From: Halofilum ochraceum
Lineage (GTDB): Bacteria; Pseudomonadota; Gammaproteobacteria; XJ16; Halofilaceae
Length of the DNA: 64,000 nt
Assembly (NCBI RefSeq): GCF_001614315.2
Contig: NZ_LVEG02000004.1
Coordinates: forward strand, 186,001 to 250,000
Reading direction: 5' to 3'
This document shows positions 1 to 64,000 of the stretch, piece by piece. Both the position numbers and the translations under genes were made by a program. The first letter of the stretch is position 1. The number at the start of each line of letters is the position of its first letter. Below the pieces are notes generated by a model. It searched no databases. It saw only the letters and a list, made by a program, of their open reading frames with translations, and had not been told where the DNA came from.

Positions 1-230
1 TCGCGGAAAGGGCTGTCCGGAGGCAGACGTTCCATCAGGCCTTCGGGCAGATTGCCCGACCCCCGCTCGACGGTCTGGGTGGTCGCAATGTGCACGACCG
101 CGCTGCGGTTGGTCTCCACGATCTGCGTGAAATCGGGCACCCGGTCTGCGGCGCTCGCGGGTGCCGTGGCGCCGAGGAGAAGGGCCACACCAAGTATGGC
201 CGGAGTGAGCATCGGAATTTGCGTCCGCAT
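1..230 (-). CDS. DegP/DegQ/MucD-type periplasmic serine endoprotease, N-terminal part
   Basis: Only the first 76 residues are in the window; the gene runs off the left edge. They show a signal peptide (Met-Arg start, hydrophobic run ILGVALLLGA, Ala-rich cleavage region ending ASAA) and then the mature start typical of Do-family proteases: VPDFTQIVE followed by SAVVHIATTQ. The family degrades or refolds misfolded envelope proteins using a His-Asp-Ser triad and PDZ domains, all of which would lie outside the window. ATG at 228-230 is preceded by GGGAG about 12 bases upstream. Family membership is well supported; which paralogue it is cannot be told from this fragment. Confidence 0.85.
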   Translation of the reverse strand, partial: MRTQIPMLTPAILGVALLLGATAPASAADRVPDFTQIVETNRSAVVHIATTQTVERGSGNLPEGLMERLPPDSPFR

Positions 231-366
231 CCTCGAAAATCTCCCGTGTTGTCAGTCAAAAAGGGCGTTTCGCATACAGGCCATTGTCCAGCGTGGCGCT
301 TTCCGCGGCCTGTCCGCGGTATTACCGGTTGTTCATCATGCGCCCTGCATCGCAGCGGCAGAGTAT

Positions 367-813
367 TCAGCGCTCGCGCTCGATCAGCTGTTTGATATTG
401 GTGACCGCGTTTTCGCTGCCCTCATGGACAGCCTTGCGGATCAGGCGCTCGAATGGCCGCATGTACATCTCCAGCCGCTGCAGCTCGAAGGTGAAGTCGA
501 GGCGGCAGCGCGCGGGCCCCAGCGGCTCGAACACGTACTCGATGACGAAGGCCGGCCGGTCGACGCCCTCGAAGCGGACACGCCGATACGGTTCCATTTT
601 CGTGACGCGGAACACGGTTTCGCTGCGCCGGCCGCGGTCCATGCGGACCTGTCGCGCCCGCATGCCCGCTTGTACCGCGTTGCCGTCGAGTGGTTCAAGC
701 TCGCGCACCTCGGGCGACCAGCGCGGATAGTTGTCGAAGAACTCGACGGCGACGAACTCGAAGACGGTCGTGAGCGGCCGTTCAATCTCCCTGCTGACCT
801 GCGCCTGCACCAT
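367..813 (-). CDS. SRPBCC-family (START/polyketide cyclase-like) protein
   Basis: A 148-residue protein without signal peptide or membrane segment. The start VSREIERPLTTVFEFV, then NYPRWSPEV, and a C-terminal long helix (FERLIRKAVHEG...) are the usual signature of SRPBCC ligand-binding proteins, in which a curved beta sheet wraps a long C-terminal helix around a hydrophobic pocket. Ligand and reaction are unknown. The frame is open further upstream, but the residues before ATG 811-813 are low-complexity Arg/Pro/Ser with no homologous look, so this start was chosen. It lies upstream of the DegP-type gene on the same strand with a 136-base gap, so co-transcription is possible. Confidence 0.8.
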   Translation of the reverse strand: MVQAQVSREIERPLTTVFEFVAVEFFDNYPRWSPEVRELEPLDGNAVQAGMRARQVRMDRGRRSETVFRVTKMEPYRRVRFEGVDRPAFVIEYVFEPLGPARCRLDFTFELQRLEMYMRPFERLIRKAVHEGSENAVTNIKQLIERER

Positions 814-1022
814 ATCGGTTCCGTTACCCGTGTCGCGCGCGGGTAGCGGCACGCGTGAACGCCGGACACGTTGGCAGGGTGAGCGAGAGGGCGGCCACGG
901 GCGGCCGCGGGTGGGCGAGCAGAGGTTCCATGATCGACTTCCGGGAACGGATGATCCGGTCGTCATCGTACGGCCTGCGCGGGTGTGCAAGCCAATCCGT
1001 GTGATGAATGCACGCACCCGCC

Positions 1023-1052
1023 GATGGCGCCGCGGGGCCCCGCGGCGCCATC
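1023..1052. repeat. Perfect 30-bp GC-rich palindrome
   Basis: Bases 1023-1052 read the same on both strands (GATGGCGCCGCGGGG and its complement). The palindrome lies 11 bases beyond the stop codon of the DUF4168 gene and could fold into a strong hairpin at the end of its leftward transcript. No run of T follows on either strand, so it is not a standard intrinsic terminator; it may protect or attenuate the transcript. Confidence 0.6.
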
Positions 1053-1063
1053 CCGCCAGCGAT

Positions 1064-1489
1064 TCAGCCGGAGTTGTCGCGCTTCTCCTGCATCATGCTC
1101 TGCAGTTTCGAGCGCAGTTCCTTGTCGTTGTTCAGCTTCTTGCCGATCCGACGGTACTCGGCGATCTCGAGGCCCTCGTCGCGGATCGCGCTGACCATTG
1201 CCTGTTGCCCTTCCTTGCGCAGCTGCTGCTGCTTCGACTTGTCTTCCGCCTGCTGCATCTTCTGGCCGTATTCGGCGCGAACGGTCTGCAGCTGGCCATA
1301 GGCGGCCGCGAACTTCTCGAGATCCGCCTCCGTCACGGGCTCGTTCGAGGCGGCGGCATCGGACTGGCCACTGGCGTTTCCGGACTGGGCGGAGCCCTCG
1401 CTGTCGGCCGCGCTGACCATGGTCGCGGGCGCGAACGCCAGCAGGAGCGCGAGTGCGATGGCGCTGTTGAGCCGAGTCACGTTGTTCAT
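1064..1489 (-). CDS. DUF4168 domain secreted protein
   Basis: A 141-residue exported protein: signal peptide at 1-28 (IALALLLAF core, cleavage after VSA), a Ser/Ala/Glu-rich linker, then a helical domain from about residue 52 (VTEADLEKFAAAYGQL...) through MVSAIRDEGLEIAEYRRIGKKLNND. This alternation of an ATP-free helical pair with an E-G-L-x-x-x-E-Y motif is the DUF4168 signature. Function is not known for the family. About 100 bases upstream of its ATG is a 30-bp element (1586-1615) also found before two small-RNA candidates further right, suggesting shared control. Confidence 0.85.
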   Translation of the reverse strand: MNNVTRLNSAIALALLLAFAPATMVSAADSEGSAQSGNASGQSDAAASNEPVTEADLEKFAAAYGQLQTVRAEYGQKMQQAEDKSKQQQLRKEGQQAMVSAIRDEGLEIAEYRRIGKKLNNDKELRSKLQSMMQEKRDNSG

Positions 1490-1585
1490 ACGATTTCCCC
1501 TGTGGTTTTCTTCGGTCTGTGCAGTAGTCAGGCGACCCTTGTGACGGTCGCAAGATCGTCCACCCTGAAGGCCATCACCTTTACG

Positions 1586-1615
1586 GGTCCTGTGCGGCGT
1601 ATTACAGGATGTTCA
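1586..1615 (-). promoter_or_regulatory. Shared upstream element, copy C (before DUF4168 gene)
   Basis: Read on the minus strand this is TGAAC, five bases, GTAATAC, five bases, ACAGGACC. The same three blocks with identical spacing occur at 1772-1801 and 1941-1970. The element lies 97 bases upstream of the DUF4168 start. It could be an alternative-sigma promoter (AAC core near -35) or a bipartite operator; sequence alone does not decide. Confidence 0.55.
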
Positions 1616-1650
1616 TCCGATCCCGCACGGTGTCACTGCCACGCGGGTAC

Positions 1651-1678
1651 AAAAAAAGAGCCGCAGCGAGTGCGGCTC
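1651..1678 (-). terminator. Intrinsic terminator of sRNA candidate B
   Basis: Minus-strand stem GAGCCGCA/TGCGGCTC (1671-1678 with 1658-1665), five-base loop, followed directly by seven T (A run at 1651-1657 on the plus strand). The stem is identical to that of the terminator at 1825-1852; only the loop differs. Confidence 0.85.
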
Positions 1679-1765
1679 CAGGGGGGGAGGGACCTACCTG
1701 ATTGCTATCGACCGTACGGGGGGATGGTCCGTCGTTCGATGGCGGGGATTATGCCCGCGCCCGAG
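1651..1765 (-). ncRNA. Candidate small RNA B (C-rich, tandem paralogue of A)
   Basis: No protein-coding frame with a usable start is seen. On the minus strand the region has, in order: the shared upstream element (1772-1801), a hairpin pairing TCGATGG-side bases 1736-1742 with 1705-1711, a single-stranded C-rich stretch (complement of 1681-1691, CCCTCCCCCCC), and an intrinsic terminator at 1651-1678. About 70 percent of positions match candidate A base for base by eye, with the hairpin and terminator stems kept. The C-rich stretch could pair with Shine-Dalgarno sequences. The 5' end is estimated from the upstream element and is uncertain by several bases. Confidence 0.55.
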
Positions 1766-1771
1766 TGAACC

Positions 1772-1801
1772 GGTCCTGTCCGTAGCGTTACGTGCAGTTC
1801 A
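1772..1801 (-). promoter_or_regulatory. Shared upstream element, copy B
   Basis: Minus strand: TGAAC, five bases, GTAACGC, five bases, ACAGGACC. Block order and spacing are the same as in copies A and C. A 16-bp palindrome ATGGATGGCCATCCAT (1801-1816) abuts its upstream edge; this palindrome is not present at the other copies. Confidence 0.55.
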
Positions 1802-1824
1802 TGGATGGCCATCCATTCCCGGTC

Positions 1825-1852
1825 AAAAAAAGAGCCGCAGGTTATGCGGCTC
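1825..1852 (-). terminator. Intrinsic terminator of sRNA candidate A
   Basis: Minus-strand stem GAGCCGCA/TGCGGCTC, five-base loop, then seven T (A run at 1825-1831 on the plus strand). It may also end read-through from the Nudix gene. Confidence 0.85.
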
Positions 1853-1934
1853 GAATGGGGGAGGGGATTGCCTGATTGCCATCGACCGCACGGTACGTCC
1901 GTCGTTCGATGGGAGGCATTCTGCAGGCCACGGG
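1825..1934 (-). ncRNA. Candidate small RNA A (C-rich, tandem paralogue of B)
   Basis: Same architecture as candidate B: shared element at 1941-1970, a hairpin joining 1906-1912 and 1879-1885 with an inner ACGG/CCGT stem, a conserved single-stranded GCAATCAGG, a C-rich stretch complementary to GGGGGAGGGG (1857-1866), and an intrinsic terminator at 1825-1852. A 25-codon frame starting with ATG exists in A but B lacks the ATG and the frame is interrupted, so a non-coding role is favoured. It also lies 65 bases beyond the end of the Nudix gene, so it could alternatively be processed from that gene's 3' UTR. Confidence 0.55.
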
Positions 1935-1940
1935 TGAAGT

Positions 1941-1970
1941 GGTCCTGTAGAAGGTGTTACGCGGTGTTCA
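1941..1970 (-). promoter_or_regulatory. Shared upstream element, copy A
   Basis: Minus strand: TGAAC, five bases, GTAACAC, five bases, ACAGGACC. If ACAGGACC is near -10, transcription would start around 1934, giving a transcript of about 110 bases ending in the terminator at 1825. Confidence 0.55.
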
Positions 1971-1999
1971 CGAGCAGATGTCGGAGCGGTACGCCGGCG

Positions 2000-2524
2000 T
2001 TACGACGACCACGGCGGGTCCGCGAGCCTTGGCAGCAGTGGTTCCAGAATCCGCCACGTCGCGCCCCAGATCCGGATCGGCCCCACACGCAGACACGGCC
2101 ATTCGCCGCGGTCGGGGAGTCCGGGGGCGGTGATACGTTCGTGGCGCCGCGCTTCGGGGCGCAGCAGATCGGCCACCGGCAGTTCGATGATGTCTTCCAC
2201 CTCGCCGGGTTCCGGCCGCCAGTACGCGGGGCGTTCGATGCGGGCGAGAAACGGATGGATACGGAAGCCGGTCGTGAATGTGTGGACCGGCGGCAGGGAT
2301 TCCAGCAGCGTGATGCCCTCGGCCGCAGTCCCCGTTTCCTCGACCGTCTCGCGGATGGCTGTCGCCGCCAGCGTGGCGTCACCCGGTTCCCGCTTGCCGC
2401 CCGGCAGCGCAATCTGACCGGCGTGAGCGCCACGGTCGACGCGCCGGATCAGCAAGAGTCGCAGTGCCCCGTCCGGGCCGGCGAACAGCGGTACGAGCAC
2501 GGCGGATTCGACGGTGCGGGGCAT
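2000..2524 (-). CDS. Nudix hydrolase, NudL/CoA pyrophosphatase type
   Basis: A 174-residue cytosolic protein with a complete Nudix box (GGKREPGD...RETVEETG; the RExxEE core binds the metal). The preceding LLLIRRVDRGAHAGQIALPGG matches the UPF0035-type motif that marks CoA pyrophosphatases of the NudL/YeaB group, which split CoA and derivatives into 3',5'-ADP and acyl-phosphopantetheine. The start ATG 2522-2524 (MPRTVESAVLVPL) has no clear Shine-Dalgarno. It lies 61 bases downstream of the ATPase gene on the same strand, so they may share a transcript. Confidence 0.85.
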   Translation of the reverse strand: MPRTVESAVLVPLFAGPDGALRLLLIRRVDRGAHAGQIALPGGKREPGDATLAATAIRETVEETGTAAEGITLLESLPPVHTFTTGFRIHPFLARIERPAYWRPEPGEVEDIIELPVADLLRPEARRHERITAPGLPDRGEWPCLRVGPIRIWGATWRILEPLLPRLADPPWSS

Positions 2525-2585
2525 CGGGCGAGCGGGTGGTTCGGTCAGGTCGTGGACCCAAGCATAGCAGTCCGGGTTCCGGGGC

Positions 2586-4262
2586 TCAGTGCTCCGGGTC
2601 GCCCGGCTGTTCGAGGCGTGCGCCGCGCAGGCGGCTGAGCGCGGCCACCACCTCGGCGGTCCGGGGCAGCGCGAGGTCGCCATCCGGATGCCTCGATATG
2701 CGTTCCCAGCCCGCGAGGAGTCGGTCGGCGATCCACGCAGGCGGGTCATCGACGCGGTGGGATTCGTCCCCCAGCTGTGCCAGCAGCAGGCCGATCGTGC
2801 GTACCTGCGAGGGGTCGACGATCTGTTCGACGGCGCGCAGATCGATATCGCCGCGGCCGAAGACCAGCGTATCGCGTCCGCGTGCCTGCATTTTCCGCTT
2901 GCCGTTGCGCGTTTCCGCGCTCACGGAGCCCGGATCCAGTCGGCGGGTCGCCGGCCGGGCCAGCGGACCGGCATGCTCCTCGCGCCGGCCGGTCACGTGT
3001 TCGGCGGCGATCGCGTGGGCGCGCGTCGTGACATCGTACGGCCGGTACGCGTTCATCTCGATCACGGTGTCGGCGCAGTCGAAATAATCCCCCGAGCCGC
3101 CCATGACCAGCAGGGTCGATACGCCCAGCTCGTCGCGCAGCTGGCGGATCCGATCGACAAACGGGGTGATCGGTTCGTGGTCCTTGGCCACGAGCGCCTG
3201 CATGCGCTCATCGCGGATCATGAAATTGGTCGCGGAGGTGTCCTCGTCGACCAGCAGCGTGTTGGCGCCGGCCTCGAGCGCCTCCTGCAGTGCCGCCGCC
3301 TGGCTCGTGGATCCGGAGGCGAGCTCCGTGCTGAACGCCGTGGTCGACTTGCCGTAGGGCAGATTTTTGATGAACGGCGACAGGTCGGCGCCGGCGACCG
3401 GGCGGCCATCCTCGGCCCGGATCTTGACCGCGGCCGGGTCGGCCACGACGCGCTCGCGGCCGTCGCCGGGGATATGGTCGTACACGCCGAGTTCGAGCGC
3501 CGTGAGCAGGGTGGACTTGCCATGGAAGCCGCCACCCACGATCAGTGTAATCCCGCGGGGGATGCCCATGCCGGTGACCGGGCCGGCGTTCGGCACCCGC
3601 AGCGTGACTTGCCGTTCGGCTGGTGCCGCAAAGGCGATCCCGTCCTTCAGGGGGCGATCGTCGATCCCGCTTCGGCGCGGAAGCATCGCGCCCTCGCCGA
3701 CGAAAGCGACCAGCCCGTTGTCGGCCAGCTGGTCGCGCAGCGCGCACTGGTCCTCGACGGTCGCGCAATGCCCTTCCAGCCGGTCGCCGTCGAGGCATTC
3801 GTATTCGGCCGCGGCGCGCACGCAGTCAGGGAGGTATCGGCAGAGCAGATCGCGGGCGCGTTTGCCGCGGATACGCCGGCCGTTGGCCGGCAACTGCACG
3901 CGGAAACGCAGCTCGACGCCGTGCTCGGTGAACAGGCAGGCGGTGCGCTCGAGCACGCTCTGGGCGCCGGCGTCGATCCCGATCTCCTCGATCGACGCCG
4001 CCGCTGCCCGGAAACTCCGGGCGATGAAGTCGCGCGCGGCGCGTTCGCGGGCCTTGCCGTCCCGAGCGCTGGCCGGAATGGCGGCGCGGGCCCAGGGCAC
4101 GAACGCCCGCACCCGTGACGGGGCGGCGAACGGGTCCGCCTGAACATGATCGACGGACAGCGTGAAGCGCGGGAACTCGTGCACGCCCGCGATATCGTGG
4201 TACGCCTTGTAACCACGGCCATCGATCCGCTCGAGTGTCTGCTGCAGCTGTTTCGGGTCCAT
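2586..4262 (-). CDS. ABC-class P-loop ATPase of unknown role
   Basis: A 558-residue protein of the family annotated as predicted ABC-class ATPase. It begins QLQQTLERIDGRGYKAYHDIAG, carries a Walker A-like GGGFHGKSTLL, a signature-like stretch around STAFSTELASGSTSQAA, and a Walker B LLVDEDTSATNFMIRD. It has no membrane domain, so it is not a transporter by itself. The family is widespread but its function is not established; RNA- or repair-linked roles have been suggested for relatives. ATG 4260-4262 was chosen because everything upstream in frame looks non-coding. Length is normal for the family. Confidence 0.9.
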   Translation of the reverse strand: MDPKQLQQTLERIDGRGYKAYHDIAGVHEFPRFTLSVDHVQADPFAAPSRVRAFVPWARAAIPASARDGKARERAARDFIARSFRAAAASIEEIGIDAGAQSVLERTACLFTEHGVELRFRVQLPANGRRIRGKRARDLLCRYLPDCVRAAAEYECLDGDRLEGHCATVEDQCALRDQLADNGLVAFVGEGAMLPRRSGIDDRPLKDGIAFAAPAERQVTLRVPNAGPVTGMGIPRGITLIVGGGFHGKSTLLTALELGVYDHIPGDGRERVVADPAAVKIRAEDGRPVAGADLSPFIKNLPYGKSTTAFSTELASGSTSQAAALQEALEAGANTLLVDEDTSATNFMIRDERMQALVAKDHEPITPFVDRIRQLRDELGVSTLLVMGGSGDYFDCADTVIEMNAYRPYDVTTRAHAIAAEHVTGRREEHAGPLARPATRRLDPGSVSAETRNGKRKMQARGRDTLVFGRGDIDLRAVEQIVDPSQVRTIGLLLAQLGDESHRVDDPPAWIADRLLAGWERISRHPDGDLALPRTAEVVAALSRLRGARLEQPGDPEH

Positions 4263-4526
4263 TGCCGACCGCCAACGCTCCGGGTTACGTAATGCTAGCG
4301 CACGCCGCAAGTACCCGGAGCGCATGCACGACCCCGAAGATCGGATTGATGCAGGTAGAGAGTCCCCCGAACGCGGGCAACGATCGGAATCCACCCGCAT
4401 CGGTCGCTGTAACCGGATCCCTCGGGGCACCGGGTCGATTCTTGATTAGCCTACAGCCCACAGGCCCGTTACAGTGCGGATACAGCTTGTCACCGGATCA
4501 CGCCACAGCGGTGAGGGGAGTCCACC

Positions 4527-5117
4527 ATGGAAACGGAGTATTGGGTCCTTTCGATTATCGCCATCGTGCTCGCCCTGGTGGCGGGCTTTATCGGCGGTCG
4601 CATGTCGGCGCCCCGGCAGCGCCGGGTGGAGGCGATGGAGCAGGAGCGGGATGCCGCCCGCGAGGAGGCCGAAGCCGTCCGCGCGGAGGTGAACCGCCAT
4701 TTCGAGGAGAGTGCGCGCATGTTCGGCAAGCTCGCCTCGGATTACCGCACGTTCTTCCAGCAGTTCGCGCAGACCGCGCAGAATCTCGGGCTTTCCGAGG
4801 GGCGTGCCCGTGAGCTTCTGGAAGAGGCCGATCCGAATCTCATCGCCCGTCAGGCGGGGGGGTCCGGTAACCCGGCGGCGGACGCTGCGCAAGCGGATAC
4901 CGCTACGGCCGGCCCGCGCGCGCAGGGGGGCGGCGAAACCGAAGCGCCTCCGACGGAATCGACGACGACCGCGGGAACGGATGAAGCACCGTCGCCCGCG
5001 GATACGGACGAGCCATCCGGCGATGCCGGGGGGCAGGCCGCGAGCGGGCCCCCGGGCACGGGGGAAGGCGACGAGGCCCCCACGGATTCCGACGCGGAAC
5101 GCGACCGACGCGGGTAA
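4527..5117 (+). CDS. YhcB/ZapG-like (DUF1043) inner-membrane protein
   Basis: A 196-residue protein with an N-terminal membrane helix (WVLSIIAIVLALVAGFIGG, about 6-24), a charged coiled coil (RVEAMEQERDAAREEAEAVRAEVNRHFEESARMFGKLASDYRTFFQQ is the conserved DUF1043 core, split here by description) and a long disordered acidic, Ala/Thr/Gly-rich tail from about residue 110. In Escherichia coli the homologue links envelope growth and division. The tail is much longer and more acidic than in enterics. GTGAGGGGAG lies upstream of ATG 4527. Divergent from the ATPase gene; 264 bases separate them with no feature I could identify. Confidence 0.85.
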   Translation: METEYWVLSIIAIVLALVAGFIGGRMSAPRQRRVEAMEQERDAAREEAEAVRAEVNRHFEESARMFGKLASDYRTFFQQFAQTAQNLGLSEGRARELLEEADPNLIARQAGGSGNPAADAAQADTATAGPRAQGGGETEAPPTESTTTAGTDEAPSPADTDEPSGDAGGQAASGPPGTGEGDEAPTDSDAERDRRG

Positions 5118-5162
5118 CCGGTGCCGGGTGATGCCCACCCGGGCCGGCTCAGTCGACCCGGG

Positions 5163-5489
5163 TCAGGTCAGCACCAGCTCCGACAGCATCCAGCCGCCGA
5201 CCACGCCGATGTTCAGTGCCCAGATGAATGTCAGGAAGCGCGCCGCATCGCCCCACATGGGGTTGCCGACGTTGCGCGCGCACATCCACACGGATGTAAG
5301 AATCCACGTGGTGTAAGGCACCATCACGACGGCGGAGGCGAAGAACAGCGTCCACGTGACGCCGATGTTCTGCAGGGCGGTGTAGAACACGCCGAACAGG
5401 ATCCAGCTGCCGACAACGCCCCAGAGCCAGAAGACGGACCACAGGCGCCCTTCGCCCCTGAGGTTCCGTTTGACGACGTTATCCATCAT
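5163..5489 (-). CDS. Small integral membrane protein, function unknown
   Basis: A 108-residue protein with three membrane segments, around residues 16-38 (VFWLWGVVGSWILFGVFYTAL), 46-66 (TLFFASAVVMVPYTTWILTSV) and 80-103 (FLTFIWALNIGVVGGWMLSELV), and a Cys in VWMCARN. I do not recognise a named family. The start is firm: GGAGG sits seven bases before ATG 5487-5489 (a second ATG follows directly). Convergent with the ZapG-like gene and divergent from the bactofilin gene. Confidence 0.8.
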   Translation of the reverse strand: MMDNVVKRNLRGEGRLWSVFWLWGVVGSWILFGVFYTALQNIGVTWTLFFASAVVMVPYTTWILTSVWMCARNVGNPMWGDAARFLTFIWALNIGVVGGWMLSELVLT

Positions 5490-5626
5490 CGTCGACCTCC
5501 TTTCACGGCGACCGCGCCGTGGGTTCCCAGTATGACCCACTGGCCGCAGGCGCACCACGGTGGCGCGCGACCGCCGGGACTACTAACCTGTGCGGTCTGC
5601 CTTTACTGACGCGGAGCGATTGCGCC

Positions 5627-5998
5627 ATGTCCGACGACTTTCGCCATGCGAGCGATGCCGACGTCACCAGTATCATCGGGGTACGCGACCGCACCCGCGG
5701 CGACTGTCACGTCGGCGGCGGCCTGCGCGTGGACGGGGTGGTGCGGGGCAATGTGATCGCGTCGGGTGACGACGCGGCCCTGATCGTAAGCCCGAACGCA
5801 CGGGTCGAGGGGGATATCCACGTGGCCCGGGCGCGCGTTCAGGGCCATGTAACGGGAACGGTCACCGTCGACGGGCATGTCGATGTGCGCGCCGGTGCGG
5901 TGATCGAGGGCGATGTCCGCTATGGATCGATGGCGATCGAAACCGGGGCCTCGATTACCGGGACCCTGACCGCCCTGCGCATCGAGGAGGATGTCTGA
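5627..5998 (+). CDS. Bactofilin (CcmA/DUF583 family)
   Basis: A 123-residue protein made almost wholly of short beta repeats (GGGLRVDGVVRGNV, ALIVSPNARVEGDI, GHVTGTVTVDGHVDVRAGAVIEGDV), the right-handed beta-helix pattern of bactofilins. These polymerise without nucleotide into filaments used for cell-shape control and as scaffolds for wall enzymes. The short charged N-terminus before the core (to about residue 20) fits the family. ATG 5627 follows CGGAGCG. No M23 peptidase, a frequent partner, lies next to it. Confidence 0.88.
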   Translation: MSDDFRHASDADVTSIIGVRDRTRGDCHVGGGLRVDGVVRGNVIASGDDAALIVSPNARVEGDIHVARARVQGHVTGTVTVDGHVDVRAGAVIEGDVRYGSMAIETGASITGTLTALRIEEDV

Positions 5999-6024
5999 AG
6001 ACCGTAGCGCAGACCTGGCCGACG

Positions 6025-6264
6025 TCAGGTGTTGCGCTCCAGCCGCAGTTGCCCCTCTTCATCCAGCCGCAGTGAGCCGATCACCCGCCCCTCGTCGTCA
6101 CCGACGTCGAGCGGGCCGTGTTTGCCGAGGCGTTGTTGGATTGCGGCGTAGATGCTGTCAACGTCGGTATGCAATCGAGCCGCCGGGCGCCCCTCCTGGT
6201 AGGCCACGAGATCGCTTGCCTGCTGCCAGTCGAGGATGGGGGTGCCGCCCAGGTTCGTGGTCAT
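6025..6264 (-). CDS. Small hypothetical protein
   Basis: A 79-residue soluble protein (TPILDWQQASDLVAYQEGRP... ending GSLRLDEEGQLRLERNT), not assigned to any family. Composition is ordinary for a real gene (balanced acidic and basic residues, regular third-position GC). Its end is 27 bases from the bactofilin stop, convergent. The ATG at 6262-6264 lacks a good ribosome site, so the start and even the gene are less certain than its neighbours. Confidence 0.6.
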   Translation of the reverse strand: MTTNLGGTPILDWQQASDLVAYQEGRPAARLHTDVDSIYAAIQQRLGKHGPLDVGDDEGRVIGSLRLDEEGQLRLERNT

Positions 6265-6405
6265 GCGCTTGGTATCCGGCTCGGATCGTTGACGGTATCC
6301 TGGCAGCGCGGCGGGTTCGTTGCCACCAGGGGGCACGCGGGGCTGGGCCGGGTCCTGACGATGGCGGTATGCTGTCCCGGTATCCAGATCCCACAGGGGG
6401 AGAGC

Positions 6406-7503
6406 ATGCCGCGTACGCGATCCACCCTTGCCTTCTGTCTCCTTGGGCTTGTGCTCATGCCATGGCAGGCGGCCGCCGAGGTGCACACCGAGACCGTCGC
6501 CGATGGGCTCGAGCATCCCTGGGCCATGGCCTTCCTGCCCGATGGCCATGTCCTCGTCACGGAACGCTCCGGCGACCTGCTGCGCATCGACCCGGAAAAC
6601 GGCGAACGCGCGGCGATCGAAGGTGTGCCGGCCGTCGATGCCCGCAACCAGGGCGGTCTGCTCGACATCCAGCTGCATCCGGATTTCGCCGCCAACCGTC
6701 AGGTCTACCTCACCTGGTCCGGTGCATGCGGTGCGGGCAACGCGACCCATCTCGGACGCGGGCGCCTCGCCGGGGATCGCCTACGGGACTTCGAGACGCT
6801 GTTCGTCGCCACGCCCTGCGTCGACAGCACCAAGCATTTCGGTTCGCGTATCGTTTTCGACGGCGACGGGCACCTGTTCATGACCGTCGGCGAGCGTGGC
6901 GAACGCGATCGGTCCCAGGATATCGGCGATCACAACGGCTCGGTCCTGCGCCTGTTACCGGATGGCGGAATCCCGGCGGATAATCCCTTCGTCGACCGCG
7001 ACGACGCCGAGGCGGCGATCTACAGCTACGGCCACCGCAATCCCCAGGGGGCGGTACTCCATCCCGACACGGGGGCGCTTTGGATCCACGAACATGGCCC
7101 GCGCGGCGGCGACGAGATCAATCTGCCGGAACCGGGCGCCAATTTCGGTTGGCCGAAAACCACCTACGGCAAGGAATACTGGGGCCCGGAGATCGGCCCG
7201 GACCAACTCGAGGGCACCGTCCAGCCGATCCATTACTGGGTGCCATCGATCGCACCGTCGGGTATGGACTTCTACACGGGCGATCGCTTCCCCGAGTGGC
7301 GGGGCGATCTGTTCATCGGCGCGCTGGCGCTCACGCACCTGGCGCGGCTCGAGATGGACGGCACCGAGGTCGTGCGCGAGACGCAGCTTCTCGATGATCG
7401 CGGCTGGCGCATCCGCGACGTGCGCACCGGGCCGGACGGGTACCTGTACGTACTGACCGATGCCGCCAACGGGCGCGTGGTGCGCGTCGCGCCGGGCGAG
7501 TAA
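6406..7503 (+). CDS. PQQ-type soluble aldose sugar dehydrogenase (YliI/Asd family)
   Basis: A 365-residue exported protein with a Sec signal peptide (STLAFCLLGLVLMPWQAAAE). The mature part follows the six-bladed propeller pattern of glucose/sorbosone dehydrogenases: GLEHPWAMAFLPDGHVLVTERSG at the start, GGLLDIQLHPDF, KHFGSRIVFDGDGHLFMTVGERG, the PQQ/calcium-site stretches YSYGHRNPQG and EHGPRGGDEIN, and NFGWPKTTYG. It would oxidise aldoses in the periplasm with PQQ and pass electrons onward. No PQQ synthesis gene is in the window. GGGGGAGAG precedes ATG 6406. Confidence 0.88.
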   Translation: MPRTRSTLAFCLLGLVLMPWQAAAEVHTETVADGLEHPWAMAFLPDGHVLVTERSGDLLRIDPENGERAAIEGVPAVDARNQGGLLDIQLHPDFAANRQVYLTWSGACGAGNATHLGRGRLAGDRLRDFETLFVATPCVDSTKHFGSRIVFDGDGHLFMTVGERGERDRSQDIGDHNGSVLRLLPDGGIPADNPFVDRDDAEAAIYSYGHRNPQGAVLHPDTGALWIHEHGPRGGDEINLPEPGANFGWPKTTYGKEYWGPEIGPDQLEGTVQPIHYWVPSIAPSGMDFYTGDRFPEWRGDLFIGALALTHLARLEMDGTEVVRETQLLDDRGWRIRDVRTGPDGYLYVLTDAANGRVVRVAPGE

Positions 7504-7537
7504 TCAGGGGCGCAACCGGCAACCGCCAGGAGTCGCT

Positions 7538-8143
7538 ATGCAATTGTTTGTTTCCCCGACCTCACCCTACGCCCGCAAGGCCCGGATCGTACTCCGGGAG
7601 CGCGGGCTGACCGGGCACGTGGAAGAGCATTACCTTAATCCGCACCAGGACCCGGCCGAACTGCTTGCTTCGAACCCGCTCGGCAAGATCCCTACACTCG
7701 TGCGCGACGAGGGCGCACCGCTGTACGACAGCCGCGTCGTCTGCGAGTGGCTCGATGCGTTGGCGGGCGAAGACGGACTGATTCCGGCCGCCGGCCCGGA
7801 GCGCTGGTCGGTCCGCCACGCCGAGGCGCACGCCGATGGGATTCTCGATCTCACCGTCGCCACGGTCATGGAACGCGCCCGCCCGGAGGGCGAGCAATCG
7901 CCGGGCTCGATGGCGCGCTGGCGCGAGAAGATCGAGCGGGCCGTGGCGGCGATGGATTGGGTCCGAGAGGCCTTGCCGGATCGGTTCACTCTGGGCCACG
8001 CCGCGCTCGCGGTCGCGCTCGGGTATCTGGATCTGCGCCTGCCGGATTACGACTGGCGCGCTGCGCATCCGTCGTTGGCCGAGTGGCATGCGCAGGTTGC
8101 TGAACGGGCTTCCATGCGCGAGACGGCGCCGCCGGCCCAGTGA
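7538..8143 (+). CDS. Glutathione S-transferase family protein
   Basis: A 201-residue cytosolic protein. The N-terminal thioredoxin-like domain (MQLFVSPTSPYARKARIVLRE, with NPLGKIPTLV carrying the cis-proline and DSRVVCEWLD binding the glutathione gamma-glutamyl group) is followed by an all-helical domain ending in TLGHAALAVALGYLDLRL...W. Ser8/Ser10 near the N-terminus are candidates for activating the thiol. Substrate unknown. Good ribosome site CAGGAG before ATG 7538; 34 bases after the sugar dehydrogenase, possibly one transcript. Confidence 0.88.
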   Translation: MQLFVSPTSPYARKARIVLRERGLTGHVEEHYLNPHQDPAELLASNPLGKIPTLVRDEGAPLYDSRVVCEWLDALAGEDGLIPAAGPERWSVRHAEAHADGILDLTVATVMERARPEGEQSPGSMARWREKIERAVAAMDWVREALPDRFTLGHAALAVALGYLDLRLPDYDWRAAHPSLAEWHAQVAERASMRETAPPAQ

Positions 8144-8185
8144 GTCGATCCGCGTGTCCCGTGATGGATGTGATGCACGCTGCAC

Positions 8186-8284
8186 GTAGGCCGGCTTGCG
8201 ACCGGAGGGAGCCAGCCGGCAGACGCCGTTCAGGTCCTGAGCAAGGCCTTGCCGGCTGTTGCCTGATGGCAAAAGCCGGCCTAC
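8186..8284. repeat. 99-bp palindrome-rich repeat, left of recQ
   Basis: Starts GTAGGCCGGCTT and ends AAGCCGGCCTAC (12-bp inverted ends), with inner GCCGGC pairs able to form several hairpins. A second copy of the same length and orientation lies at 10534-10632 just after recQ. No gene in the 200 bases between the glutathione transferase and recQ. Confidence 0.85.
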
Positions 8285-8342
8285 GGGCTGCAGCCGGACT
8301 GTTTTGCTACAGACTCGACTTACCCACAGGGGAAGTGAACCA

Positions 8343-10496
8343 GTGAACGAAATGGAACCAGCCGACGTCGATCAGCCGGTCGATATCCTGCGCCGGATTT
8401 TCGGCTTCGATGCATTCCGCGGCGAGCAGCGCGCCGTCGTCGACACTGTCGTTGCCGGTCATAATGCCCTCGTCCTGATGCCCACCGGTGGCGGCAAATC
8501 GCTCTGCTACCAGGTGCCGGCCCTGCTGCGCGAAGGCACCGCGGTGGTCGTGTCGCCGCTGATCGCGCTGATGCGGGATCAGGTCGAGGCGCTGCGCCAC
8601 AACGGCGTGCGGGCCGCCTGCCTCAACTCGACCCTGGACGAGGCCGAGCGGCGCGAGACCGAACGCGCCCTCGCCGCCGGTGAACTCGACCTGATCTATG
8701 TCGCGCCGGAACGGTTGCTGAACGGCTCCACGCTGGCCCGCCTCGAGAACATCCCGATCGCGCTGTTCGCGATCGATGAGGCCCACTGCGTCTCGCAGTG
8801 GGGGCACGACTTCCGCCCGGAGTACATGCAGCTCGGCGTGCTGCGTGAACGCTTCCCGGGCGTCCCGCGGATCGCGCTGACCGCCACCGCGGACGACCGC
8901 ACCCGCCGCGAAATCGCGCACCAGCTGTTTCCCGATGGCACCGAGACCTTCATCGCCAGCTTCGACCGGCCCAACATCCGTTATCGGGTCGGCCTCAAGG
9001 ATCGCCCGCGCGAGCAGCTGCTGAATTTCATCCGCGCCGAGCACCGCGAGGATTCGGGCATCGTCTACTGCATGACCCGCAAACGGGTCGATGAGGTCGC
9101 CGCGTGGCTGAGCGAACGGGATCTGGTGGCGCTGCCCTATCACGCCGGGCTCGACCAGGGGACGCGCCAGGCGCACCAGCAGCGGTTCGTGCGCGAGGAG
9201 GGCGTGATCATCGTCGCGACCGTCGCCTTCGGCATGGGCATCGATAAGCCCGATGTCCGTTTCGTGGCCCATCTGGACCTGCCCAAGAGCATGGAGGCGT
9301 ACTACCAGGAGACCGGCCGCGGGGGGCGCGACGGACTGCCCGCCGACGCCTGGCTGGTCTACGGCCTGCAGGACGTGCTCCAGGTGCGACAACTCCTCGC
9401 CGGATCCACCGCCGGCGAGGCCCAGCAGCGGGCAGAGCGCGAGCGTCTCGAGGCCTTGCTGGCGTACTGCGAGCGCATCGGCTGCCGCCGCCAGGCCCTG
9501 CTCGAATATTTCGGCGAGACGCACCCCGGGCAATGCGGCAACTGCGACAACTGCCGCCAGCCGCCCGAGACCTGGGACGCCACCGAGCCGGCCCGCATGG
9601 CCCTCTCCGCCGTCTACCGGACCGGTCAGCGCTTCGGCGCCAACCATATCGTCGATGTGCTGCTGGGACAGGCGAACGAGCGCATGCGCCGCTTCGGTCA
9701 CGATCGCCTGAACACCTTCGGCATCGGCCGCGACCACCCGCGCGCCACCTGGCACTCGGTGCTGCGCCAGCTGCTGGCCCGCGGGCACCTGCAGCCCGAT
9801 CCGGAGGGCCATGGCGGTCTGCGGCTCACCGATGGCTGCCGCCCGCTGCTGCGGGGGGAGGAGGCGCTGCATCTGCGCCGCGATCTGCTGGAGACACCCC
9901 GGCGCAAGAGCCGCACGGGCGCCAGCGCACCGGCCCATTCGGCCGACTGGGAGGCCCTGCGGCGCTGCCGCCAGGAACTCGCCGAGGCCGAGGGCGTGCC
10001 GCCCTACGTGATCTTCCACGACGCCACGCTCACGGCGCTGCTGGACCTGCGCCCGCGCAATCGCGAGGAGATGAAACAGGTGCCCGGGATCGGGCAGCAC
10101 AAGCTCGAGCGCTACGGCCAGCGCTTCCTCGACGTGCTGGCGGAATTGGGCGGCGGTGGCGCGCCCGCGGACACGCGCCGCGAGACCCGACGGCTGCTGC
10201 GCGCGGGGCAGGATCCTGCGGCGATCGCCGAGGCGCGCGGGCTCGCGCCGACGACGGTCTACGAGCACCTGGCGCAGGGCGTCGAGAACGGCGAGATCGC
10301 GCTCGACGAGGTGCTCGCTCTGGACGCGGGCACCCGCGGCACCATCGAGGATGCACTGCTCGACAACGGCGAGCCCGTCAGTCGCCTGCGACCCGTATTC
10401 GATGCCCTCGACGGTGAATGGTCGTTCGAGACCCTCAAGCTCGTCCGCGCCGACCTGCGACGCCGCGCCGGCAGCGCCGAGGCCGTGCCGGGCTGA
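8343..10496 (+). CDS. recQ: ATP-dependent DNA helicase RecQ
   Basis: A 717-residue superfamily 2 helicase that unwinds DNA 3' to 5' in recombination and fork repair. Visible: RecQ Q-motif area [10 protein letters not shown], Walker [13 protein letters not shown] box [18 protein letters not shown], motif [14 protein letters not shown], the zinc-binding cysteines in CERIGC...QCGNCDNC, a winged helix, an HRDC domain near 545-620, and an extra C-terminal helix-turn-helix-like part ([24 protein letters not shown]) seen in longer RecQ proteins. GTG 8343 is chosen because AGGGGAA lies eight bases before it; ATG 8352 is the alternative. An upstream in-frame extension would run into the repeat and is rejected. 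Confidence 0.95.
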
Positions 10497-10533
10497 GCCG
10501 GAGCAGTCACCCTCGGACAGTCCGGCACAAAGC

Positions 10534-10632
10534 GCAGGCCGGCTTGCGACCGAAGGGAGCCAGCCGGCGGCAGTCCTTGCGGCCATGTACAAGGGCAAGC
10601 CGGCTGTTGCCTGACGGCAAAAGCCGGCCTAC
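10534..10632. repeat. 99-bp palindrome-rich repeat, right of recQ
   Basis: Same length, order and orientation as 8186-8284, with most differences in the middle third. Together they bracket recQ as direct repeats. The left end reads GCAGGCCGGCTT, so the terminal pairing has one mismatch here. Confidence 0.85.
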
Positions 10633-10741
10633 GGGGTGGCACTTCTCGTGGATTCTGGGGCGTGTCAGAAGGGGGGAACCGGCCGCCGCACCGCGTAGGG
10701 CTCCGTGATCCTTATCCGTTCGGGACATCTCTTGCCGGCTC

Positions 10742-10819
10742 ATCGCGAGCAAGCTCGCTCCTACAGTTGCACCTGAACCACGGTGGCAGGATTCATGTAG
10801 GAGCGAGCTTGCTCGCGAT
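10742..10819. repeat. Paired REP/BIME-like element (inverted 23-mers, 32-bp spacer)
   Basis: An inverted pair of a 23-mer beginning GTAGGAGCGAGCTTGC, at 10742-10764 and 10797-10819, separated by 32 bases ending GGTGGCAGGATTCAT. The 57870-57947 pair has the same 23-mer, spacer length and spacer end. The 23-mer resembles REP sequences common in pseudomonads. The 346-base gap after recQ holds this element, the 99-bp repeat, and nothing else I could identify. Confidence 0.85.
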
Positions 10820-10842
10820 CGTATCCGCGCGTGCCAACTTAC

Positions 10843-11367
10843 TTAGTCCCCTGGCTGCCTGTACACGAGTTCATGCGCGACCTGGAGCCGGTCGTTGCGC
10901 AGCGCCATGACGATCTTCCCCCGCTCGGTCCGCCACTCGCTGTAATAGACCAGATGCCCGGCGGCGACCGCGTCGCCGTAGCGATCCGGTTCGTCGGCCA
11001 GCATTCGGTTGCGCCACATCATGCGATCGTACCGGGGCATGCCGTGGCGCTCGATGAGGTCGGATTTGAGCCGCTCGTAGTCGTCGATATAGCGGTTGTC
11101 GTCTTCATGCGCCGCGCGGTTGAACCAGTGCGTGGCCTCCAGTCCGTCCGCACCGAACCGGTAGCTCAGCGTCAGCGGGATTCCGGCGCGCTCGACGTGA
11201 TACACGAGCCGGTCGGCCGGGGCGACGACCGGTTCGTCCGGCTCGGCCGCCAGCACCTCGGCGCGCGGCGTCCCCCATGCGAATGCGCGCGTCTCCGGCG
11301 GTGGCGGCGGGGTCGTGGTGCAGGCGGCAAGCAACAGCAGCAGGGCGATGATCGCGATCGGGCGCAT
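10843..11367 (-). CDS. Predicted lipoprotein, function unknown
   Basis: A 174-residue protein with a lipoprotein signal (IAIIALLLLLAAC; lipidated Cys at about 16), then a proline stretch (TTTPPPPP) and a soluble domain with no family I recognise (AFAWGTPRAEVLAAE, SYRFGADGLEATHWFN, ERHGMPRYDRMMW, YYSEWRTERGKIVMALRN). The pattern of paired strands and a W-G-xP-x-x-x-V start resembles small periplasmic lipoproteins that are often left as hypothetical. AAGGAA precedes ATG 11365-11367. Divergent from the rhomboid gene. Confidence 0.8.
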   Translation of the reverse strand: MRPIAIIALLLLLAACTTTPPPPPETRAFAWGTPRAEVLAAEPDEPVVAPADRLVYHVERAGIPLTLSYRFGADGLEATHWFNRAAHEDDNRYIDDYERLKSDLIERHGMPRYDRMMWRNRMLADEPDRYGDAVAAGHLVYYSEWRTERGKIVMALRNDRLQVAHELVYRQPGD

Positions 11368-11572
11368 GGTGGATTCCTTCAGCGGGTCGGAGCGGGTGTC
11401 GGACCCCGATCGATACACCGGATGGCGCGGGTACGCAAATCGTTCATCCGGCGCGCCGAGCGCTGGCGTAGTCCGGGTGCCCGCGCTACCGTATCGCAGT
11501 CCGCCGGCCCGGCGTGCAATCCCGTCGGTGCGTGCAGGGACGCGCGTCGACCATCGGCCATGGAAGATTAAT

Positions 11573-13051
11573 ATGCTGATCATACCGTTCGACCGCCCCA
11601 TCGACTGGCGCCGCCCACCGGTCGTCACGTTCGCGCTCGTGGCCGTCAACGTGCTGGTATTCCTCGGGTTCCAGCTCGATGACGGGCGCGAACTGCAGCG
11701 GGTGAAGACGTATTACTACGAATCCGGTCTCGCGGAGATCGAGCTGCCGCGGTATCGCGCCTGGCTCAAGGCACAGGGTGACGACCCGTTCGTGGAACAC
11801 TTCGGTGACCGCATCGACGATCCCGCTTCCCCCTGGTTCGGACGGATCGTCAGCGACGAGGCATTCACCCGGCGGCTCGAGGCTGGCAAGGTCATCGGGC
11901 CGGATCATCCCGAGTACGAGCGCTGGCAGCGCGGGCGCGAGGGGCTCGCGCAGCGCCTCGATCAGACGACCGTCTGGGGCCATGGGCTGCGCCCGGCGGA
12001 GTCCGCGCCGACCACCTTCCTGACTCACATGTTCCTGCACGGTGGCTGGTTTCACCTGATCGGCAACATGCTCTTTCTGATTACGCTCGGGCTGCTCGTC
12101 GAGGTCGCGCTGGGCAGTCTCGTGCTGACCGGCCTCTATGTGCTCTCGGGTTTCGGGGCGGCGGGGCTGTTCATCGCCCTGCAGCCGCAGGGTCTGATGC
12201 CCCTGGTCGGCGCCTCCGGCGCCGTCGCGGGGCTGGTGGGTCTGTGCGGCGTGCTGTACGGCCTGCGCCGGATCCGGTTTTTCTACTTCATCGGTTTCTA
12301 CTTCGACTACGTCAAGGCACCGGCCCTCGTCCTGCTCGGGCTCTGGCTCGGCAAGGAGGTATACCAGTACATCCGGTTCTCGGAGTTGAGCAACGTGGCG
12401 TTTACCGCACATATCGGCGGGATCCTGACCGGAGCGCTTGCGGGTGCCGCCGTGCGTTTCGGGACCAACGCGGTCGATGAAGAGGCGATGGACGAGCGTG
12501 AGCGCACCGAGGCGTTCGAGCGCGAACTGGGTGCAGCCCATGAGCGGCTGGCAGCGATGGAGCCGGACCGCGCGCGGCCGCTGTTCGAGCGCATGGTACG
12601 TAACTGGCCCGACAACGTCCGGGTGCTGGACGGCCTGTTCCGCGCCAGCCGCTTCGCGCCCGCCAGCGACGCGTATCACGATGCCGTCCATCGGATTCTG
12701 CGGCTGGAACCGACCGATGACGAGACCGCGGAACTCATGGTCACGGCCTTCCGCGATTACCGTCGGCGCGCGCGGCCGAAACCGAAGATCGGTGGCGCCG
12801 TGTTGGAGCGGATGATCGATCTGTTGCTGCGCCGCGGAAGCGCCGAGGAGGTGGCCCCGCTCGTCCAGGCCGCCCTCAAGCACCCGCAGCGGTTCAACGG
12901 GATCGAGGAGAGCGCGATCCGGCTCGCGCGCAAGTATCAGCGTGAAGGTGAGCGCGCGCGGGCACGATCGCTATACCACTATGTGCTGCAGCACTTCGCG
13001 GACACGGCGGCCGCGCGCCAGGCGGAGCGAGCCCTGACGGAAGTCCGCTAG
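11573..13051 (+). CDS. Rhomboid-family intramembrane protease with long C-terminal domain
   Basis: A 492-residue protein. The membrane core (about residues 17-300) has the rhomboid signature: HMFLHGGWFHLIGNMLFL with the oxyanion Asn, GASGAVAG with nucleophile Ser215, and AHIGG with His280, forming the Ser-His dyad. Between the first membrane helix and the HGGWFHL motif lies an insert of about 115 residues (40-150), larger than usual. After the core, residues 310-492 form a helical domain with TPR-like repeats (LEPTDDETAELMVTAF..., LVQAALKHPQRFNG...). Substrate unknown. It is too long and multi-domain to be a typical rhombosortase. GGAAG precedes ATG 11573. Confidence 0.88.
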   Translation: MLIIPFDRPIDWRRPPVVTFALVAVNVLVFLGFQLDDGRELQRVKTYYYESGLAEIELPRYRAWLKAQGDDPFVEHFGDRIDDPASPWFGRIVSDEAFTRRLEAGKVIGPDHPEYERWQRGREGLAQRLDQTTVWGHGLRPAESAPTTFLTHMFLHGGWFHLIGNMLFLITLGLLVEVALGSLVLTGLYVLSGFGAAGLFIALQPQGLMPLVGASGAVAGLVGLCGVLYGLRRIRFFYFIGFYFDYVKAPALVLLGLWLGKEVYQYIRFSELSNVAFTAHIGGILTGALAGAAVRFGTNAVDEEAMDERERTEAFERELGAAHERLAAMEPDRARPLFERMVRNWPDNVRVLDGLFRASRFAPASDAYHDAVHRILRLEPTDDETAELMVTAFRDYRRRARPKPKIGGAVLERMIDLLLRRGSAEEVAPLVQAALKHPQRFNGIEESAIRLARKYQREGERARARSLYHYVLQHFADTAAARQAERALTEVR

Positions 13052-13056
13052 GGAGA

Positions 13057-13139
13057 CTCTGATTTACACCGGCCAGCGCGTTGGGGAATGATGTAGGTCG
13101 GGCTTCCAGCCCGACCTACAGGATTCCCACTAATCAGAG
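13057..13139. repeat. Nested palindromic element (GTAGGTCGGGCT class)
   Basis: Core hairpin 13093-13119 (GTAGGTCGGGCT, TCC loop, AGCCCGACCTAC) inside an outer inverted pair CTCTGATT/AATCAGAG at 13057-13064 and 13132-13139. Flanks such as ACCGGCCAGC...GTTGGG and GGATTCCC recur around 44335-44445. It sits between two convergent genes and may end both transcripts, though there is no T run. Confidence 0.8.
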
Positions 13140-13152
13140 GCCCCTACCCCTA

Positions 13153-14445
13153 CTACCCGGTAAGCGCGTCCCGCAGCGCCTGCGCGCGGCCCGCTGCCGG
13201 ATGATCGGGGAACCGCTTGATCAGGAAATCGGCAACCTGGCGCGCCTTGTCGGGCTGTTGCAGGAAATCCGAGAAGATCCGTGCGACCTCCAGGTACAGC
13301 GGCGGAATAAACGGGCTCTCGGGGAAATCCTTGTGGAAGCCGTTGGCCATGCGCACGGCCCGGCGGTATTCCCCGCGCTGCACGAGCATGTTCATCAGCG
13401 GTTCGTAATCCGTTTCCCGTGCCGGGCGCAGGCCGGGGTCGATATCGGTGATATCGATGAAGACCTCGGTCGCCTCGCGCAGCCGGTTGGCGTCGATCAA
13501 TTCGCTCAGCAGGGTGCCGGCATTGTCGACCTGTGCATCCTCGTCGTCGGTGAGTTTGAGCACCTGGTGGCGTTGCTGGCGCAGTTCGATCGCGTGGTCG
13601 GGGTGCTCGCGGATCAGGCTGCGCAGGCGCTGGGCGGCGGATTCGTAATTCCCGCCCTCGATATCTTCATCGACCGGATCGAGCAGTTCGCCCCAGCCGT
13701 CATCGGCGTCCGCGAGTGTATCCGGCGCGTAGCCGACGCGGTCGTGATACTGGAAGATCAGATACCCCATCAAATTCATCATGGTGAAGAAGAAGAGGTT
13801 CTGGAAGAAGGTGCTCAGGAACGCCTGGGCCGCCAGCGGGAGGTCCTGGCCGAACAGGGACATGACCGTGCCCGCCCCGCCATTGAGCAGCAGGAGCAGC
13901 CCGAGCACGGCGAAATACGGCCAGCCGATGCGAAAGGCGATGCCGAACAGGGTTGCCGGATTGAGGGCGGCGAAGACCGAGCGTTCCAGCGCCAGCGTCA
14001 TGACGATCGCCGGGAACAGGGCGGCCACGCATATGCCGTAAACGATAAAGCCCACGAAGGTCAGCGCGGGGGGCAGGATGATCGCCATGAGCCATGCGGC
14101 CAGACCGAGCAGTATGAATACGGCGATCTGCTTGAACGGCAGTTCGTAACCATCCAGCAGCGTTTCCTGATTGAGCCGCGGGGGCAGTGTATGGCCGTTC
14201 GCGGTCCGCTCCAGGATATCGTAGCCGTACTTGATCGAGAACACCGCCGCGACCACCGATACGATCAGCCCGACCACGAAGCCGAAGCCGCCGGCTTGCA
14301 TCAGATCGAGCACGGTGGCGTTGGCGACTGCGAGCACCAGCAGGACGTACAGGCCCGGCGGCGTCAGCGGATAGAGAAAGAACCGCGGCATCCGGTTCCA
14401 GAACGGGGTGATCGTGACCGGTTGGCGTCGCGTCCGTAGCGACAT
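13153..14445 (-). CDS. Multi-pass membrane protein with C-terminal TPR-like tail
   Basis: A 430-residue protein. The first 240 residues hold about six membrane segments (for example YVLLVLAVANATVLDLM, FGFVVGLIVSVVAAVF, IAVFILLGLAAWLMAIIL, FVGFIVYGICVAALFPAIVM, YFAVLGLLLLLNGG, FFFTMMNLMGYLIFQY), a layout like DUF4013-type proteins. The rest is soluble and helical with tetratricopeptide character (YESAAQRLRSLIREHPDHA, GEYRRAVRMANGFHKDFPESP, KARQVADFLIKRFPDHP). Function unknown; the tail suggests protein partners. GGAGA lies upstream of ATG 14443-14445. Confidence 0.82.
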   Translation of the reverse strand: MSLRTRRQPVTITPFWNRMPRFFLYPLTPPGLYVLLVLAVANATVLDLMQAGGFGFVVGLIVSVVAAVFSIKYGYDILERTANGHTLPPRLNQETLLDGYELPFKQIAVFILLGLAAWLMAIILPPALTFVGFIVYGICVAALFPAIVMTLALERSVFAALNPATLFGIAFRIGWPYFAVLGLLLLLNGGAGTVMSLFGQDLPLAAQAFLSTFFQNLFFFTMMNLMGYLIFQYHDRVGYAPDTLADADDGWGELLDPVDEDIEGGNYESAAQRLRSLIREHPDHAIELRQQRHQVLKLTDDEDAQVDNAGTLLSELIDANRLREATEVFIDITDIDPGLRPARETDYEPLMNMLVQRGEYRRAVRMANGFHKDFPESPFIPPLYLEVARIFSDFLQQPDKARQVADFLIKRFPDHPAAGRAQALRDALTG

Positions 14446-14561
14446 TGATGATCTCCGTGTGGCTGTCCGTATATGCGAGTATGCCGGGCGCGCCGAATAT
14501 TGTCAGGTTCGCGGCGGCGTGTGGTCCACGACGAGGCTGTTCGAGAACCCCGGACAGCCTC

Positions 14562-15116
14562 CTAGAGTAACCACGGAAGGAACATCCTGGTCCTCGTCAT
14601 ATAGTCGCGGTACGCATCGCGGAAATGGTCGAGGCACTCGCGCTCCTCGACGCGCGCGGTCAGTACCATGAACACGGTGGCGATCGCGGCGAGCAGTGCC
14701 GCCGGCAAGGATGGCGCCTTCAGATACAGCCCCCAGGCGAGCAGGATCACGGAGGCGTAGAGGGGGTGCCGGATGCGGCTGTAGAGCCCCTCGGTGACCA
14801 GATTCCGCGTGCGTTCGAAGCCCAGCAGGGTCGGATCCCGCCGCGTGGGGTCGCGCTGGCCCCGGCGCCGCAGGAGGCGAATGCCGTCGAGCAGGAAGTA
14901 CAGCGCGACGAGCAGCAGGGCCCATGAAACGAGCTGCTGCCGTGAAAACCGGTCGACGAACCACCAGGGGGCGTTGAGCGTGAACAGGACGATGGTGGCT
15001 TCCAGCGCGAAAAAACGGTAGAAACCATGGCAGTCCGGCTTCCGCAGGGAGCGCCGCGATATCCAGAGCAGCACCAGACTGCCGGCGATCAGGGAGGTCC
15101 ATTGCACTGCGCTCAC
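14562..15116 (-). CDS. Isoprenylcysteine carboxyl methyltransferase-like membrane protein
   Basis: A 184-residue protein with about five membrane segments. The C-terminal half has the ICMT/PEMT-type motif LVTEGLYSRIRHPLYASVILLAWG, then EERECLDHFRDAYRDYMTRT with the conserved Glu-Glu and F/Y residues that bind S-adenosylmethionine. Bacterial members methylate small or unknown acceptors; no substrate can be inferred. The start is GTG 15114-15116, with GGAG about ten bases upstream; a later ATG would cut the first membrane helix. Confidence 0.82.
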   Translation of the reverse strand: MSAVQWTSLIAGSLVLLWISRRSLRKPDCHGFYRFFALEATIVLFTLNAPWWFVDRFSRQQLVSWALLLVALYFLLDGIRLLRRRGQRDPTRRDPTLLGFERTRNLVTEGLYSRIRHPLYASVILLAWGLYLKAPSLPAALLAAIATVFMVLTARVEERECLDHFRDAYRDYMTRTRMFLPWLL

Positions 15117-15256
15117 GCCCCGACTCCGGCAGCCTGTTCTGGTGGTGCGATTGTATCGGACGACCCGGGGTGCCCGCGCCCGTCGATCGCGGTGCCTGCG
15201 GGCGGACGCGAACTTCGCCCCGAATCCATCAACCGACCGGGAATGCCCGAATCGCC

Positions 15257-16807
15257 ATGATCCGATGCACCGTGAGCTGTCGGCACCTCGTCGTGATCGC
15301 CATCGCGCTGGCCACGCTCGTCACGACGCCTGGCGCCATTGCGCAGGCGTCGTCCGGCAACGGGGGCGATGCCGTCGAGACGGTGCGCGATCGCCCGCTG
15401 CCGGACCGGTGGCAGGCGCGTTTGATCGAGGAGCCGATTTTCGAATCGCGCATGTACGTCGTCGAGGCCGGCCCGGCGGATGGCACGCCGGTGCTGCTCG
15501 TGCATGGTCTTGGCCAAAGCGGATACCAGGACTGGTGGGAAACGATCGAGGCCCTCGAGTCGGATTACCGCGTCATAGCCCTCGACCTCCCGGGGTTTGC
15601 GCGCTCCACGGAGGGCGCGGGCGAACTCTCCCCCGAACGCTATGCGCGCGTGCTCGACTGGCTCGCGCGGCGGCTCGCGCTGGAAGAGATTCAGCTCGTC
15701 GGCCATTCAATGGGGGCCGCGATCGCGCTGTATTACGCCGGAACGTATCCGGATCGGGTCGATAACGTCGTCCTTGTCGATGCCGCGGGCATCCTGCAGC
15801 GCATGGCGTTCCTGCGGGCGGTGGCTTCGGCGCAGGTCCAGAATTACGGACTGCCGGGGTTCGTTGCCGATCGGCTACGCGGGCTGTTCCAGTGGGGCAC
15901 GGGCGTGGTGGAGCGCCTGCTGCTCTCCTCGGAGGTCGATGTCGTCGATCTCCTGCGCCGCAGTGACAGCGCATGGGACGCGCTGCTCTCCGACCGGCCC
16001 AACGTCAACGCGGCGATCGCACTGCTGGAGACGGATTTTTCGCGGGTATTGTCCCGGTTCGATCGGCCCGCGACCGTGATCTGGGGGGAACACGACAGCG
16101 TCGCGCCGATCCGTACCGGTCACATGCTGCATGGGGTGTTGCCGGACAACCGCCTGCGCGTGATCGAAGGGGCGGGACACGTCCCGATGCGCTCCGATAC
16201 CGGCGTTTTCCTCGACCATCTGCGCGAGGCGCTGGGCGCGCCGCCTGTAGGCGGCGTTGCCGCCCATGCCGACGCCGCCGAGGGGCGGCCCGATTTCACC
16301 TGCCGGGGCCGCAGGGGCGAGACCCTGTCGGGCGATTTTGGCCATATCGTTCTGGAAGACTGCCCGGGTATGCGCCTGGTCGATGTCCGTGCGCGACGAC
16401 TGACGATTACCGCTTCCAGAGACACGCGGCTGCGCCACGTGACTGTCGGCGAGGGCGCCACCGACGGTCGTGCGGGCATCGAGATCACCGCGTCCGACGT
16501 GATCGCGACCGATCTGCACGCACGGGGCGCTCCGGCGGTGCGGATCGACGGAGGGCGGGTCGATATCGCCGGGGGTGTGCTGACCGCCGCCGATGCCGCA
16601 TTCGAGGTCGAGCGGCAGTCGACGGTGGTGTTCTCCGTCAGCCGGGTGCATAGCGGCGTCCACAGCGGTTTCCTGCACGGCGCGGTCAAGGCGTCCGACG
16701 CCGTTCTCGACGCGACGCCGACACTGCGGCCGCCGCGTCCGGAGGGCCAGCGCGTGATGCTGCCGCCGGCCGAATCGGTCCGGACGGCTGCCGCTCCGCC
16801 CGCCTGA
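15257..16807 (+). CDS. Secreted alpha/beta hydrolase fused to a beta-rich C-terminal domain
   Basis: A 516-residue exported protein: signal peptide at 1-30 (LVVIAIALATLVTTPGAIAQA), an alpha/beta hydrolase at about 60-335 with oxyanion HGLGQSG, nucleophile elbow GHSMG (Ser151), acid in WGEHDSVAP and His in GAGHVPM, and a separate region of about 180 residues. That last part (FTCRGRRGETLSGDFGHIVLEDCPGMRLVDVRARRLTITAS...) shows repeating short strands separated by turns, like right-handed beta-helix proteins. This combination is unusual. Substrate unknown. ATG 15257 was chosen because it places the signal peptide at the N-terminus. Confidence 0.82.
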   Translation: MIRCTVSCRHLVVIAIALATLVTTPGAIAQASSGNGGDAVETVRDRPLPDRWQARLIEEPIFESRMYVVEAGPADGTPVLLVHGLGQSGYQDWWETIEALESDYRVIALDLPGFARSTEGAGELSPERYARVLDWLARRLALEEIQLVGHSMGAAIALYYAGTYPDRVDNVVLVDAAGILQRMAFLRAVASAQVQNYGLPGFVADRLRGLFQWGTGVVERLLLSSEVDVVDLLRRSDSAWDALLSDRPNVNAAIALLETDFSRVLSRFDRPATVIWGEHDSVAPIRTGHMLHGVLPDNRLRVIEGAGHVPMRSDTGVFLDHLREALGAPPVGGVAAHADAAEGRPDFTCRGRRGETLSGDFGHIVLEDCPGMRLVDVRARRLTITASRDTRLRHVTVGEGATDGRAGIEITASDVIATDLHARGAPAVRIDGGRVDIAGGVLTAADAAFEVERQSTVVFSVSRVHSGVHSGFLHGAVKASDAVLDATPTLRPPRPEGQRVMLPPAESVRTAAAPPA

Positions 16808-16883
16808 ACGGCGTGCCCACAACGAGCCCTCGCAAGGTCTGCGGCGTAAGGGCGATTGCGGCGCGGGCGGTCTGCCCCGGGGT

Positions 16884-18152
16884 TTATCGGATGGACCCCT
16901 CCCGGTCGCCCGTTTCCCGGCCGGGGCCGTGGGCATCATCCGCCGACCGTGAACGTGCGGCCCGCTCGCGCCGCAGTGCGCGCTCCATGGCGCGCGGTGC
17001 GCCCACGGCCAGCGCCAGCGCCCCCAGTGAGCATGCGGCCATCGTGAGGACGACCGGCATCAGCGTGCCGTCACTGACCGCGGTGGATAGTGCGCTGACC
17101 GCCCCCGCGACGGTGAACTGCGTGGCGCCGAGCAGCGCGGCGGCGGTGCCGCCGAGCGTGGGGAAGAACTCGAGCGCATTGGCCATGTTGTTCGGTGCGA
17201 TCGCCCCCATGCAGGCCACGGTCACACCGAGACTGATGGCGACGGCCCACAGCGGCGCACCCGTGGCGGCGAACAGCAAGAGTGTCAGCACCGCCGCGGT
17301 CTGCACGGCGACCGCCGCGCGCAGGAGCACGGTGGAATGCCACGAACGCAGCAGGCGCCGATTGGTCAGGTTCACGCAGGCCATACCGGCGATATTGAGC
17401 GCGAACAGCAGCGAGAACGTGGCATTCGAGACGCCGAACCAGTCCTGGAGGATGAAGGACGCATGGGTGATGAAAACGAGCATGACGCTGAAGGCGAGCG
17501 TCTGCAGCGCGATGAATCGCATCGCCGCCACGCTTTTCAGTACATGCATGTAATTCGTCACCAGCGTGCGCAGCGGCGTACGTGTCCGGGCCGCGGGCGG
17601 CAGGTGGCGGAACAGTGCCAGTTGCAGCACCAGGCCGAGTAGCGCCGCGTACACGGCGAGCAGGACGAAGATCCAGGGCCAGTCGCCCGCCGCCAGAATC
17701 AGCGAGCCGATCGAAGGCGCCGCCGCCGGCGCCACGAACATGATCAATCCGATCAGGCCGAACAGCCGTGCGGCCTCCGTGCCGCGGGCGCGGTCACGCA
17801 CGATCGCCGGCACGGAAACGGCGCACCATGCCCCGCCCAGCCCCTGCAGCATGCGCCAGGCCATCATCGCGCCCAGCGTCTTGGCGTGGGCGACCATCAG
17901 GCTGCCAAGGGCGAAAATGGTCAGTCCCGCGAGCAGAATCCGTCGACGGCCATAGCGGTCGGACAGCGGTCCGCCGACCAGCTGCGCGGCGCCGAGCAGT
18001 GCCACGTAGGCGCTCAGCGTCAGCCCCACGGCGGCGTGCTGGACGCCGAGATCGGCCGCGATGCGCGGGAATGCCGGCAGGTAGGTGTCGAGCGCCAATG
18101 GGCCGAGCGCCACGGTCATGCCGAGCAGCAGGGCGATCCGCAGATGCGACAC
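16884..18152 (-). CDS. Bcr/CflA-type multidrug efflux MFS transporter
   Basis: A 422-residue, 12-helix major facilitator. Bcr/CflA features: ALDTYLPAFPRIAADLG in helix 1, the motif GPLSDRYGRRRILL in loop 2-3, and RMLQGLGGAWCAVSVPAIVRD in helix 4 (drug/H+ antiporter motif region). It would exchange protons for drugs or small metabolites at the inner membrane. The start is GTG 18150-18152 with GGAGGAG seven bases upstream. The tail after about residue 385 is charged and probably cytosolic. Convergent with the hydrolase, 76 bases apart with no clear terminator. Confidence 0.88.
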   Translation of the reverse strand: MSHLRIALLLGMTVALGPLALDTYLPAFPRIAADLGVQHAAVGLTLSAYVALLGAAQLVGGPLSDRYGRRRILLAGLTIFALGSLMVAHAKTLGAMMAWRMLQGLGGAWCAVSVPAIVRDRARGTEAARLFGLIGLIMFVAPAAAPSIGSLILAAGDWPWIFVLLAVYAALLGLVLQLALFRHLPPAARTRTPLRTLVTNYMHVLKSVAAMRFIALQTLAFSVMLVFITHASFILQDWFGVSNATFSLLFALNIAGMACVNLTNRRLLRSWHSTVLLRAAVAVQTAAVLTLLLFAATGAPLWAVAISLGVTVACMGAIAPNNMANALEFFPTLGGTAAALLGATQFTVAGAVSALSTAVSDGTLMPVVLTMAACSLGALALAVGAPRAMERALRRERAARSRSADDAHGPGRETGDREGSIR

Positions 18153-18279
18153 GAAAGCTCCTCCGGGTATTCCCGTTCACCGCGCGCAATGGGGCTGAGG
18201 GTGCGGGCAGGATCGGGTACAGTGCTTGCTTAGCGCGTGATTGTCACATCGGAGAGGGTAAGCCATCGCCGGCAAGGCG

Positions 18280-19182
18280 GTGGCGCATACTGCAATGTCC
18301 GACGCCCGTCGCCCCCACGAAGAAGCGGTCATGGCCGCAGGCAACGTTTCCGTCGAGCCGCTCGACTGGGCCAGTATGGAACTGCCCGACGCGTGGCCCG
18401 ACGAGGCGACCCTGCGCCGTCCCGGGACGGTCCTGGCGATCATCCGTCACATCCTTGGGAAACGCGAGAAGGTCCGTCTGCCGGCGGGCACGCCCGGGGC
18501 CGAGCGGATCCCGCGCTATGTCCTGCAGGAGTTCCATGGCCTGCCGAACGGGAATTACTCCAACCGCTTCACGCGCGGGTATATCAAGGGCTTCGAGCGC
18601 TCGATGCTGGGGGAGCTCGACCGCGCGCGCTCGGCCATGGCCGAGCGGCTGCGCGATTGCCGTGCGGTCCTGGATCTCGGCTGCGGCGGCGGCAAGACCG
18701 GCGCCGCCGCCCAGGCCTGCGGGGTGCCGGAGGTGTGGGGGGTGGATCCGTCCCCGTATCTGTTGAAACACGCGGCCAACGCCTGGCCGGGCATGCGTTT
18801 TCTGCAGGGCACGCTGGAAGACATCCCGTTGCCGGATGAACGGGTCGACGGGGTCATGGTCAATTTCGTCTTCCATGAGATCCCGCCGCCGTATCTGCGC
18901 CGTGGACTGGCCGAGATCGCGCGGGTGCTGCGCCCGGGTGGCGTCCTCGTGCTCGCCGAGCCGTCGCCGCAGCAGGCGTACCGGAGCGCGCGTTCACTCT
19001 TTCGTCAGTACGGATGGCGAGGCCTCTATTTTCGGGCGCTGGTCCGGATGATGCACGAGCCCTTCATCGACGCCTGGCATCGTTTCGACGTCCCCGAAGA
19101 GGCCCGGGCGCACGGTTTCGTCACCGAGGACGTGGTCGAGGGCATGCCGATCAAGCGCTGGGTCCTGCGCCGGGCGGGTTGA
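18280..19182 (+). CDS. SAM-dependent class I methyltransferase
   Basis: About 300 residues. A family-specific N-terminal part (HILGKREKVRLPAGTPGAERIPRYVLQEFHGLPNGNYSNRFTRGY) precedes a Rossmann methyltransferase with motif I VLDLGCGGGKTG, GVDPSPYLL, motif II-like GTLEDIPLPDERVDGVMVNFVFHEIPP, and post-II IARVLRPGGVLVLAEPS. It resembles UbiE/Methyltransf_11 proteins; the acceptor is unknown. Start is uncertain: GTG 18280, ATG 18295 and ATG 18331 are all possible, none with a strong ribosome site. Confidence 0.82.
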   Translation: MAHTAMSDARRPHEEAVMAAGNVSVEPLDWASMELPDAWPDEATLRRPGTVLAIIRHILGKREKVRLPAGTPGAERIPRYVLQEFHGLPNGNYSNRFTRGYIKGFERSMLGELDRARSAMAERLRDCRAVLDLGCGGGKTGAAAQACGVPEVWGVDPSPYLLKHAANAWPGMRFLQGTLEDIPLPDERVDGVMVNFVFHEIPPPYLRRGLAEIARVLRPGGVLVLAEPSPQQAYRSARSLFRQYGWRGLYFRALVRMMHEPFIDAWHRFDVPEEARAHGFVTEDVVEGMPIKRWVLRRAG

Positions 19183-19271
19183 GCCGGCCTGCTATATACC
19201 GTGGCCGTTTCGCCGCTTCTGGACTCGTGTTGCGCTGTCGTTGGTTCTCGCCAAGGCGCGGAGGGCGCCCG

Positions 19272-19300
19272 AAAAAACGATCCGGCCCCTGACGGACCGG
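19272..19300 (-). terminator. Intrinsic terminator after the PHB-depolymerase-like gene
   Basis: On the minus strand a stem CCGGTCC/GGGCCGG (one G-U pair), five-base loop, then ATCG and six T (A run at 19272-19277). It begins two bases after the stop codon of the leftward gene. Confidence 0.65.
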
Positions 19301-19301
19301 C

Positions 19302-20351
19302 CTACTCCATGTCACGCCGGAACGGACTCATGAACTCCCACGCGAGCGTCGCTCCCTCGGCGTCGCGGCAGACGTTGCCGAAGATGCGCCGGGCGAGGAA
19401 GGTGTCGGGCAGGTCGTAGCGCAGGCTGGGCAGGGTGTGGCCGCCACCCTCCATGGCGAGTAGCCGGACGGGGGCGCCGCCCGATTCCGGTCTCCAGGTG
19501 ACCTCGCGGAGGCGGCAATCGTCATCCGGGGCGCGGTCCGGCAGATAGCGCGTGCGCCGCGGCGCGTCCGCGGCGTGATTCGCGTTCAGCCACCATGCCA
19601 CGGTGTCCTCGGTAGACCGGATCCGCCCGCCGCGCATGGGGATTTCGCCGCCATCCCATTGCATAAGACGGTCCCGCGTTCCGTTGGTGATCATCAGCGG
19701 GGTGGGGGCCTCGGGCGGGCGGAGGTCCGCGTCGTCGGCCGGCAGATTGGCAATGAACGCGGCGCCCGCCGCGAAGCGTCGGGGTTCATGGATCAGCAGC
19801 CTGTACGTCAGCAGTCCACCGTTGGAGGCGCCTGAGACGTAGACTCGCGCGGGATCGACCGGATAGCGGCGTTCGATCCGGTCCAGCAGGTCCGTGATGA
19901 AGCGCAGATCGTCCGTCCCTGGCGCGTCCTCGGCGACGCCGGTGGCCGTGGCGTCGACCCAGAACTGGTTGTCACCGCGCGTGTCCCCGTTTTCCGGGTT
20001 GGTCCCGTTCGGCACCACGAGCACCAATCCCTCGCGGTCGGCGACATCGAGCCACGCGCGCGGCCCGCCCGCGCGCTCGCCGAACATGTCGCGCATACTG
20101 CGCGAGCCGCCATGGAGCAGGATGACGGCGGGCGCGCCGCGTTCGAGGCCGGGGGGGAAATACAGGCGGTACCAGCGCGTGGTTTCGCCCGACCGCAGGG
20201 ATCGCTCGTACCAGCCGCCGTCGCTCCAGGGGGCGGCGCCGTTGCCGGTGGCGGCATCGGGCCGAGGTCCGGTGCGATCAAAGGCGCAGCCGGCGAGGAA
20301 TGCGACCAACGCAATCAGGATCGTACCGGCCTTCCCGGGCCATTGGGCCAT
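19302..20351 (-). CDS. PHB-depolymerase/LpqC-like esterase lipoprotein
   Basis: A 349-residue protein with a lipoprotein signal (ILIALVAFLAGC, lipidated Cys22). The hydrolase has an early HGGSRSMRDMF oxyanion loop, the nucleophile motif GASNGG at about residue 175, acid near NGTRDRLMQWDGG, and His in EGGGHTLPS. This order matches the esterase family of PHB depolymerases and feruloyl-type esterases, acting on small esters or polyesters outside the inner membrane. ATG 20349-20351 is preferred over a nearby GTG (20360) because GGGAG is properly spaced for it. Confidence 0.82.
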   Translation of the reverse strand: MAQWPGKAGTILIALVAFLAGCAFDRTGPRPDAATGNGAAPWSDGGWYERSLRSGETTRWYRLYFPPGLERGAPAVILLHGGSRSMRDMFGERAGGPRAWLDVADREGLVLVVPNGTNPENGDTRGDNQFWVDATATGVAEDAPGTDDLRFITDLLDRIERRYPVDPARVYVSGASNGGLLTYRLLIHEPRRFAAGAAFIANLPADDADLRPPEAPTPLMITNGTRDRLMQWDGGEIPMRGGRIRSTEDTVAWWLNANHAADAPRRTRYLPDRAPDDDCRLREVTWRPESGGAPVRLLAMEGGGHTLPSLRYDLPDTFLARRIFGNVCRDAEGATLAWEFMSPFRRDME

Positions 20352-20447
20352 GCGACACACTCCCGTGCGGTGGGGTCACCGCCGGCGAGTGTAGCCGGAA
20401 TCGTGCGCGGGGTCCCTGGCTGATCGGTCCCGAGCTGACGGCTGCAA

Positions 20448-21800
20448 TCAGGCGGCCGCCGTCGCCTTGCCGGTGTCCCGTCGGCCACGCCCGAATTCGC
20501 GGGCGACGACCTTGCCGATGTCGACATTGGCCTCGCGCTGGCCGAGGGCGCGGCGGATCTGCCGGGCGTTTACCTGGGCGTCCTCCCGGTCGGTCGCGGC
20601 GAGATTCAGCAGCAGCCGTTTGCGGTAGGGCTCCCCGTCCGGGGTGCGCAGGAGCAGCACGGTGGGCCAGGCGCCGGCGCCGGGACGGCTGCCGACGACG
20701 ATACCGATTGCATCGTTGTCCAGCTGCACGAGACTGCCGACCGGCCAGGTACCGACACAGCGGATGAAGGCCTCGACGAGTTCGCTGCCGAAAGTCTCTT
20801 CCGCGTTTCGGTACAGCTCCTGGAGTGCCTGGTCGGGGCGAAAGGCCCCGCGGTAGGGCCGGTCCGTCGTCATCGCATCGAAGCTGTCCGCCAGCCCGGC
20901 GATGAGTGCCTGTCGCGGCAATGAATCACCGCCAGCCCGTTCTGGATAGCCGCGGCCATCGATGCGCTCGTGGTGCTGGCGCACGATGGCGAGCGCCTCG
21001 GCGGGCACCCCGGCCTCGGCCAGATGCTCACAGCCTATCTCCACGTGCTGGCGCATGGTGGCGCGCTCTGACGAGGACAGTGGCCGCGTCTTGGTCAGGA
21101 TCTCGCGCGGCACCTTGATCATGCCCACATCCATCAGCAGCGTACCGAGGCCCAGGCACTGCAGGGCCTTGCCGTCCATGCCGAGGCTGGCACCAAAGGC
21201 GAGCGCGATGGCGCAGGAATTGGCGGCGTGGTCCGCGAGGTACGAATCGTGGCGCTGCAGCCGACTCAGCCACAGCGACGGGCTCGAATCCTCGCGAATC
21301 AGGCGCGTCATCTGGTCGACGGCCCGTGTCGCTCGGGTAATGTTGATCGGGCGACTCTGGTGGAGCCGCAGCAGCGATTCGCGCACTGCCTCGGAGGCCG
21401 CATCGCGGATATTCGAGGCTGCGTGGACGAGCCGGCTGAAGCGTGCGCGGTCGGGGTGGACGACCGGCTCGAAGAGCGTGCCCGTACACTGGCGCAGGGC
21501 CTCCGGGAGTTGCCGTTGGCTGAGGGCTTCGTGTGTCCGTGATCCGATCTGATCGGTGTGCAGGGGCTGGCGCTTGCCCGCGGCCATGACGGCCTCGGCG
21601 GCCGCCGGCTCGGACTGTCCCAGATCGACATATACGCTGCGGCAATAGGCCCGCAGTGTTTCGATCTCTTGGTCGGAGGCGATCCGAAACCCCTGGAAAA
21701 TGAACGGGGTTTCGACCCAGGGACGGTCGAGGGCATGAACATGCAGCCCCGGGCGGAGAAGATCCACGGGCACCGCTACGGATTGTTCGTTGATATTCAT
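20448..21800 (-). CDS. HD-GYP-domain protein with altered HD site (DUF3391 N-terminus)
   Basis: A 450-residue cytosolic protein. Residues 1-75 match the DUF3391 sensor-like start (VDLLRPGLHVHALDRPW...FIFQGFRI). The catalytic module runs from about 160 to 350 and keeps HAANSCAIALAFG (His191), HHERIDGRGYP (276-286) and LADSFDAMTTDRPYR. The HD pair itself, normally in LLHDIGK, reads LLMDVGMIKV: the His is Met223 and the Lys is displaced. HD-GYP enzymes cleave cyclic di-GMP with a di- or tri-iron site, so this one may be inactive or a sensor. A C-terminal extension of about 90 residues follows. Ribosome site GGAGGTTC before the ATG. Confidence 0.88.
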   Translation of the reverse strand: MNINEQSVAVPVDLLRPGLHVHALDRPWVETPFIFQGFRIASDQEIETLRAYCRSVYVDLGQSEPAAAEAVMAAGKRQPLHTDQIGSRTHEALSQRQLPEALRQCTGTLFEPVVHPDRARFSRLVHAASNIRDAASEAVRESLLRLHQSRPINITRATRAVDQMTRLIREDSSPSLWLSRLQRHDSYLADHAANSCAIALAFGASLGMDGKALQCLGLGTLLMDVGMIKVPREILTKTRPLSSSERATMRQHVEIGCEHLAEAGVPAEALAIVRQHHERIDGRGYPERAGGDSLPRQALIAGLADSFDAMTTDRPYRGAFRPDQALQELYRNAEETFGSELVEAFIRCVGTWPVGSLVQLDNDAIGIVVGSRPGAGAWPTVLLLRTPDGEPYRKRLLLNLAATDREDAQVNARQIRRALGQREANVDIGKVVAREFGRGRRDTGKATAAA

Positions 21801-22073
21801 GACCGGAACCTCCTGACGTCAGTCACGGACGTAAAGAGCCGGACGCATCGCCTGCGTCGCACTCCCGGCTGGACTTTCGGGCGATTGTCGAATATTGCCA
21901 TGGCATAACTTGCCATGACGAGGAACGGGTCACATTTCAGACGAATATTGCGCCATTTATGACGCTTGAGCGCGTTATAAGTCGCTGATCAACGCCGTAT
22001 CAGGCGTTTTCCCGTCATAAAGCGCGCATCATGGGTGCGCTGTTGCGTATTCGGCCGTTGTGCGCCGAGGGCG
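21801..22073. other. Gene-free, AT-richer upstream region of the HD-GYP gene
   Basis: About 270 bases markedly richer in A and T than the rest of the window (AATATTGC, TTATGACG, GTTATAAGTCG), as expected of a promoter region for the leftward HD-GYP gene. TATAAC on the minus strand near 21978 could be a -10 box, without a convincing -35. TGACGTCA at about 21814 is a small palindrome next to the ribosome site. No open frame of interest. Confidence 0.4.
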
Positions 22074-22334
22074 CTATTCGGCGGAGCGGTGGGTTGCCTG
22101 CAGCCGTTTCATGGCACGGTTGAGCAGCGTGTGGACGGCGTTGACACCGCGATCGTGAATGATGCGGCTGGCCTCTTCTTCCTGTTCGGGCAACTCCGCA
22201 CCGAGCAGGATCACCTGGAGATCGCGTTCGCGACGCAACCGGTCGAAAAAGTGTTCGGTGACCGGTCCCCGCTGCTCGCCGTGGGAAAACAGGAGTTGCA
22301 CGGCTTCGCCGAGCGCCTCTTCGTAGGTGTCCAT
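22074..22334 (-). CDS. Small hypothetical protein, helical
   Basis: An 86-residue soluble, mostly helical protein (MDTYEEALGEAVQLLFS...FFDRLRRERDLQVILLGAEL...ASRIIHDRGVNAVHTLLNRAMKRLQ). No family recognised. The start is well supported by GGAGGAG nine bases before ATG 22332-22334. Acidic middle and basic end suggest a small adaptor or regulator, but this is a guess. Ends 273 bases upstream of the HD-GYP gene on the same strand. Confidence 0.72.
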   Translation of the reverse strand: MDTYEEALGEAVQLLFSHGEQRGPVTEHFFDRLRRERDLQVILLGAELPEQEEEASRIIHDRGVNAVHTLLNRAMKRLQATHRSAE

Positions 22335-22430
22335 TGCGCGTCTCCTCCGCGGCGCGGGGCGGTGATTTGCAGTCGCACGCGTCGCGTGCAATGCCGCGCC
22401 TGACCTTATTGTAGGCGATCCGGGGTGGTG

Positions 22431-22919
22431 TCAGTCTATGCGGACCGTGCGCGAGAACAGGCGGACCGGCTGGTCTTCGGCGGCGTGATACACCTCCACG
22501 CGCCAGCGCCCCGGGCGGTCGAGCTCCACTGTCCGCCAGGTGCGGAAGCGCACGGCACCCTCGAGCTGGCGTGTCCAGGTGTCGCGGGTTTTCGCGTCAT
22601 GGTCGACCCGCAGCATGATGCGGGGCGTCGCGCCCCTCGGCACCAGGAATTTCATCCAGGCGTAGATGCGCATGCCGGTACTCAGGTCGCTTTCACTGAG
22701 CGGTTCGCGGCACTCGTAGCGATTCGCGCCGTCGTCATGGATGTCGCGGCAAAGGCGGAAATCCATCAGCACGGGTTGCTCGGCACCGCTGTAGTAGTAA
22801 TCGATTACCCGCCGGGTGTCGTGGCTCGACGGTACGCTGCCCGCATGCGCCACGGGGATCGCGGCCGCAGCGCAGGCCACGACCAGCGCGATTGCCCTGA
22901 AGCGCCGTGTTTCGCACAT
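22431..22919 (-). CDS. Secreted protein resembling DUF2914
   Basis: A 162-residue exported protein: signal peptide at 1-26 (AIALVVACAAAAIPVAHA), then a beta-rich domain. Stretches DLSTGMRIYAWMKFLVPRGATP, MLRVDHDAKTRDTW and the end RTVELDRPGRWRVEVYHAAEDQPV resemble DUF2914-type domains, which share the W-R-V-E-V core; the match is weak and I hold it as a resemblance. Two Cys (in FRLCRDI and RYECREP) could form a disulphide. GGAGG lies nine bases before ATG 22917-22919. Confidence 0.75.
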   Translation of the reverse strand: MCETRRFRAIALVVACAAAAIPVAHAGSVPSSHDTRRVIDYYYSGAEQPVLMDFRLCRDIHDDGANRYECREPLSESDLSTGMRIYAWMKFLVPRGATPRIMLRVDHDAKTRDTWTRQLEGAVRFRTWRTVELDRPGRWRVEVYHAAEDQPVRLFSRTVRID

Positions 22920-23136
22920 GGATACGGTCCTCCGGTCCTGGTGTGATCCGGGCGGAGTTCCGCGCATCAGCACTACCGTTTGGGGCGGTCGTCGCCGATG
23001 CCGGACTGGCTCCGACCGGAGTCCAGTATTAGCCCGGATCGCGCCGGGCGGCAAGGGTGGCTGTTCATGCAGTCGGCCCTGTAGGGACGACCCTGCTCGG
23101 GCGCAGCTGGCGGAGGGCAGTGTGTCGGCGCGATCC

Positions 23137-24183
23137 TCAGTCGCAGACCCGGCGGGCGGCGGCGGTCGCCGTGACCACGGTGGCCGCGTCCGGCGGCGGG
23201 GCATCGGCGAGCCACGCGCGGATGTCGGCGATCGTGCGCCCGCGCTGGCGGTCGCGGGTGAGGTAGTGGTAGCCATTCGGGTACAGGCGCAGGCCCACGC
23301 CGGGCGGCGTGTCCGCGAGGCGGCGGAACATCTCACAGCCGGCCGTGCGCGGAATGATGTCGTCGCGCTCGCCGTAGAGGATCAGCGCCGGGGGCGGCAC
23401 GTCGGCGATGCGCTCGATGCCGGCATCCATCAGGTCGACCACGCCGTGGACCATGTCGATGCGGACGGAACGCAGGATGTGGGGGTCGCGCGCCTGCAGC
23501 CGTGCGATCGTCGGGTCGTCGGTGACGCGGATATCGACGACGGCGCGGCCCCAGCTCTGGCGGGGGCGGGCGGCGGGCGCGATCCAGTGGCTGACCCGCA
23601 GCGCTATCCGCTGGATCCAGGGCAAGGTGTCCCAACCGTGTATCGCTGGCGCCACGAGGATCGTGCTGGCGGGCCGGATCGCTTCGTCGCCGGTGACCGC
23701 GAGGTTTGCGATGGCGCCGCCCATGCTGTGACCGAGCAGGTGGACGGGGGTGTCCGGATAACGCTGGTGCAGCAGACCGAAGGCGCTGCGCGCGTCGTCG
23801 ACCAGCGCGGACTCACCCGCCCAGAAGCCGCGAGTGGCCGTCTCGCCGAATCCGCGCTGGTCATACGCATACACGTGGTAACCGGCCGCGGCCAGATGCG
23901 GAGCGAGTGCGAAAAAGACCCCGCGGTGTTCGCTGAACCCGTGCAGCGCCAGCACGATGCCACGCGGTTCCCCTTCGCCGGACCAGCGGGTCAGGGGCAG
24001 CCTGCGGCCGTCCTCGGCGATCCAGGCCGTATCGGTCAGCCGCGGCCCATTGGCGGCGCCGGCGGGAGGGGGCCTGTCGCGGGTCGCGCAGGCGGTCAGC
24101 GCAAGACTGGCGAGGAGAGCGGCCCAGACCCGGATCGCGATCCACCGGGCGGAGGACCGGCCGCCGGTGTCTTCGGTCACCAC
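23137..24183 (-). CDS. Monoacylglycerol lipase-like alpha/beta hydrolase lipoprotein
   Basis: A 348-residue protein with an N-terminal lipoprotein signal (WAALLASLALTAC). The Hydrolase_4-type fold is complete: LALHGFSEHRGVF (oxyanion), YDQRGFGET, nucleophile LLGHSMGG, acid in LYGERDDIIP, His in PNGYHYLTRD. It would release fatty acids from monoacylglycerols or lysophospholipids in the envelope. Start is GTG 24181-24183 (or the next codon), overlapping the end of the DUF2058 gene by a few bases, which suggests translational coupling. Confidence 0.85.
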   Translation of the reverse strand: MVTEDTGGRSSARWIAIRVWAALLASLALTACATRDRPPPAGAANGPRLTDTAWIAEDGRRLPLTRWSGEGEPRGIVLALHGFSEHRGVFFALAPHLAAAGYHVYAYDQRGFGETATRGFWAGESALVDDARSAFGLLHQRYPDTPVHLLGHSMGGAIANLAVTGDEAIRPASTILVAPAIHGWDTLPWIQRIALRVSHWIAPAARPRQSWGRAVVDIRVTDDPTIARLQARDPHILRSVRIDMVHGVVDLMDAGIERIADVPPPALILYGERDDIIPRTAGCEMFRRLADTPPGVGLRLYPNGYHYLTRDRQRGRTIADIRAWLADAPPPDAATVVTATAAARRVCD

Positions 24184-24779
24184 ATCAGATCGTCGGGCAC
24201 GCGATAGTCCGCATACGGATCTTCGTCCGTGTTGCCGCCGCGCTCGTCCCCGACGTTAAGCACCAGGACCGCCGCCGGGTCGATCCCACGCACCCGTCGC
24301 GCCACTTTCGCCGGCACCAGCTCGCAGCGCTGACCGTCGCTCACGACCGCCAGTTCCCCGCGTGCGATCCGGCCCTGCTGTGTGCCGGTGACGGCGATCT
24401 CGCGTACACGAGCGCCCTGCGTGAAGCGATAGGGCACGGCCGCGTACGCGCGATCGATACGGTTGGCCCGGATCATCTGGCGCAGCCGGTCCGCTTTCTC
24501 CTCGGCGCTTGGCTCGCGCTGCGGTGCGGACGGCGGTTTCGTTTCCGTCTTTGCCCTCTCCGCGGTCTTCGGCGCCACGGCACTACGGTTCGCCTGGTCA
24601 CCGGCGGGTTGCCCGGACTGACGGGATTTCCGCCCGCTGCCCTTTTTCTTCCCGCCGGCACGCTTCCCGCCGGTACGCTTGCCGCCGGCGCGGCGCTGGC
24701 CGCTCTGTCGGGATCGGTTCAGGCTTTCCTCGTCGGCGAGGCCCGCCTGGACCAACTGTTCCTGCAGCGAACTGGACAT
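24177..24779 (-). CDS. DUF2058 (YaiL-like) protein
   Basis: A 200-residue cytosolic protein. The N-terminus SSLQEQLVQAGLADEE, a very basic linker rich in GGK/KR (28-55) and the C-terminal domain RIDRAYAAVPYRFTQGARVREIAV...LVPAKVARRVRGIDP with an acidic end are the DUF2058/YaiL pattern. The family is sometimes labelled a nucleoprotein or polynucleotide-enzyme regulator; the basic linker fits nucleic-acid binding. Function unproven. The ribosome site is weak. Confidence 0.85.
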   Translation of the reverse strand: MSSSLQEQLVQAGLADEESLNRSRQSGQRRAGGKRTGGKRAGGKKKGSGRKSRQSGQPAGDQANRSAVAPKTAERAKTETKPPSAPQREPSAEEKADRLRQMIRANRIDRAYAAVPYRFTQGARVREIAVTGTQQGRIARGELAVVSDGQRCELVPAKVARRVRGIDPAAVLVLNVGDERGGNTDEDPYADYRVPDDLMW

Positions 24780-25012
24780 ATCGGGTGGTCATCGTGATCA
24801 AGAAACCGAGTGCACAGAATACCGTCCGGGGACGCGCGCGCCTACCGTTGGCGCCCGGTCGGCGGGTCGCGGGACCGGCGGCATGCGGGGCGATGCGGGA
24901 AATGCATGTGGCGCCTTGTGAATCCCCGTTGCCCGGTCTATAACAAGCCACTGGATACCGCCATCGTTGGTCAGTTGGCGGTCCCTGCGCAATACGAATG
25001 GGTGGGGACTTG

Positions 25013-25600
25013 ATGGACGCGATGGCGAGTCAGGGCGGGTTCCGCAACGGGATCGATCTGGAGCGGGTGGCCGGACTCATTGACCGGATTCGGGCGAATC
25101 CGGAGTTGGCGCGATTCCGGTTTCGCGCGCACAACCGTTGGGTCGGTGGGAGCGAAAATCGCTCGACGGTGTTCGATTTCGACGGTGTCGGCGACACGCG
25201 GATCACGCGTTATCAACCGTTCGAATTCACGAATGCCGAGCCGCCGGCGCTGCTCGGGAATGATGAGAGCGCGAGCGCGCTGGAGTTCCTGCTTCATGCC
25301 CTGGCCGGCTCGATCACCACGACCTTCGTCGTGCGGGCGGCCGCGCTTGGCATCGCCATCGAGTCCCTGTTTACGGAGGTCGAGGGCGAAGTCGACGTCC
25401 GCGGCATGCTCGGTATCGAGGATGCGCCGCCCTCCGGATATGAGCACATCCGTGTGGTCATCGAGGTCACCGCGAACTGCACTGATGCGGTCGTGGCGGA
25501 GATGATCGAATTCGCTCGCATGCATGCACCGGTGTGCGGCGCGTTGATGCGGCCGGTACCGGTTCACATAGAACGCGCAGGCGCCCCTGAGTCCCCGTAA
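25013..25600 (+). CDS. OsmC-family protein lacking the usual first cysteine
   Basis: About 195 residues. OsmC-type features: FTNAEPPALLGNDESASALEFLLHALAGSITTTFVV, GIAIESLFTEVEGEVDVRGMLG and the end HAPVCGALMRPVPV. OsmC proteins reduce organic hydroperoxides with two cysteines, one in ALA-C and one near the C-terminus. Here the first is Ser (ALAGS), and the only nearby late Cys is shifted (VCGAL). So this copy is probably not a standard peroxidase. ATG 25013 has GGTGGGGAC upstream; ATG 24998 is an alternative. Confidence 0.82.
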   Translation: MDAMASQGGFRNGIDLERVAGLIDRIRANPELARFRFRAHNRWVGGSENRSTVFDFDGVGDTRITRYQPFEFTNAEPPALLGNDESASALEFLLHALAGSITTTFVVRAAALGIAIESLFTEVEGEVDVRGMLGIEDAPPSGYEHIRVVIEVTANCTDAVVAEMIEFARMHAPVCGALMRPVPVHIERAGAPESP

Positions 25601-25674
25601 CGCCCGGGCTCCCGGCGCCTGTGCCCGGCCGTCATTGCATAGCGGCGGGACTTCGCCCCGCGTTTCCCGGCCGC

Positions 25675-26499
25675 TCAGCGCGTACGCGATTCCAGCGCCT
25701 CCAGGCGAGCGTGCATCTGTTGCATCAGCCGCAGCATCTCCTGACGTTCGTCGTGCGCGCGGGCCTCGATCTCGGCACGTTGCTGCATGTCATCGGCATG
25801 CACGCTCTCCTGCATCGTGGTCACGATAATGCCGATAAAGAGATTCAGAACCGTCAGCGTCGTGATCAGGATGAACGCGATGAAGTAGATCCAGGCCAAC
25901 GGATACTGCTCCAGGATCGGTCGGGCCACGCTCATCGACCAGCTCTCGAGCGTCATGATCTGGAACAGCGTATAGAACGAATTGCCCAGTGAGCCGAAGA
26001 AGCGCGGGAAGTCTTCGCCGAACAGTTGCGTGCCCATGACCGCGAAGATGTAGAACACCATCAGCAGCAGGAACACGACCCAGCCGATACTCGGCAGGGC
26101 CCGCAGCAGCGATTCGATCAGTTTTCGTAGACGCGGCACCTTCCCGAGCAGCCGCAGGACCCGGAGGATGCGCAGCGCGCGGAGGATCGCAAACGGCCCC
26201 GAGGCCGGTACGAGCGCAATCGCCACGATCAGGAAGTCGAACACGTTCCAGGCGCTGCGGAAGAAGCGCAGATCGAACGCGATCAGCTTGAGGGCGATCT
26301 CCACGACGAAAATCGCCAGGACCGCCTGTTCGACGGCGCGGATCGCGGGCCCCTGAGCGGCCATGATCGTTTCCGAGGTCTCCAGCCCCAGGGTCGCCGC
26401 GTTGAGTATGATCAGGGCGACGATCCCGTTCTGGACGTGTCGATTTTCTACCCATGCGCCGAGGCGCTGGCGCAGCGAGAGGGCGGTCACTTCCTGCAT
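25675..26499 (-). CDS. Bacterial voltage-gated sodium channel (NavBac) / ion transporter
   Basis: A 274-residue single-domain six-helix channel. S4 (about 107-125, RALRILRVLRLLGKVPRLR) carries spaced arginines; the pore loop has the selectivity filter TLESWSM at 183-189, the same as in the characterised NavMs channel and close to NaChBac TLESWAS. S6 ends ITTLTVLNLFIGIIVTTMQ, followed by a C-terminal coiled coil (ADDMQQRAEIEARAHDERQEM...) that assembles the tetramer. It would pass Na+ on depolarisation. ATG 26497-26499 is preceded by AGGTGAAG; the frame upstream is not channel-like. Confidence 0.92.
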   Translation of the reverse strand: MQEVTALSLRQRLGAWVENRHVQNGIVALIILNAATLGLETSETIMAAQGPAIRAVEQAVLAIFVVEIALKLIAFDLRFFRSAWNVFDFLIVAIALVPASGPFAILRALRILRVLRLLGKVPRLRKLIESLLRALPSIGWVVFLLLMVFYIFAVMGTQLFGEDFPRFFGSLGNSFYTLFQIMTLESWSMSVARPILEQYPLAWIYFIAFILITTLTVLNLFIGIIVTTMQESVHADDMQQRAEIEARAHDERQEMLRLMQQMHARLEALESRTR

Positions 26500-26676
26500 A
26501 AGCGGCTTCACCTGAAAAACCTGGCGCGCAGCAGTATACGCGCAACCCCGCCTGCAACGCCGCGCCCAGGTAGCATAAAATACAGCCTCTTCCCGCATCG
26601 CCACCGGCAGGCGGACAATTTCAGTGCCCTGTACCAGGCGCCGGGGTCTGGGGCCGGTTCACATGGGAGCAGGAGT

Positions 26677-27576
26677 ATGCCCGAGTATCGCTATTACACC
26701 TGTGACGTCTTCACCCGTGAACGCTTCGGCGGCAATCCGCTGGCGGTGGTCCCGGATGCGCGGGGCCTCGATACCGGGGCGATGCAGGCCCTCGCGCGCG
26801 AATTCAATTATTCCGAGACGACGTTCGTATTGCCCTCCGCTGGCGATTGCACCCACTCGGTGCGCATCTTTACCCCGTCAGTCGAGGTGCCGTTCGCTGG
26901 CCATCCGAACGTGGGCACCGCGTTCATGCTGGCGGAACTGGGCGCGGTCGAATGGGACGCGGATGCCGCGCTGGTTCGCTTCGAGGAGAAGGCGGGGACC
27001 GTTCCGGTTCGGCTTGAGCGCGATCAACGCGGCGGCGTGTTCTGTGAACTCACCGCGCCGGAGTCGCTCTCGCTGGGCCCGGAAGTGCCGATCGAGGAGG
27101 TCGCATCGGCGGTCGGACTGGACGCTGGAGACGTCGTGACGACGGTCCACCCGCCGCGGGTCGCCTCGGTCGGGTTGCCGTTCGTGGTGGCCGAGATCGC
27201 GAGCCGCGCGGCCCTGGCCCGCGCGGCGCCGGACATCCGCGCCATGCAGGCCCTCCGGGCGCGCGGGGTCACGCCGGATGTCCACCTATACACCCGCGAA
27301 GCCGGCGAATTCGATCTGCATACTCGGATGTTCGCGCCGCTGGACGGCGTGCCGGAGGATCCGGCTACCGGGAGCGCCAACAGCGCGTTGATCGGCCTGC
27401 TGGGGCAGGTCGATCCCGCGCCATCCGGCCAGTGGCGCTGGCGGATCGCGCAAGGGGTGGATATGGGCCGCCCGAGCGAACTGTTCGGCTCGGTCGAGAA
27501 AGCGGCGGGCGAGGTCTCGGCCGTGCGTGTCGGCGGGTACAGTGTGCCGGTCTTTACTGGCACGTTTTCCTGGTAA
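26677..27576 (+). CDS. PhzF-family isomerase/epimerase-like protein
   Basis: A 299-residue cytosolic protein of the diaminopimelate-epimerase fold. Family marks: FGGNPLAVVPDA, catalytic Glu47 in NYSETTFVLPS, RIFTPSVEVPFAGHPNVGTA, and EDPATGSANSALIGLL in the second half, GRPSEL near the end. The pair of glycine-rich motifs lies at the interface of the two halves. Most PhzF relatives have no known substrate. GGAGCAGGAG precedes ATG 26677. First of three rightward genes with short gaps. Confidence 0.9.
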   Translation: MPEYRYYTCDVFTRERFGGNPLAVVPDARGLDTGAMQALAREFNYSETTFVLPSAGDCTHSVRIFTPSVEVPFAGHPNVGTAFMLAELGAVEWDADAALVRFEEKAGTVPVRLERDQRGGVFCELTAPESLSLGPEVPIEEVASAVGLDAGDVVTTVHPPRVASVGLPFVVAEIASRAALARAAPDIRAMQALRARGVTPDVHLYTREAGEFDLHTRMFAPLDGVPEDPATGSANSALIGLLGQVDPAPSGQWRWRIAQGVDMGRPSELFGSVEKAAGEVSAVRVGGYSVPVFTGTFSW

Positions 27577-27609
27577 TGGGCGGCCGAGGGCTCGCGGGAG
27601 GCGACGTTT

Positions 27610-28641
27610 GTGCGAACCATCTTCAGTGATGATCAACTGCTGCACCATGGCCGCGGAGAGCTGAACGAAGGGCGCATCGACCCGGCGTTCGAGAAGCCGG
27701 CGCGGGCGGAGATCATACTCCGGCGCATCCACGAGGTCGGACTGGGGGTGGTACTCGAACCGGACCCGTTCGAGCGCGGGCCCATCGAGCGCGTCCATGC
27801 GCCGGACTATGTCGACTTCCTCGAGGGCGCATGGGACGACTGGGTCGCCGAGCACGGCGACGAGGTCGATGCGCTGCCATTGATCTGGCCAGTGCGAACC
27901 CTGCGGCAGAAGTGCCCGCGCCAGATCGATGGCCGCATGTCCTGGTACGCCATGGACGCGGGCACGCCGATCACGAACGGGACTTGGCCGGCGATCACCG
28001 CTAGTGCCAGTGTCGCCCTGACCGGTGCGCGGCTGATCGACGAAGGTGAGCGCGCCGTGTTCTCACTGTGTCGCCCACCGGGCCATCATGCCGCCACCGA
28101 TCTGCTCGGCGGTTATTGTTATCTCAACAACGCCGCCATCGCCGCGCAGTCCCTGATCGACCGTGGCGCCAGCCGGGTGGTGGTGCTCGATATCGATTAC
28201 CACCACGGCAACGGCACCCAGGCGATCTTCTACGAACGCCCGGACGTATTGTTCCTGTCCATTCACGCCGATCCCGCCGATGAATTTCCGTATTTTCTCG
28301 GCTACGCTGACGAGATCGGCGTTGGGCCCGGTGAGGGCGCCAACGGCAACTGGCCGCTGCCGCTCGGCACCGGCCGCGACGACTGGATGGAGGCCCTGGA
28401 TCAGGCATGCGCCCGGGGCGAACGGTTCGGCGCGGATGCCCTGGTCGTCTCGCTCGGGGTCGACACTTTCCACGGCGATCCGATCTCGCAGTTCACGCTC
28501 GATACCGCCGACTTCCCGGCGATCGGCGCCCGCATCGCCCGCCTGGGGCTGCCGACGCTGTTCGTGATGGAGGGCGGTTATGCGGTCGAGGAGATCGGTA
28601 TTAATGCGGTCGGTGTGCTGACCGGCTTCGACGGCGCCTGA
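27610..28641 (+). CDS. Histone-deacetylase-fold amidohydrolase (acetylpolyamine type)
   Basis: A 343-residue arginase/deacetylase-fold enzyme. Zinc ligands and active-site residues are present: RPPGHHA (His pair), DIDYHHGNGTQ (Asp and His ligands), SLGVDTFHGDP (second Asp). The length, an N-terminal DDQLLHHGRGEL and an insertion before the active site resemble acetylpolyamine amidohydrolases, which remove acetyl groups from spermidine or putrescine. Start is GTG 27610 with GGGAGG nine bases upstream. 33 bases after the PhzF gene, so likely co-transcribed. Confidence 0.88.
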   Translation: MRTIFSDDQLLHHGRGELNEGRIDPAFEKPARAEIILRRIHEVGLGVVLEPDPFERGPIERVHAPDYVDFLEGAWDDWVAEHGDEVDALPLIWPVRTLRQKCPRQIDGRMSWYAMDAGTPITNGTWPAITASASVALTGARLIDEGERAVFSLCRPPGHHAATDLLGGYCYLNNAAIAAQSLIDRGASRVVVLDIDYHHGNGTQAIFYERPDVLFLSIHADPADEFPYFLGYADEIGVGPGEGANGNWPLPLGTGRDDWMEALDQACARGERFGADALVVSLGVDTFHGDPISQFTLDTADFPAIGARIARLGLPTLFVMEGGYAVEEIGINAVGVLTGFDGA

Positions 28642-28694
28642 AGAGCGTTTGGGTCGCCGATACGTCCGTGGTGTGTCGTGAGGGATCACCTGTT

Positions 28695-29072
28695 ATGGCA
28701 AAACCGGCGCTGCACGTACTCGACCAGCCGTTCTCGATTCACCGTCTAGCACCGGACGCGGAGATACCGCCGGCAGTCCTGACGTGCACCTTTCACTGGA
28801 TCGCCCGGACGGATGAAGAAACGTCGATCGTCTGCCCGTCTTCGGTGACGGTGGCCGGAGCCCGAACGGAATCCGGTTGGTCCTGCATCAAGGTGATCGG
28901 TCCGATCGATTTCGCGGTCACCGGGCTGCTTGCGGAACTCTCGCGGATCCTCGCTGGAGCGGGGATCAGTCTTTTCGCGCTGTCGACTTTCGATACGGAT
29001 TATCTGCTCGTGCCATCGAGCCGTTTAGCTGAAGCGGTGACCGTTCTGGGCCGGGCCGGTTACGCGATCTGA
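28695..29072 (+). CDS. ACT-domain protein
   Basis: A 125-residue protein with two ACT-like halves (DAEIPPAVLTCTFHWIARTDEETSIVCPS and GWSCIKVIGPIDFAVTGLLAELSRILAGAGISLFALSTFDTDYLLV). The second half is the ACT_7 pattern used by CASTOR-like proteins that bind amino acids. No catalytic domain, so it may sense an amino acid for another protein. ATG 28695 gives the conserved start; last of the PhzF-deacetylase-ACT run. Confidence 0.83.
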   Translation: MAKPALHVLDQPFSIHRLAPDAEIPPAVLTCTFHWIARTDEETSIVCPSSVTVAGARTESGWSCIKVIGPIDFAVTGLLAELSRILAGAGISLFALSTFDTDYLLVPSSRLAEAVTVLGRAGYAI

Positions 29073-29144
29073 AGGTTGCGGTAGGTTTCGGCCGCTGCCG
29101 GTTCCGCGTTGTGAATCGGGCCGTCCGTGGCCCGGTGTCCTGAG

Positions 29145-29939
29145 TCATACCGCGACCGCGCGGCGCCGCCATGTAATGCCCAGCAACGCGGCGAGGAATA
29201 CTAGTGTTGGCACGCCCAATAAGCCACCACCACCGCCGCCGCCACCAGTGCTACCGCCGCCATCACGGGAGACCCGACGTTCAAGTGCGGCGACCTCTCC
29301 TTCCAGTTCATCGAGCCGGTCGTTGATGCCGCTTACCGATCCAAGCACGCCTTCTTCGAGTTGCCGTTTTATCAGTGCATCGGTTTCCTGCATGGCCGCC
29401 GCGACGTTGGCGAGTCGGCGTTGCACGAACTCGCTGCCCAGGGAAACCACTCCCTCGACCAGTTCACTGTCACGCCCGATCGCGACCGCGTCACGACTGC
29501 CGTTCGCCGAGGTCGATGGACCGATACGCAGCACGTGTTTGCCCAGAATGTCGTTACCGCCGTCGTCCGGCGAAGGGTCGAGCGACCGGAGCGTAAAACC
29601 GAAATACGTCTGGGGATTCTTGGCGCCGCTGTAATCGTTCGCGAGCAGAGACCAGGAATTCCCGAGCCCGTCCTCCCCAACGCCCGCCGTGCTGTCGAGG
29701 AACCGCATACGTAAGACATCTGCCTCCAGTCGAGTTTCCCCGTCGTTGGCGGGCGTGCTGCAGTTGCTGCCGTCGGACTCCGCGACGAAGTCGATACACA
29801 GAGATTGCGCGCGCAGATCCCCATGGATCACCGGCCCGACCGCCGTAGCCGTGCCGGCAAAGGCGCTCAGGCTTGACAGCACTCCGATGAGTACCCAAGG
29901 GGGCGGACGGTTACGCAGTTTATTGTCATGCGTTTTCAT
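29145..29939 (-). CDS. Exported protein with GlyGly-CTERM-like sorting tail
   Basis: A 264-residue protein: signal peptide at about 1-33 (WVLIGVLSSLSAFAGTATA), a beta-rich passenger domain (IHGDLRAQSLCIDFVAES, ADVLRMRFLDSTAGVGEDG, NSWSLLANDYSG), a coiled coil (RLDELEGEVAALERRVSRDG) and a tail of about eight glycines, a hydrophobic segment (LLGVPTLVFLAALLGITW) and a basic end (RRRAVAV). This Gly-run/helix/Arg order is the GlyGly-CTERM sorting pattern, cleaved by rhombosortase in other bacteria. Starts one base after the stop of 29941-30588, so the two are coupled and share passenger character. Confidence 0.8.
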   Translation of the reverse strand: MKTHDNKLRNRPPPWVLIGVLSSLSAFAGTATAVGPVIHGDLRAQSLCIDFVAESDGSNCSTPANDGETRLEADVLRMRFLDSTAGVGEDGLGNSWSLLANDYSGAKNPQTYFGFTLRSLDPSPDDGGNDILGKHVLRIGPSTSANGSRDAVAIGRDSELVEGVVSLGSEFVQRRLANVAAAMQETDALIKRQLEEGVLGSVSGINDRLDELEGEVAALERRVSRDGGGSTGGGGGGGGLLGVPTLVFLAALLGITWRRRAVAV

Positions 29940-29940
29940 G

Positions 29941-30588
29941 TCACTGCATCTCCCGCGCGAGTCGATCGATCCGCTCGGCGAGGTCGTCGATCCGAGTATT
30001 GATCTCTTGCAGTTCCGTCTCCAACGCCTCGGCATCCGTGCCCACCGAGGCGAGCACGTCCGCCTGGAACTCATCGAACTGGCGTTTGTTGACCGCGTCC
30101 GTGTCAGCCTCGGCGTCCGCCACCCAAGTCACCCGGCGCTCGCTTCCGTCCGCACCCACGGAGACCACGTACGCGTTGTCACCCAGTGCGGCACCCGCTC
30201 CCAGGGCGACCCGCCCATCCGTGGTCATCCTCAACACCTCTGCGCCGGAGACCTCGTCGCGAATGAAGAACTCGCTGAAGCCGCCGGTGCCATTGTCGTC
30301 GGTGATACCGATGGACCAGTCGGTGTCGGTCCCGTCGTTCGAACGATCGATCATGGACAGCACTGGTTCGCTGTCGTGGATCCGGAGGCCGTCGAACGGG
30401 AAGGAGTCGCTCGTGCACTTGGTACCTACACAGGCTGCTCCCTTGACGATCAGGTCGCCGGCGACCTCTTCGGCGATCGCCGACGTGGCAGGCAACGCAC
30501 CGAGCAGGGCTACAAGTAAATACGGAGCCGCCCAATACGCGGTCGCACGTTTGCGTAAAACATCGGTTGTTGCTTCAAGGCTTTCCAT
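29941..30588 (-). CDS. Exported beta-rich protein with C-terminal coiled coil
   Basis: A 215-residue protein, signal peptide at about 20-40 (YLLVALLGALPATSAIA), then EVAGDLIVKGAACVGTKCTSDSFPFDGLRIHDSEPVLSMIDRS..., a pattern (DLxVKGxxCVGxxC...FxFDxLRxxxN) known from large bacterial surface proteins with tail-fibre-like ends. It ends in a trimerisation-like module (WVADAEADTDAVNKRQFDEFQADVLASVG, then a helical coiled coil DDLAERIDRLAREM). It lacks the GlyGly tail of its partner. CGGGAA lies upstream of ATG 30586-30588. Probably a two-protein surface complex with 29145-29939. Confidence 0.8.
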   Translation of the reverse strand: MESLEATTDVLRKRATAYWAAPYLLVALLGALPATSAIAEEVAGDLIVKGAACVGTKCTSDSFPFDGLRIHDSEPVLSMIDRSNDGTDTDWSIGITDDNGTGGFSEFFIRDEVSGAEVLRMTTDGRVALGAGAALGDNAYVVSVGADGSERRVTWVADAEADTDAVNKRQFDEFQADVLASVGTDAEALETELQEINTRIDDLAERIDRLAREMQ

Positions 30589-30988
30589 GATTCCCGATCC
30601 AGTCGTTCCGTGCCCCTTGACGAAAGTGTCGGGGCAACCCCGGTCGTGTTCATATCACGCACTCCAGGAAGATAGACGGGAATTCGGGCATGTGAAGGAA
30701 AATTTTTCGAGCAGGACTGAAAATGCCGTTGGCAGGCAGGGCGTGCGGATTTGGCGCGAAACGAGCGTGCACGACGTGCTTTCGACGAAAACAAGCCTCA
30801 ATTGTTCAGGTGGATGCGCGGTTCGCCTTCGGCGAAAATGCGCCTGGGCGGTCTTGTTCAGCGCTTCGGTCAGGGACGAAAACTATTCTCCCTTTGCGTT
30901 CTGGGGCGAGGTTATGCAGGGGGTGCACTGCGGCCCGTGTGACTCCTGCTGGCAGGTGGTTCGGAGAACCACGAACGCACCGTGCAAT
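30589..30988. other. Gene-free stretch upstream of the surface-protein pair
   Basis: Four hundred bases between the sucD terminator and the surface-protein gene. Open frames here have atypical composition (many Arg/Ser/Cys) and no recognisable protein. A hairpin TTCGCC/GGCGAA occurs near 30827 and CGGGGCAACCCCGG near 30629. The stretch should hold the promoter for 29941-30588, but I see no convincing boxes. Confidence 0.4.
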
Positions 30989-31018
30989 AAAAAAGCCGCC
31001 GCGGCGGACCGCGACGGC
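30989..31018 (-). terminator. Intrinsic terminator after sucD
   Basis: Minus-strand stem GCCGTCGCGG/CCGCGGCGGC (one G-U pair, 10 bp), four-base loop, then six T (A run at 30989-30994). It lies 28 bases after the sucD stop and ends the suc operon. Confidence 0.88.
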
Positions 31019-31045
31019 TTCGGTGGGAGCGTATGTCCCGCAGTG

Positions 31046-31918
31046 TTACCAGCCGGTCGCCTCGGCCACGCCCTTGCCGATGTCGGCCGGGCTTTTCACC
31101 GTGACGACACCCGCCTTTTCCAGCGCGGCGTATTTCTCGGCCGCCGTGCCCTTGCCGCCCGCGATGATCGCGCCGGCATGGCCCATGCGTTTGCCCTTGG
31201 GCGCCGAGACCCCGGCGATATAGGCAACGACCGGTTTGGTTACATGCTGCTGGATGAACTCCGCCGCCTCTTCCTCGGCGGTGCCGCCGATCTCGCCGAC
31301 CATGACGATCGCCTCGGTCTTCGGGTCGGCCTCGAACAGTTCCAGGGCGTCGATGAAGTTGGTGCCCGGGATCGGATCGCCGCCGATGCCGATGCAGGTG
31401 CTCTGCCCATACCCCGGATCGGTGGTCTGCTTGACGCACTCGTAGGTGAGCGTGCCCGAGCGCGAGACGATGCCGACCTTGCCGGGCTTGTGGATCTCGC
31501 CGGGCATGATGCCGATCTTGCATTCGCCGGGCGTGATGATGCCGGGGCAGTTCGGGCCGATCAGGCGTGAATCGGTCTGGTCGATGTAGGCCTTGGCCTG
31601 GAGCATGTCCAGGGTCGGGATGCCCTCGGTGATGCACACGATCAGTTTCACGCCGGCCTCCGCCGCTTCCACGATCGAGTCCTTGCAGAAGGGCGCGGGG
31701 ACGTAGATCACGCTGGCATCGGCACCAGTGGCCTCGACGCCTTCCGCGACCGTGTTGAACACCGGCAGATCGAGGTGCGTGGTGCCACCCTTGCCGGGCG
31801 TGATGCCGCCGACCATCTGCGTGCCGTAGGCGATCGACTGTTCACTGTGGAAGGTGCCCTGTTTGCCGGTAAAACCCTGGCAGAGGACCTTCGTGTTGCT
31901 GTTGACGAGCACTGACAT
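31046..31918 (-). CDS. sucD: Succinyl-CoA synthetase alpha subunit
   Basis: A 290-residue protein of normal length. CoA-binding domain starts [26 protein letters not shown]; the ligase half has [21 protein letters not shown] and the phosphorylated active-site His in [14 protein letters not shown]. With SucC it converts succinyl-CoA to succinate while making ATP or GTP. Two bases after sucC; last gene of the leftward suc operon. Confidence 0.96.
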
Positions 31919-31920
31919 GA

Positions 31921-33087
31921 TTATTTGCCCTCCGCGGCGGCGATGACGCGCTTCGCGGCGTCGGTGAGGCTGTCGGCGGCGATGACGTTGAACGAGGACT
32001 GGTTCAGCAGTTCCGCGCCCTTGTCGGCCTGGTTGCCCTCCAGGCGGACGACCACCGGGAGTTCGAGACCGACTTCTTCCACCGCGGTGATGATGCCTTC
32101 GGCGATCAGGTCGCAGCGGACGATGCCGCCGAAGATGTTCACCAGGATGGCCTTTACGTTCTCGTCGGAGACGATGATCTTGAATGCCTCGGCGACGCGC
32201 TCGGCGGTAGCGCCGCCGCCGACGTCGAGGAAGTTGGCCGGGTCGCCGCCATGGAGTTTGACAAGATCCATGGTCGCCATCGCGAGACCGGCGCCATTGA
32301 CCATGCAGCCGATGTTGCCGTCCAGTGCGATGTAGTTGAGGTCCCATTCCTTGGCGCGGTTCTCGCGCTCGTCTTCCTGGGTCTGATCGCGCAGCTCGCC
32401 GATATCGCTGTGGCGATAGACCGCGTTGTCATCGACGTTGATCTTGCCGTCGAGGCAGATCAGGTCGCCCTTGCCGGTAATGACCAGCGGGTTGACTTCG
32501 ATCAGGCTCAGATCCTTGTCGATGAAAAGTTTGCCGAGCGCGGTCAGCAGCTTCGCGAACTGCTTGATCTGGTCGGCGTTCAGTCCGAGCGCGAATGCGA
32601 GCTGGCGGCACTGGTAGGGCATGACGCCGAGCATCGGATGGACGATCGCCTGGTGGATCTTCTCCGGTGTCTCGCTGGCTACCTTTTCGATCTCGACACC
32701 GCCTTCCGTCGAGGCCATGAACACGACGCGCTGCGTGCCGCGGTCGACTACGGCCCCGAGGTAGAGCTCGGTCGCGATGTCACTGGTCTCCTCGATGAGC
32801 ACGCGCCGTACCGGTTGGCCGCGTTCGTCCGTCTGGTAGGTGACCAGGTTCCTGCCGAGCATCCGGCCGGCGGCCTCGGTTGCGGCGTCGGCGTCGTCGA
32901 CCAGTTCGACACCCCCGGCTTTGCCGCGGCCGCCCGCGTGGACCTGTGCCTTGACGACCCATTTCTTGCCGGCGAGTTCGCGCACGGCGTTGGCGGCTTC
33001 CGATTTGTCATGGATGACAATGCCATTGGGCACCGGGATGTTGTACTGGCGGAACAACTGTTTCGCCTGGTATTCATGCAGATTCAT
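31921..33087 (-). CDS. sucC: Succinyl-CoA synthetase beta subunit
   Basis: A 388-residue ATP-grasp protein starting [22 protein letters not shown], as is standard. Nucleotide-binding region [15 protein letters not shown] and the C-terminal CoA-ligase domain with [16 protein letters not shown] are intact. It pairs with SucD in the TCA cycle. Length is normal. Separated from lpd by a 357-base repeat-filled gap. Confidence 0.96.
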
Positions 33088-33158
33088 TGCGGGTACTCCC
33101 TGCGGGTTATTCGGTTATCGGCGGATCGGCTTCCGCTGGCCCACTGCTTTAGTCCGGT

Positions 33159-33431
33159 TCACGCAGAGCCGCAGAGCGCGCGGAGACAAGCGCGGTATTC
33201 GGTTCAGGTGCCCGTAGGAGCGAGCTTGCTCGCGATCGTGGCCGTTGGCGGTCTCGGCTGCGTCAGCGACAAGGCGATGACGCATCGCTTCAGAGCTCTG
33301 TCCCACGGACCGCCTGTTCGTGCGATGTCCCCGGGGCCATACAATCGCGAGCAAGCTCGCTCCTACAGGACGGCTCCAGGCCGTTAAGCCTGCTCCTGTT
33401 ACCTCTTTGCGTGCTCCGCGCCTCTGCGTGA
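33159..33431. repeat. Nested palindromic repeats between lpd and sucC
   Basis: Outer inverted pair TCACGCAGAG (33159-33168) and CTCTGCGTGA (33422-33431), each extended by imperfect GCG/CGC-rich matches. Inside lies an inverted pair of the 23-mer GTAGGAGCGAGCTTGC... (33214-33236 and 33344-33366), here 107 bases apart instead of 32. No gene in 33088-33444. The element lies within the suc operon, so it would be transcribed and could affect message stability. Confidence 0.82.
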
Positions 33432-33444
33432 GGCAGCCTTTGAC

Positions 33445-35245
<1,801 letters not shown>

Positions 35246-35272
35246 TCCGTTCCCCGGAAACCCGCGAATCCG

Positions 35273-36595
<1,323 letters not shown>

Positions 36596-36683
36596 GAGCG
36601 GGTTCCTTCACTCCGGGCGCATTCGGGCACGGCCTTAGCAGCCGCGCACGGGCGGGCGGTCGCGGTCATGACGGACTGGGCCG

Positions 36684-39536
<2,853 letters not shown>

Positions 39537-39900
39537 GGCCGGGGGCTGCCGATTGGTTGACGGAATCGTGCGCGGTGCCGCGGCCCGCTCACCCGCATGC
39601 CGCTCTTCGCGTGTGCAAAGCCGATCGCACTGCGGAGTCTTTGGGCAGGAATGATCAAACCCTGATCGTGGCTAACCGGTTATAGGCGAATGCCGCACGT
39701 CGCATTTTCGATTGACAGCGACGCCCGCGCCGGGGCCTCGGCCCCGTAGGCGTTATTGAATCGTGTCGGGCGCCCGAATGCAAGGCGGGAAACGCTTGTG
39801 CGTCGACGCCGGTGGATGGAACTTCGGCGCCAGACGATAAGCGTAGCAAATCATGCTGGCAGGTACGTTTTTCGACGCCCCGCCAGCGTCGTCGGTGTCC
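39537..39900. other. Gene-free region upstream of sucA
   Basis: About 360 bases between idh and sucA, both leftward, so it should hold the sucA promoter. On the minus strand TATAAC near 39681 is a possible -10 box without a clear -35. CGGGGCC/GGCCCCG (39731-39746) is a short GC hairpin that might end idh transcription but has no T run. No credible gene. Confidence 0.4.
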
Positions 39901-40938
39901 TCAGCCCGCCGGGGAAGGATTTGCGAGTTCCTTTTCCATCCGCTGGAGAACGGCGTCGGTGAAGCCGCTCGTCCCGAGCCGCCCGCCGAGGTCGGCAGTG
40001 GTCTCGCCCGCCTCGATCGCGCCGAGCACCGCGAGCCGGAGGGCGTGCCCCAGGTCGTAGCGGTCGATGTGATCGAGCAGCATCCCGAATGAGAGGAAGA
40101 TCGCGCTCGGATTGCACTTGTCCTGACCGGCGATGTCGGGTGCCGTGCCGCCCGCCGGATCGAACATGGCGATATCGACGTTGTGGTCGGCATCGAAGGA
40201 GAAATTGCCGGAGGCCCCCGTACCGAGGCTGCCGACCAGGCCAGACGCCATGTCGGAGAGGAAGTCGCCGTACTCGTTGAGCACCAGCACGACCTCGAAA
40301 TCCTGGGGTTTCAGGATGATCTTCGCGAGCATCGCGTCGAACAGTTCGACGTGATGCGGCACGTCGGTGTACCCCGCGCGGCGTACGTCCGCCACCACCG
40401 ATTCGAACAGGCCGTCGGTGACCCGCTGGATCGTGTGCTTCGAGGACGACGTCATCGACAGGCCTTTCTTGCGGGCTAGATCGAATGCGAACTTCGCCGC
40501 CTGCGCACAGGGTTCACGCTCGACCATGCGCAGGGAGACGGCCGCGTTATGGCCGATCAGCCGCCCGGGGTCGTCATAGGTCCCACCGGTCGCGATCCGC
40601 ACGATATGCAGATTCACGTTCTCCTTGAAATTCGAGGAGATGCCCTTGATCGAGATGGCGGGGCGGTAGATCACCGAGAACCCGACCCGGCGGCGGATCA
40701 GCGCGTTCGGGCTGCTGGACCGCGTGACGGTCGGGTACTTCAGCGCCAGTTTGTTGCGGCGCATCGATCCTTCGGCCTCGTCGATGGCCGCGTCGCCGTC
40801 GCGCTCGCGCCGTTCCAGCGACCAGTCCACGCCCTCGAAATCGAGGTCGATGGGGAGCGCATCGGCGATACGGTGGACGGCCGTGGCGAGCTCTGGACCG
40901 ATGCCGTCGCCGTGGAGTTCGGTGATCGTGGTCGTCAT
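39901..40938 (-). CDS. NAD-dependent isocitrate dehydrogenase (IDH/IPMDH family)
   Basis: A 345-residue beta-decarboxylating dehydrogenase: ELHGDGIGPELATAV at the start, substrate-binding SPNALIRRRVGFSVIYRPAISI, the Tyr/Lys region (RIATGGTYDD; LFDAMLAKIILKPQDFEV), metal-binding Asp in LNEYGDFLSDMASGLVG, and FDPAGGTAPDIAGQDKCNP. The size and the absence of the large NADP-type insertions suggest an NAD-linked homomeric enzyme; homoisocitrate or tartrate activity cannot be excluded. Its position just before sucA supports isocitrate. ATG overlaps the stop of the DUF1244 gene (ATGA). Confidence 0.85.
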   Translation of the reverse strand: MTTTITELHGDGIGPELATAVHRIADALPIDLDFEGVDWSLERRERDGDAAIDEAEGSMRRNKLALKYPTVTRSSSPNALIRRRVGFSVIYRPAISIKGISSNFKENVNLHIVRIATGGTYDDPGRLIGHNAAVSLRMVEREPCAQAAKFAFDLARKKGLSMTSSSKHTIQRVTDGLFESVVADVRRAGYTDVPHHVELFDAMLAKIILKPQDFEVVLVLNEYGDFLSDMASGLVGSLGTGASGNFSFDADHNVDIAMFDPAGGTAPDIAGQDKCNPSAIFLSFGMLLDHIDRYDLGHALRLAVLGAIEAGETTADLGGRLGTSGFTDAVLQRMEKELANPSPAG

Positions 40939-41213
40939 GAGCGTGTGTCCGCGTTGTCCGCCTGGCGCTCGGTCTGGTAACGCGCCTTCCACTCGGAGTA
41001 GGGCATGCCGTAGACGATTTCGCGCGCCGTCTCGTAGTCCATCTCCACGCCGCGTTCCTCGGCCGCCGCGCGATACCATTTGGACAGGCAGTTGCGGCAG
41101 AAGCCGGCGAGCTCCATCAGATCGAGGTTCTGCACATCGGTGCGCTCACGCAGGTGCGCGACCAGCGTGCGAAAGGCCTGGGCCTCGATCTCGGTTCGGG
41201 TCTGTTCATCCAT
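40935..41213 (-). CDS. DUF1244 protein
   Basis: A 92-residue soluble protein with the DUF1244 pattern: EAQAFRTLVAHLRERTDVQNLDLMELAGFCRNCLSKWY, then EMDYETAREIVYGMPYSEWKA. Two Cys in CRNC may bind a metal. Function unknown; it is translationally coupled (ATGA overlap) to the isocitrate dehydrogenase gene, which hints at a link to that enzyme. Divergent from the DUF3301 gene. Confidence 0.88.
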   Translation of the reverse strand: MDEQTRTEIEAQAFRTLVAHLRERTDVQNLDLMELAGFCRNCLSKWYRAAAEERGVEMDYETAREIVYGMPYSEWKARYQTERQADNADTRS

Positions 41214-41326
41214 CGCGACCTCCTGCAGGCTGGCGCGTTATCCGATTTCCACATTGTACTGCCGCGACGCGGGCCAGGGCCAAATGGGGCCGCCCGGGTA
41301 CGGGGCCATGACAGGGGTGCGACCGC

Positions 41327-41662
41327 ATGTCTCCATGGTTGGCGCTCGCCGCGATCGCCGCCGCGCTCGGATGGTGGTGGCTGTCAATGCGCGCGCGTGA
41401 GGCGGCCGTTGGCGCTGCCCGCAGCGCCTGTCGGCGTTTCTCGGTGCAGTTGCTGGACGAGACCGTTGCCCTGCGTCGGCTGCGCCTGGCCCGTGGCCGC
41501 GACGGCCGGATGCATCTGTGGCGGCTGTATCGCTTCGAGTTCAGCCAGACCGGTGGCGAACGCTACCGCGGCCACGTGGCCCTGCTCGGCGGCCGTCTCA
41601 TGGACGCCCACCTCGAAGCCGTAAGCGAAGACGACCCGCCGGCCCGCAATCGACTCCAGTGA
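41327..41662 (+). CDS. DUF3301 membrane-anchored protein
   Basis: A 111-residue protein with one N-terminal membrane helix (WLALAAIAAALGWWWLSM) and a short soluble domain: CRRFSVQLLDETVALRRLRLARGRDGRMHLWRLYRFEFSQTGGERYRGHVALLGGRLM. This is the DUF3301 pattern, common in gammaproteobacteria and of unknown function. Followed by a large hairpin with a T run. Confidence 0.88.
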   Translation: MSPWLALAAIAAALGWWWLSMRAREAAVGAARSACRRFSVQLLDETVALRRLRLARGRDGRMHLWRLYRFEFSQTGGERYRGHVALLGGRLMDAHLEAVSEDDPPARNRLQ

Positions 41663-41705
41663 GTGTTTCTGCCTTTCCTGGAGGCACGTCCGGTTTTTCC
41701 CGCGA

Positions 41706-41810
41706 AGGCGCGGAGCTCGCCAAGGGCGCGGAGATGGCTTTTTCTTTATCTTTCCTTTTTCTCTGCGTTCCTGGCGAACTCCGCGCCTCTGCGAGAGAAC
41801 GTTTTTTTTT
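41706..41810 (+). terminator. Large hairpin plus nine T after the DUF3301 gene
   Basis: Imperfect inverted arms (41706-41724, AGGCGCGGAGCTCGCCAAG, and 41770-41788) enclose a T-rich loop and are followed by nine T at 41802-41810. The arms are of the same class as the outer repeat in the lpd-sucC gap (GGCGCGGAG...CTCCGCGCC). It looks like a repeat element that now serves as a terminator. Confidence 0.6.
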
Positions 41811-41895
41811 AAGCTGCCCTGGATAAACGGGTCTTGCCGCCGGGCATGGTGCCCGGTAGCGTGCCGGCTGCCTCACTGACGGGAGTGGAAAAACG

Positions 41896-42393
41896 ATGTC
41901 CGATTGTCCCTGCGGTTCAGGCCGCGATTTCGACAGTTGCTGCGGGCCGTACCTCGCCGGCGAGGCGCAGCCGCCGACCGCCGAGGCCCTGATGCGGGCG
42001 CGCTACACGGCCCATACGCGCGCCGATATCGATTACATCCAGGCGACCCACGACGCGGCCACGCGCGAGGACATCGACCGCGAGGCGACCGATCGCTGGG
42101 CGAGGCGCTCCGAGTGGCTGGGCCTGGAGATCCGCGCGGTCGAGGCCGGCGGTGAGGAGGACAACGTCGGCGCCGTCGAGTTCGTCGCCCACTTCCGCGA
42201 GCGTGAAGAGCGACGGCGGCATCATGAACTCGCGCGCTTCAAGCGTGACGAGCAGGGCAACTGGGTCTACGTCGACGGCGAGGCGCCGGAACAGGAGACC
42301 ATCCGGCATGACGGCCCGCGCGTGGGACGCAATGATCCCTGCCCCTGCGGGAGTGGTCGCAAGTACAAGAAGTGCTGCGGCGCGCCCGCCTGA
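41896..42393 (+). CDS. ychJ: YchJ-family protein with two SEC-C zinc motifs
   Basis: A 165-residue protein with a SEC-C motif at each end: [17 protein letters not shown] and [17 protein letters not shown] (three Cys and a Cys/His binding zinc, as at the end of SecA). Between them is an NTF2-like fold ([27 protein letters not shown]...EFVAHFRE). Family function is not settled. ATG 41896 follows GGGAGTGG. Confidence 0.92.
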
Positions 42394-42513
42394 CAGGGGC
42401 AGCCCGCAATGCTCGGTTGGACCGATTGGTCCAGGTTTGACGAGGATCAATATCCGGGCGCGAGCGACGCGTCATGATGCATACGGTGTTTCCGATTCCG
42501 AGGAGAAAACCGC

Positions 42514-42996
42514 ATGTTCAAGTCTATCCTGGTGCCGGTTGACGGCTCCGAAAGCTCCGACAAGGCAGTCGCGCTCGGCGCGGATATCGCGTCGAAATAT
42601 GATGCCCGGCTGCACCTGATCAACGTGCTGCTCTACGGCCATGTGCCGGACTCGATCCGCAACCTGTCCGACAAGCCGGGCGGCGAGCAACCGGCCATGG
42701 CGGTCGGCGCGGGCTACGTGGAGGCGTCCCTGCCGCATGAAGTGCTGGAAGATATCGCCGATAAACTGCTTGAGCGTGCGAAGAAAACCGCTGAAGAGCA
42801 CGGCGCATCGAATGTCTCCACCAGCTGGCGGGGTGGTTCGGCGTCCAACGGCATCCTGGAGCAGGCGAAAGAGGTCGAGGCCGACGCCATCGTGATGGGA
42901 TCGCGGGGGCTGAGCGACCTGAAAGGGCTCGTGGTCGGCAGCGTCTCGCACAAGGTCCAGCACCTGTTCGAGGGCACTGTCATCAGCGTCAAATGA
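42514..42996 (+). CDS. Universal stress protein UspA family
   Basis: A 160-residue single-domain Usp: MFKSILVPVDGSESSDKAVALGADIA at the start and the ATP-binding motif GSRGLSDLKGLVVGSVSHKVQH at the end (G-2x-G-9x-G-S/T), so it likely binds ATP. Inserted between strands is a loop with Lys/Pro/Gly (DKPGGEQPAMAVG). AGGAG precedes ATG 42514. Single gene. Confidence 0.92.
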   Translation: MFKSILVPVDGSESSDKAVALGADIASKYDARLHLINVLLYGHVPDSIRNLSDKPGGEQPAMAVGAGYVEASLPHEVLEDIADKLLERAKKTAEEHGASNVSTSWRGGSASNGILEQAKEVEADAIVMGSRGLSDLKGLVVGSVSHKVQHLFEGTVISVK

Positions 42997-43015
42997 CGCC
43001 GCTGGCGGGTCGTGC

Positions 43016-43771
43016 TCAGGCCTCGCGCGCCCCGCCGGCGTAGATGTCAAAACGCGTCGAGCGGCCATCGATCGAGCCGCTCGGCGCGGGCCCCGGCAGT
43101 GGTCTGGCGCCGCGCGGGCGTTTGACGGCGACCCGTCGGCGCGCCGCGGCAATGGCGGCGGGCAGCAATCTGTCACTGTCGCCGTCCGCACCGACCAACG
43201 CCCGGAATACCTGCATTTCCTTGCGCACCGCCGCGGATTTTCGCCGCGGCGGGTGCATCGGATCGACGATCACGGTATCGGCGGTCCGCTCGCCCAGTAC
43301 GGCGACCGCTTCGGCCTCGATGAGTTCGATGCGGGCGGCGATCTCCGCCGCGGTCTCATCGTCCCTTGCCCGTTTCAGCCCATCCGCCAGCAGGGCGGCG
43401 ACCGCGGGATGGCGCTCGACCAGCGTCACCCGGCAACCAAGGGCGGCCAGCAGCCATGCGTCGCGGCCGAGCCCACCCGTGGCGTCGATCACGTCCGGCG
43501 TCTGGCCGTGCCGCGCGCCGGCCGCCCGCAGCAATCCCTCATCCGCCCGGGCCGCCTCGCGTCCGCGGCGGGCCGTCGCCCCGGTGACGAACTCCGCATA
43601 GACGGGACCCGGGGCGCCGGGGCCGGTGAGTTGCACCTGCAGGCGTTCGTCCGTCAGGACCAGTGCCAGCGAGCCGGGCTCATCGGGTAGTTCCCCCACA
43701 AGGGGCACGCCGAGGCCCTGCGCGAGCGCGTCGGCCTCGGTCCGCCGGCCGCCCGCGGCGCAGACGATCAT
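43016..43771 (-). CDS. rsmJ: 16S rRNA m2G1516 methyltransferase RsmJ
   Basis: A 251-residue methyltransferase with the RsmJ marks: EFVTGATARRGREAARADEGLLRAAG, motif I VIDATGGLGRDAWLLAALGCRVTLVERHP, the catalytic VDPMHPPRRKSAAVRKEMQVFRALVG, and AVKRPRGARPLPGPAPS near the end. It methylates G1516 of 16S rRNA. Start ATG 43769-43771 (MIVCAAGG) places the protein just past the divergent gene; an upstream ATG would overlap that gene. Confidence 0.9.
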   Translation of the reverse strand: MIVCAAGGRRTEADALAQGLGVPLVGELPDEPGSLALVLTDERLQVQLTGPGAPGPVYAEFVTGATARRGREAARADEGLLRAAGARHGQTPDVIDATGGLGRDAWLLAALGCRVTLVERHPAVAALLADGLKRARDDETAAEIAARIELIEAEAVAVLGERTADTVIVDPMHPPRRKSAAVRKEMQVFRALVGADGDSDRLLPAAIAAARRRVAVKRPRGARPLPGPAPSGSIDGRSTRFDIYAGGAREA

Positions 43772-43826
43772 CGCCCGATGCGGGTAGAGTGCGTCCGTTG
43801 ACCTCCGTTTCTCCGATGGACTGCCC

Positions 43827-44333
43827 ATGACCGATCTCCCGGATTCGCCGCGCCGTCTGCGGCTGCGGGTGACGCTGAAACTGATGATGGCATTGGCCGC
43901 CATGGCCGTGGTGGTGATCGGCGTCCGCTATCTGGCGGGGAGCGGCAACAGCGGGGCGCCCGACCGGTTGCGCATCGACGTATCCGATATGGCGCCCGAT
44001 ACGACCCGTACCGTGGGCTGGCGGAACCGCCCGGTGATCGTGCTGCGGCGCGGCCCGGAGACCGTGGAGCGCCTCGGCGCCCGGCTCGGCGATGACCCGA
44101 GTCCGGGCTGGTTCGTCGCCTTTGCCAATGGCACCGCACGCGGCTGCAGCGTGGTCTGGGAGTCGGCGGCCCGGCGCTTCCGCGAAAGCTGCGGTCAGGC
44201 CACCTGGGATGCCTCTGGAGTGCCACAAGCCGGCACGGATGCGGCCCCGCTGAATGTCCCGCCCCACCGTTTCATCGGCGACGGGCAACTGCTGCTGGGT
44301 GCGGACGCTTCGGGTCAGGGGGCTTTCAATTAA
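43827..44333 (+). CDS. Membrane-anchored Rieske-fold-like protein lacking cluster ligands
   Basis: A 168-residue protein with a membrane helix at about 16-37 (LKLMMALAAMAVVVIGVRYLAG) and a periplasmic domain. The later part (TVGWRNRPVIVLRRGPETVERL, GCSVVWESAARRFRESCGQATWDASGVPQ, APLNVPPHRFIGDG) follows the outline of Rieske subunits, including the GxxxxPL-x-VPP end, but the C-x-H...C-x-x-H ligands are missing: only two Cys remain. Function unknown; an electron-transfer role looks unlikely. Divergent from rsmJ. Confidence 0.75.
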   Translation: MTDLPDSPRRLRLRVTLKLMMALAAMAVVVIGVRYLAGSGNSGAPDRLRIDVSDMAPDTTRTVGWRNRPVIVLRRGPETVERLGARLGDDPSPGWFVAFANGTARGCSVVWESAARRFRESCGQATWDASGVPQAGTDAAPLNVPPHRFIGDGQLLLGADASGQGAFN

Positions 44334-44334
44334 A

Positions 44335-44445
44335 CCGGCCAGCCCGTTGGGTAACGATGTAGGTCGGGCTTCCAGCGCGCCAGATCAGGGGCGTACGAGC
44401 GTCGGGTTGGAAATCCGACCTACAGGATTCCCGACGATCAGGGGC
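44335..44445. repeat. Second copy of the GTAGGTCGG-class palindromic element
   Basis: Arms GTAGGTCGG (44359-44367) and CCGACCTAC (44415-44423) with flanks ACCGGCCAGC...GTTGGG and AGGATTCCC matching those at 13057-13139. An insertion of about 30 bases separates the arms here. It lies directly between a stop codon and the slyX stop, convergent genes, like its relative at 13057. Confidence 0.78.
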
Positions 44446-44447
44446 CC

Positions 44448-44627
44448 TTAGTCTGAATCGCCCTCTGGCTCGAGCTTCGCAAGGCGTTGCTCCAGCCGCT
44501 CGCAGCGCTGTGCCAGGCGATCATGGGCCGCGGCCTGTCCCTGCACGGTGGCGTCGAGCTGTTCGAGATCGTGCTGCAGGCGCATCAGGCGCTCCTCGAT
44601 CGCATCGAGGCGTTCGTCGGCGTTCAT
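44448..44627 (-). CDS. slyX: SlyX-like small coiled-coil protein
   Basis: A 59-residue protein, all heptad-repeat helix (MNADERLDAIEERLMRLQHD, LEQLDATVQGQAAAHDRL, CERLEQRLAKLE) with an acidic end, the SlyX pattern. Function of the family is unknown. Its ATG overlaps the stop of the dehydrogenase gene (ATGA at 44624-44627), so they are coupled; it is the last gene of the mreBCD-led block. Confidence 0.85.
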   Translation of the reverse strand: MNADERLDAIEERLMRLQHDLEQLDATVQGQAAAHDRLAQRCERLEQRLAKLEPEGDSD

Positions 44628-45592
44628 GAGCCCTCCGGGCCGGCGACCACGTTACCCGGTCTGCCGGCCAGGTAGTCGGCGATGTGATCCGCCACCTGTT
44701 CGACCAGGCGCTGGCGGGCGGCCTGCGAGCCCCAGGCGGAGTGCGGCGTGACGATCAGGTTGGGGATGTCGTCGGCAAGCAGCGGGTTGCCGTCGCGCGG
44801 CGGCTCCTGCGTCAGCACATCCATGCCGGCACCGCCGATGGCCCCGGCGCGTAGCGCGTCGGCCAGTGCGGCCTCATCGACGATGCCACCGCGGGCTGTG
44901 TTCACCAGCAGTGCATCCGGCTTCATGCGCTCGAGTTCCGCGCGGCCGATGAGCCCCCGCGTCGCCTCGGTGAGCGGGCAGTGGAGGGTGAGCACGTCGG
45001 CCCGCTCGAGCAGATCGCCGACCGCAACCCGGTCCACCGGAATCTCGGTCGCCCCGGGCCGGGCGGCGACCTGCACATCCATGTCGAAGGCCCGGGCGAT
45101 GGCGGCCACCCCCTGCCCGAGCGTCCCGTAGCCAATGACACCCAGGGTTTTGCCGGCCAGCTCGGTGATGGGGAAGTCGAGGAGGCAGAAAAACGGCGAG
45201 CGCGACCATTCACCGGCGCGCACTGCCGCCTGGTATTCCGGCAACCGGGTCGCCAGCGCGAGTATCAGTGCGAAGGTGTGCTGAACCACCGAAGGGGTGC
45301 CGTAGCCGGTCGCGTTGCAGACCGTCACGCCGTGCCCGCGGGCCGCGTCGAGATCGACGTTGTTGACCCCGGTGGCCGCCACGCATACCAGTTGCAGGCG
45401 GCTGGCGCCGGCGAAGGCCTCGGCGTCGAGCACGACCTTGTTCGTGATGACGACATCCGCATCGCGGATCCGGGTGGCGGTGTCCTTGGGGGCGGTATGG
45501 CCATGCCAGTCCCAGCTGTCCAGCTGCCCGCGCAGGCGCGCCAGATCAAGGCCGGGTCCGAGGGAGTCCGCGTCGAGGATTACACCGTGCAT
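44624..45592 (-). CDS. D-2-hydroxyacid dehydrogenase (glycerate/hydroxypyruvate reductase type)
   Basis: A 322-residue NAD(P)-dependent enzyme with TPR-like order of motifs: substrate region CVAATGVNNVDLDAARGHGVTVCNATGYGT, nucleotide-binding LGVIGYGTLGQGVAAIARAFDM, VLTLHCPLTEATRGLIG, LVNTARGGIVDEAALADAL (Arg), TQEPPRDGNPLL (Glu) and TPHSAWGS (His). Closest in look to HprA-type glycerate dehydrogenases. Directly after mreD with a four-base gap. Confidence 0.88.
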   Translation of the reverse strand: MHGVILDADSLGPGLDLARLRGQLDSWDWHGHTAPKDTATRIRDADVVITNKVVLDAEAFAGASRLQLVCVAATGVNNVDLDAARGHGVTVCNATGYGTPSVVQHTFALILALATRLPEYQAAVRAGEWSRSPFFCLLDFPITELAGKTLGVIGYGTLGQGVAAIARAFDMDVQVAARPGATEIPVDRVAVGDLLERADVLTLHCPLTEATRGLIGRAELERMKPDALLVNTARGGIVDEAALADALRAGAIGGAGMDVLTQEPPRDGNPLLADDIPNLIVTPHSAWGSQAARQRLVEQVADHIADYLAGRPGNVVAGPEGS

Positions 45593-45596
45593 ACGT

Positions 45597-46076
45597 TTAC
45601 GCTACCTGATAGCGCCGCCGCAGGTCGCGCAGGACGACGAACAGCAGCGGCCAGAAGATCAGCGCCGTCAGCGGCGCCGCGAAATACAGCCATGGGGCCT
45701 CGGGCGCGCGGCCCGCGAGCCCGCTGGTCCAGATAACCAGTGCCTGCTTGAACAGGAGCAGGAGAGTCACGATCAGGGCCTGCTGCGCGATGGGTGCGAC
45801 CCGCAGGCGCTGGTGGTACTGCAGCGCGAAGGCTACGACGATCACGGCCCCGAGCGCGTTCTGCCCCAGCAGCGCGCCCTGTGAGACATCCAGCAGGATG
45901 CCCGCGATCCAGGCGAACGTCAGGCCGAAGCGCTGGGGCAGTGCCATCGCCCAGTAGAGCGCCACCAGCGTGACCCAGTCCGGCCGGGCGGGCGCCACGG
46001 ACTCCGGCAGTGGCACCATCATCAGCATCAGGGCCACGGCCAGCGTGAGCGGGATCAGCCACCAGCGCGGATTCAT
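45597..46076 (-). CDS. mreD: Rod shape-determining protein MreD
   Basis: A 159-residue membrane protein with about five helices (for example WWLIPLTLAVALMLMMVPL, WVTLVALYWAMALPQRFGL, AFALQYHQRLR, ALIVTLLLLFKQALVIW) and the conserved QRFGLTFAWIAGILLDVSQGALLGQNAL. It works with MreB and MreC in the elongation machinery. Its ATG overlaps the mreC stop. Confidence 0.93.
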   Translation of the reverse strand: MNPRWWLIPLTLAVALMLMMVPLPESVAPARPDWVTLVALYWAMALPQRFGLTFAWIAGILLDVSQGALLGQNALGAVIVVAFALQYHQRLRVAPIAQQALIVTLLLLFKQALVIWTSGLAGRAPEAPWLYFAAPLTALIFWPLLFVVLRDLRRRYQVA

Positions 46077-46996
46077 CCCTCACCCCGCGTCGATGCGTCG
46101 GTGTCGTCCGTATCCTGCGCGGGCGCCGGCTCCTCGGCCGCGAGATCGCCGTTCCCCGTAACCGCTCCGTCGCCGGCATCGTCCGGCCATACGAGCAATA
46201 CCTCGCGCGAGCGGTCGAGCTGCGCCCGTGGTGCGGCGACCACGCGCGCGAAGGGTTGCCCCGGTCGGCGCTCGACCTCGACCACGCTGGCGACGGGGTA
46301 GTTGGGCGGGAAGCGCCCCCCGAGGCCGGAACTCACCACCAGGTCACCGACGCGGACATCGGCGTTATTGGGGATGTAGCGCAATTCCAGCCGGTCCGGC
46401 TCGCCTGTGCCCTCGGCGATCGTGCGCAGGCCGTTGCGATTGATCTGTACGGGCAGCGCGTGGTTCGGATCGGAGATCAACAGGGCGGTTGCCGTGAAGG
46501 GCCCGGTGTTGATGATCTGCCCCATCACGCCATAGGCGTCGATCAGGGGCTGACCGGCGTAGACGCCGTCGCGTTCCCCCTGATTGACCACGACCTGCTG
46601 GCGATAGGGGTCCAGCGCGACCGACAGCAGCTCGGCCACGAGCACGCGGTCATCGCGTTCGGCGGAGGAATCGAGCAGCGTCCGGAGGCGCTCATTCTCG
46701 CTGCGGAGCGTTTCGAATTTGAGCTGACGTGCCCGGAGGCGGAGGTTTTCCCGCTCGAGCGCGTTGATGCGCTCGACCAGCTCTCCGTGCGATCGCACCT
46801 GATCGGAGCCCCAGCCCAGAAAGCGCGCCGGCAGATCGACCGCATAGCGCAGCGGCGCGATCGCGCCGGAGAGGAATCCGCGCACCTGTTCAAGCTGATT
46901 GAAGCGGTGATCGGCCACCATCAGCGTCGCCGAGAGCAACACGAAGAACAGGGTCCGCGCCAGCGGACCGGTTCCCTGCTGGAACAGCGGCTGCAT
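46073..46996 (-). CDS. mreC: Rod shape-determining protein MreC
   Basis: A 307-residue protein: short cytosolic start, membrane helix at about 13-30 (ARTLFFVLLSATLMVADH), coiled coil (LVERINALERENLRLRARQLKFETLRSENERLRTLL), and the periplasmic beta domain (VVNQGERDGVYAGQPLIDAYGVMGQI...). An Asp/Ala/Glu/Thr-rich disordered tail of about 35 residues is longer than in Escherichia coli. 45 bases after mreB. Confidence 0.95.
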   Translation of the reverse strand: MQPLFQQGTGPLARTLFFVLLSATLMVADHRFNQLEQVRGFLSGAIAPLRYAVDLPARFLGWGSDQVRSHGELVERINALERENLRLRARQLKFETLRSENERLRTLLDSSAERDDRVLVAELLSVALDPYRQQVVVNQGERDGVYAGQPLIDAYGVMGQIINTGPFTATALLISDPNHALPVQINRNGLRTIAEGTGEPDRLELRYIPNNADVRVGDLVVSSGLGGRFPPNYPVASVVEVERRPGQPFARVVAAPRAQLDRSREVLLVWPDDAGDGAVTGNGDLAAEEPAPAQDTDDTDASTRGEG

Positions 46997-47041
46997 CAGG
47001 CCATCCCCCGCTGGACGGGGCGGCGTCTTGCGCCCGTGAGA

Positions 47042-48433
<1,392 letters not shown>

Positions 48434-48955
48434 ATGCGAAACCCGGTCCGTTCCCTGCAGGCGAAGCGTTTCGAGCGAGTGATCGCCCGCTGCATGGATC
48501 ATCTGCGTCGCCTGGCGGTTCGTCTCACCGGAAATGCCGACGACGCCGAAGATCTGCTTCAGGACCTGATGGTGCGCCTGCATCCGCGCATGGACGAGGT
48601 GGCGGCGCTTGAGCGCCCGCGCCCCTGGCTGTCGCGCGTGCTGTATCGCCTGTTCGTGGATGAATGGCGGCGTCGGCGCAGTGCGCCGGACATCGATACC
48701 ACCGCCGAGCCCGACGACGGCGCCGGCAGCGATGCCCTGCCTGAGGATGCATTCGAGCAGGGCCTGACCAGGGTACGGCTGCAGAACGCGCTCGACCGGC
48801 TGCCGGCCTTCCAGCGCGAACTGGTGCTGATGCACGACGTTGAAGGCTATACCCTGGTCGAGGTCGCTGAAATCACCGAAACGCCCACGGGGACCCTGAA
48901 ATCGCGATTGCATCGGGCCCGAACGGCCCTGCGCGCCGATCTTGCGGGCGAGTGA
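48434..48955 (+). CDS. ECF-family RNA polymerase sigma factor
   Basis: A 173-residue two-domain sigma factor. Sigma-2 at about 15-80 (RLAVRLTGNADDAEDLLQDLMVRLHP, then PWLSRVLYRLFVDEWRRRRS) and sigma-4 at about 115-168 (LQNALDRLPAFQRELVLMHDVEGYTLVEVAEITETPTGTLKSRLHRARTALR). The linker is acidic. ATG 48434 has AGGAG nine bases upstream; an upstream TTG would lengthen it slightly. Followed after 79 bases by its likely anti-sigma factor. First gene of the cassette between mreB and gatC. Confidence 0.92.
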   Translation: MRNPVRSLQAKRFERVIARCMDHLRRLAVRLTGNADDAEDLLQDLMVRLHPRMDEVAALERPRPWLSRVLYRLFVDEWRRRRSAPDIDTTAEPDDGAGSDALPEDAFEQGLTRVRLQNALDRLPAFQRELVLMHDVEGYTLVEVAEITETPTGTLKSRLHRARTALRADLAGE

Positions 48956-49034
48956 ACCCCCATCGTGTGCACGGCACGATGGAACCTTTGGCGGGGCCCG
49001 TTCGTGAAAGGAAACAGCAGGCGGAGACGCGGCG

Positions 49035-49658
49035 ATGAACTGTGAAGAGTTCCGGAGTTACTGGAGTGATTGGCACGACGGCCACGGCGGGGTCGACGAG
49101 ATCGCCATGGCCCGGCATCGGGATACCTGCCCGGACTGTGCCCGCTACGACCGCGAGATGCGGTCGCTGCTCGGCGGTCTCTCCACGCTGCCGCTGCCGG
49201 GCGAGCCCGCCGGACGGCGGCGGCGCTTGCCCGCGGGCGCCCCGCGCTGGGCCGCGCTGGCGGCCACGCTGGTGATCGGGATTGCGCTGGGGCTGGTGCT
49301 GGCCCAGCGCGACGAGCCGGGGACAACCCTCGAGGCCAAACCGGTCGATCTGGCGTCCGCGGGTGAGCAGCGGATCGCGATCGCGATCGACAGTCCGCGC
49401 GCGTACGACGAGGTCGAGTTCGTCGTGGAGCTGCCCGAAGGCGTTGAACTGGAGGGTTTCCCGGGACAGCGCCAGGTGCGCTGGACGGGCCGCCTTGCGG
49501 AGGGGCGCAGCCGCCTGCGCTTGCCTTTGCGCGTCCTGAATGAAGCGCGGGGCGGGGATCTGGTGGCCCGGGTCCGCCATCCCGGCGGCGAACGCCGGCT
49601 CGTGGTCCCGCTGACCGATGGTTCCGCCGCACTGCAAGTTGAACGTGCATCGGTCTGA
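49035..49658 (+). CDS. Zinc-containing transmembrane anti-sigma factor
   Basis: A 207-residue protein. The cytosolic anti-sigma domain has a His-x3-Cys-x2-Cys zinc motif (His28, Cys32, Cys35 in HRDTCPDC). A membrane helix follows at about 72-90 (WAALAATLVIGIALGLVLA), then a periplasmic beta domain (VDLASAGEQRIAIAIDSPRAYDEVEFVVELPEGVELEG...). Such proteins hold the sigma factor until an envelope or redox signal arrives. The periplasmic part looks like a sensor of unknown ligand. Confidence 0.88.
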   Translation: MNCEEFRSYWSDWHDGHGGVDEIAMARHRDTCPDCARYDREMRSLLGGLSTLPLPGEPAGRRRRLPAGAPRWAALAATLVIGIALGLVLAQRDEPGTTLEAKPVDLASAGEQRIAIAIDSPRAYDEVEFVVELPEGVELEGFPGQRQVRWTGRLAEGRSRLRLPLRVLNEARGGDLVARVRHPGGERRLVVPLTDGSAALQVERASV

Positions 49659-49690
49659 AAGACCGTTTCAGTAACGTGGAGTCAGTTGTG

Positions 49691-50065
49691 ATGAAGACGA
49701 CGATCGCTTATGCCACCAGCATTCTGCTGCTGGGTCTGATCGCGGCGCCGGTCTGGGGCGACGAGGAACCGGGCGGTGATGTCACGATGGAAGTGGTGAG
49801 TGACCCGGAGGCCGATGAGGCCGAGTATGTCGACGAGATCGAGTTGCCCGAACGTGCGTCGGATACCGCCCGCGACAACGCCGCCTTCGGGATTGATACG
49901 GCCAATGAGGCCCGGACGAAGGCGAGCGAAGATGGCCGCGCGTTCGGAGAGTCGGTCTCCCGCGAGGCCCGTGAACAGGGGCGCGATGCCGGTAACGCGG
50001 CCAATGCCCGTGATGGCGCCGGCGCCAACCCGGCGGAGAAGCGTCCGGTCGAGGTGGGTCAGTAA
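49691..50065 (+). CDS. Small secreted Ala/Glu/Arg-rich protein of the sigma cassette
   Basis: A 124-residue exported protein: signal peptide at 1-23 (IAYATSILLLGLIAAPVWG), then a low-complexity helical region with repeated ARDNA/ANEAR/AREQGRDAGNAAN units and acidic start. No family recognised. Starts 33 bases after the anti-sigma gene and is followed by a terminator at 50141-50179, so it is the third gene of the operon and likely a target of the sigma factor. Confidence 0.78.
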   Translation: MKTTIAYATSILLLGLIAAPVWGDEEPGGDVTMEVVSDPEADEAEYVDEIELPERASDTARDNAAFGIDTANEARTKASEDGRAFGESVSREAREQGRDAGNAANARDGAGANPAEKRPVEVGQ

Positions 50066-50140
50066 ACGATCAACGGACAGTGATCGATCCACCGCGGCCG
50101 CGCGTGGATCGAAGCGGGTCATGGGCGTCAGCGCCCTTAC

Positions 50141-50179
50141 CGGGGACGGGGTACTTACCCCCGTCCCCGATCTGTTTTT
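50141..50179 (+). terminator. Intrinsic terminator of the sigma-factor operon
   Basis: Stem CGGGGACGGGG/CCCCGTCCCCG (11 bp, 50141-50151 with 50159-50169), seven-base loop, then GATCTG-type spacer and five T at 50175-50179. It separates the three-gene sigma operon from the TPR/barrel gene. Confidence 0.78.
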
Positions 50180-50220
50180 ATGGTAAGTGCGACGGAACGA
50201 CCACGGCGATTGGATTCGAG

Positions 50221-51555
50221 ATGACCCAGGCGATTGAGCCGGTGCCCGCCACCAGCGACGGCTGCAGGAAGATGCTCGCCCCACGCATGACGATGGTCGT
50301 GGCGTTTGTCCTGCTGCTGATGGCGCCCGGCGCCGTGACCGCCGCGGACGGACGCGATGCGTTCCAGCGGGGTGTCGAAGCGGCGCAGCGGGATGATTAC
50401 CGCCAGGCGATCGAGCATTTCGAGGCGGCCCGCCGGGCCGGGCTCGATACCGGGGCGCTGCACTACAACCTCGCCGTAGCCCATTACCGCGTGGGCGAGT
50501 TCGAGGCTGCCGAGGCGGCCTTCCAGCGCGCCGTGGACAGCGGTTCCATGGTGGCGCCGGCGTATTATCAGCTCGGGCGCATCGCCCGTGAGCGGGGTGA
50601 CCGGAAGCGGGCCCGGGCCCTTTTCCGAAGCGCCGCGCGGGAAGCCAGAACAGACCGCCTGCGCCGGCGTGCGCGCGATGCCCTGGCGGCGCTCGATCCG
50701 TCCGTCTCGGCACCGGACTATGTCTATGTGGGGCTCGGTGGCGGCCACGACTCGAATATCGCCCTGACACCGAGCGATGCAAGTCGGGGCAGCGAAGAAT
50801 CCGACCAGTTCCTGGATGCCGTCCTGGTGGGGCGCTGGCCGGTAAGCGACCGGACGTACCTGCGCGGCAGCGCCTACGTGCAGCGATTCCTCGACGCGGA
50901 GGATTTCGATCTGACGACACTCCGCGGCGGCGTCGGCCGGGTCGGTCTGCTGGGTGAAGACTGGCGCTGGGATGCCTGGATCGATGGCCGTCACCAGCGT
51001 TTCGGGGGCGATGCCTTCGAGAATTCGGCGCTCGCGGGCGGTCGGCTCCAACGCCCCCTGAATGCCGAGTGGTTGCTCGAACTCGATTATCGAATCGAAC
51101 TGGCGCGTGGCGCGAGCGGTTTCGGGTTTCTGGACGGCATTGAGAACGAGTTCGAGGTGGCGCTGGGCGAGCGCGGGCGGACCGGCTGGGACCTGTCCGC
51201 CGGGATCGGCGTCTCCGACCGCGATGATCGCCAAACCGCCGACGATTTCTTCAGCTTCTCCTGGGACGAACTCCGCCTCGCCGTGGACTACACGCTCCGC
51301 CTCGACGCCAGGCACCACCTCACGATCTCGGGGGACTGGCATCGCCGTGACTTCGACGGTCAGGAAGTCCGCAATGGCCAGCCTCGGGGGACACGCGAGG
51401 ACGACCTGATCGGTGTCGGGGCCGCTCTCGACCGGCAGCTGGGCCGCAACTGGAGCGCTCGCGCCAGCCTTCGCCTGGAGGAGCGCGACTCGACGCTGAA
51501 CGAGTTCGATTATGACCGCGAGGTAGTGCGGGTGCGGCTCGAACGCATTTTCTGA
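50221..51555 (+). CDS. TPR plus outer-membrane beta-barrel protein (Slam-like layout)
   Basis: About 444 residues. A signal peptide lies near 24-43 (MVVAFVLLLMAPGAVTAAD), two to three TPR units at about 45-150 (DAFQRGVEAAQRDDYRQAIEHFEAARRAG; ALHYNLAVAHYRVGEFEAAEAAF), and a C-terminal beta-barrel from about 165 (YVYVGLGGGHDSNIALTPSD...) to the final Phe (RVRLERIF), with alternating strands throughout. TPR followed by a barrel of about 280 residues is the layout of surface lipoprotein assembly modifiers (Slam) and of some polysaccharide exporters. Start is uncertain: 50272 or 50287 would put the signal peptide at the N-terminus. Confidence 0.78.
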   Translation: MTQAIEPVPATSDGCRKMLAPRMTMVVAFVLLLMAPGAVTAADGRDAFQRGVEAAQRDDYRQAIEHFEAARRAGLDTGALHYNLAVAHYRVGEFEAAEAAFQRAVDSGSMVAPAYYQLGRIARERGDRKRARALFRSAAREARTDRLRRRARDALAALDPSVSAPDYVYVGLGGGHDSNIALTPSDASRGSEESDQFLDAVLVGRWPVSDRTYLRGSAYVQRFLDAEDFDLTTLRGGVGRVGLLGEDWRWDAWIDGRHQRFGGDAFENSALAGGRLQRPLNAEWLLELDYRIELARGASGFGFLDGIENEFEVALGERGRTGWDLSAGIGVSDRDDRQTADDFFSFSWDELRLAVDYTLRLDARHHLTISGDWHRRDFDGQEVRNGQPRGTREDDLIGVGAALDRQLGRNWSARASLRLEERDSTLNEFDYDREVVRVRLERIF

Positions 51556-51662
51556 GTGCGGAGGAATGTGGCCGTTGCCCGCCAGCGCCACGCTCCGCCA
51601 GAACGACTGTGGCCCCGATGGTGGGATCGAGCGCAATCGGGGCCCGGACTGCGCCTACATGA

Positions 51663-51678
51663 TGTGATCTACATCACA
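51663..51678 (+). promoter_or_regulatory. Near-consensus CRP/Vfr-type binding site
   Basis: TGTGATCTACATCACA: perfect half sites TGTGA and TCACA, six-base spacer, one base from the ideal core TGTGATCTAGATCACA. It lies 138 bases upstream of the DUF4382 lipoprotein ATG and 108 bases after the barrel gene. No CRP gene is in the window, so the regulator is inferred. Confidence 0.6.
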
Positions 51679-51815
51679 GGTTCGAACTTCTGGCCACGAT
51701 CCCGGCGACCCCGATGGAACGTTTCCGTCGGGCGAACCGTGTCCCGGGTTGAGGCTGCGGATCCGTCCCGGGACGGACCGAGCCCCGAACCCACACGACA
51801 GCAAGGGAATTCATC

Positions 51816-52805
51816 ATGGGCCAGCAGTATTCCAGGCACGACATTCACCGTGCGGCCGGCGCGATCGCGATCGCGGCAGGCGTTGCCCTTCTCAGCGCCT
51901 GCGGTGGCGGCTCCAGCGACGGTTCCGGCAGCGGTTCGCTCACTGTTGGCGTGACCGACGCGCCGGTGGATGACGCCGAGCATGTTTATGTCCAGTTCTC
52001 GTCGATCACCCTGAAACCCAGCGGTGTCGACGACGACGAGGACGGGGACGACGACAACGTCAACGACAATGGCAATAACGGCGACGGGCCGCCGTTCGAG
52101 ACGATCACGTTTGACGAGCCCCGGCGTATCGATCTGCTCGATCAGCAGCACGGCAACAGCGCGCTGCTCATCGAGGACGAGCCCGTGCCGGCCGGCGACT
52201 ATGATTGGATCCGGCTCGGGGTCGATCTTGGTCAGGGTGACTCGGTGATCGTCATCGATGGTGGCGAAAATGATCTGCGGATCCCGAGCGGCGCGCAAAC
52301 CGGTCTCAAGCTGGTTACGCCATTCACCGTAGCGAACGGGGGGACGCTGGACCTCACCATCGACTTCGACCTGCGGAAGTCGGTCGTGGAGACCGGTAAT
52401 GGTGAGTACATCCTCAAACCCGCCCTGCGCCTCGTAAGAACCGAGGAGACCGGGGAAATCGCGGTGAATGCGAGCGAGACCTATGTCTCCAACAACCAGT
52501 GCGGCTCGGAGCCCGGCAAAAATGCCGTCTACGTCTTCGAGGGGGATGTCGTGCCCGACGATGTCGATGGCAACGAGCCGGACCCGATCACCACTGTGCT
52601 CGACAGCGACGATTCGGACGGGAAATTCACGGGTACAGCAGGGTTTCTTGAGCCGGGTACTTATACCGTCACCTACGTCTGCGATGCGGAAGACGATGAT
52701 CCGTCCGCCGACGAGGACGATAACGGTGGTCTGACCTTCCTCGATATCGACGACGCGGTCGAAGTCGAGGCCGGCGAGACGGCGGAGTACAACCTGCCGG
52801 AGTAA
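51816..52805 (+). CDS. DUF4382 lipoprotein
   Basis: A 329-residue protein with a lipoprotein signal (GAIAIAAGVALLSAC, lipidated Cys29), a Gly/Ser linker (GGGSSDGSGSGS) and the DUF4382 domain (LTVGVTDAPVDDAEHVYVQFSSITLKPSG ... PAGDYDWIRLGVD). An Asp/Asn/Gly insert at about 70-90 (DDDEDGDDDNVNDNGNNGDG) may bind calcium. A second beta domain follows from about 220 (ASETYVSNNQCGSEPGKNAVYVFEGDVVPD). The linker lacks a clear Lol retention signal. Partner of the barrel protein is plausible. A terminator follows. Confidence 0.85.
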   Translation: MGQQYSRHDIHRAAGAIAIAAGVALLSACGGGSSDGSGSGSLTVGVTDAPVDDAEHVYVQFSSITLKPSGVDDDEDGDDDNVNDNGNNGDGPPFETITFDEPRRIDLLDQQHGNSALLIEDEPVPAGDYDWIRLGVDLGQGDSVIVIDGGENDLRIPSGAQTGLKLVTPFTVANGGTLDLTIDFDLRKSVVETGNGEYILKPALRLVRTEETGEIAVNASETYVSNNQCGSEPGKNAVYVFEGDVVPDDVDGNEPDPITTVLDSDDSDGKFTGTAGFLEPGTYTVTYVCDAEDDDPSADEDDNGGLTFLDIDDAVEVEAGETAEYNLPE

Positions 52806-52888
52806 GTGACGAGGCGGGCCTGCACTCGATTGCATAACAGGCAGCACGAGCGCCGGCCGTCGCCCATCGATAAAGGCAGAACGGTTGA

Positions 52889-52921
52889 CCCCGGCCACGA
52901 TTGTGTAGCCGGGGTTTTTTT
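52889..52921 (+). terminator. Intrinsic terminator after the DUF4382 gene
   Basis: Stem CCCCGGC (52889-52895) with GCCGGGG (52908-52914), 12-base loop, then seven T at 52915-52921. Confidence 0.9.
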
Positions 52922-52998
52922 ACGCCCCATCGAACGCGACCGGCGTTACGGTGGGGGCCGCGCGCGGCGTGGTGTGTGAATCCTGCATGGAGCAATAA

Positions 52999-53544
52999 AT
53001 GACGAACGATCGAAATGACAGCAGATCCCGGAACGGTGTGATCGCGATCGCGGCCATCCTCGTTGTGCTTGGCGGCATCCCCGCAGCCGCCATGGCCGAT
53101 CGCTCTGGAAACGCCGGAAACAACGCCTCTGAGCGCGCCGGGGACAAGGGCGGCGATCGCCGACAACAGGGCCTCGACAAGGCCCGGGACGCGGGTGCTG
53201 ATCCGCAGGCGAACGAAAGCGCCACCGGCAACAAGGGCAACAAAGGCAACAAGGGGAATAAAGGCAACAAGGGGAATAAAGGCAACAAGGATTCTGCCCG
53301 AGGCGAGCGCGAGTCCGAGCGTGGTCGGGATGAACGGGAGCGCGATCGGGTCGAGGAAGAACAGGATCGGGCCGAGGATCAGCGCGAGCACGCGGAAGAG
53401 GAACGTGAGCGTGAAGCCGAGCGGGCCGAGGAGGAACGCGAGCGCGCGGAAGAAGAACGTGAGCGTGAAGCCGAACGGGCCGAAGAGGAGCGCGAGCGCG
53501 AGGACGAAGAGAGGGAACGCGAGGAAGAGGAATACGAGGACTGA
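52999..53544 (+). CDS. Secreted repeat-rich, highly charged protein
   Basis: A 181-residue exported protein: signal peptide at about 12-33 (GVIAIAAILVVLGGIPAAAMA), an Asn/Gly/Lys-rich region with seven GNK units (77-97), and a highly charged helix from about 100 to the end built from Glu/Arg, including two identical 18-residue repeats (132-149 and 150-167, AEEEREREAERAEEERER). The last part fits a single alpha-helix or coiled coil. No homologue recognised. GGAG lies before ATG 52999. Its repeats could change length by slippage. Confidence 0.78.
   Translation: MTNDRNDSRSRNGVIAIAAILVVLGGIPAAAMADRSGNAGNNASERAGDKGGDRRQQGLDKARDAGADPQANESATGNKGNKGNKGNKGNKGNKGNKDSARGERESERGRDERERDRVEEEQDRAEDQREHAEEEREREAERAEEERERAEEEREREAERAEEEREREDEEREREEEEYED
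53227..53289 (+). repeat. Seven 9-bp units coding GNK
   Basis: GGCAACAAG-type 9-mers (variants GGCAACAAA, GGGAATAAA) repeated seven times in frame inside the charged secreted protein. Unit length is a multiple of three, so gain or loss would keep the frame. Confidence 0.85.
53392..53499 (+). repeat. Two 54-bp units coding identical 18-residue repeats
   Basis: 53392-53445 and 53446-53499 encode the same 18 residues with few silent differences, in the charged C-terminal helix of the same protein. Confidence 0.85.
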
Positions 53545-53655
53545 AGCTGCCCCGGTGTGCCTGCCCCGGGGTGCGTACGCCAGCGTGCGTACCCCGGGAT
53601 GCCCAAATGTGATACCTTCGCGCGCCTGAAAAGTCCCGGCCCGGAGGTATGCGAC

Positions 53656-53943
53656 GTGTCCCTGTCGCCCGACGAAGTCCGCCGAATCGCCCATCTCGCC
53701 CGGCTCTCCGTGTCCGATGACGAGGTCGCGGCGAACGCGAATGATCTCTCGAATATCCTCGACCTGGTTGACCGCATGAACGCGGTCGACACCAGCGGGG
53801 TCACGCCGATGGCGCACCCGCAGAACGCCACGCAGCGCCTGCGCCCGGACATGGTGACCGAGCCCGATCAGCGCGAGCGCTACCAGCGCCTCGCGCCGGC
53901 CGTCGAGCGCGGCCTCTACCTCGTCCCGCGCGTGGTCGAGTAA
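53656..53943 (+). CDS. gatC: Asp/Glu-tRNA amidotransferase subunit C
   Basis: A 95-residue protein: SLSPDEVRRIAHLARLSVSDDE and SNILDLVDRMNAVDTSGVTPMAHPQNATQRLRPD, the GatC pattern. It wraps GatA and holds GatAB together in the complex that converts Glu-tRNA(Gln) or Asp-tRNA(Asn) to the amide form. GTG 53656 is preferred with GGAGG nine bases upstream; there is no ATG at the family start position. An imperfect hairpin (CCCCGGGGTGCG...CGTACCCCGGG, about 53567-53602) lies upstream. Confidence 0.93.
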   Translation: MSLSPDEVRRIAHLARLSVSDDEVAANANDLSNILDLVDRMNAVDTSGVTPMAHPQNATQRLRPDMVTEPDQRERYQRLAPAVERGLYLVPRVVE

Positions 53944-54009
53944 AGCGATACGTGGCGGTGAGATGACCACCGCCAGCCATGATTTCCGGCCGCACCGGGC
54001 CGACCAACG

Positions 54010-55488
54010 ATGGATCGAATCCCCGTGATGCATGACCGCACCATCGCCGAACTGGCGCGGGCCCTTGCCGACGGCGAGGTCTCCAGCGTCGAACTGACCC
54101 GCGGCTTCCTCGATCGGATCGAGGCCCGCGACCCCGACTGCAACAGCTTCATCACCGTCACCCGCGAGCAGGCGTTGGCCGAGGCCGAGGCCGCCGACGA
54201 GGCCCGCGCGGCCGGCCGCGGTGGGCCGCTGACCGGCGTGCCGATCGCGCACAAGGACATCTTCTGTACCGACGGTGTCCGTACGAGTTGCGGCTCGCGC
54301 ATGCTCGACAATTTCGAGGCGCCTTACGACGCCACGGTCGTGCGCAACATGCGCGACGCCGGACTGGTCATGCTCGGCAAGACGAACATGGACGAGTTCG
54401 CCATGGGCTCGTCCAACGAGACCTCGTATTACGGTCCCGTGAAGAACCCCTGGGATCCCACGCGTGTTCCGGGCGGTTCCTCCGGCGGCTCCGCGGCGGC
54501 CGTCGCCGCACGCCTGGCACCGGGCGCGACCGGCACGGATACCGGCGGCTCGATCCGCCAGCCGGCGGCCATGTGCAGTCTGACCGGGCTCAAGCCGACC
54601 TACGGGCGCGTGTCGCGCTTCGGCATGGTGGCGTTCGCCTCCAGTCTGGACCAGGGCGGTCCGCTGGCCCGGACCGCCGAGGACTGCGCGCTGATGCTGG
54701 GCGCGATGGCGGGTTTCGACCCGAACGATTCCACCAGCATCGATCGCCCGGTCGACGACTATGCCGCCGCCCTCGACGGCGTCAGCCTCCAGGGTCTGAA
54801 GGTGGGCCTGCCGAAGGAATACTTCGGCGAGGGCATGAGCGAGGGCGTGCGCGGCGCGGTCGAGGGCGCCGCCGAGCGCCTGCGCGAGCTTGGGGCGGAG
54901 CCGGTCGAGATCTCGCTGGCGCATACCGAGCTGTCGGTGCCGGCGTATTACGTGGTCGCGCCCGCCGAGGCATCGTCGAACCTCTCGCGTTTCGACGGGG
55001 TGCGCTACGGCTATCGCTGCGACGAACCGAAGAACATCATCGATCTCTACGAGCGCTCGCGTGGCGAGGGCTTCGGCGCCGAGGTCAAGCGCCGCATCAT
55101 GGTCGGTACCTATGCGCTCTCGGCCGGCTACTTCGATGCCTATTACCTCAAGGCGCAGAAGATCCGTCAGCTCATCAGCGACGACTTCCGCAAGGCCTTC
55201 GAACAGGTCGACGTGATCCTGGGGCCGACCTCGCCGACGACCGCCTTCCCGATCGGCGAGCGCAGCGACGACCCGGTCGCCATGTACCTGTCGGACGTCT
55301 ATACGATCGCCGTCAACCTGGCCGGCCTCCCGGCCCTGTCGATGCCCGCGGGCTTCGCCGATGGGCTTCCGGTCGGCGTCCAGCTCATCGGCAACCACTT
55401 CGACGAGGGCCGCCTGCTCGGGGTCGCTCACCAGTATCAGCAGGCCACCGATCACCACCGCCAGGTACCGGCGGGCGTGAACGACTGA
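54010..55488 (+). CDS. gatA: Asp/Glu-tRNA amidotransferase subunit A
   Basis: A 492-residue amidase-signature enzyme with the Ser-cisSer-Lys triad: Lys in [14 protein letters not shown], Ser in [14 protein letters not shown] and in [11 protein letters not shown]. Provides ammonia from glutamine. The family start is usually MHxxTIAEL, which begins at ATG 54028; ATG 54010 is the outermost. Follows gatC by 66 bases. Confidence 0.95.
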
Positions 55489-55505
55489 ACGGGGCGAGGG
55501 CAATC

Positions 55506-56942
55506 ATGCAGTGGGAAACCGTCATCGGGCTGGAGATCCATGCCCAGCTCGCGACCAACAGCAAGATCTTCTCGGGCGCCTCGACGCAGTTCGGCAACGA
55601 GCCGAACCGCCAGGCCTGCCCGGTCGACCTCGGCCTGCCCGGCGTCCTGCCGGTGCTCAACGAAGGGGCCGTGGCGATGGCCGTGCGCCTCGGGCTCGGT
55701 ATCGGGGCCGATATCGCCGGCCGCTCGGTGTTCGCGCGCAAGAACTACTTCTATCCGGATCTGCCCAAGGGCTACCAGATCTCGCAGTACGAGATCCCCG
55801 TGGTCGGTACCGGGCAACTGGAGATCGCGCTCGACGACGGCACCGTCAAGACCATCGGCGTTACCCGCGCGCATCTCGAAGAGGACGCTGGCAAGTCCCT
55901 GCACGAGGACTTCCACGGCATGACCGGGATCGACCTCAACCGCGCGGGCACGCCGCTGCTGGAAATCGTCTCCGAGCCCGACATGCGCTCACCGGCCGAG
56001 GCGGTCGCGTACGCCAAGAAGATCCGCACGCTGGTGCGCTATCTCGGTATCTGTGACGGCAACATGCAGGAGGGCTCGCTGCGCGTGGACGCGAATATTT
56101 CCATCCGCCCGGCGGGATCGGACGAGTACGGCACGCGCGCCGAGATCAAGAACGTCAACTCGTTCCGCTTCCTGGAGAAGGCGCTGAACTTCGAGTTCGA
56201 GCGCCAGCGCGAGATCCTCGAGGAAGGCGGCAAGGTCGATCAGGAAACACGCCTCTACGATGCCAACGCCGACGAAACGCGCTCGATGCGCACCAAGGAA
56301 GAGGCGAACGACTACCGCTACTTCCCGGACCCGGATCTGTTGCCACTGGAGGTCGATCAGGCCTTCATCGAGCGGGTGCGCGCCGAGCTGCCTGAACTGC
56401 CGGATGAAAAGCGCGATCGCTTCATCCGCGAATATGGTCTGCCGGCGTACGATGCCAACGTCCTGACCGCTTCGCGCGAACTGGCCGACTACTACGAGGC
56501 GACGGTCACGGCGGCCGGCGGCGCGCCGAAGGTCGCGGCCAACTGGGTCATGTCCGAGCTTGGCGGGGTGCTGAATGCACAGGGCATCGATATCACCGAG
56601 AGCCCGGTGTCAGCTGAAGCGCTCGGCGGACTGATCCAGCGCATCCAGGACCAGACCATCTCCGGCAAGATCGCCAAACAGGTGTTCGAGGCGATGGTCG
56701 CCGGTGAGGGCAATGCCGATACGGTCATCGAGGCCAAAGGGCTGAAACAGATCACCGACAGCGGCGAGATCGAGCGCATGATCGACGAAGTCGTCGATGC
56801 CAATCCCGGCCAGGTCGAACAGTATCGGGCCGGTAAGGACAAGGTGCTCGGCTGGTTCGTCGGTCAGGTCATGAAGGCCTCGCGCGGCAAGGCCAACCCG
56901 GAGCAGGTCAACCAGCTGCTGCGGCAGAAGCTCGACTCCTGA
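55506..56942 (+). CDS. gatB: Asp/Glu-tRNA amidotransferase subunit B
   Basis: A 478-residue protein starting [25 protein letters not shown], with [48 protein letters not shown] and the YqeY-like tail domain ([21 protein letters not shown]). It activates the misacylated tRNA with ATP. 17 bases after gatA. Confidence 0.96.
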
Positions 56943-57005
56943 TCCCCGAGCTTCAGGCTTGCGGGGCAGTCTGCGGGCGTGGCCTGGACTCCGTGCAAGG
57001 GCCTC

Positions 57006-57087
57006 GTTGGGTTTCCTTCGTCAACCCAACCTACGATATTGAGCTGGACACGCGACCGTAGGTTGGGTTGAGCGCAGCGATACCCAA
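57006..57087. repeat. Paired GTTGGGTT-class palindromic repeat
   Basis: GTTGGGTTTCCTTCGTCAAC (57006 onward, ending CCTACG at 57035) and an inverted relative, CGTAGGTTGGGTTGAGCGC (57057-57087). The class GTAGGTTGGGTTGAGCG is a common REP type in proteobacteria. The 326-base gap after gatB holds only this. Confidence 0.78.
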
Positions 57088-57268
57088 AAGACCTCAACAA
57101 CCCGCAGCCGCGGACGCAGGCCGGTCGCTCATGATCCGCGTCGCACGCGTTGCAGAAAGACATGGGCGTTGACACGACAGCGACCCGCGCAGATTCTGTC
57201 ACCCGGTCCGGTCTTGGCCCGACCGCATTTCCCCCTTTGCCAAACTCCCGGAGGGTCTTCCGCTCCCG

Positions 57269-57718
57269 ATGAACGTCAGCCTCACACAGCGCGAATACCG
57301 GCTTCTGCTCGACCTGCTGCTCGCGGCCGACTGGGTGATCCATGGGCACCGCCCCGAAGAGACGGCGGAAGGCGAGCCCTACCGCATGGTGATCCAGAAG
57401 GTCCTCTCGGTGGCGCCCGATTTTGATCTGGGAGACCTGGTCGAGATCGACAGCAAGCAGAACCAGTACCGGCCGACGCGCAAGCTCGAGGACGAAACCG
57501 GCGCCTGGAAGCTGCTCGATGAGTACGACGATCGGGCGTTCTGGGAGGAGCTGATCGTGCGCATGGCGGAACGCGATGTCGCCGCGATGCCGGGCAAGGG
57601 CGATGTCTCGTCCATGTCGCAGGATGAGTACGAACGCCTCGTCGCGCCGCTGGAAGAGAAATATGCCGGCGAGTTTCATGCCAACGGGATTGAGCGGTTG
57701 ACGCTGCGCAACAGCTGA
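57269..57718 (+). CDS. Conserved-looking hypothetical protein
   Basis: A 149-residue soluble acidic protein (MNVSLTQREYRLLLDLLLAADWVIHGHRPEE..., then DFDLGDLVEIDSKQNQYRPT and FWEELIVRMAERDVAAMPGKGDVSSMSQDEYERLVAPLEEKYAGEF). Well-formed gene by composition and codon use; family not recognised. Flanked on both sides by repeat-filled non-coding DNA. Confidence 0.75.
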   Translation: MNVSLTQREYRLLLDLLLAADWVIHGHRPEETAEGEPYRMVIQKVLSVAPDFDLGDLVEIDSKQNQYRPTRKLEDETGAWKLLDEYDDRAFWEELIVRMAERDVAAMPGKGDVSSMSQDEYERLVAPLEEKYAGEFHANGIERLTLRNS

Positions 57719-57869
57719 TTATTCGCGGGACTCATCCGACGCCCGTCCGGTGGGTTCCCGCCACGGCGCCAAGGGAATGCAAAGAAAGGCCGATAACGGT
57801 TCTCGACCAAGGCCGCTCCGCGTTGGGCTTCATGATGCGCATCGGGTCGGTATATGCCGTGCATTCTTC

Positions 57870-57947
57870 ATCGCGAGCAAGCTCGCTCCTACAGTCGTAT
57901 TGGCCCGGCGGTGGCAGGATTCATGTAGGAGCGAGCTTGCTCGCGAT
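57870..57947. repeat. Paired REP/BIME-like element, second 32-bp-spacer copy
   Basis: Inverted 23-mers at 57870-57892 and 57925-57947 (same 23-mer as at 10742), spacer of 32 bases ending GGTGGCAGGATTCAT as at 10742-10819. The pair differs from that copy only in the first part of the spacer. Confidence 0.85.
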
Positions 57948-58214
57948 CGCTGGCCCTGTGCCCGCCGGTGAATTTTGCGTGCGCACCGTGGGGCCAGGGG
58001 TGTTCTGACTTCCTCTCCCCTTCGAGGTCGCCGAGCACGGGGGTGGGGCGATCTCGTTCGGGCACGCTTTCTTTGGTTTCTCTCTTTTCGTGCAAGAGAA
58101 AGGAACTCGCCCGCGATAAGCGGGCGAAACCCGAACCACGTATCCGAATGGGAACACACCCAAGCCGTGCCACGCGGGCTGAAAGGATCGGTGTAACGCC
58201 CCGACACGCAGCAT

Positions 58215-58330
58215 GTCGGGTTAAAACCCGACCTACGGATGGGGCAAGACCGGGAGTGTCGGGTTAAAACCCGACCTACAGATGGGGCAAGACTGGGAGT
58301 GTCGGGTTAAAACCCGACCTACGGATGGGG
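58215..58330. repeat. Three tandem 43-bp palindromic units
   Basis: Units start at 58215, 58258 and 58301 (period 43), each beginning GTCGGGTTAAAACCCGACCT (a short hairpin) and ending GATGGGGCAAGAC-type linker; the last is truncated. Together with 57870-57947 they fill 57719-58382; the stretch 57948-58214 holds nothing I could identify. Confidence 0.88.
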
Positions 58331-58382
58331 AAACGGCGGGTCGTCGGGTCAAAACTGGCCGTCAGGCGGTGCAAACCCGTTC

Positions 58383-59224
58383 CTATCGCGGCGCCCTGGC
58401 CAGGGTAACCCGCGCCAGACCGGCGCTGTCGCTTTGCGTCTCGATAGCCGTCAGCCCCTCATTGGCGAATAGCGCCGTGACCGCGTCGCCTTGGTGCATA
58501 CCATGCTCCACGGCTACGAGTCCGCCCGGAGCAAGGTGGTGCGGCGCCCCGGTGGCGATCTCGCGCAGGGCGTCCAGGCCATCGGGTCCGCCATCAAGTG
58601 AGGCGACCGGTTCGAACCGGATATCGCCTTCAGCGAGATGCGGATCGCCGGTGGCGATATACGGCGGATTGGACACGATCACGTCGAAACGACGGTCACC
58701 CAGGGGCGCGAACCAGTCGCCTTCAAGGAATTCGACATTGACGACGCCGTGGCGGGCGGCGTTGTCCCGGGCCAGCGCCAGCGCGGGGCCGGCGGCGTCC
58801 ACGGCGGTCACCCGGGCATCCGGGCGCTCGTGCGCCAGCGCCACGGCCACGCAGCCACTGCCGGTGCCGAGGTCGAGCACGTTGGGTTCAGGGTTCGCGC
58901 TGGTGCGCAGATGATCGAGTGCCGCACGGACCAGATGCTCGGTCTCCGGGCGCGGGATCAGCACGTCCGGTGAGACCGTGAACGTCAGCGACCAGAATTC
59001 GCGTTCGCCCAGCAGGTACGCGATCGGCTCACCCGCGGCGCGCCGCGCGATGCGCTGATCGAAACCCTCGGTCACGCTCGGCTGGAGTTCCACTTCCGGC
59101 CAGGCGTGCAGCCACGTGCGCGGCCGGCCGAGGGTGTCCGCCAGGAGCAGTTCCGCATCGAGCCGCGCGCTGGGGAAAGCGGCAAGGCGGTCGCGGGCCG
59201 CGGCCAGTGCTTCGTCTACCCGGG

Positions 59225-59228
<4 letters not shown>
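58383..59228 (-). CDS. prmC: Release factor glutamine methyltransferase PrmC
   Basis: A 281-residue enzyme: N-terminal helical domain ([20 protein letters not shown]), [11 protein letters not shown], motif [17 protein letters not shown] and the catalytic NPPY ([13 protein letters not shown]). It methylates the Gln of the GGQ motif in release factors. ATGA overlap with prfA. The last residues continue to a repeat-rich stretch. Confidence 0.94.
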
Positions 59229-60309
<1,081 letters not shown>

Positions 60310-60313
<4 letters not shown>

Positions 60314-61578
60314 GACGAATCTCCGTCCAGGCCGAGCAGTTCGCGCGCCGCGTCGATCACCTCGGTGCGTTCCTCGCGGCCGGCGCGCCGCAGACCGACC
60401 GTCGGGTCATGGATCAGGCGACGGGTCAGGGTGCGCGCCAGAAACGCCAGCGCCTCTTCGGGATCGTCCCCGCGCTCCAGCATCCGCCGGGCCTGCGCGA
60501 GCGTGCGTTCGCGGACCTGGTCGGCCTGCTCGCGGTAGTTGCGGATGGTCCCCACGGCATCCAGTGAACGTTGCCACGCGAGAAAGGTCTCAACCTTGCG
60601 TTTGATGATGTCTTCGGCCTCGGAGGCCGCGGCCCGGCGCGCCGCCATGTTTTCCTCGATCACCCCGCGGAGGTCGTCGACGGTATACAGGAATACGTCG
60701 CTGAGACGGCCGATCTCGGGCTCGATGTCGCGGGGAACGGCGATATCGACCATGAAGATCGGGCGGTGGCGCCGGCGTTTGAGCGCCTGTTCCACCGCGC
60801 CCTTGCCGAGGATCGGCAGCGTACTCGCGGTGGAGGAGATCACGATGTCGGCCTCATGCAGGACATCGGGGATCTGTGCCAGCCCGATGCCCTCGCCGCC
60901 GAACGACTCGGCCAGCTGAATCGCGCGCTGGGCGTCGCGGTTGGCCACGGTCAGGCGCTTCAGGCCCGCGCTGTGGAGATGGCGGCCCGCCAGATCGATG
61001 GTATCTCCCGCCCCGATCAGCAGCGCCCGCAGCGACGAGAGGTCACCGAAGATCTGGCGGGCGAGGGTCGTCGCCGCGAAAGCGACCGACACCGGACTGG
61101 CTCCGATCGCCGTCTCCGTGCGAACCTCCTTGGCGACGGCGAACGCGTGCTGGAACAGTTTGCCGAGTTCGGTGCCGATGGTGTCGTGGGTCGCGGCGGC
61201 CCGCCAGGCGTCCTTCAGCTGGCCCGCGATCTGGGGTTCGCCGAGGATCATCGAATCGAGACCGGAGGCGACCCGCAGGATATGGCGGACGGCATCGCCA
61301 CCGCGGCGCTCATAGAGGCACGGTGTCACGGCCCCCGGATCGGCGCCATGCCAGCCATGGAACCAGTCGATAATCGGTTGGCTGTCGGCGTCCGGGCTGT
61401 CCAGCGCACAATAGAGTTCTGTACGATTGCAGGTCGAGACGATTGCCGCCTCTTCGACACCGCCAAGCGCCATGAGGCCGCCCAGCGCCTGCTCCAGCCC
61501 GCTAGGCTCGAACACGACGTGCTCGCGGATCTCGACCGGCGCGGTCGTATGATTCAGGCCAATGACAAGAAGGGGCAT
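60310..61578 (-). CDS. hemA: Glutamyl-tRNA reductase
   Basis: A 422-residue enzyme of the C5 haem pathway: [19 protein letters not shown] at the start, catalytic Cys50 in [33 protein letters not shown]-binding [16 protein letters not shown], and the C-terminal dimerisation helices. GGG-type ribosome site before ATG 61576-61578. First of hemA-prfA-prmC; divergent from the TPR-lolB pair with 94 bases between. Confidence 0.96.
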
Positions 61579-61672
61579 CGAGTATGGGGAACGCGACAAA
61601 CACGCGATTCTCGTCCATTGGCCACGCAGTGACAACCAGACGTCGCATTTCGCGGCGTGGCAATGACATCGG

Positions 61673-63490
61673 ATGACTTCCATGGTGCGAATCCTGTCCA
61701 GCCTGAAAGCGGTATCGCTGCTCCCGTTCCTGTTGCTCGCGGCCTGTGCGACCGCGCCGGATGGGGGCACAGCCGTGGAGGAGGCGCAGCCGGAGGAGCA
61801 GTCGACGACTGCGCCGGAGCGCGACGAACAAGTGCCGGACGAGGATACGGCCGAGACGGCGGCTGCCGAGGACGAGGCGCGCAGTGAATCGCGCCCGCGC
61901 GGCCTGCACGGAGACAGCCTGTATCGCCTGCTCGTGGCCGATTTCGCCGGGCGGCGCGGCGACGTCAATCTCGCCCTTCAGGGTTATCTGGAGGCCGCGC
62001 GTGCCGAGAGCGATCCCCGCATCGCCGAACGGGCCGCGCGGTTGGCCGTGTACGCGGGGCGCATGGACGCGGCACTCGAAGCCGGCCGCCGCTGGGCCGA
62101 ACTCGCACCGGACAGCCGCGAGGCGCATGCGATGCTCGCCAGGCTGCATCTGCGCGAGGGCAATGCCGATGAGGCCCTTGTCCATCTGCGGCGGGTGATC
62201 GCGCTGACCGAAGGCGGCGCCGACGCCGGTCTGCGCGAGGTCGCGGCCCTGTTCGACGGCACCGAGCGCCCCGGCGCCGCGCTGCCGGCCGCCTCCATGC
62301 TCGCCGACGAGTACCCCGACCGTGCGATCGCCTACGAGATGGTCGCCGATCTCGCGCATCGCGCCGGTGAGGGGGCCCGCGCGCTGGCCGCCGTGGAGCG
62401 CGCGCTTGACCTCGACCCCGCCCGTACCCGGGCGCTGATCCTGCGCGCCCGGATTCTGATCGAGCGCGACCGCACCGAGGAGGCGTTCACCGGCCTTGAG
62501 GCGGCGGTCGAAGATGCGCCCGGCGATCGCGAGCTCGCCCTCGGCTATGTGCGCCTGCTCGTGGAAGCGGAACGCAATGAGGCGGCGATCCGCGCCATGC
62601 AGCGAACCTTCGAGCGCTTCGGTGATCATGCCTCGGCCGTGTACTCACTCGGGCTGCTGGCCATGCAGGTCCAGGCGTGGGACGACGCGAAAATCTATCT
62701 GCAGCGTCTGGTGGCCATGGACGCCCGCACCGCCTCCGCGCATTACTACCTCGGCCGGATCGCAGAGCAGGATGGGGACTGCACCGGCGCGCTGCGCCAC
62801 TACATCAAGGTCGGCCGGGGCGATCATCGCTTCGATGCCGAGTTGCGGGCGGCCGTCTGCATGGCCGAGGTCGATCGGGTCGATGAGGCGAGGCTCCATC
62901 TGGAGCGGCTCGCGTCGCGCTACCGCGACGACCAGCCGAGCACGCGGATTACCCTGACCCGGGCGCGCGTCGAACGGATCGCGGGCAATCCCGATCAGGC
63001 CCTGAACATCATGGGCAATGCCGTCGAGGGCCGCCCGGATTCGATCGAGCTGCGCTACAACCGCGCGTTGATGGCCGCGGAGATGGACCGGTTCGAGCTG
63101 GCCCGTTCGGATCTGCGCCATATCCTGGACCTGGAACCGGACAATGCCCGCGCCTTGAATGCGCTCGGGTACATGCTGGCCGATCGCGATATGCAGCTGC
63201 AGGAGGCCCGCACCATGATCGAGCGGGCGCTGGAGCAGAACCCCGAGGACGCCGCGACGCTCGACAGTATGGGCTGGGTGCTCTACCGCCTGGGACAGCC
63301 GCGCGAGGCGCTCCAATACCTGCGCTCGGCATGGGATCGAAGTCGCGACGCCGAGATCGCGGCCCATCTGGGCGAGGTCCTCTGGGCCACCGGTGCCCGC
63401 GAAGAGGCGCGCGCCGTCTGGGACGAGGGCCGTGGACTGGATAATGGCAGCGATGTGCTCAAGGAGACCGTTGAGCGCCTCGACCCATGA
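61673..63490 (+). CDS. TPR-repeat lipoprotein next to lolB
   Basis: A 605-residue protein: lipoprotein signal (LPFLLLAAC, lipidated Cys about 25), an acidic Glu/Thr/Ala-rich linker to about 70, then at least twelve TPR-type repeats to the end (for example HAMLARLHLREGNADEALVHLRRVIAL; ARALNALGYMLADRDMQLQEARTMIERALEQNP). This gene is conserved in this place beside lolB in many gammaproteobacteria; its role is unknown, possibly in envelope assembly. ATG 61682 is an alternative start. Confidence 0.92.
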   Translation: MTSMVRILSSLKAVSLLPFLLLAACATAPDGGTAVEEAQPEEQSTTAPERDEQVPDEDTAETAAAEDEARSESRPRGLHGDSLYRLLVADFAGRRGDVNLALQGYLEAARAESDPRIAERAARLAVYAGRMDAALEAGRRWAELAPDSREAHAMLARLHLREGNADEALVHLRRVIALTEGGADAGLREVAALFDGTERPGAALPAASMLADEYPDRAIAYEMVADLAHRAGEGARALAAVERALDLDPARTRALILRARILIERDRTEEAFTGLEAAVEDAPGDRELALGYVRLLVEAERNEAAIRAMQRTFERFGDHASAVYSLGLLAMQVQAWDDAKIYLQRLVAMDARTASAHYYLGRIAEQDGDCTGALRHYIKVGRGDHRFDAELRAAVCMAEVDRVDEARLHLERLASRYRDDQPSTRITLTRARVERIAGNPDQALNIMGNAVEGRPDSIELRYNRALMAAEMDRFELARSDLRHILDLEPDNARALNALGYMLADRDMQLQEARTMIERALEQNPEDAATLDSMGWVLYRLGQPREALQYLRSAWDRSRDAEIAAHLGEVLWATGAREEARAVWDEGRGLDNGSDVLKETVERLDP

Positions 63491-64000
63491 CGCGCTGCGC
63501 CTGCAGGATCGGCGTACTGTTTTTGGGCGCCGCGCTGATCACCGCCTGCGCGACCGGGCCACGCTCCGTCCCCGGGGATCGCGAAGCCGCGTGGGCCGAC
63601 CACCGGGAGCGACTGGAGGCGCTGTCCGGCTGGCGTGCCGAAGGACGCCTTGCGGTGCAGACCCGGGATGATGCCGGCAATGCGAACTTCGTCTGGATCG
63701 AAGAGGGCGAGGACCGGTTCCGTCTCCGCCTGGAGGGCCCGCTTGGTCAGGGGGGAGGGCGTCTGATGGTGGATGGCGCTGGGGCGGTTTTGACCACCGG
63801 GGACGGTCAGCGCTACGCAGGATCCGACGCCGGCCGCCTGCTGGACGAACTCTATGGCTGGGATATCCCCGTGGCCGGTCTGCGCCAGTGGCTGGTCGGA
63901 CTTCCCGGCGCCGATGCCGATTACGACCTGGACCGTTTCGGCCGCATCACCGCCCTGGACTGGCGCGGCTGGCGTATCGAATACCGCCGGTACCGCCAGG
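63487..64000 (+). CDS. lolB: Outer-membrane lipoprotein receptor LolB, partial
   Basis: 171 residues to the right edge, no stop. Lipoprotein signal CRIGVLFLGAALITAC, then HRERLEALSGWRAEGRLAVQTRDDAGNANFVWIEEGEDRFRLRL, GPLGQGGGRLMVDG, and ELYGWDIPVAGLRQWLVGLPG: the LolB fold that receives lipoproteins from LolA and places them in the outer membrane. ATGA overlap with the TPR gene. In relatives it is followed by ispE. Confidence 0.94.
   Translation, partial: MTRCACRIGVLFLGAALITACATGPRSVPGDREAAWADHRERLEALSGWRAEGRLAVQTRDDAGNANFVWIEEGEDRFRLRLEGPLGQGGGRLMVDGAGAVLTTGDGQRYAGSDAGRLLDELYGWDIPVAGLRQWLVGLPGADADYDLDRFGRITALDWRGWRIEYRRYRQ

Follow-up and report, generated by a model that had tools for sequence, protein, structure and literature searches.

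The closest described counterparts of the gene pair analysed here belong to two surface-protein systems, the GlyGly-CTERM proteins that are processed by rhombosortase and the trimeric autotransporter adhesins. Among the former, S8/S53 proteases constitute a published cargo class, and the processing enzyme has the published active-site signature SGMLH (PMC3237569). The authors of the curated tail model, TIGR03501, point out that it cannot find true examples exhaustively, and they report that weak tails were promoted where full-length homology supported them (Haft and Varghese 2011, PMC3237569). For the V. cholerae protein VesB, surface localisation is described as requiring the tail, rhombosortase and the type II secretion system, with VesB acquiring a glycerophosphoethanolamine-containing moiety (PMC6219818). 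A later proposal treats the tail as an independent motif by which cargo is held at the inner membrane (PMC13393428).

In the window (the 64,000-nucleotide stretch of Halofilum ochraceum DNA analysed here), positions 29145-30588 on the minus strand hold two adjoining open reading frames, A followed by B, within the limits that a previous, sequence-only reading had given correctly. Gene A (29941-30588, minus strand) encodes a probable secreted protein of 215 amino acids with a signal-peptide-like N-terminus (judged by eye), a head, and a YadA-type neck and coiled coil, without an anchor; gene B (29145-29939, minus strand) encodes a probable secreted protein of 264 amino acids that repeats the architecture of A and adds a tail in which a glycine run is followed by a single hydrophobic segment and three arginines. 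The N-terminus of B is hydrophobic with an AXA-type site, and by eye the protein has no further long hydrophobic segment besides the tail. The start codon of B is the ATG at 29939, separated by a single nucleotide (C) from the TGA stop codon of A; a mechanically called 309-amino-acid version of B beginning at 30074 overlaps A and is an unlikely start. The 1-nt gap suggests that A and B may be translationally coupled; the corresponding gap measures 16 nt, as against 1 nt in the window, in a second genome of the same class and another family (G074), which has retained the pair in the same order, again with the tail on B only, at 42% (A) and 40% (B) identity. The pair is flanked by sucCD (31046-33087, same strand) and by a convergent ACT-domain gene, beyond which lies a histone-deacetylase-family gene. 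It probably has its own transcript, apart from sucCD, because a terminator-like hairpin with a T-run follows sucD (30992-31021, minus strand) and a promoter-like site lies upstream of A. The latter, a sigma-70-like candidate approximately 80 nt 5' of A (30669-30696, minus strand; TTCACA-16-TATCTT, 9/12), and the hairpin are consensus matches only; the promoter consensus scan found two sites vs. 0.5 expected, and the terminator scan of the region two vs. 2.6 in shuffles, i.e., no excess. The gene upstream of the pair is sucD in the window vs. a classical autotransporter in G074 (L018:11214-14657 on contig C7, minus strand; 1147 amino acids, PF03797, PATR repeats), which shares the strand of A and lies 97 nt upstream of it.

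A and B, both apparently secreted, are homologous to each other, with similarity extending along head and stalk (BLASTP 2e-8; 26% identity over the local alignment). The head module was delimited in a ten-row alignment that included six other proteins of the class; it spans approximately residues 40-122 of A (30223-30471, minus strand; DLIV.G..C.G..C ... D..W ... GG) and, in more divergent form, approximately residues 36-120 of B (29580-29834, minus strand), and across the class proteins it follows the pattern DDLIVxGSxCVGxDC...RLKENN.RI.F.DTS...W...GG...D. The heads were poorly predicted in the structural models (mean pLDDT 64 for A and 53 for B). The module is common to six other secreted proteins of the class (L027-L032; "DLIVQGSxCVGxDC"), two of which carry Peptidase_S74, the endosialidase-type chaperone (PF13884); these six proteins show neither a YadA-type neck nor a GlyGly tail. 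In all six the DLIVQGSxCVGxDC...RLKENN module is N-terminal, preceding C-termini that differ, and it had no Pfam match in the scans performed.

Downstream of the head, the neck motif and coiled coil of A occupy approximately residues 139-214 (29947-30174, minus strand), with the neck aspartate at register g and eight consecutive a/d hydrophobics; those of B (approximately residues 165-226; 29262-29447, minus strand) keep the register of A and are two heptads shorter. In each protein the run of eight a/d core hydrophobics was reached by 1 of 5000 shuffles. Against the PDB, a two-row profile of A retrieved trimeric autotransporter necks and stalks (4usx at 1.2e-11, 2yo0 at 3.6e-11) and B itself retrieved 2yo0 at 2.1e-8 (phmmer), so that the trimer-like end noted previously is real, both proteins matching solved structures of this kind; against Pfam YadA_stalk (PF05662), A scored 25.4 bits, slightly below the cut-off of 28.4. 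The YadA anchor barrel (PF03895) is absent from A and B in the Pfam scan, and a search of the source genome (G000), of two further genomes of its genus (G001 and G002) and of G074 returned no YadA_anchor match at E <= 0.01, with a positive E. coli control. Since the barrel was searched for and not found, the pair has the parts of a trimeric autotransporter and yet is not one. Necks and stalks of this type would also be expected if the pair were a degraded trimeric autotransporter that has lost its barrel or relies on another gene for it; this origin is highly improbable in view of the lack of a YadA_anchor match at E <= 0.01 in both genomes that carry the pair, the open and conserved state of A and B in both of them, and the classical kind (PF03797) of the autotransporter near the G074 pair.

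The tail of B covers residues 227-264 (29148-29261, minus strand) and reads GGGSTGGGGGGGG-LLGVPTLVFLAALLGITW-RRR-AVAV; a low-confidence structural model places a helix at residues 244-263. The glycine run, hydrophobic segment and RRR end belong to B alone, and A has no tail. The C-terminus of B has the tripartite form of a glycine-rich motif without cysteine, a hydrophobic segment and a basic cluster, and this form is rare in the window: one pattern for the tail architecture was found in 1 of 308 reading frames (about 100 amino acids or longer), and a second in 1 of 613 stop-to-stop stretches (60 amino acids or longer), compared to nine occurrences in 200 residue-shuffled sets of 613. Profile searches gave a different picture. 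TIGR03501 (cut-off 15.5 bits) did not match B at E <= 10, whether as whole protein, as tail or in the genome scan; the best NCBIfam match of the tail was JDVT-CTERM (NF033191) with 16.1 bits, below the cut-off of 27, and it covers the membrane part only (profile positions 20-35 of 35). A leave-one-out profile built from the other three tails of a four-tail set placed B first without composition correction, at 22.4 bits vs. 19.8 for the best of 1000 shuffled tails; with composition correction, B received 1.0 bit, which put it in 21st place among the 475 window stretches reported, and some shuffled tails scored higher, up to 7.7 bits. The architecture of the tail is real, and its recognition rests largely on composition. 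The sequence-only reading had called the tail GlyGly-CTERM-like, which holds for the tripartite architecture (1 of 613) and does not hold for recognition by the curated model or by the composition-corrected profile; the profile search of the tail that it had proposed as a check went against it, with no TIGR03501 match for B and rank 21 under correction.

Given this outcome, the tail could be a plain inner-membrane anchor, or the target of another rhomboid or sorting enzyme, in which case the fibre displayed by B would be periplasmic and rhombosortase would play no part. The curated GlyGly-CTERM model and the corrected profile, neither of which recognises the tail, are compatible with this alternative, as are other rhomboids in the genome and the weak JDVT-CTERM match of the membrane segment; it is nevertheless improbable, considering that a glycine run, a single hydrophobic segment and RRR stand at the extreme C-terminus of B, that both genomes with the pair also encode a rhombosortase, and that the tail of the G074 homologue, SGGGGSLSPLTLAALLLTWLVWRRR, comes nearer to the model. 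This homologue is the only full-length one of B, and its tail obtained 13.3 bits with TIGR03501 (cut-off 15.5).

The rhombosortase of the source genome (TIGR03902, 137.3 bits, cut-off 84; C1:439171-439629), present as the sequence-only reading had suggested looking for, is located on a different contig from the pair, and has SGVLH at the active site, where the published signature reads SGMLH, and EAHLYG downstream; the genome encodes further rhomboids besides. The window itself contains no rhombosortase, as had been stated: the sole rhomboid-like protein placed there scores 25.6-28.9 bits against the same cut-off. This protein (11201-13051, plus strand, 616 amino acids) has a rhomboid-like domain and is probably an ordinary rhomboid that is extended at its C-terminus. 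A type II secretin, GspD, is encoded on contig C9 (586 bits), the search for type II secretion genes having covered the secretin only. Five more secretin-type matches occur on contigs C11, C17, and C21.

Tails resembling that of B, again with a glycine run, a hydrophobic segment and a basic end, were found on two S8 subtilase-family proteins encoded 2.3 kb apart on contig C11 (L017:5823-8384 and 10692-13187, plus strand). The S8 domain is clear in one of them (161 bits) and a weak partial match in the other (22.6 bits, cut-off 21.8); with TIGR03501, the tail of the protein with the weaker S8 domain scored 14.3-14.5 bits and the other tail had no match (cut-off 15.5). Judged from their tails and family, both proteins are likely rhombosortase cargo. 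At default E, TIGR03501 had no match in the source genome or in 14 controls; at E <= 10 it gave five matches in the source genome, and only one of these, a subtilase-family protein (L009, 14.3 bits), has a C-terminal glycine tail. The remaining four were rejected: in L008, the sole match above the cut-off, the matched part is a membrane stretch inside the protein; L010 has a C-terminal hydrophobic stretch and arginines without a glycine run; L011 is an 89-amino-acid frame without a glycine run; and in L012 the match is internal. The expectation of other GlyGly-CTERM proteins in the genome is borne out in part, by two similar subtilase tails, none of which passes the curated cut-off. The sequence-only reading had staked itself on the genome not lacking both a rhombosortase and other proteins with such a tail; the genome has both, the tails by architecture and not by curated score.

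Beyond the source genome, full-length B was found only in G074, in draws of 94, 369, 54, and 398 genomes that overlap one another. There, the rhombosortase (138.7 bits) is encoded on the same contig as the pair, approximately 20 kb away. Sixteen further genomes had partial matches, the best reading frame in each being a head-module or trimeric-autotransporter-like protein by eye, with no terminal glycine tail. A named-genome scan with B matched 281 stretches, none of which was confirmed, and it also missed G074 and the source genome, so that its reach is uncertain; the same type of scan with A yielded 18 confirmed matches out of 138. By eye, 15 of these 18 resemble ordinary trimeric autotransporters, L054 having an extra coiled stretch at its end, and none of the 15 has a glycine tail; in the remaining three (L051, L053, and L059) the reading frame runs off the stored DNA. 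A plasmid search had no match, and a profile of the four tails recovered its own four rows and nine weaker partial matches in four genomes, none of them a C-terminal glycine tail. Rhombosortase exceeds the cut-off in 126 of 369 genomes of the class, the source genome and G074 included; the pair and rhombosortase occur together in both genomes that have the pair, an outcome with a probability of approximately 0.12 by chance, and this co-occurrence is weak evidence, since rhombosortase is common in the class. B is absent from the two other genomes of the genus, one of which (G001) has a rhombosortase without B. The second (G002, 99% complete) has no rhombosortase above the cut-off, unlike the source genome and G001, which could reflect loss or gain within the genus.

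Taken together with the published system, it is probable that B is a rhombosortase substrate. The route envisaged for the pair starts with an ancient duplication that would have produced two short fibre proteins, both exported by Sec; by means of the YadA-type neck and coiled coil, A and B would trimerise or co-trimerise without a trimeric-autotransporter barrel, and the C-terminal tail would park B in the inner membrane. Rhombosortase would then cut B at the glycines, the new end would obtain a lipid-type anchor, type II secretion would carry the folded assembly to the surface, and the tailless A would be kept there by coiled-coil contact with B. The toxin B subunit EtxB is an oligomeric protein. 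When fused to the VesB tail, EtxB is reported to remain with the cells (PMC6219818). A second signal, besides the tail, has been proposed to be needed for passage across the outer membrane (PMC13393428), which counts against export of B by its tail alone. The reading as a whole, with rhombosortase cleavage, lipid anchoring and type II export of B and with A retained via B, is the likeliest of those considered, at about even odds.

The assembly of A with B, one step of this reading, has an even chance of being correct. Contact between the two proteins is inferred because they are duplicates of each other, lie adjacent in a conserved order, carry the tail on one partner only and, in the window, match in coiled-coil register; the case is weakened because in G074 the register of B is shifted and differs from that of A. 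The same observations bear on a different arrangement, in which each protein trimerises only with itself, B being anchored at the surface through rhombosortase and A being released or periplasmic, each independent of the other. A and B are each equipped with a neck and a coiled coil, segments whose counterparts in known adhesins form trimers, the two proteins are just 26% identical over their local alignment, and the divergent register of B in G074 would also fit; adjacency, order and the one-partner tail, which two genomes from separate families have in common, and the shared register of A and B in the window argue in the other direction, and the homotrimer arrangement appears unlikely, although less so than a plain anchor. 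Within the preferred reading of a joint A-B assembly, a specific form can be suggested tentatively and with some doubt: a barrel-less mixed trimer of the YadA type, put together in the periplasm, in which only B is tagged, where one or two lipid anchors would hold a three-chain fibre delivered by the type II secretion system in place of autotransport.

In comparison with trimeric autotransporter adhesins, A and B have the same order of head, neck and coiled coil, and a neck and stalk similar to the solved structures; they differ in their very short stalk, their different head, and the lack of a PF03895 barrel. If the proposed route is correct, trimeric-adhesin modules here do without their own barrel and are directed by way of rhombosortase to type II secretion instead, and pairing with a tagged relative keeps a tagless protein at the surface; the pair would also offer a small natural system for testing whether subunits with and without the lipid tag share passage through the type II secretion system. 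In comparison with GlyGly-CTERM cargo, B has the glycine-rich motif without cysteine, the hydrophobic segment and the basic cluster that are described for these proteins (PMC3237569) and for VesB (PMC6219818), as well as, by eye, a signal-peptide-like N-terminus and, in the same genome, a rhombosortase and a type II secretin; its tail differs in remaining below the TIGR03501 cut-off. In short, B probably works like a GlyGly-CTERM protein while failing the curated membership score. No cargo of the trimeric-autotransporter or YadA kind was found by title for GlyGly-CTERM or PEP-CTERM proteins in the open-licence PMC literature, and the Pfam scan of B gave no recognised enzyme domain. The unusual point is accordingly the nature of the cargo: B is apparently a non-enzymatic protein of the GlyGly-CTERM type, to judge from its domains, and a fibre protein at that, whereas most known GlyGly-CTERM cargo is described as predicted hydrolytic (PMC13393428); and in contrast to known cargo, this short fibre protein comes as one of a pair, in which the tail is carried by one partner and the other is untagged.
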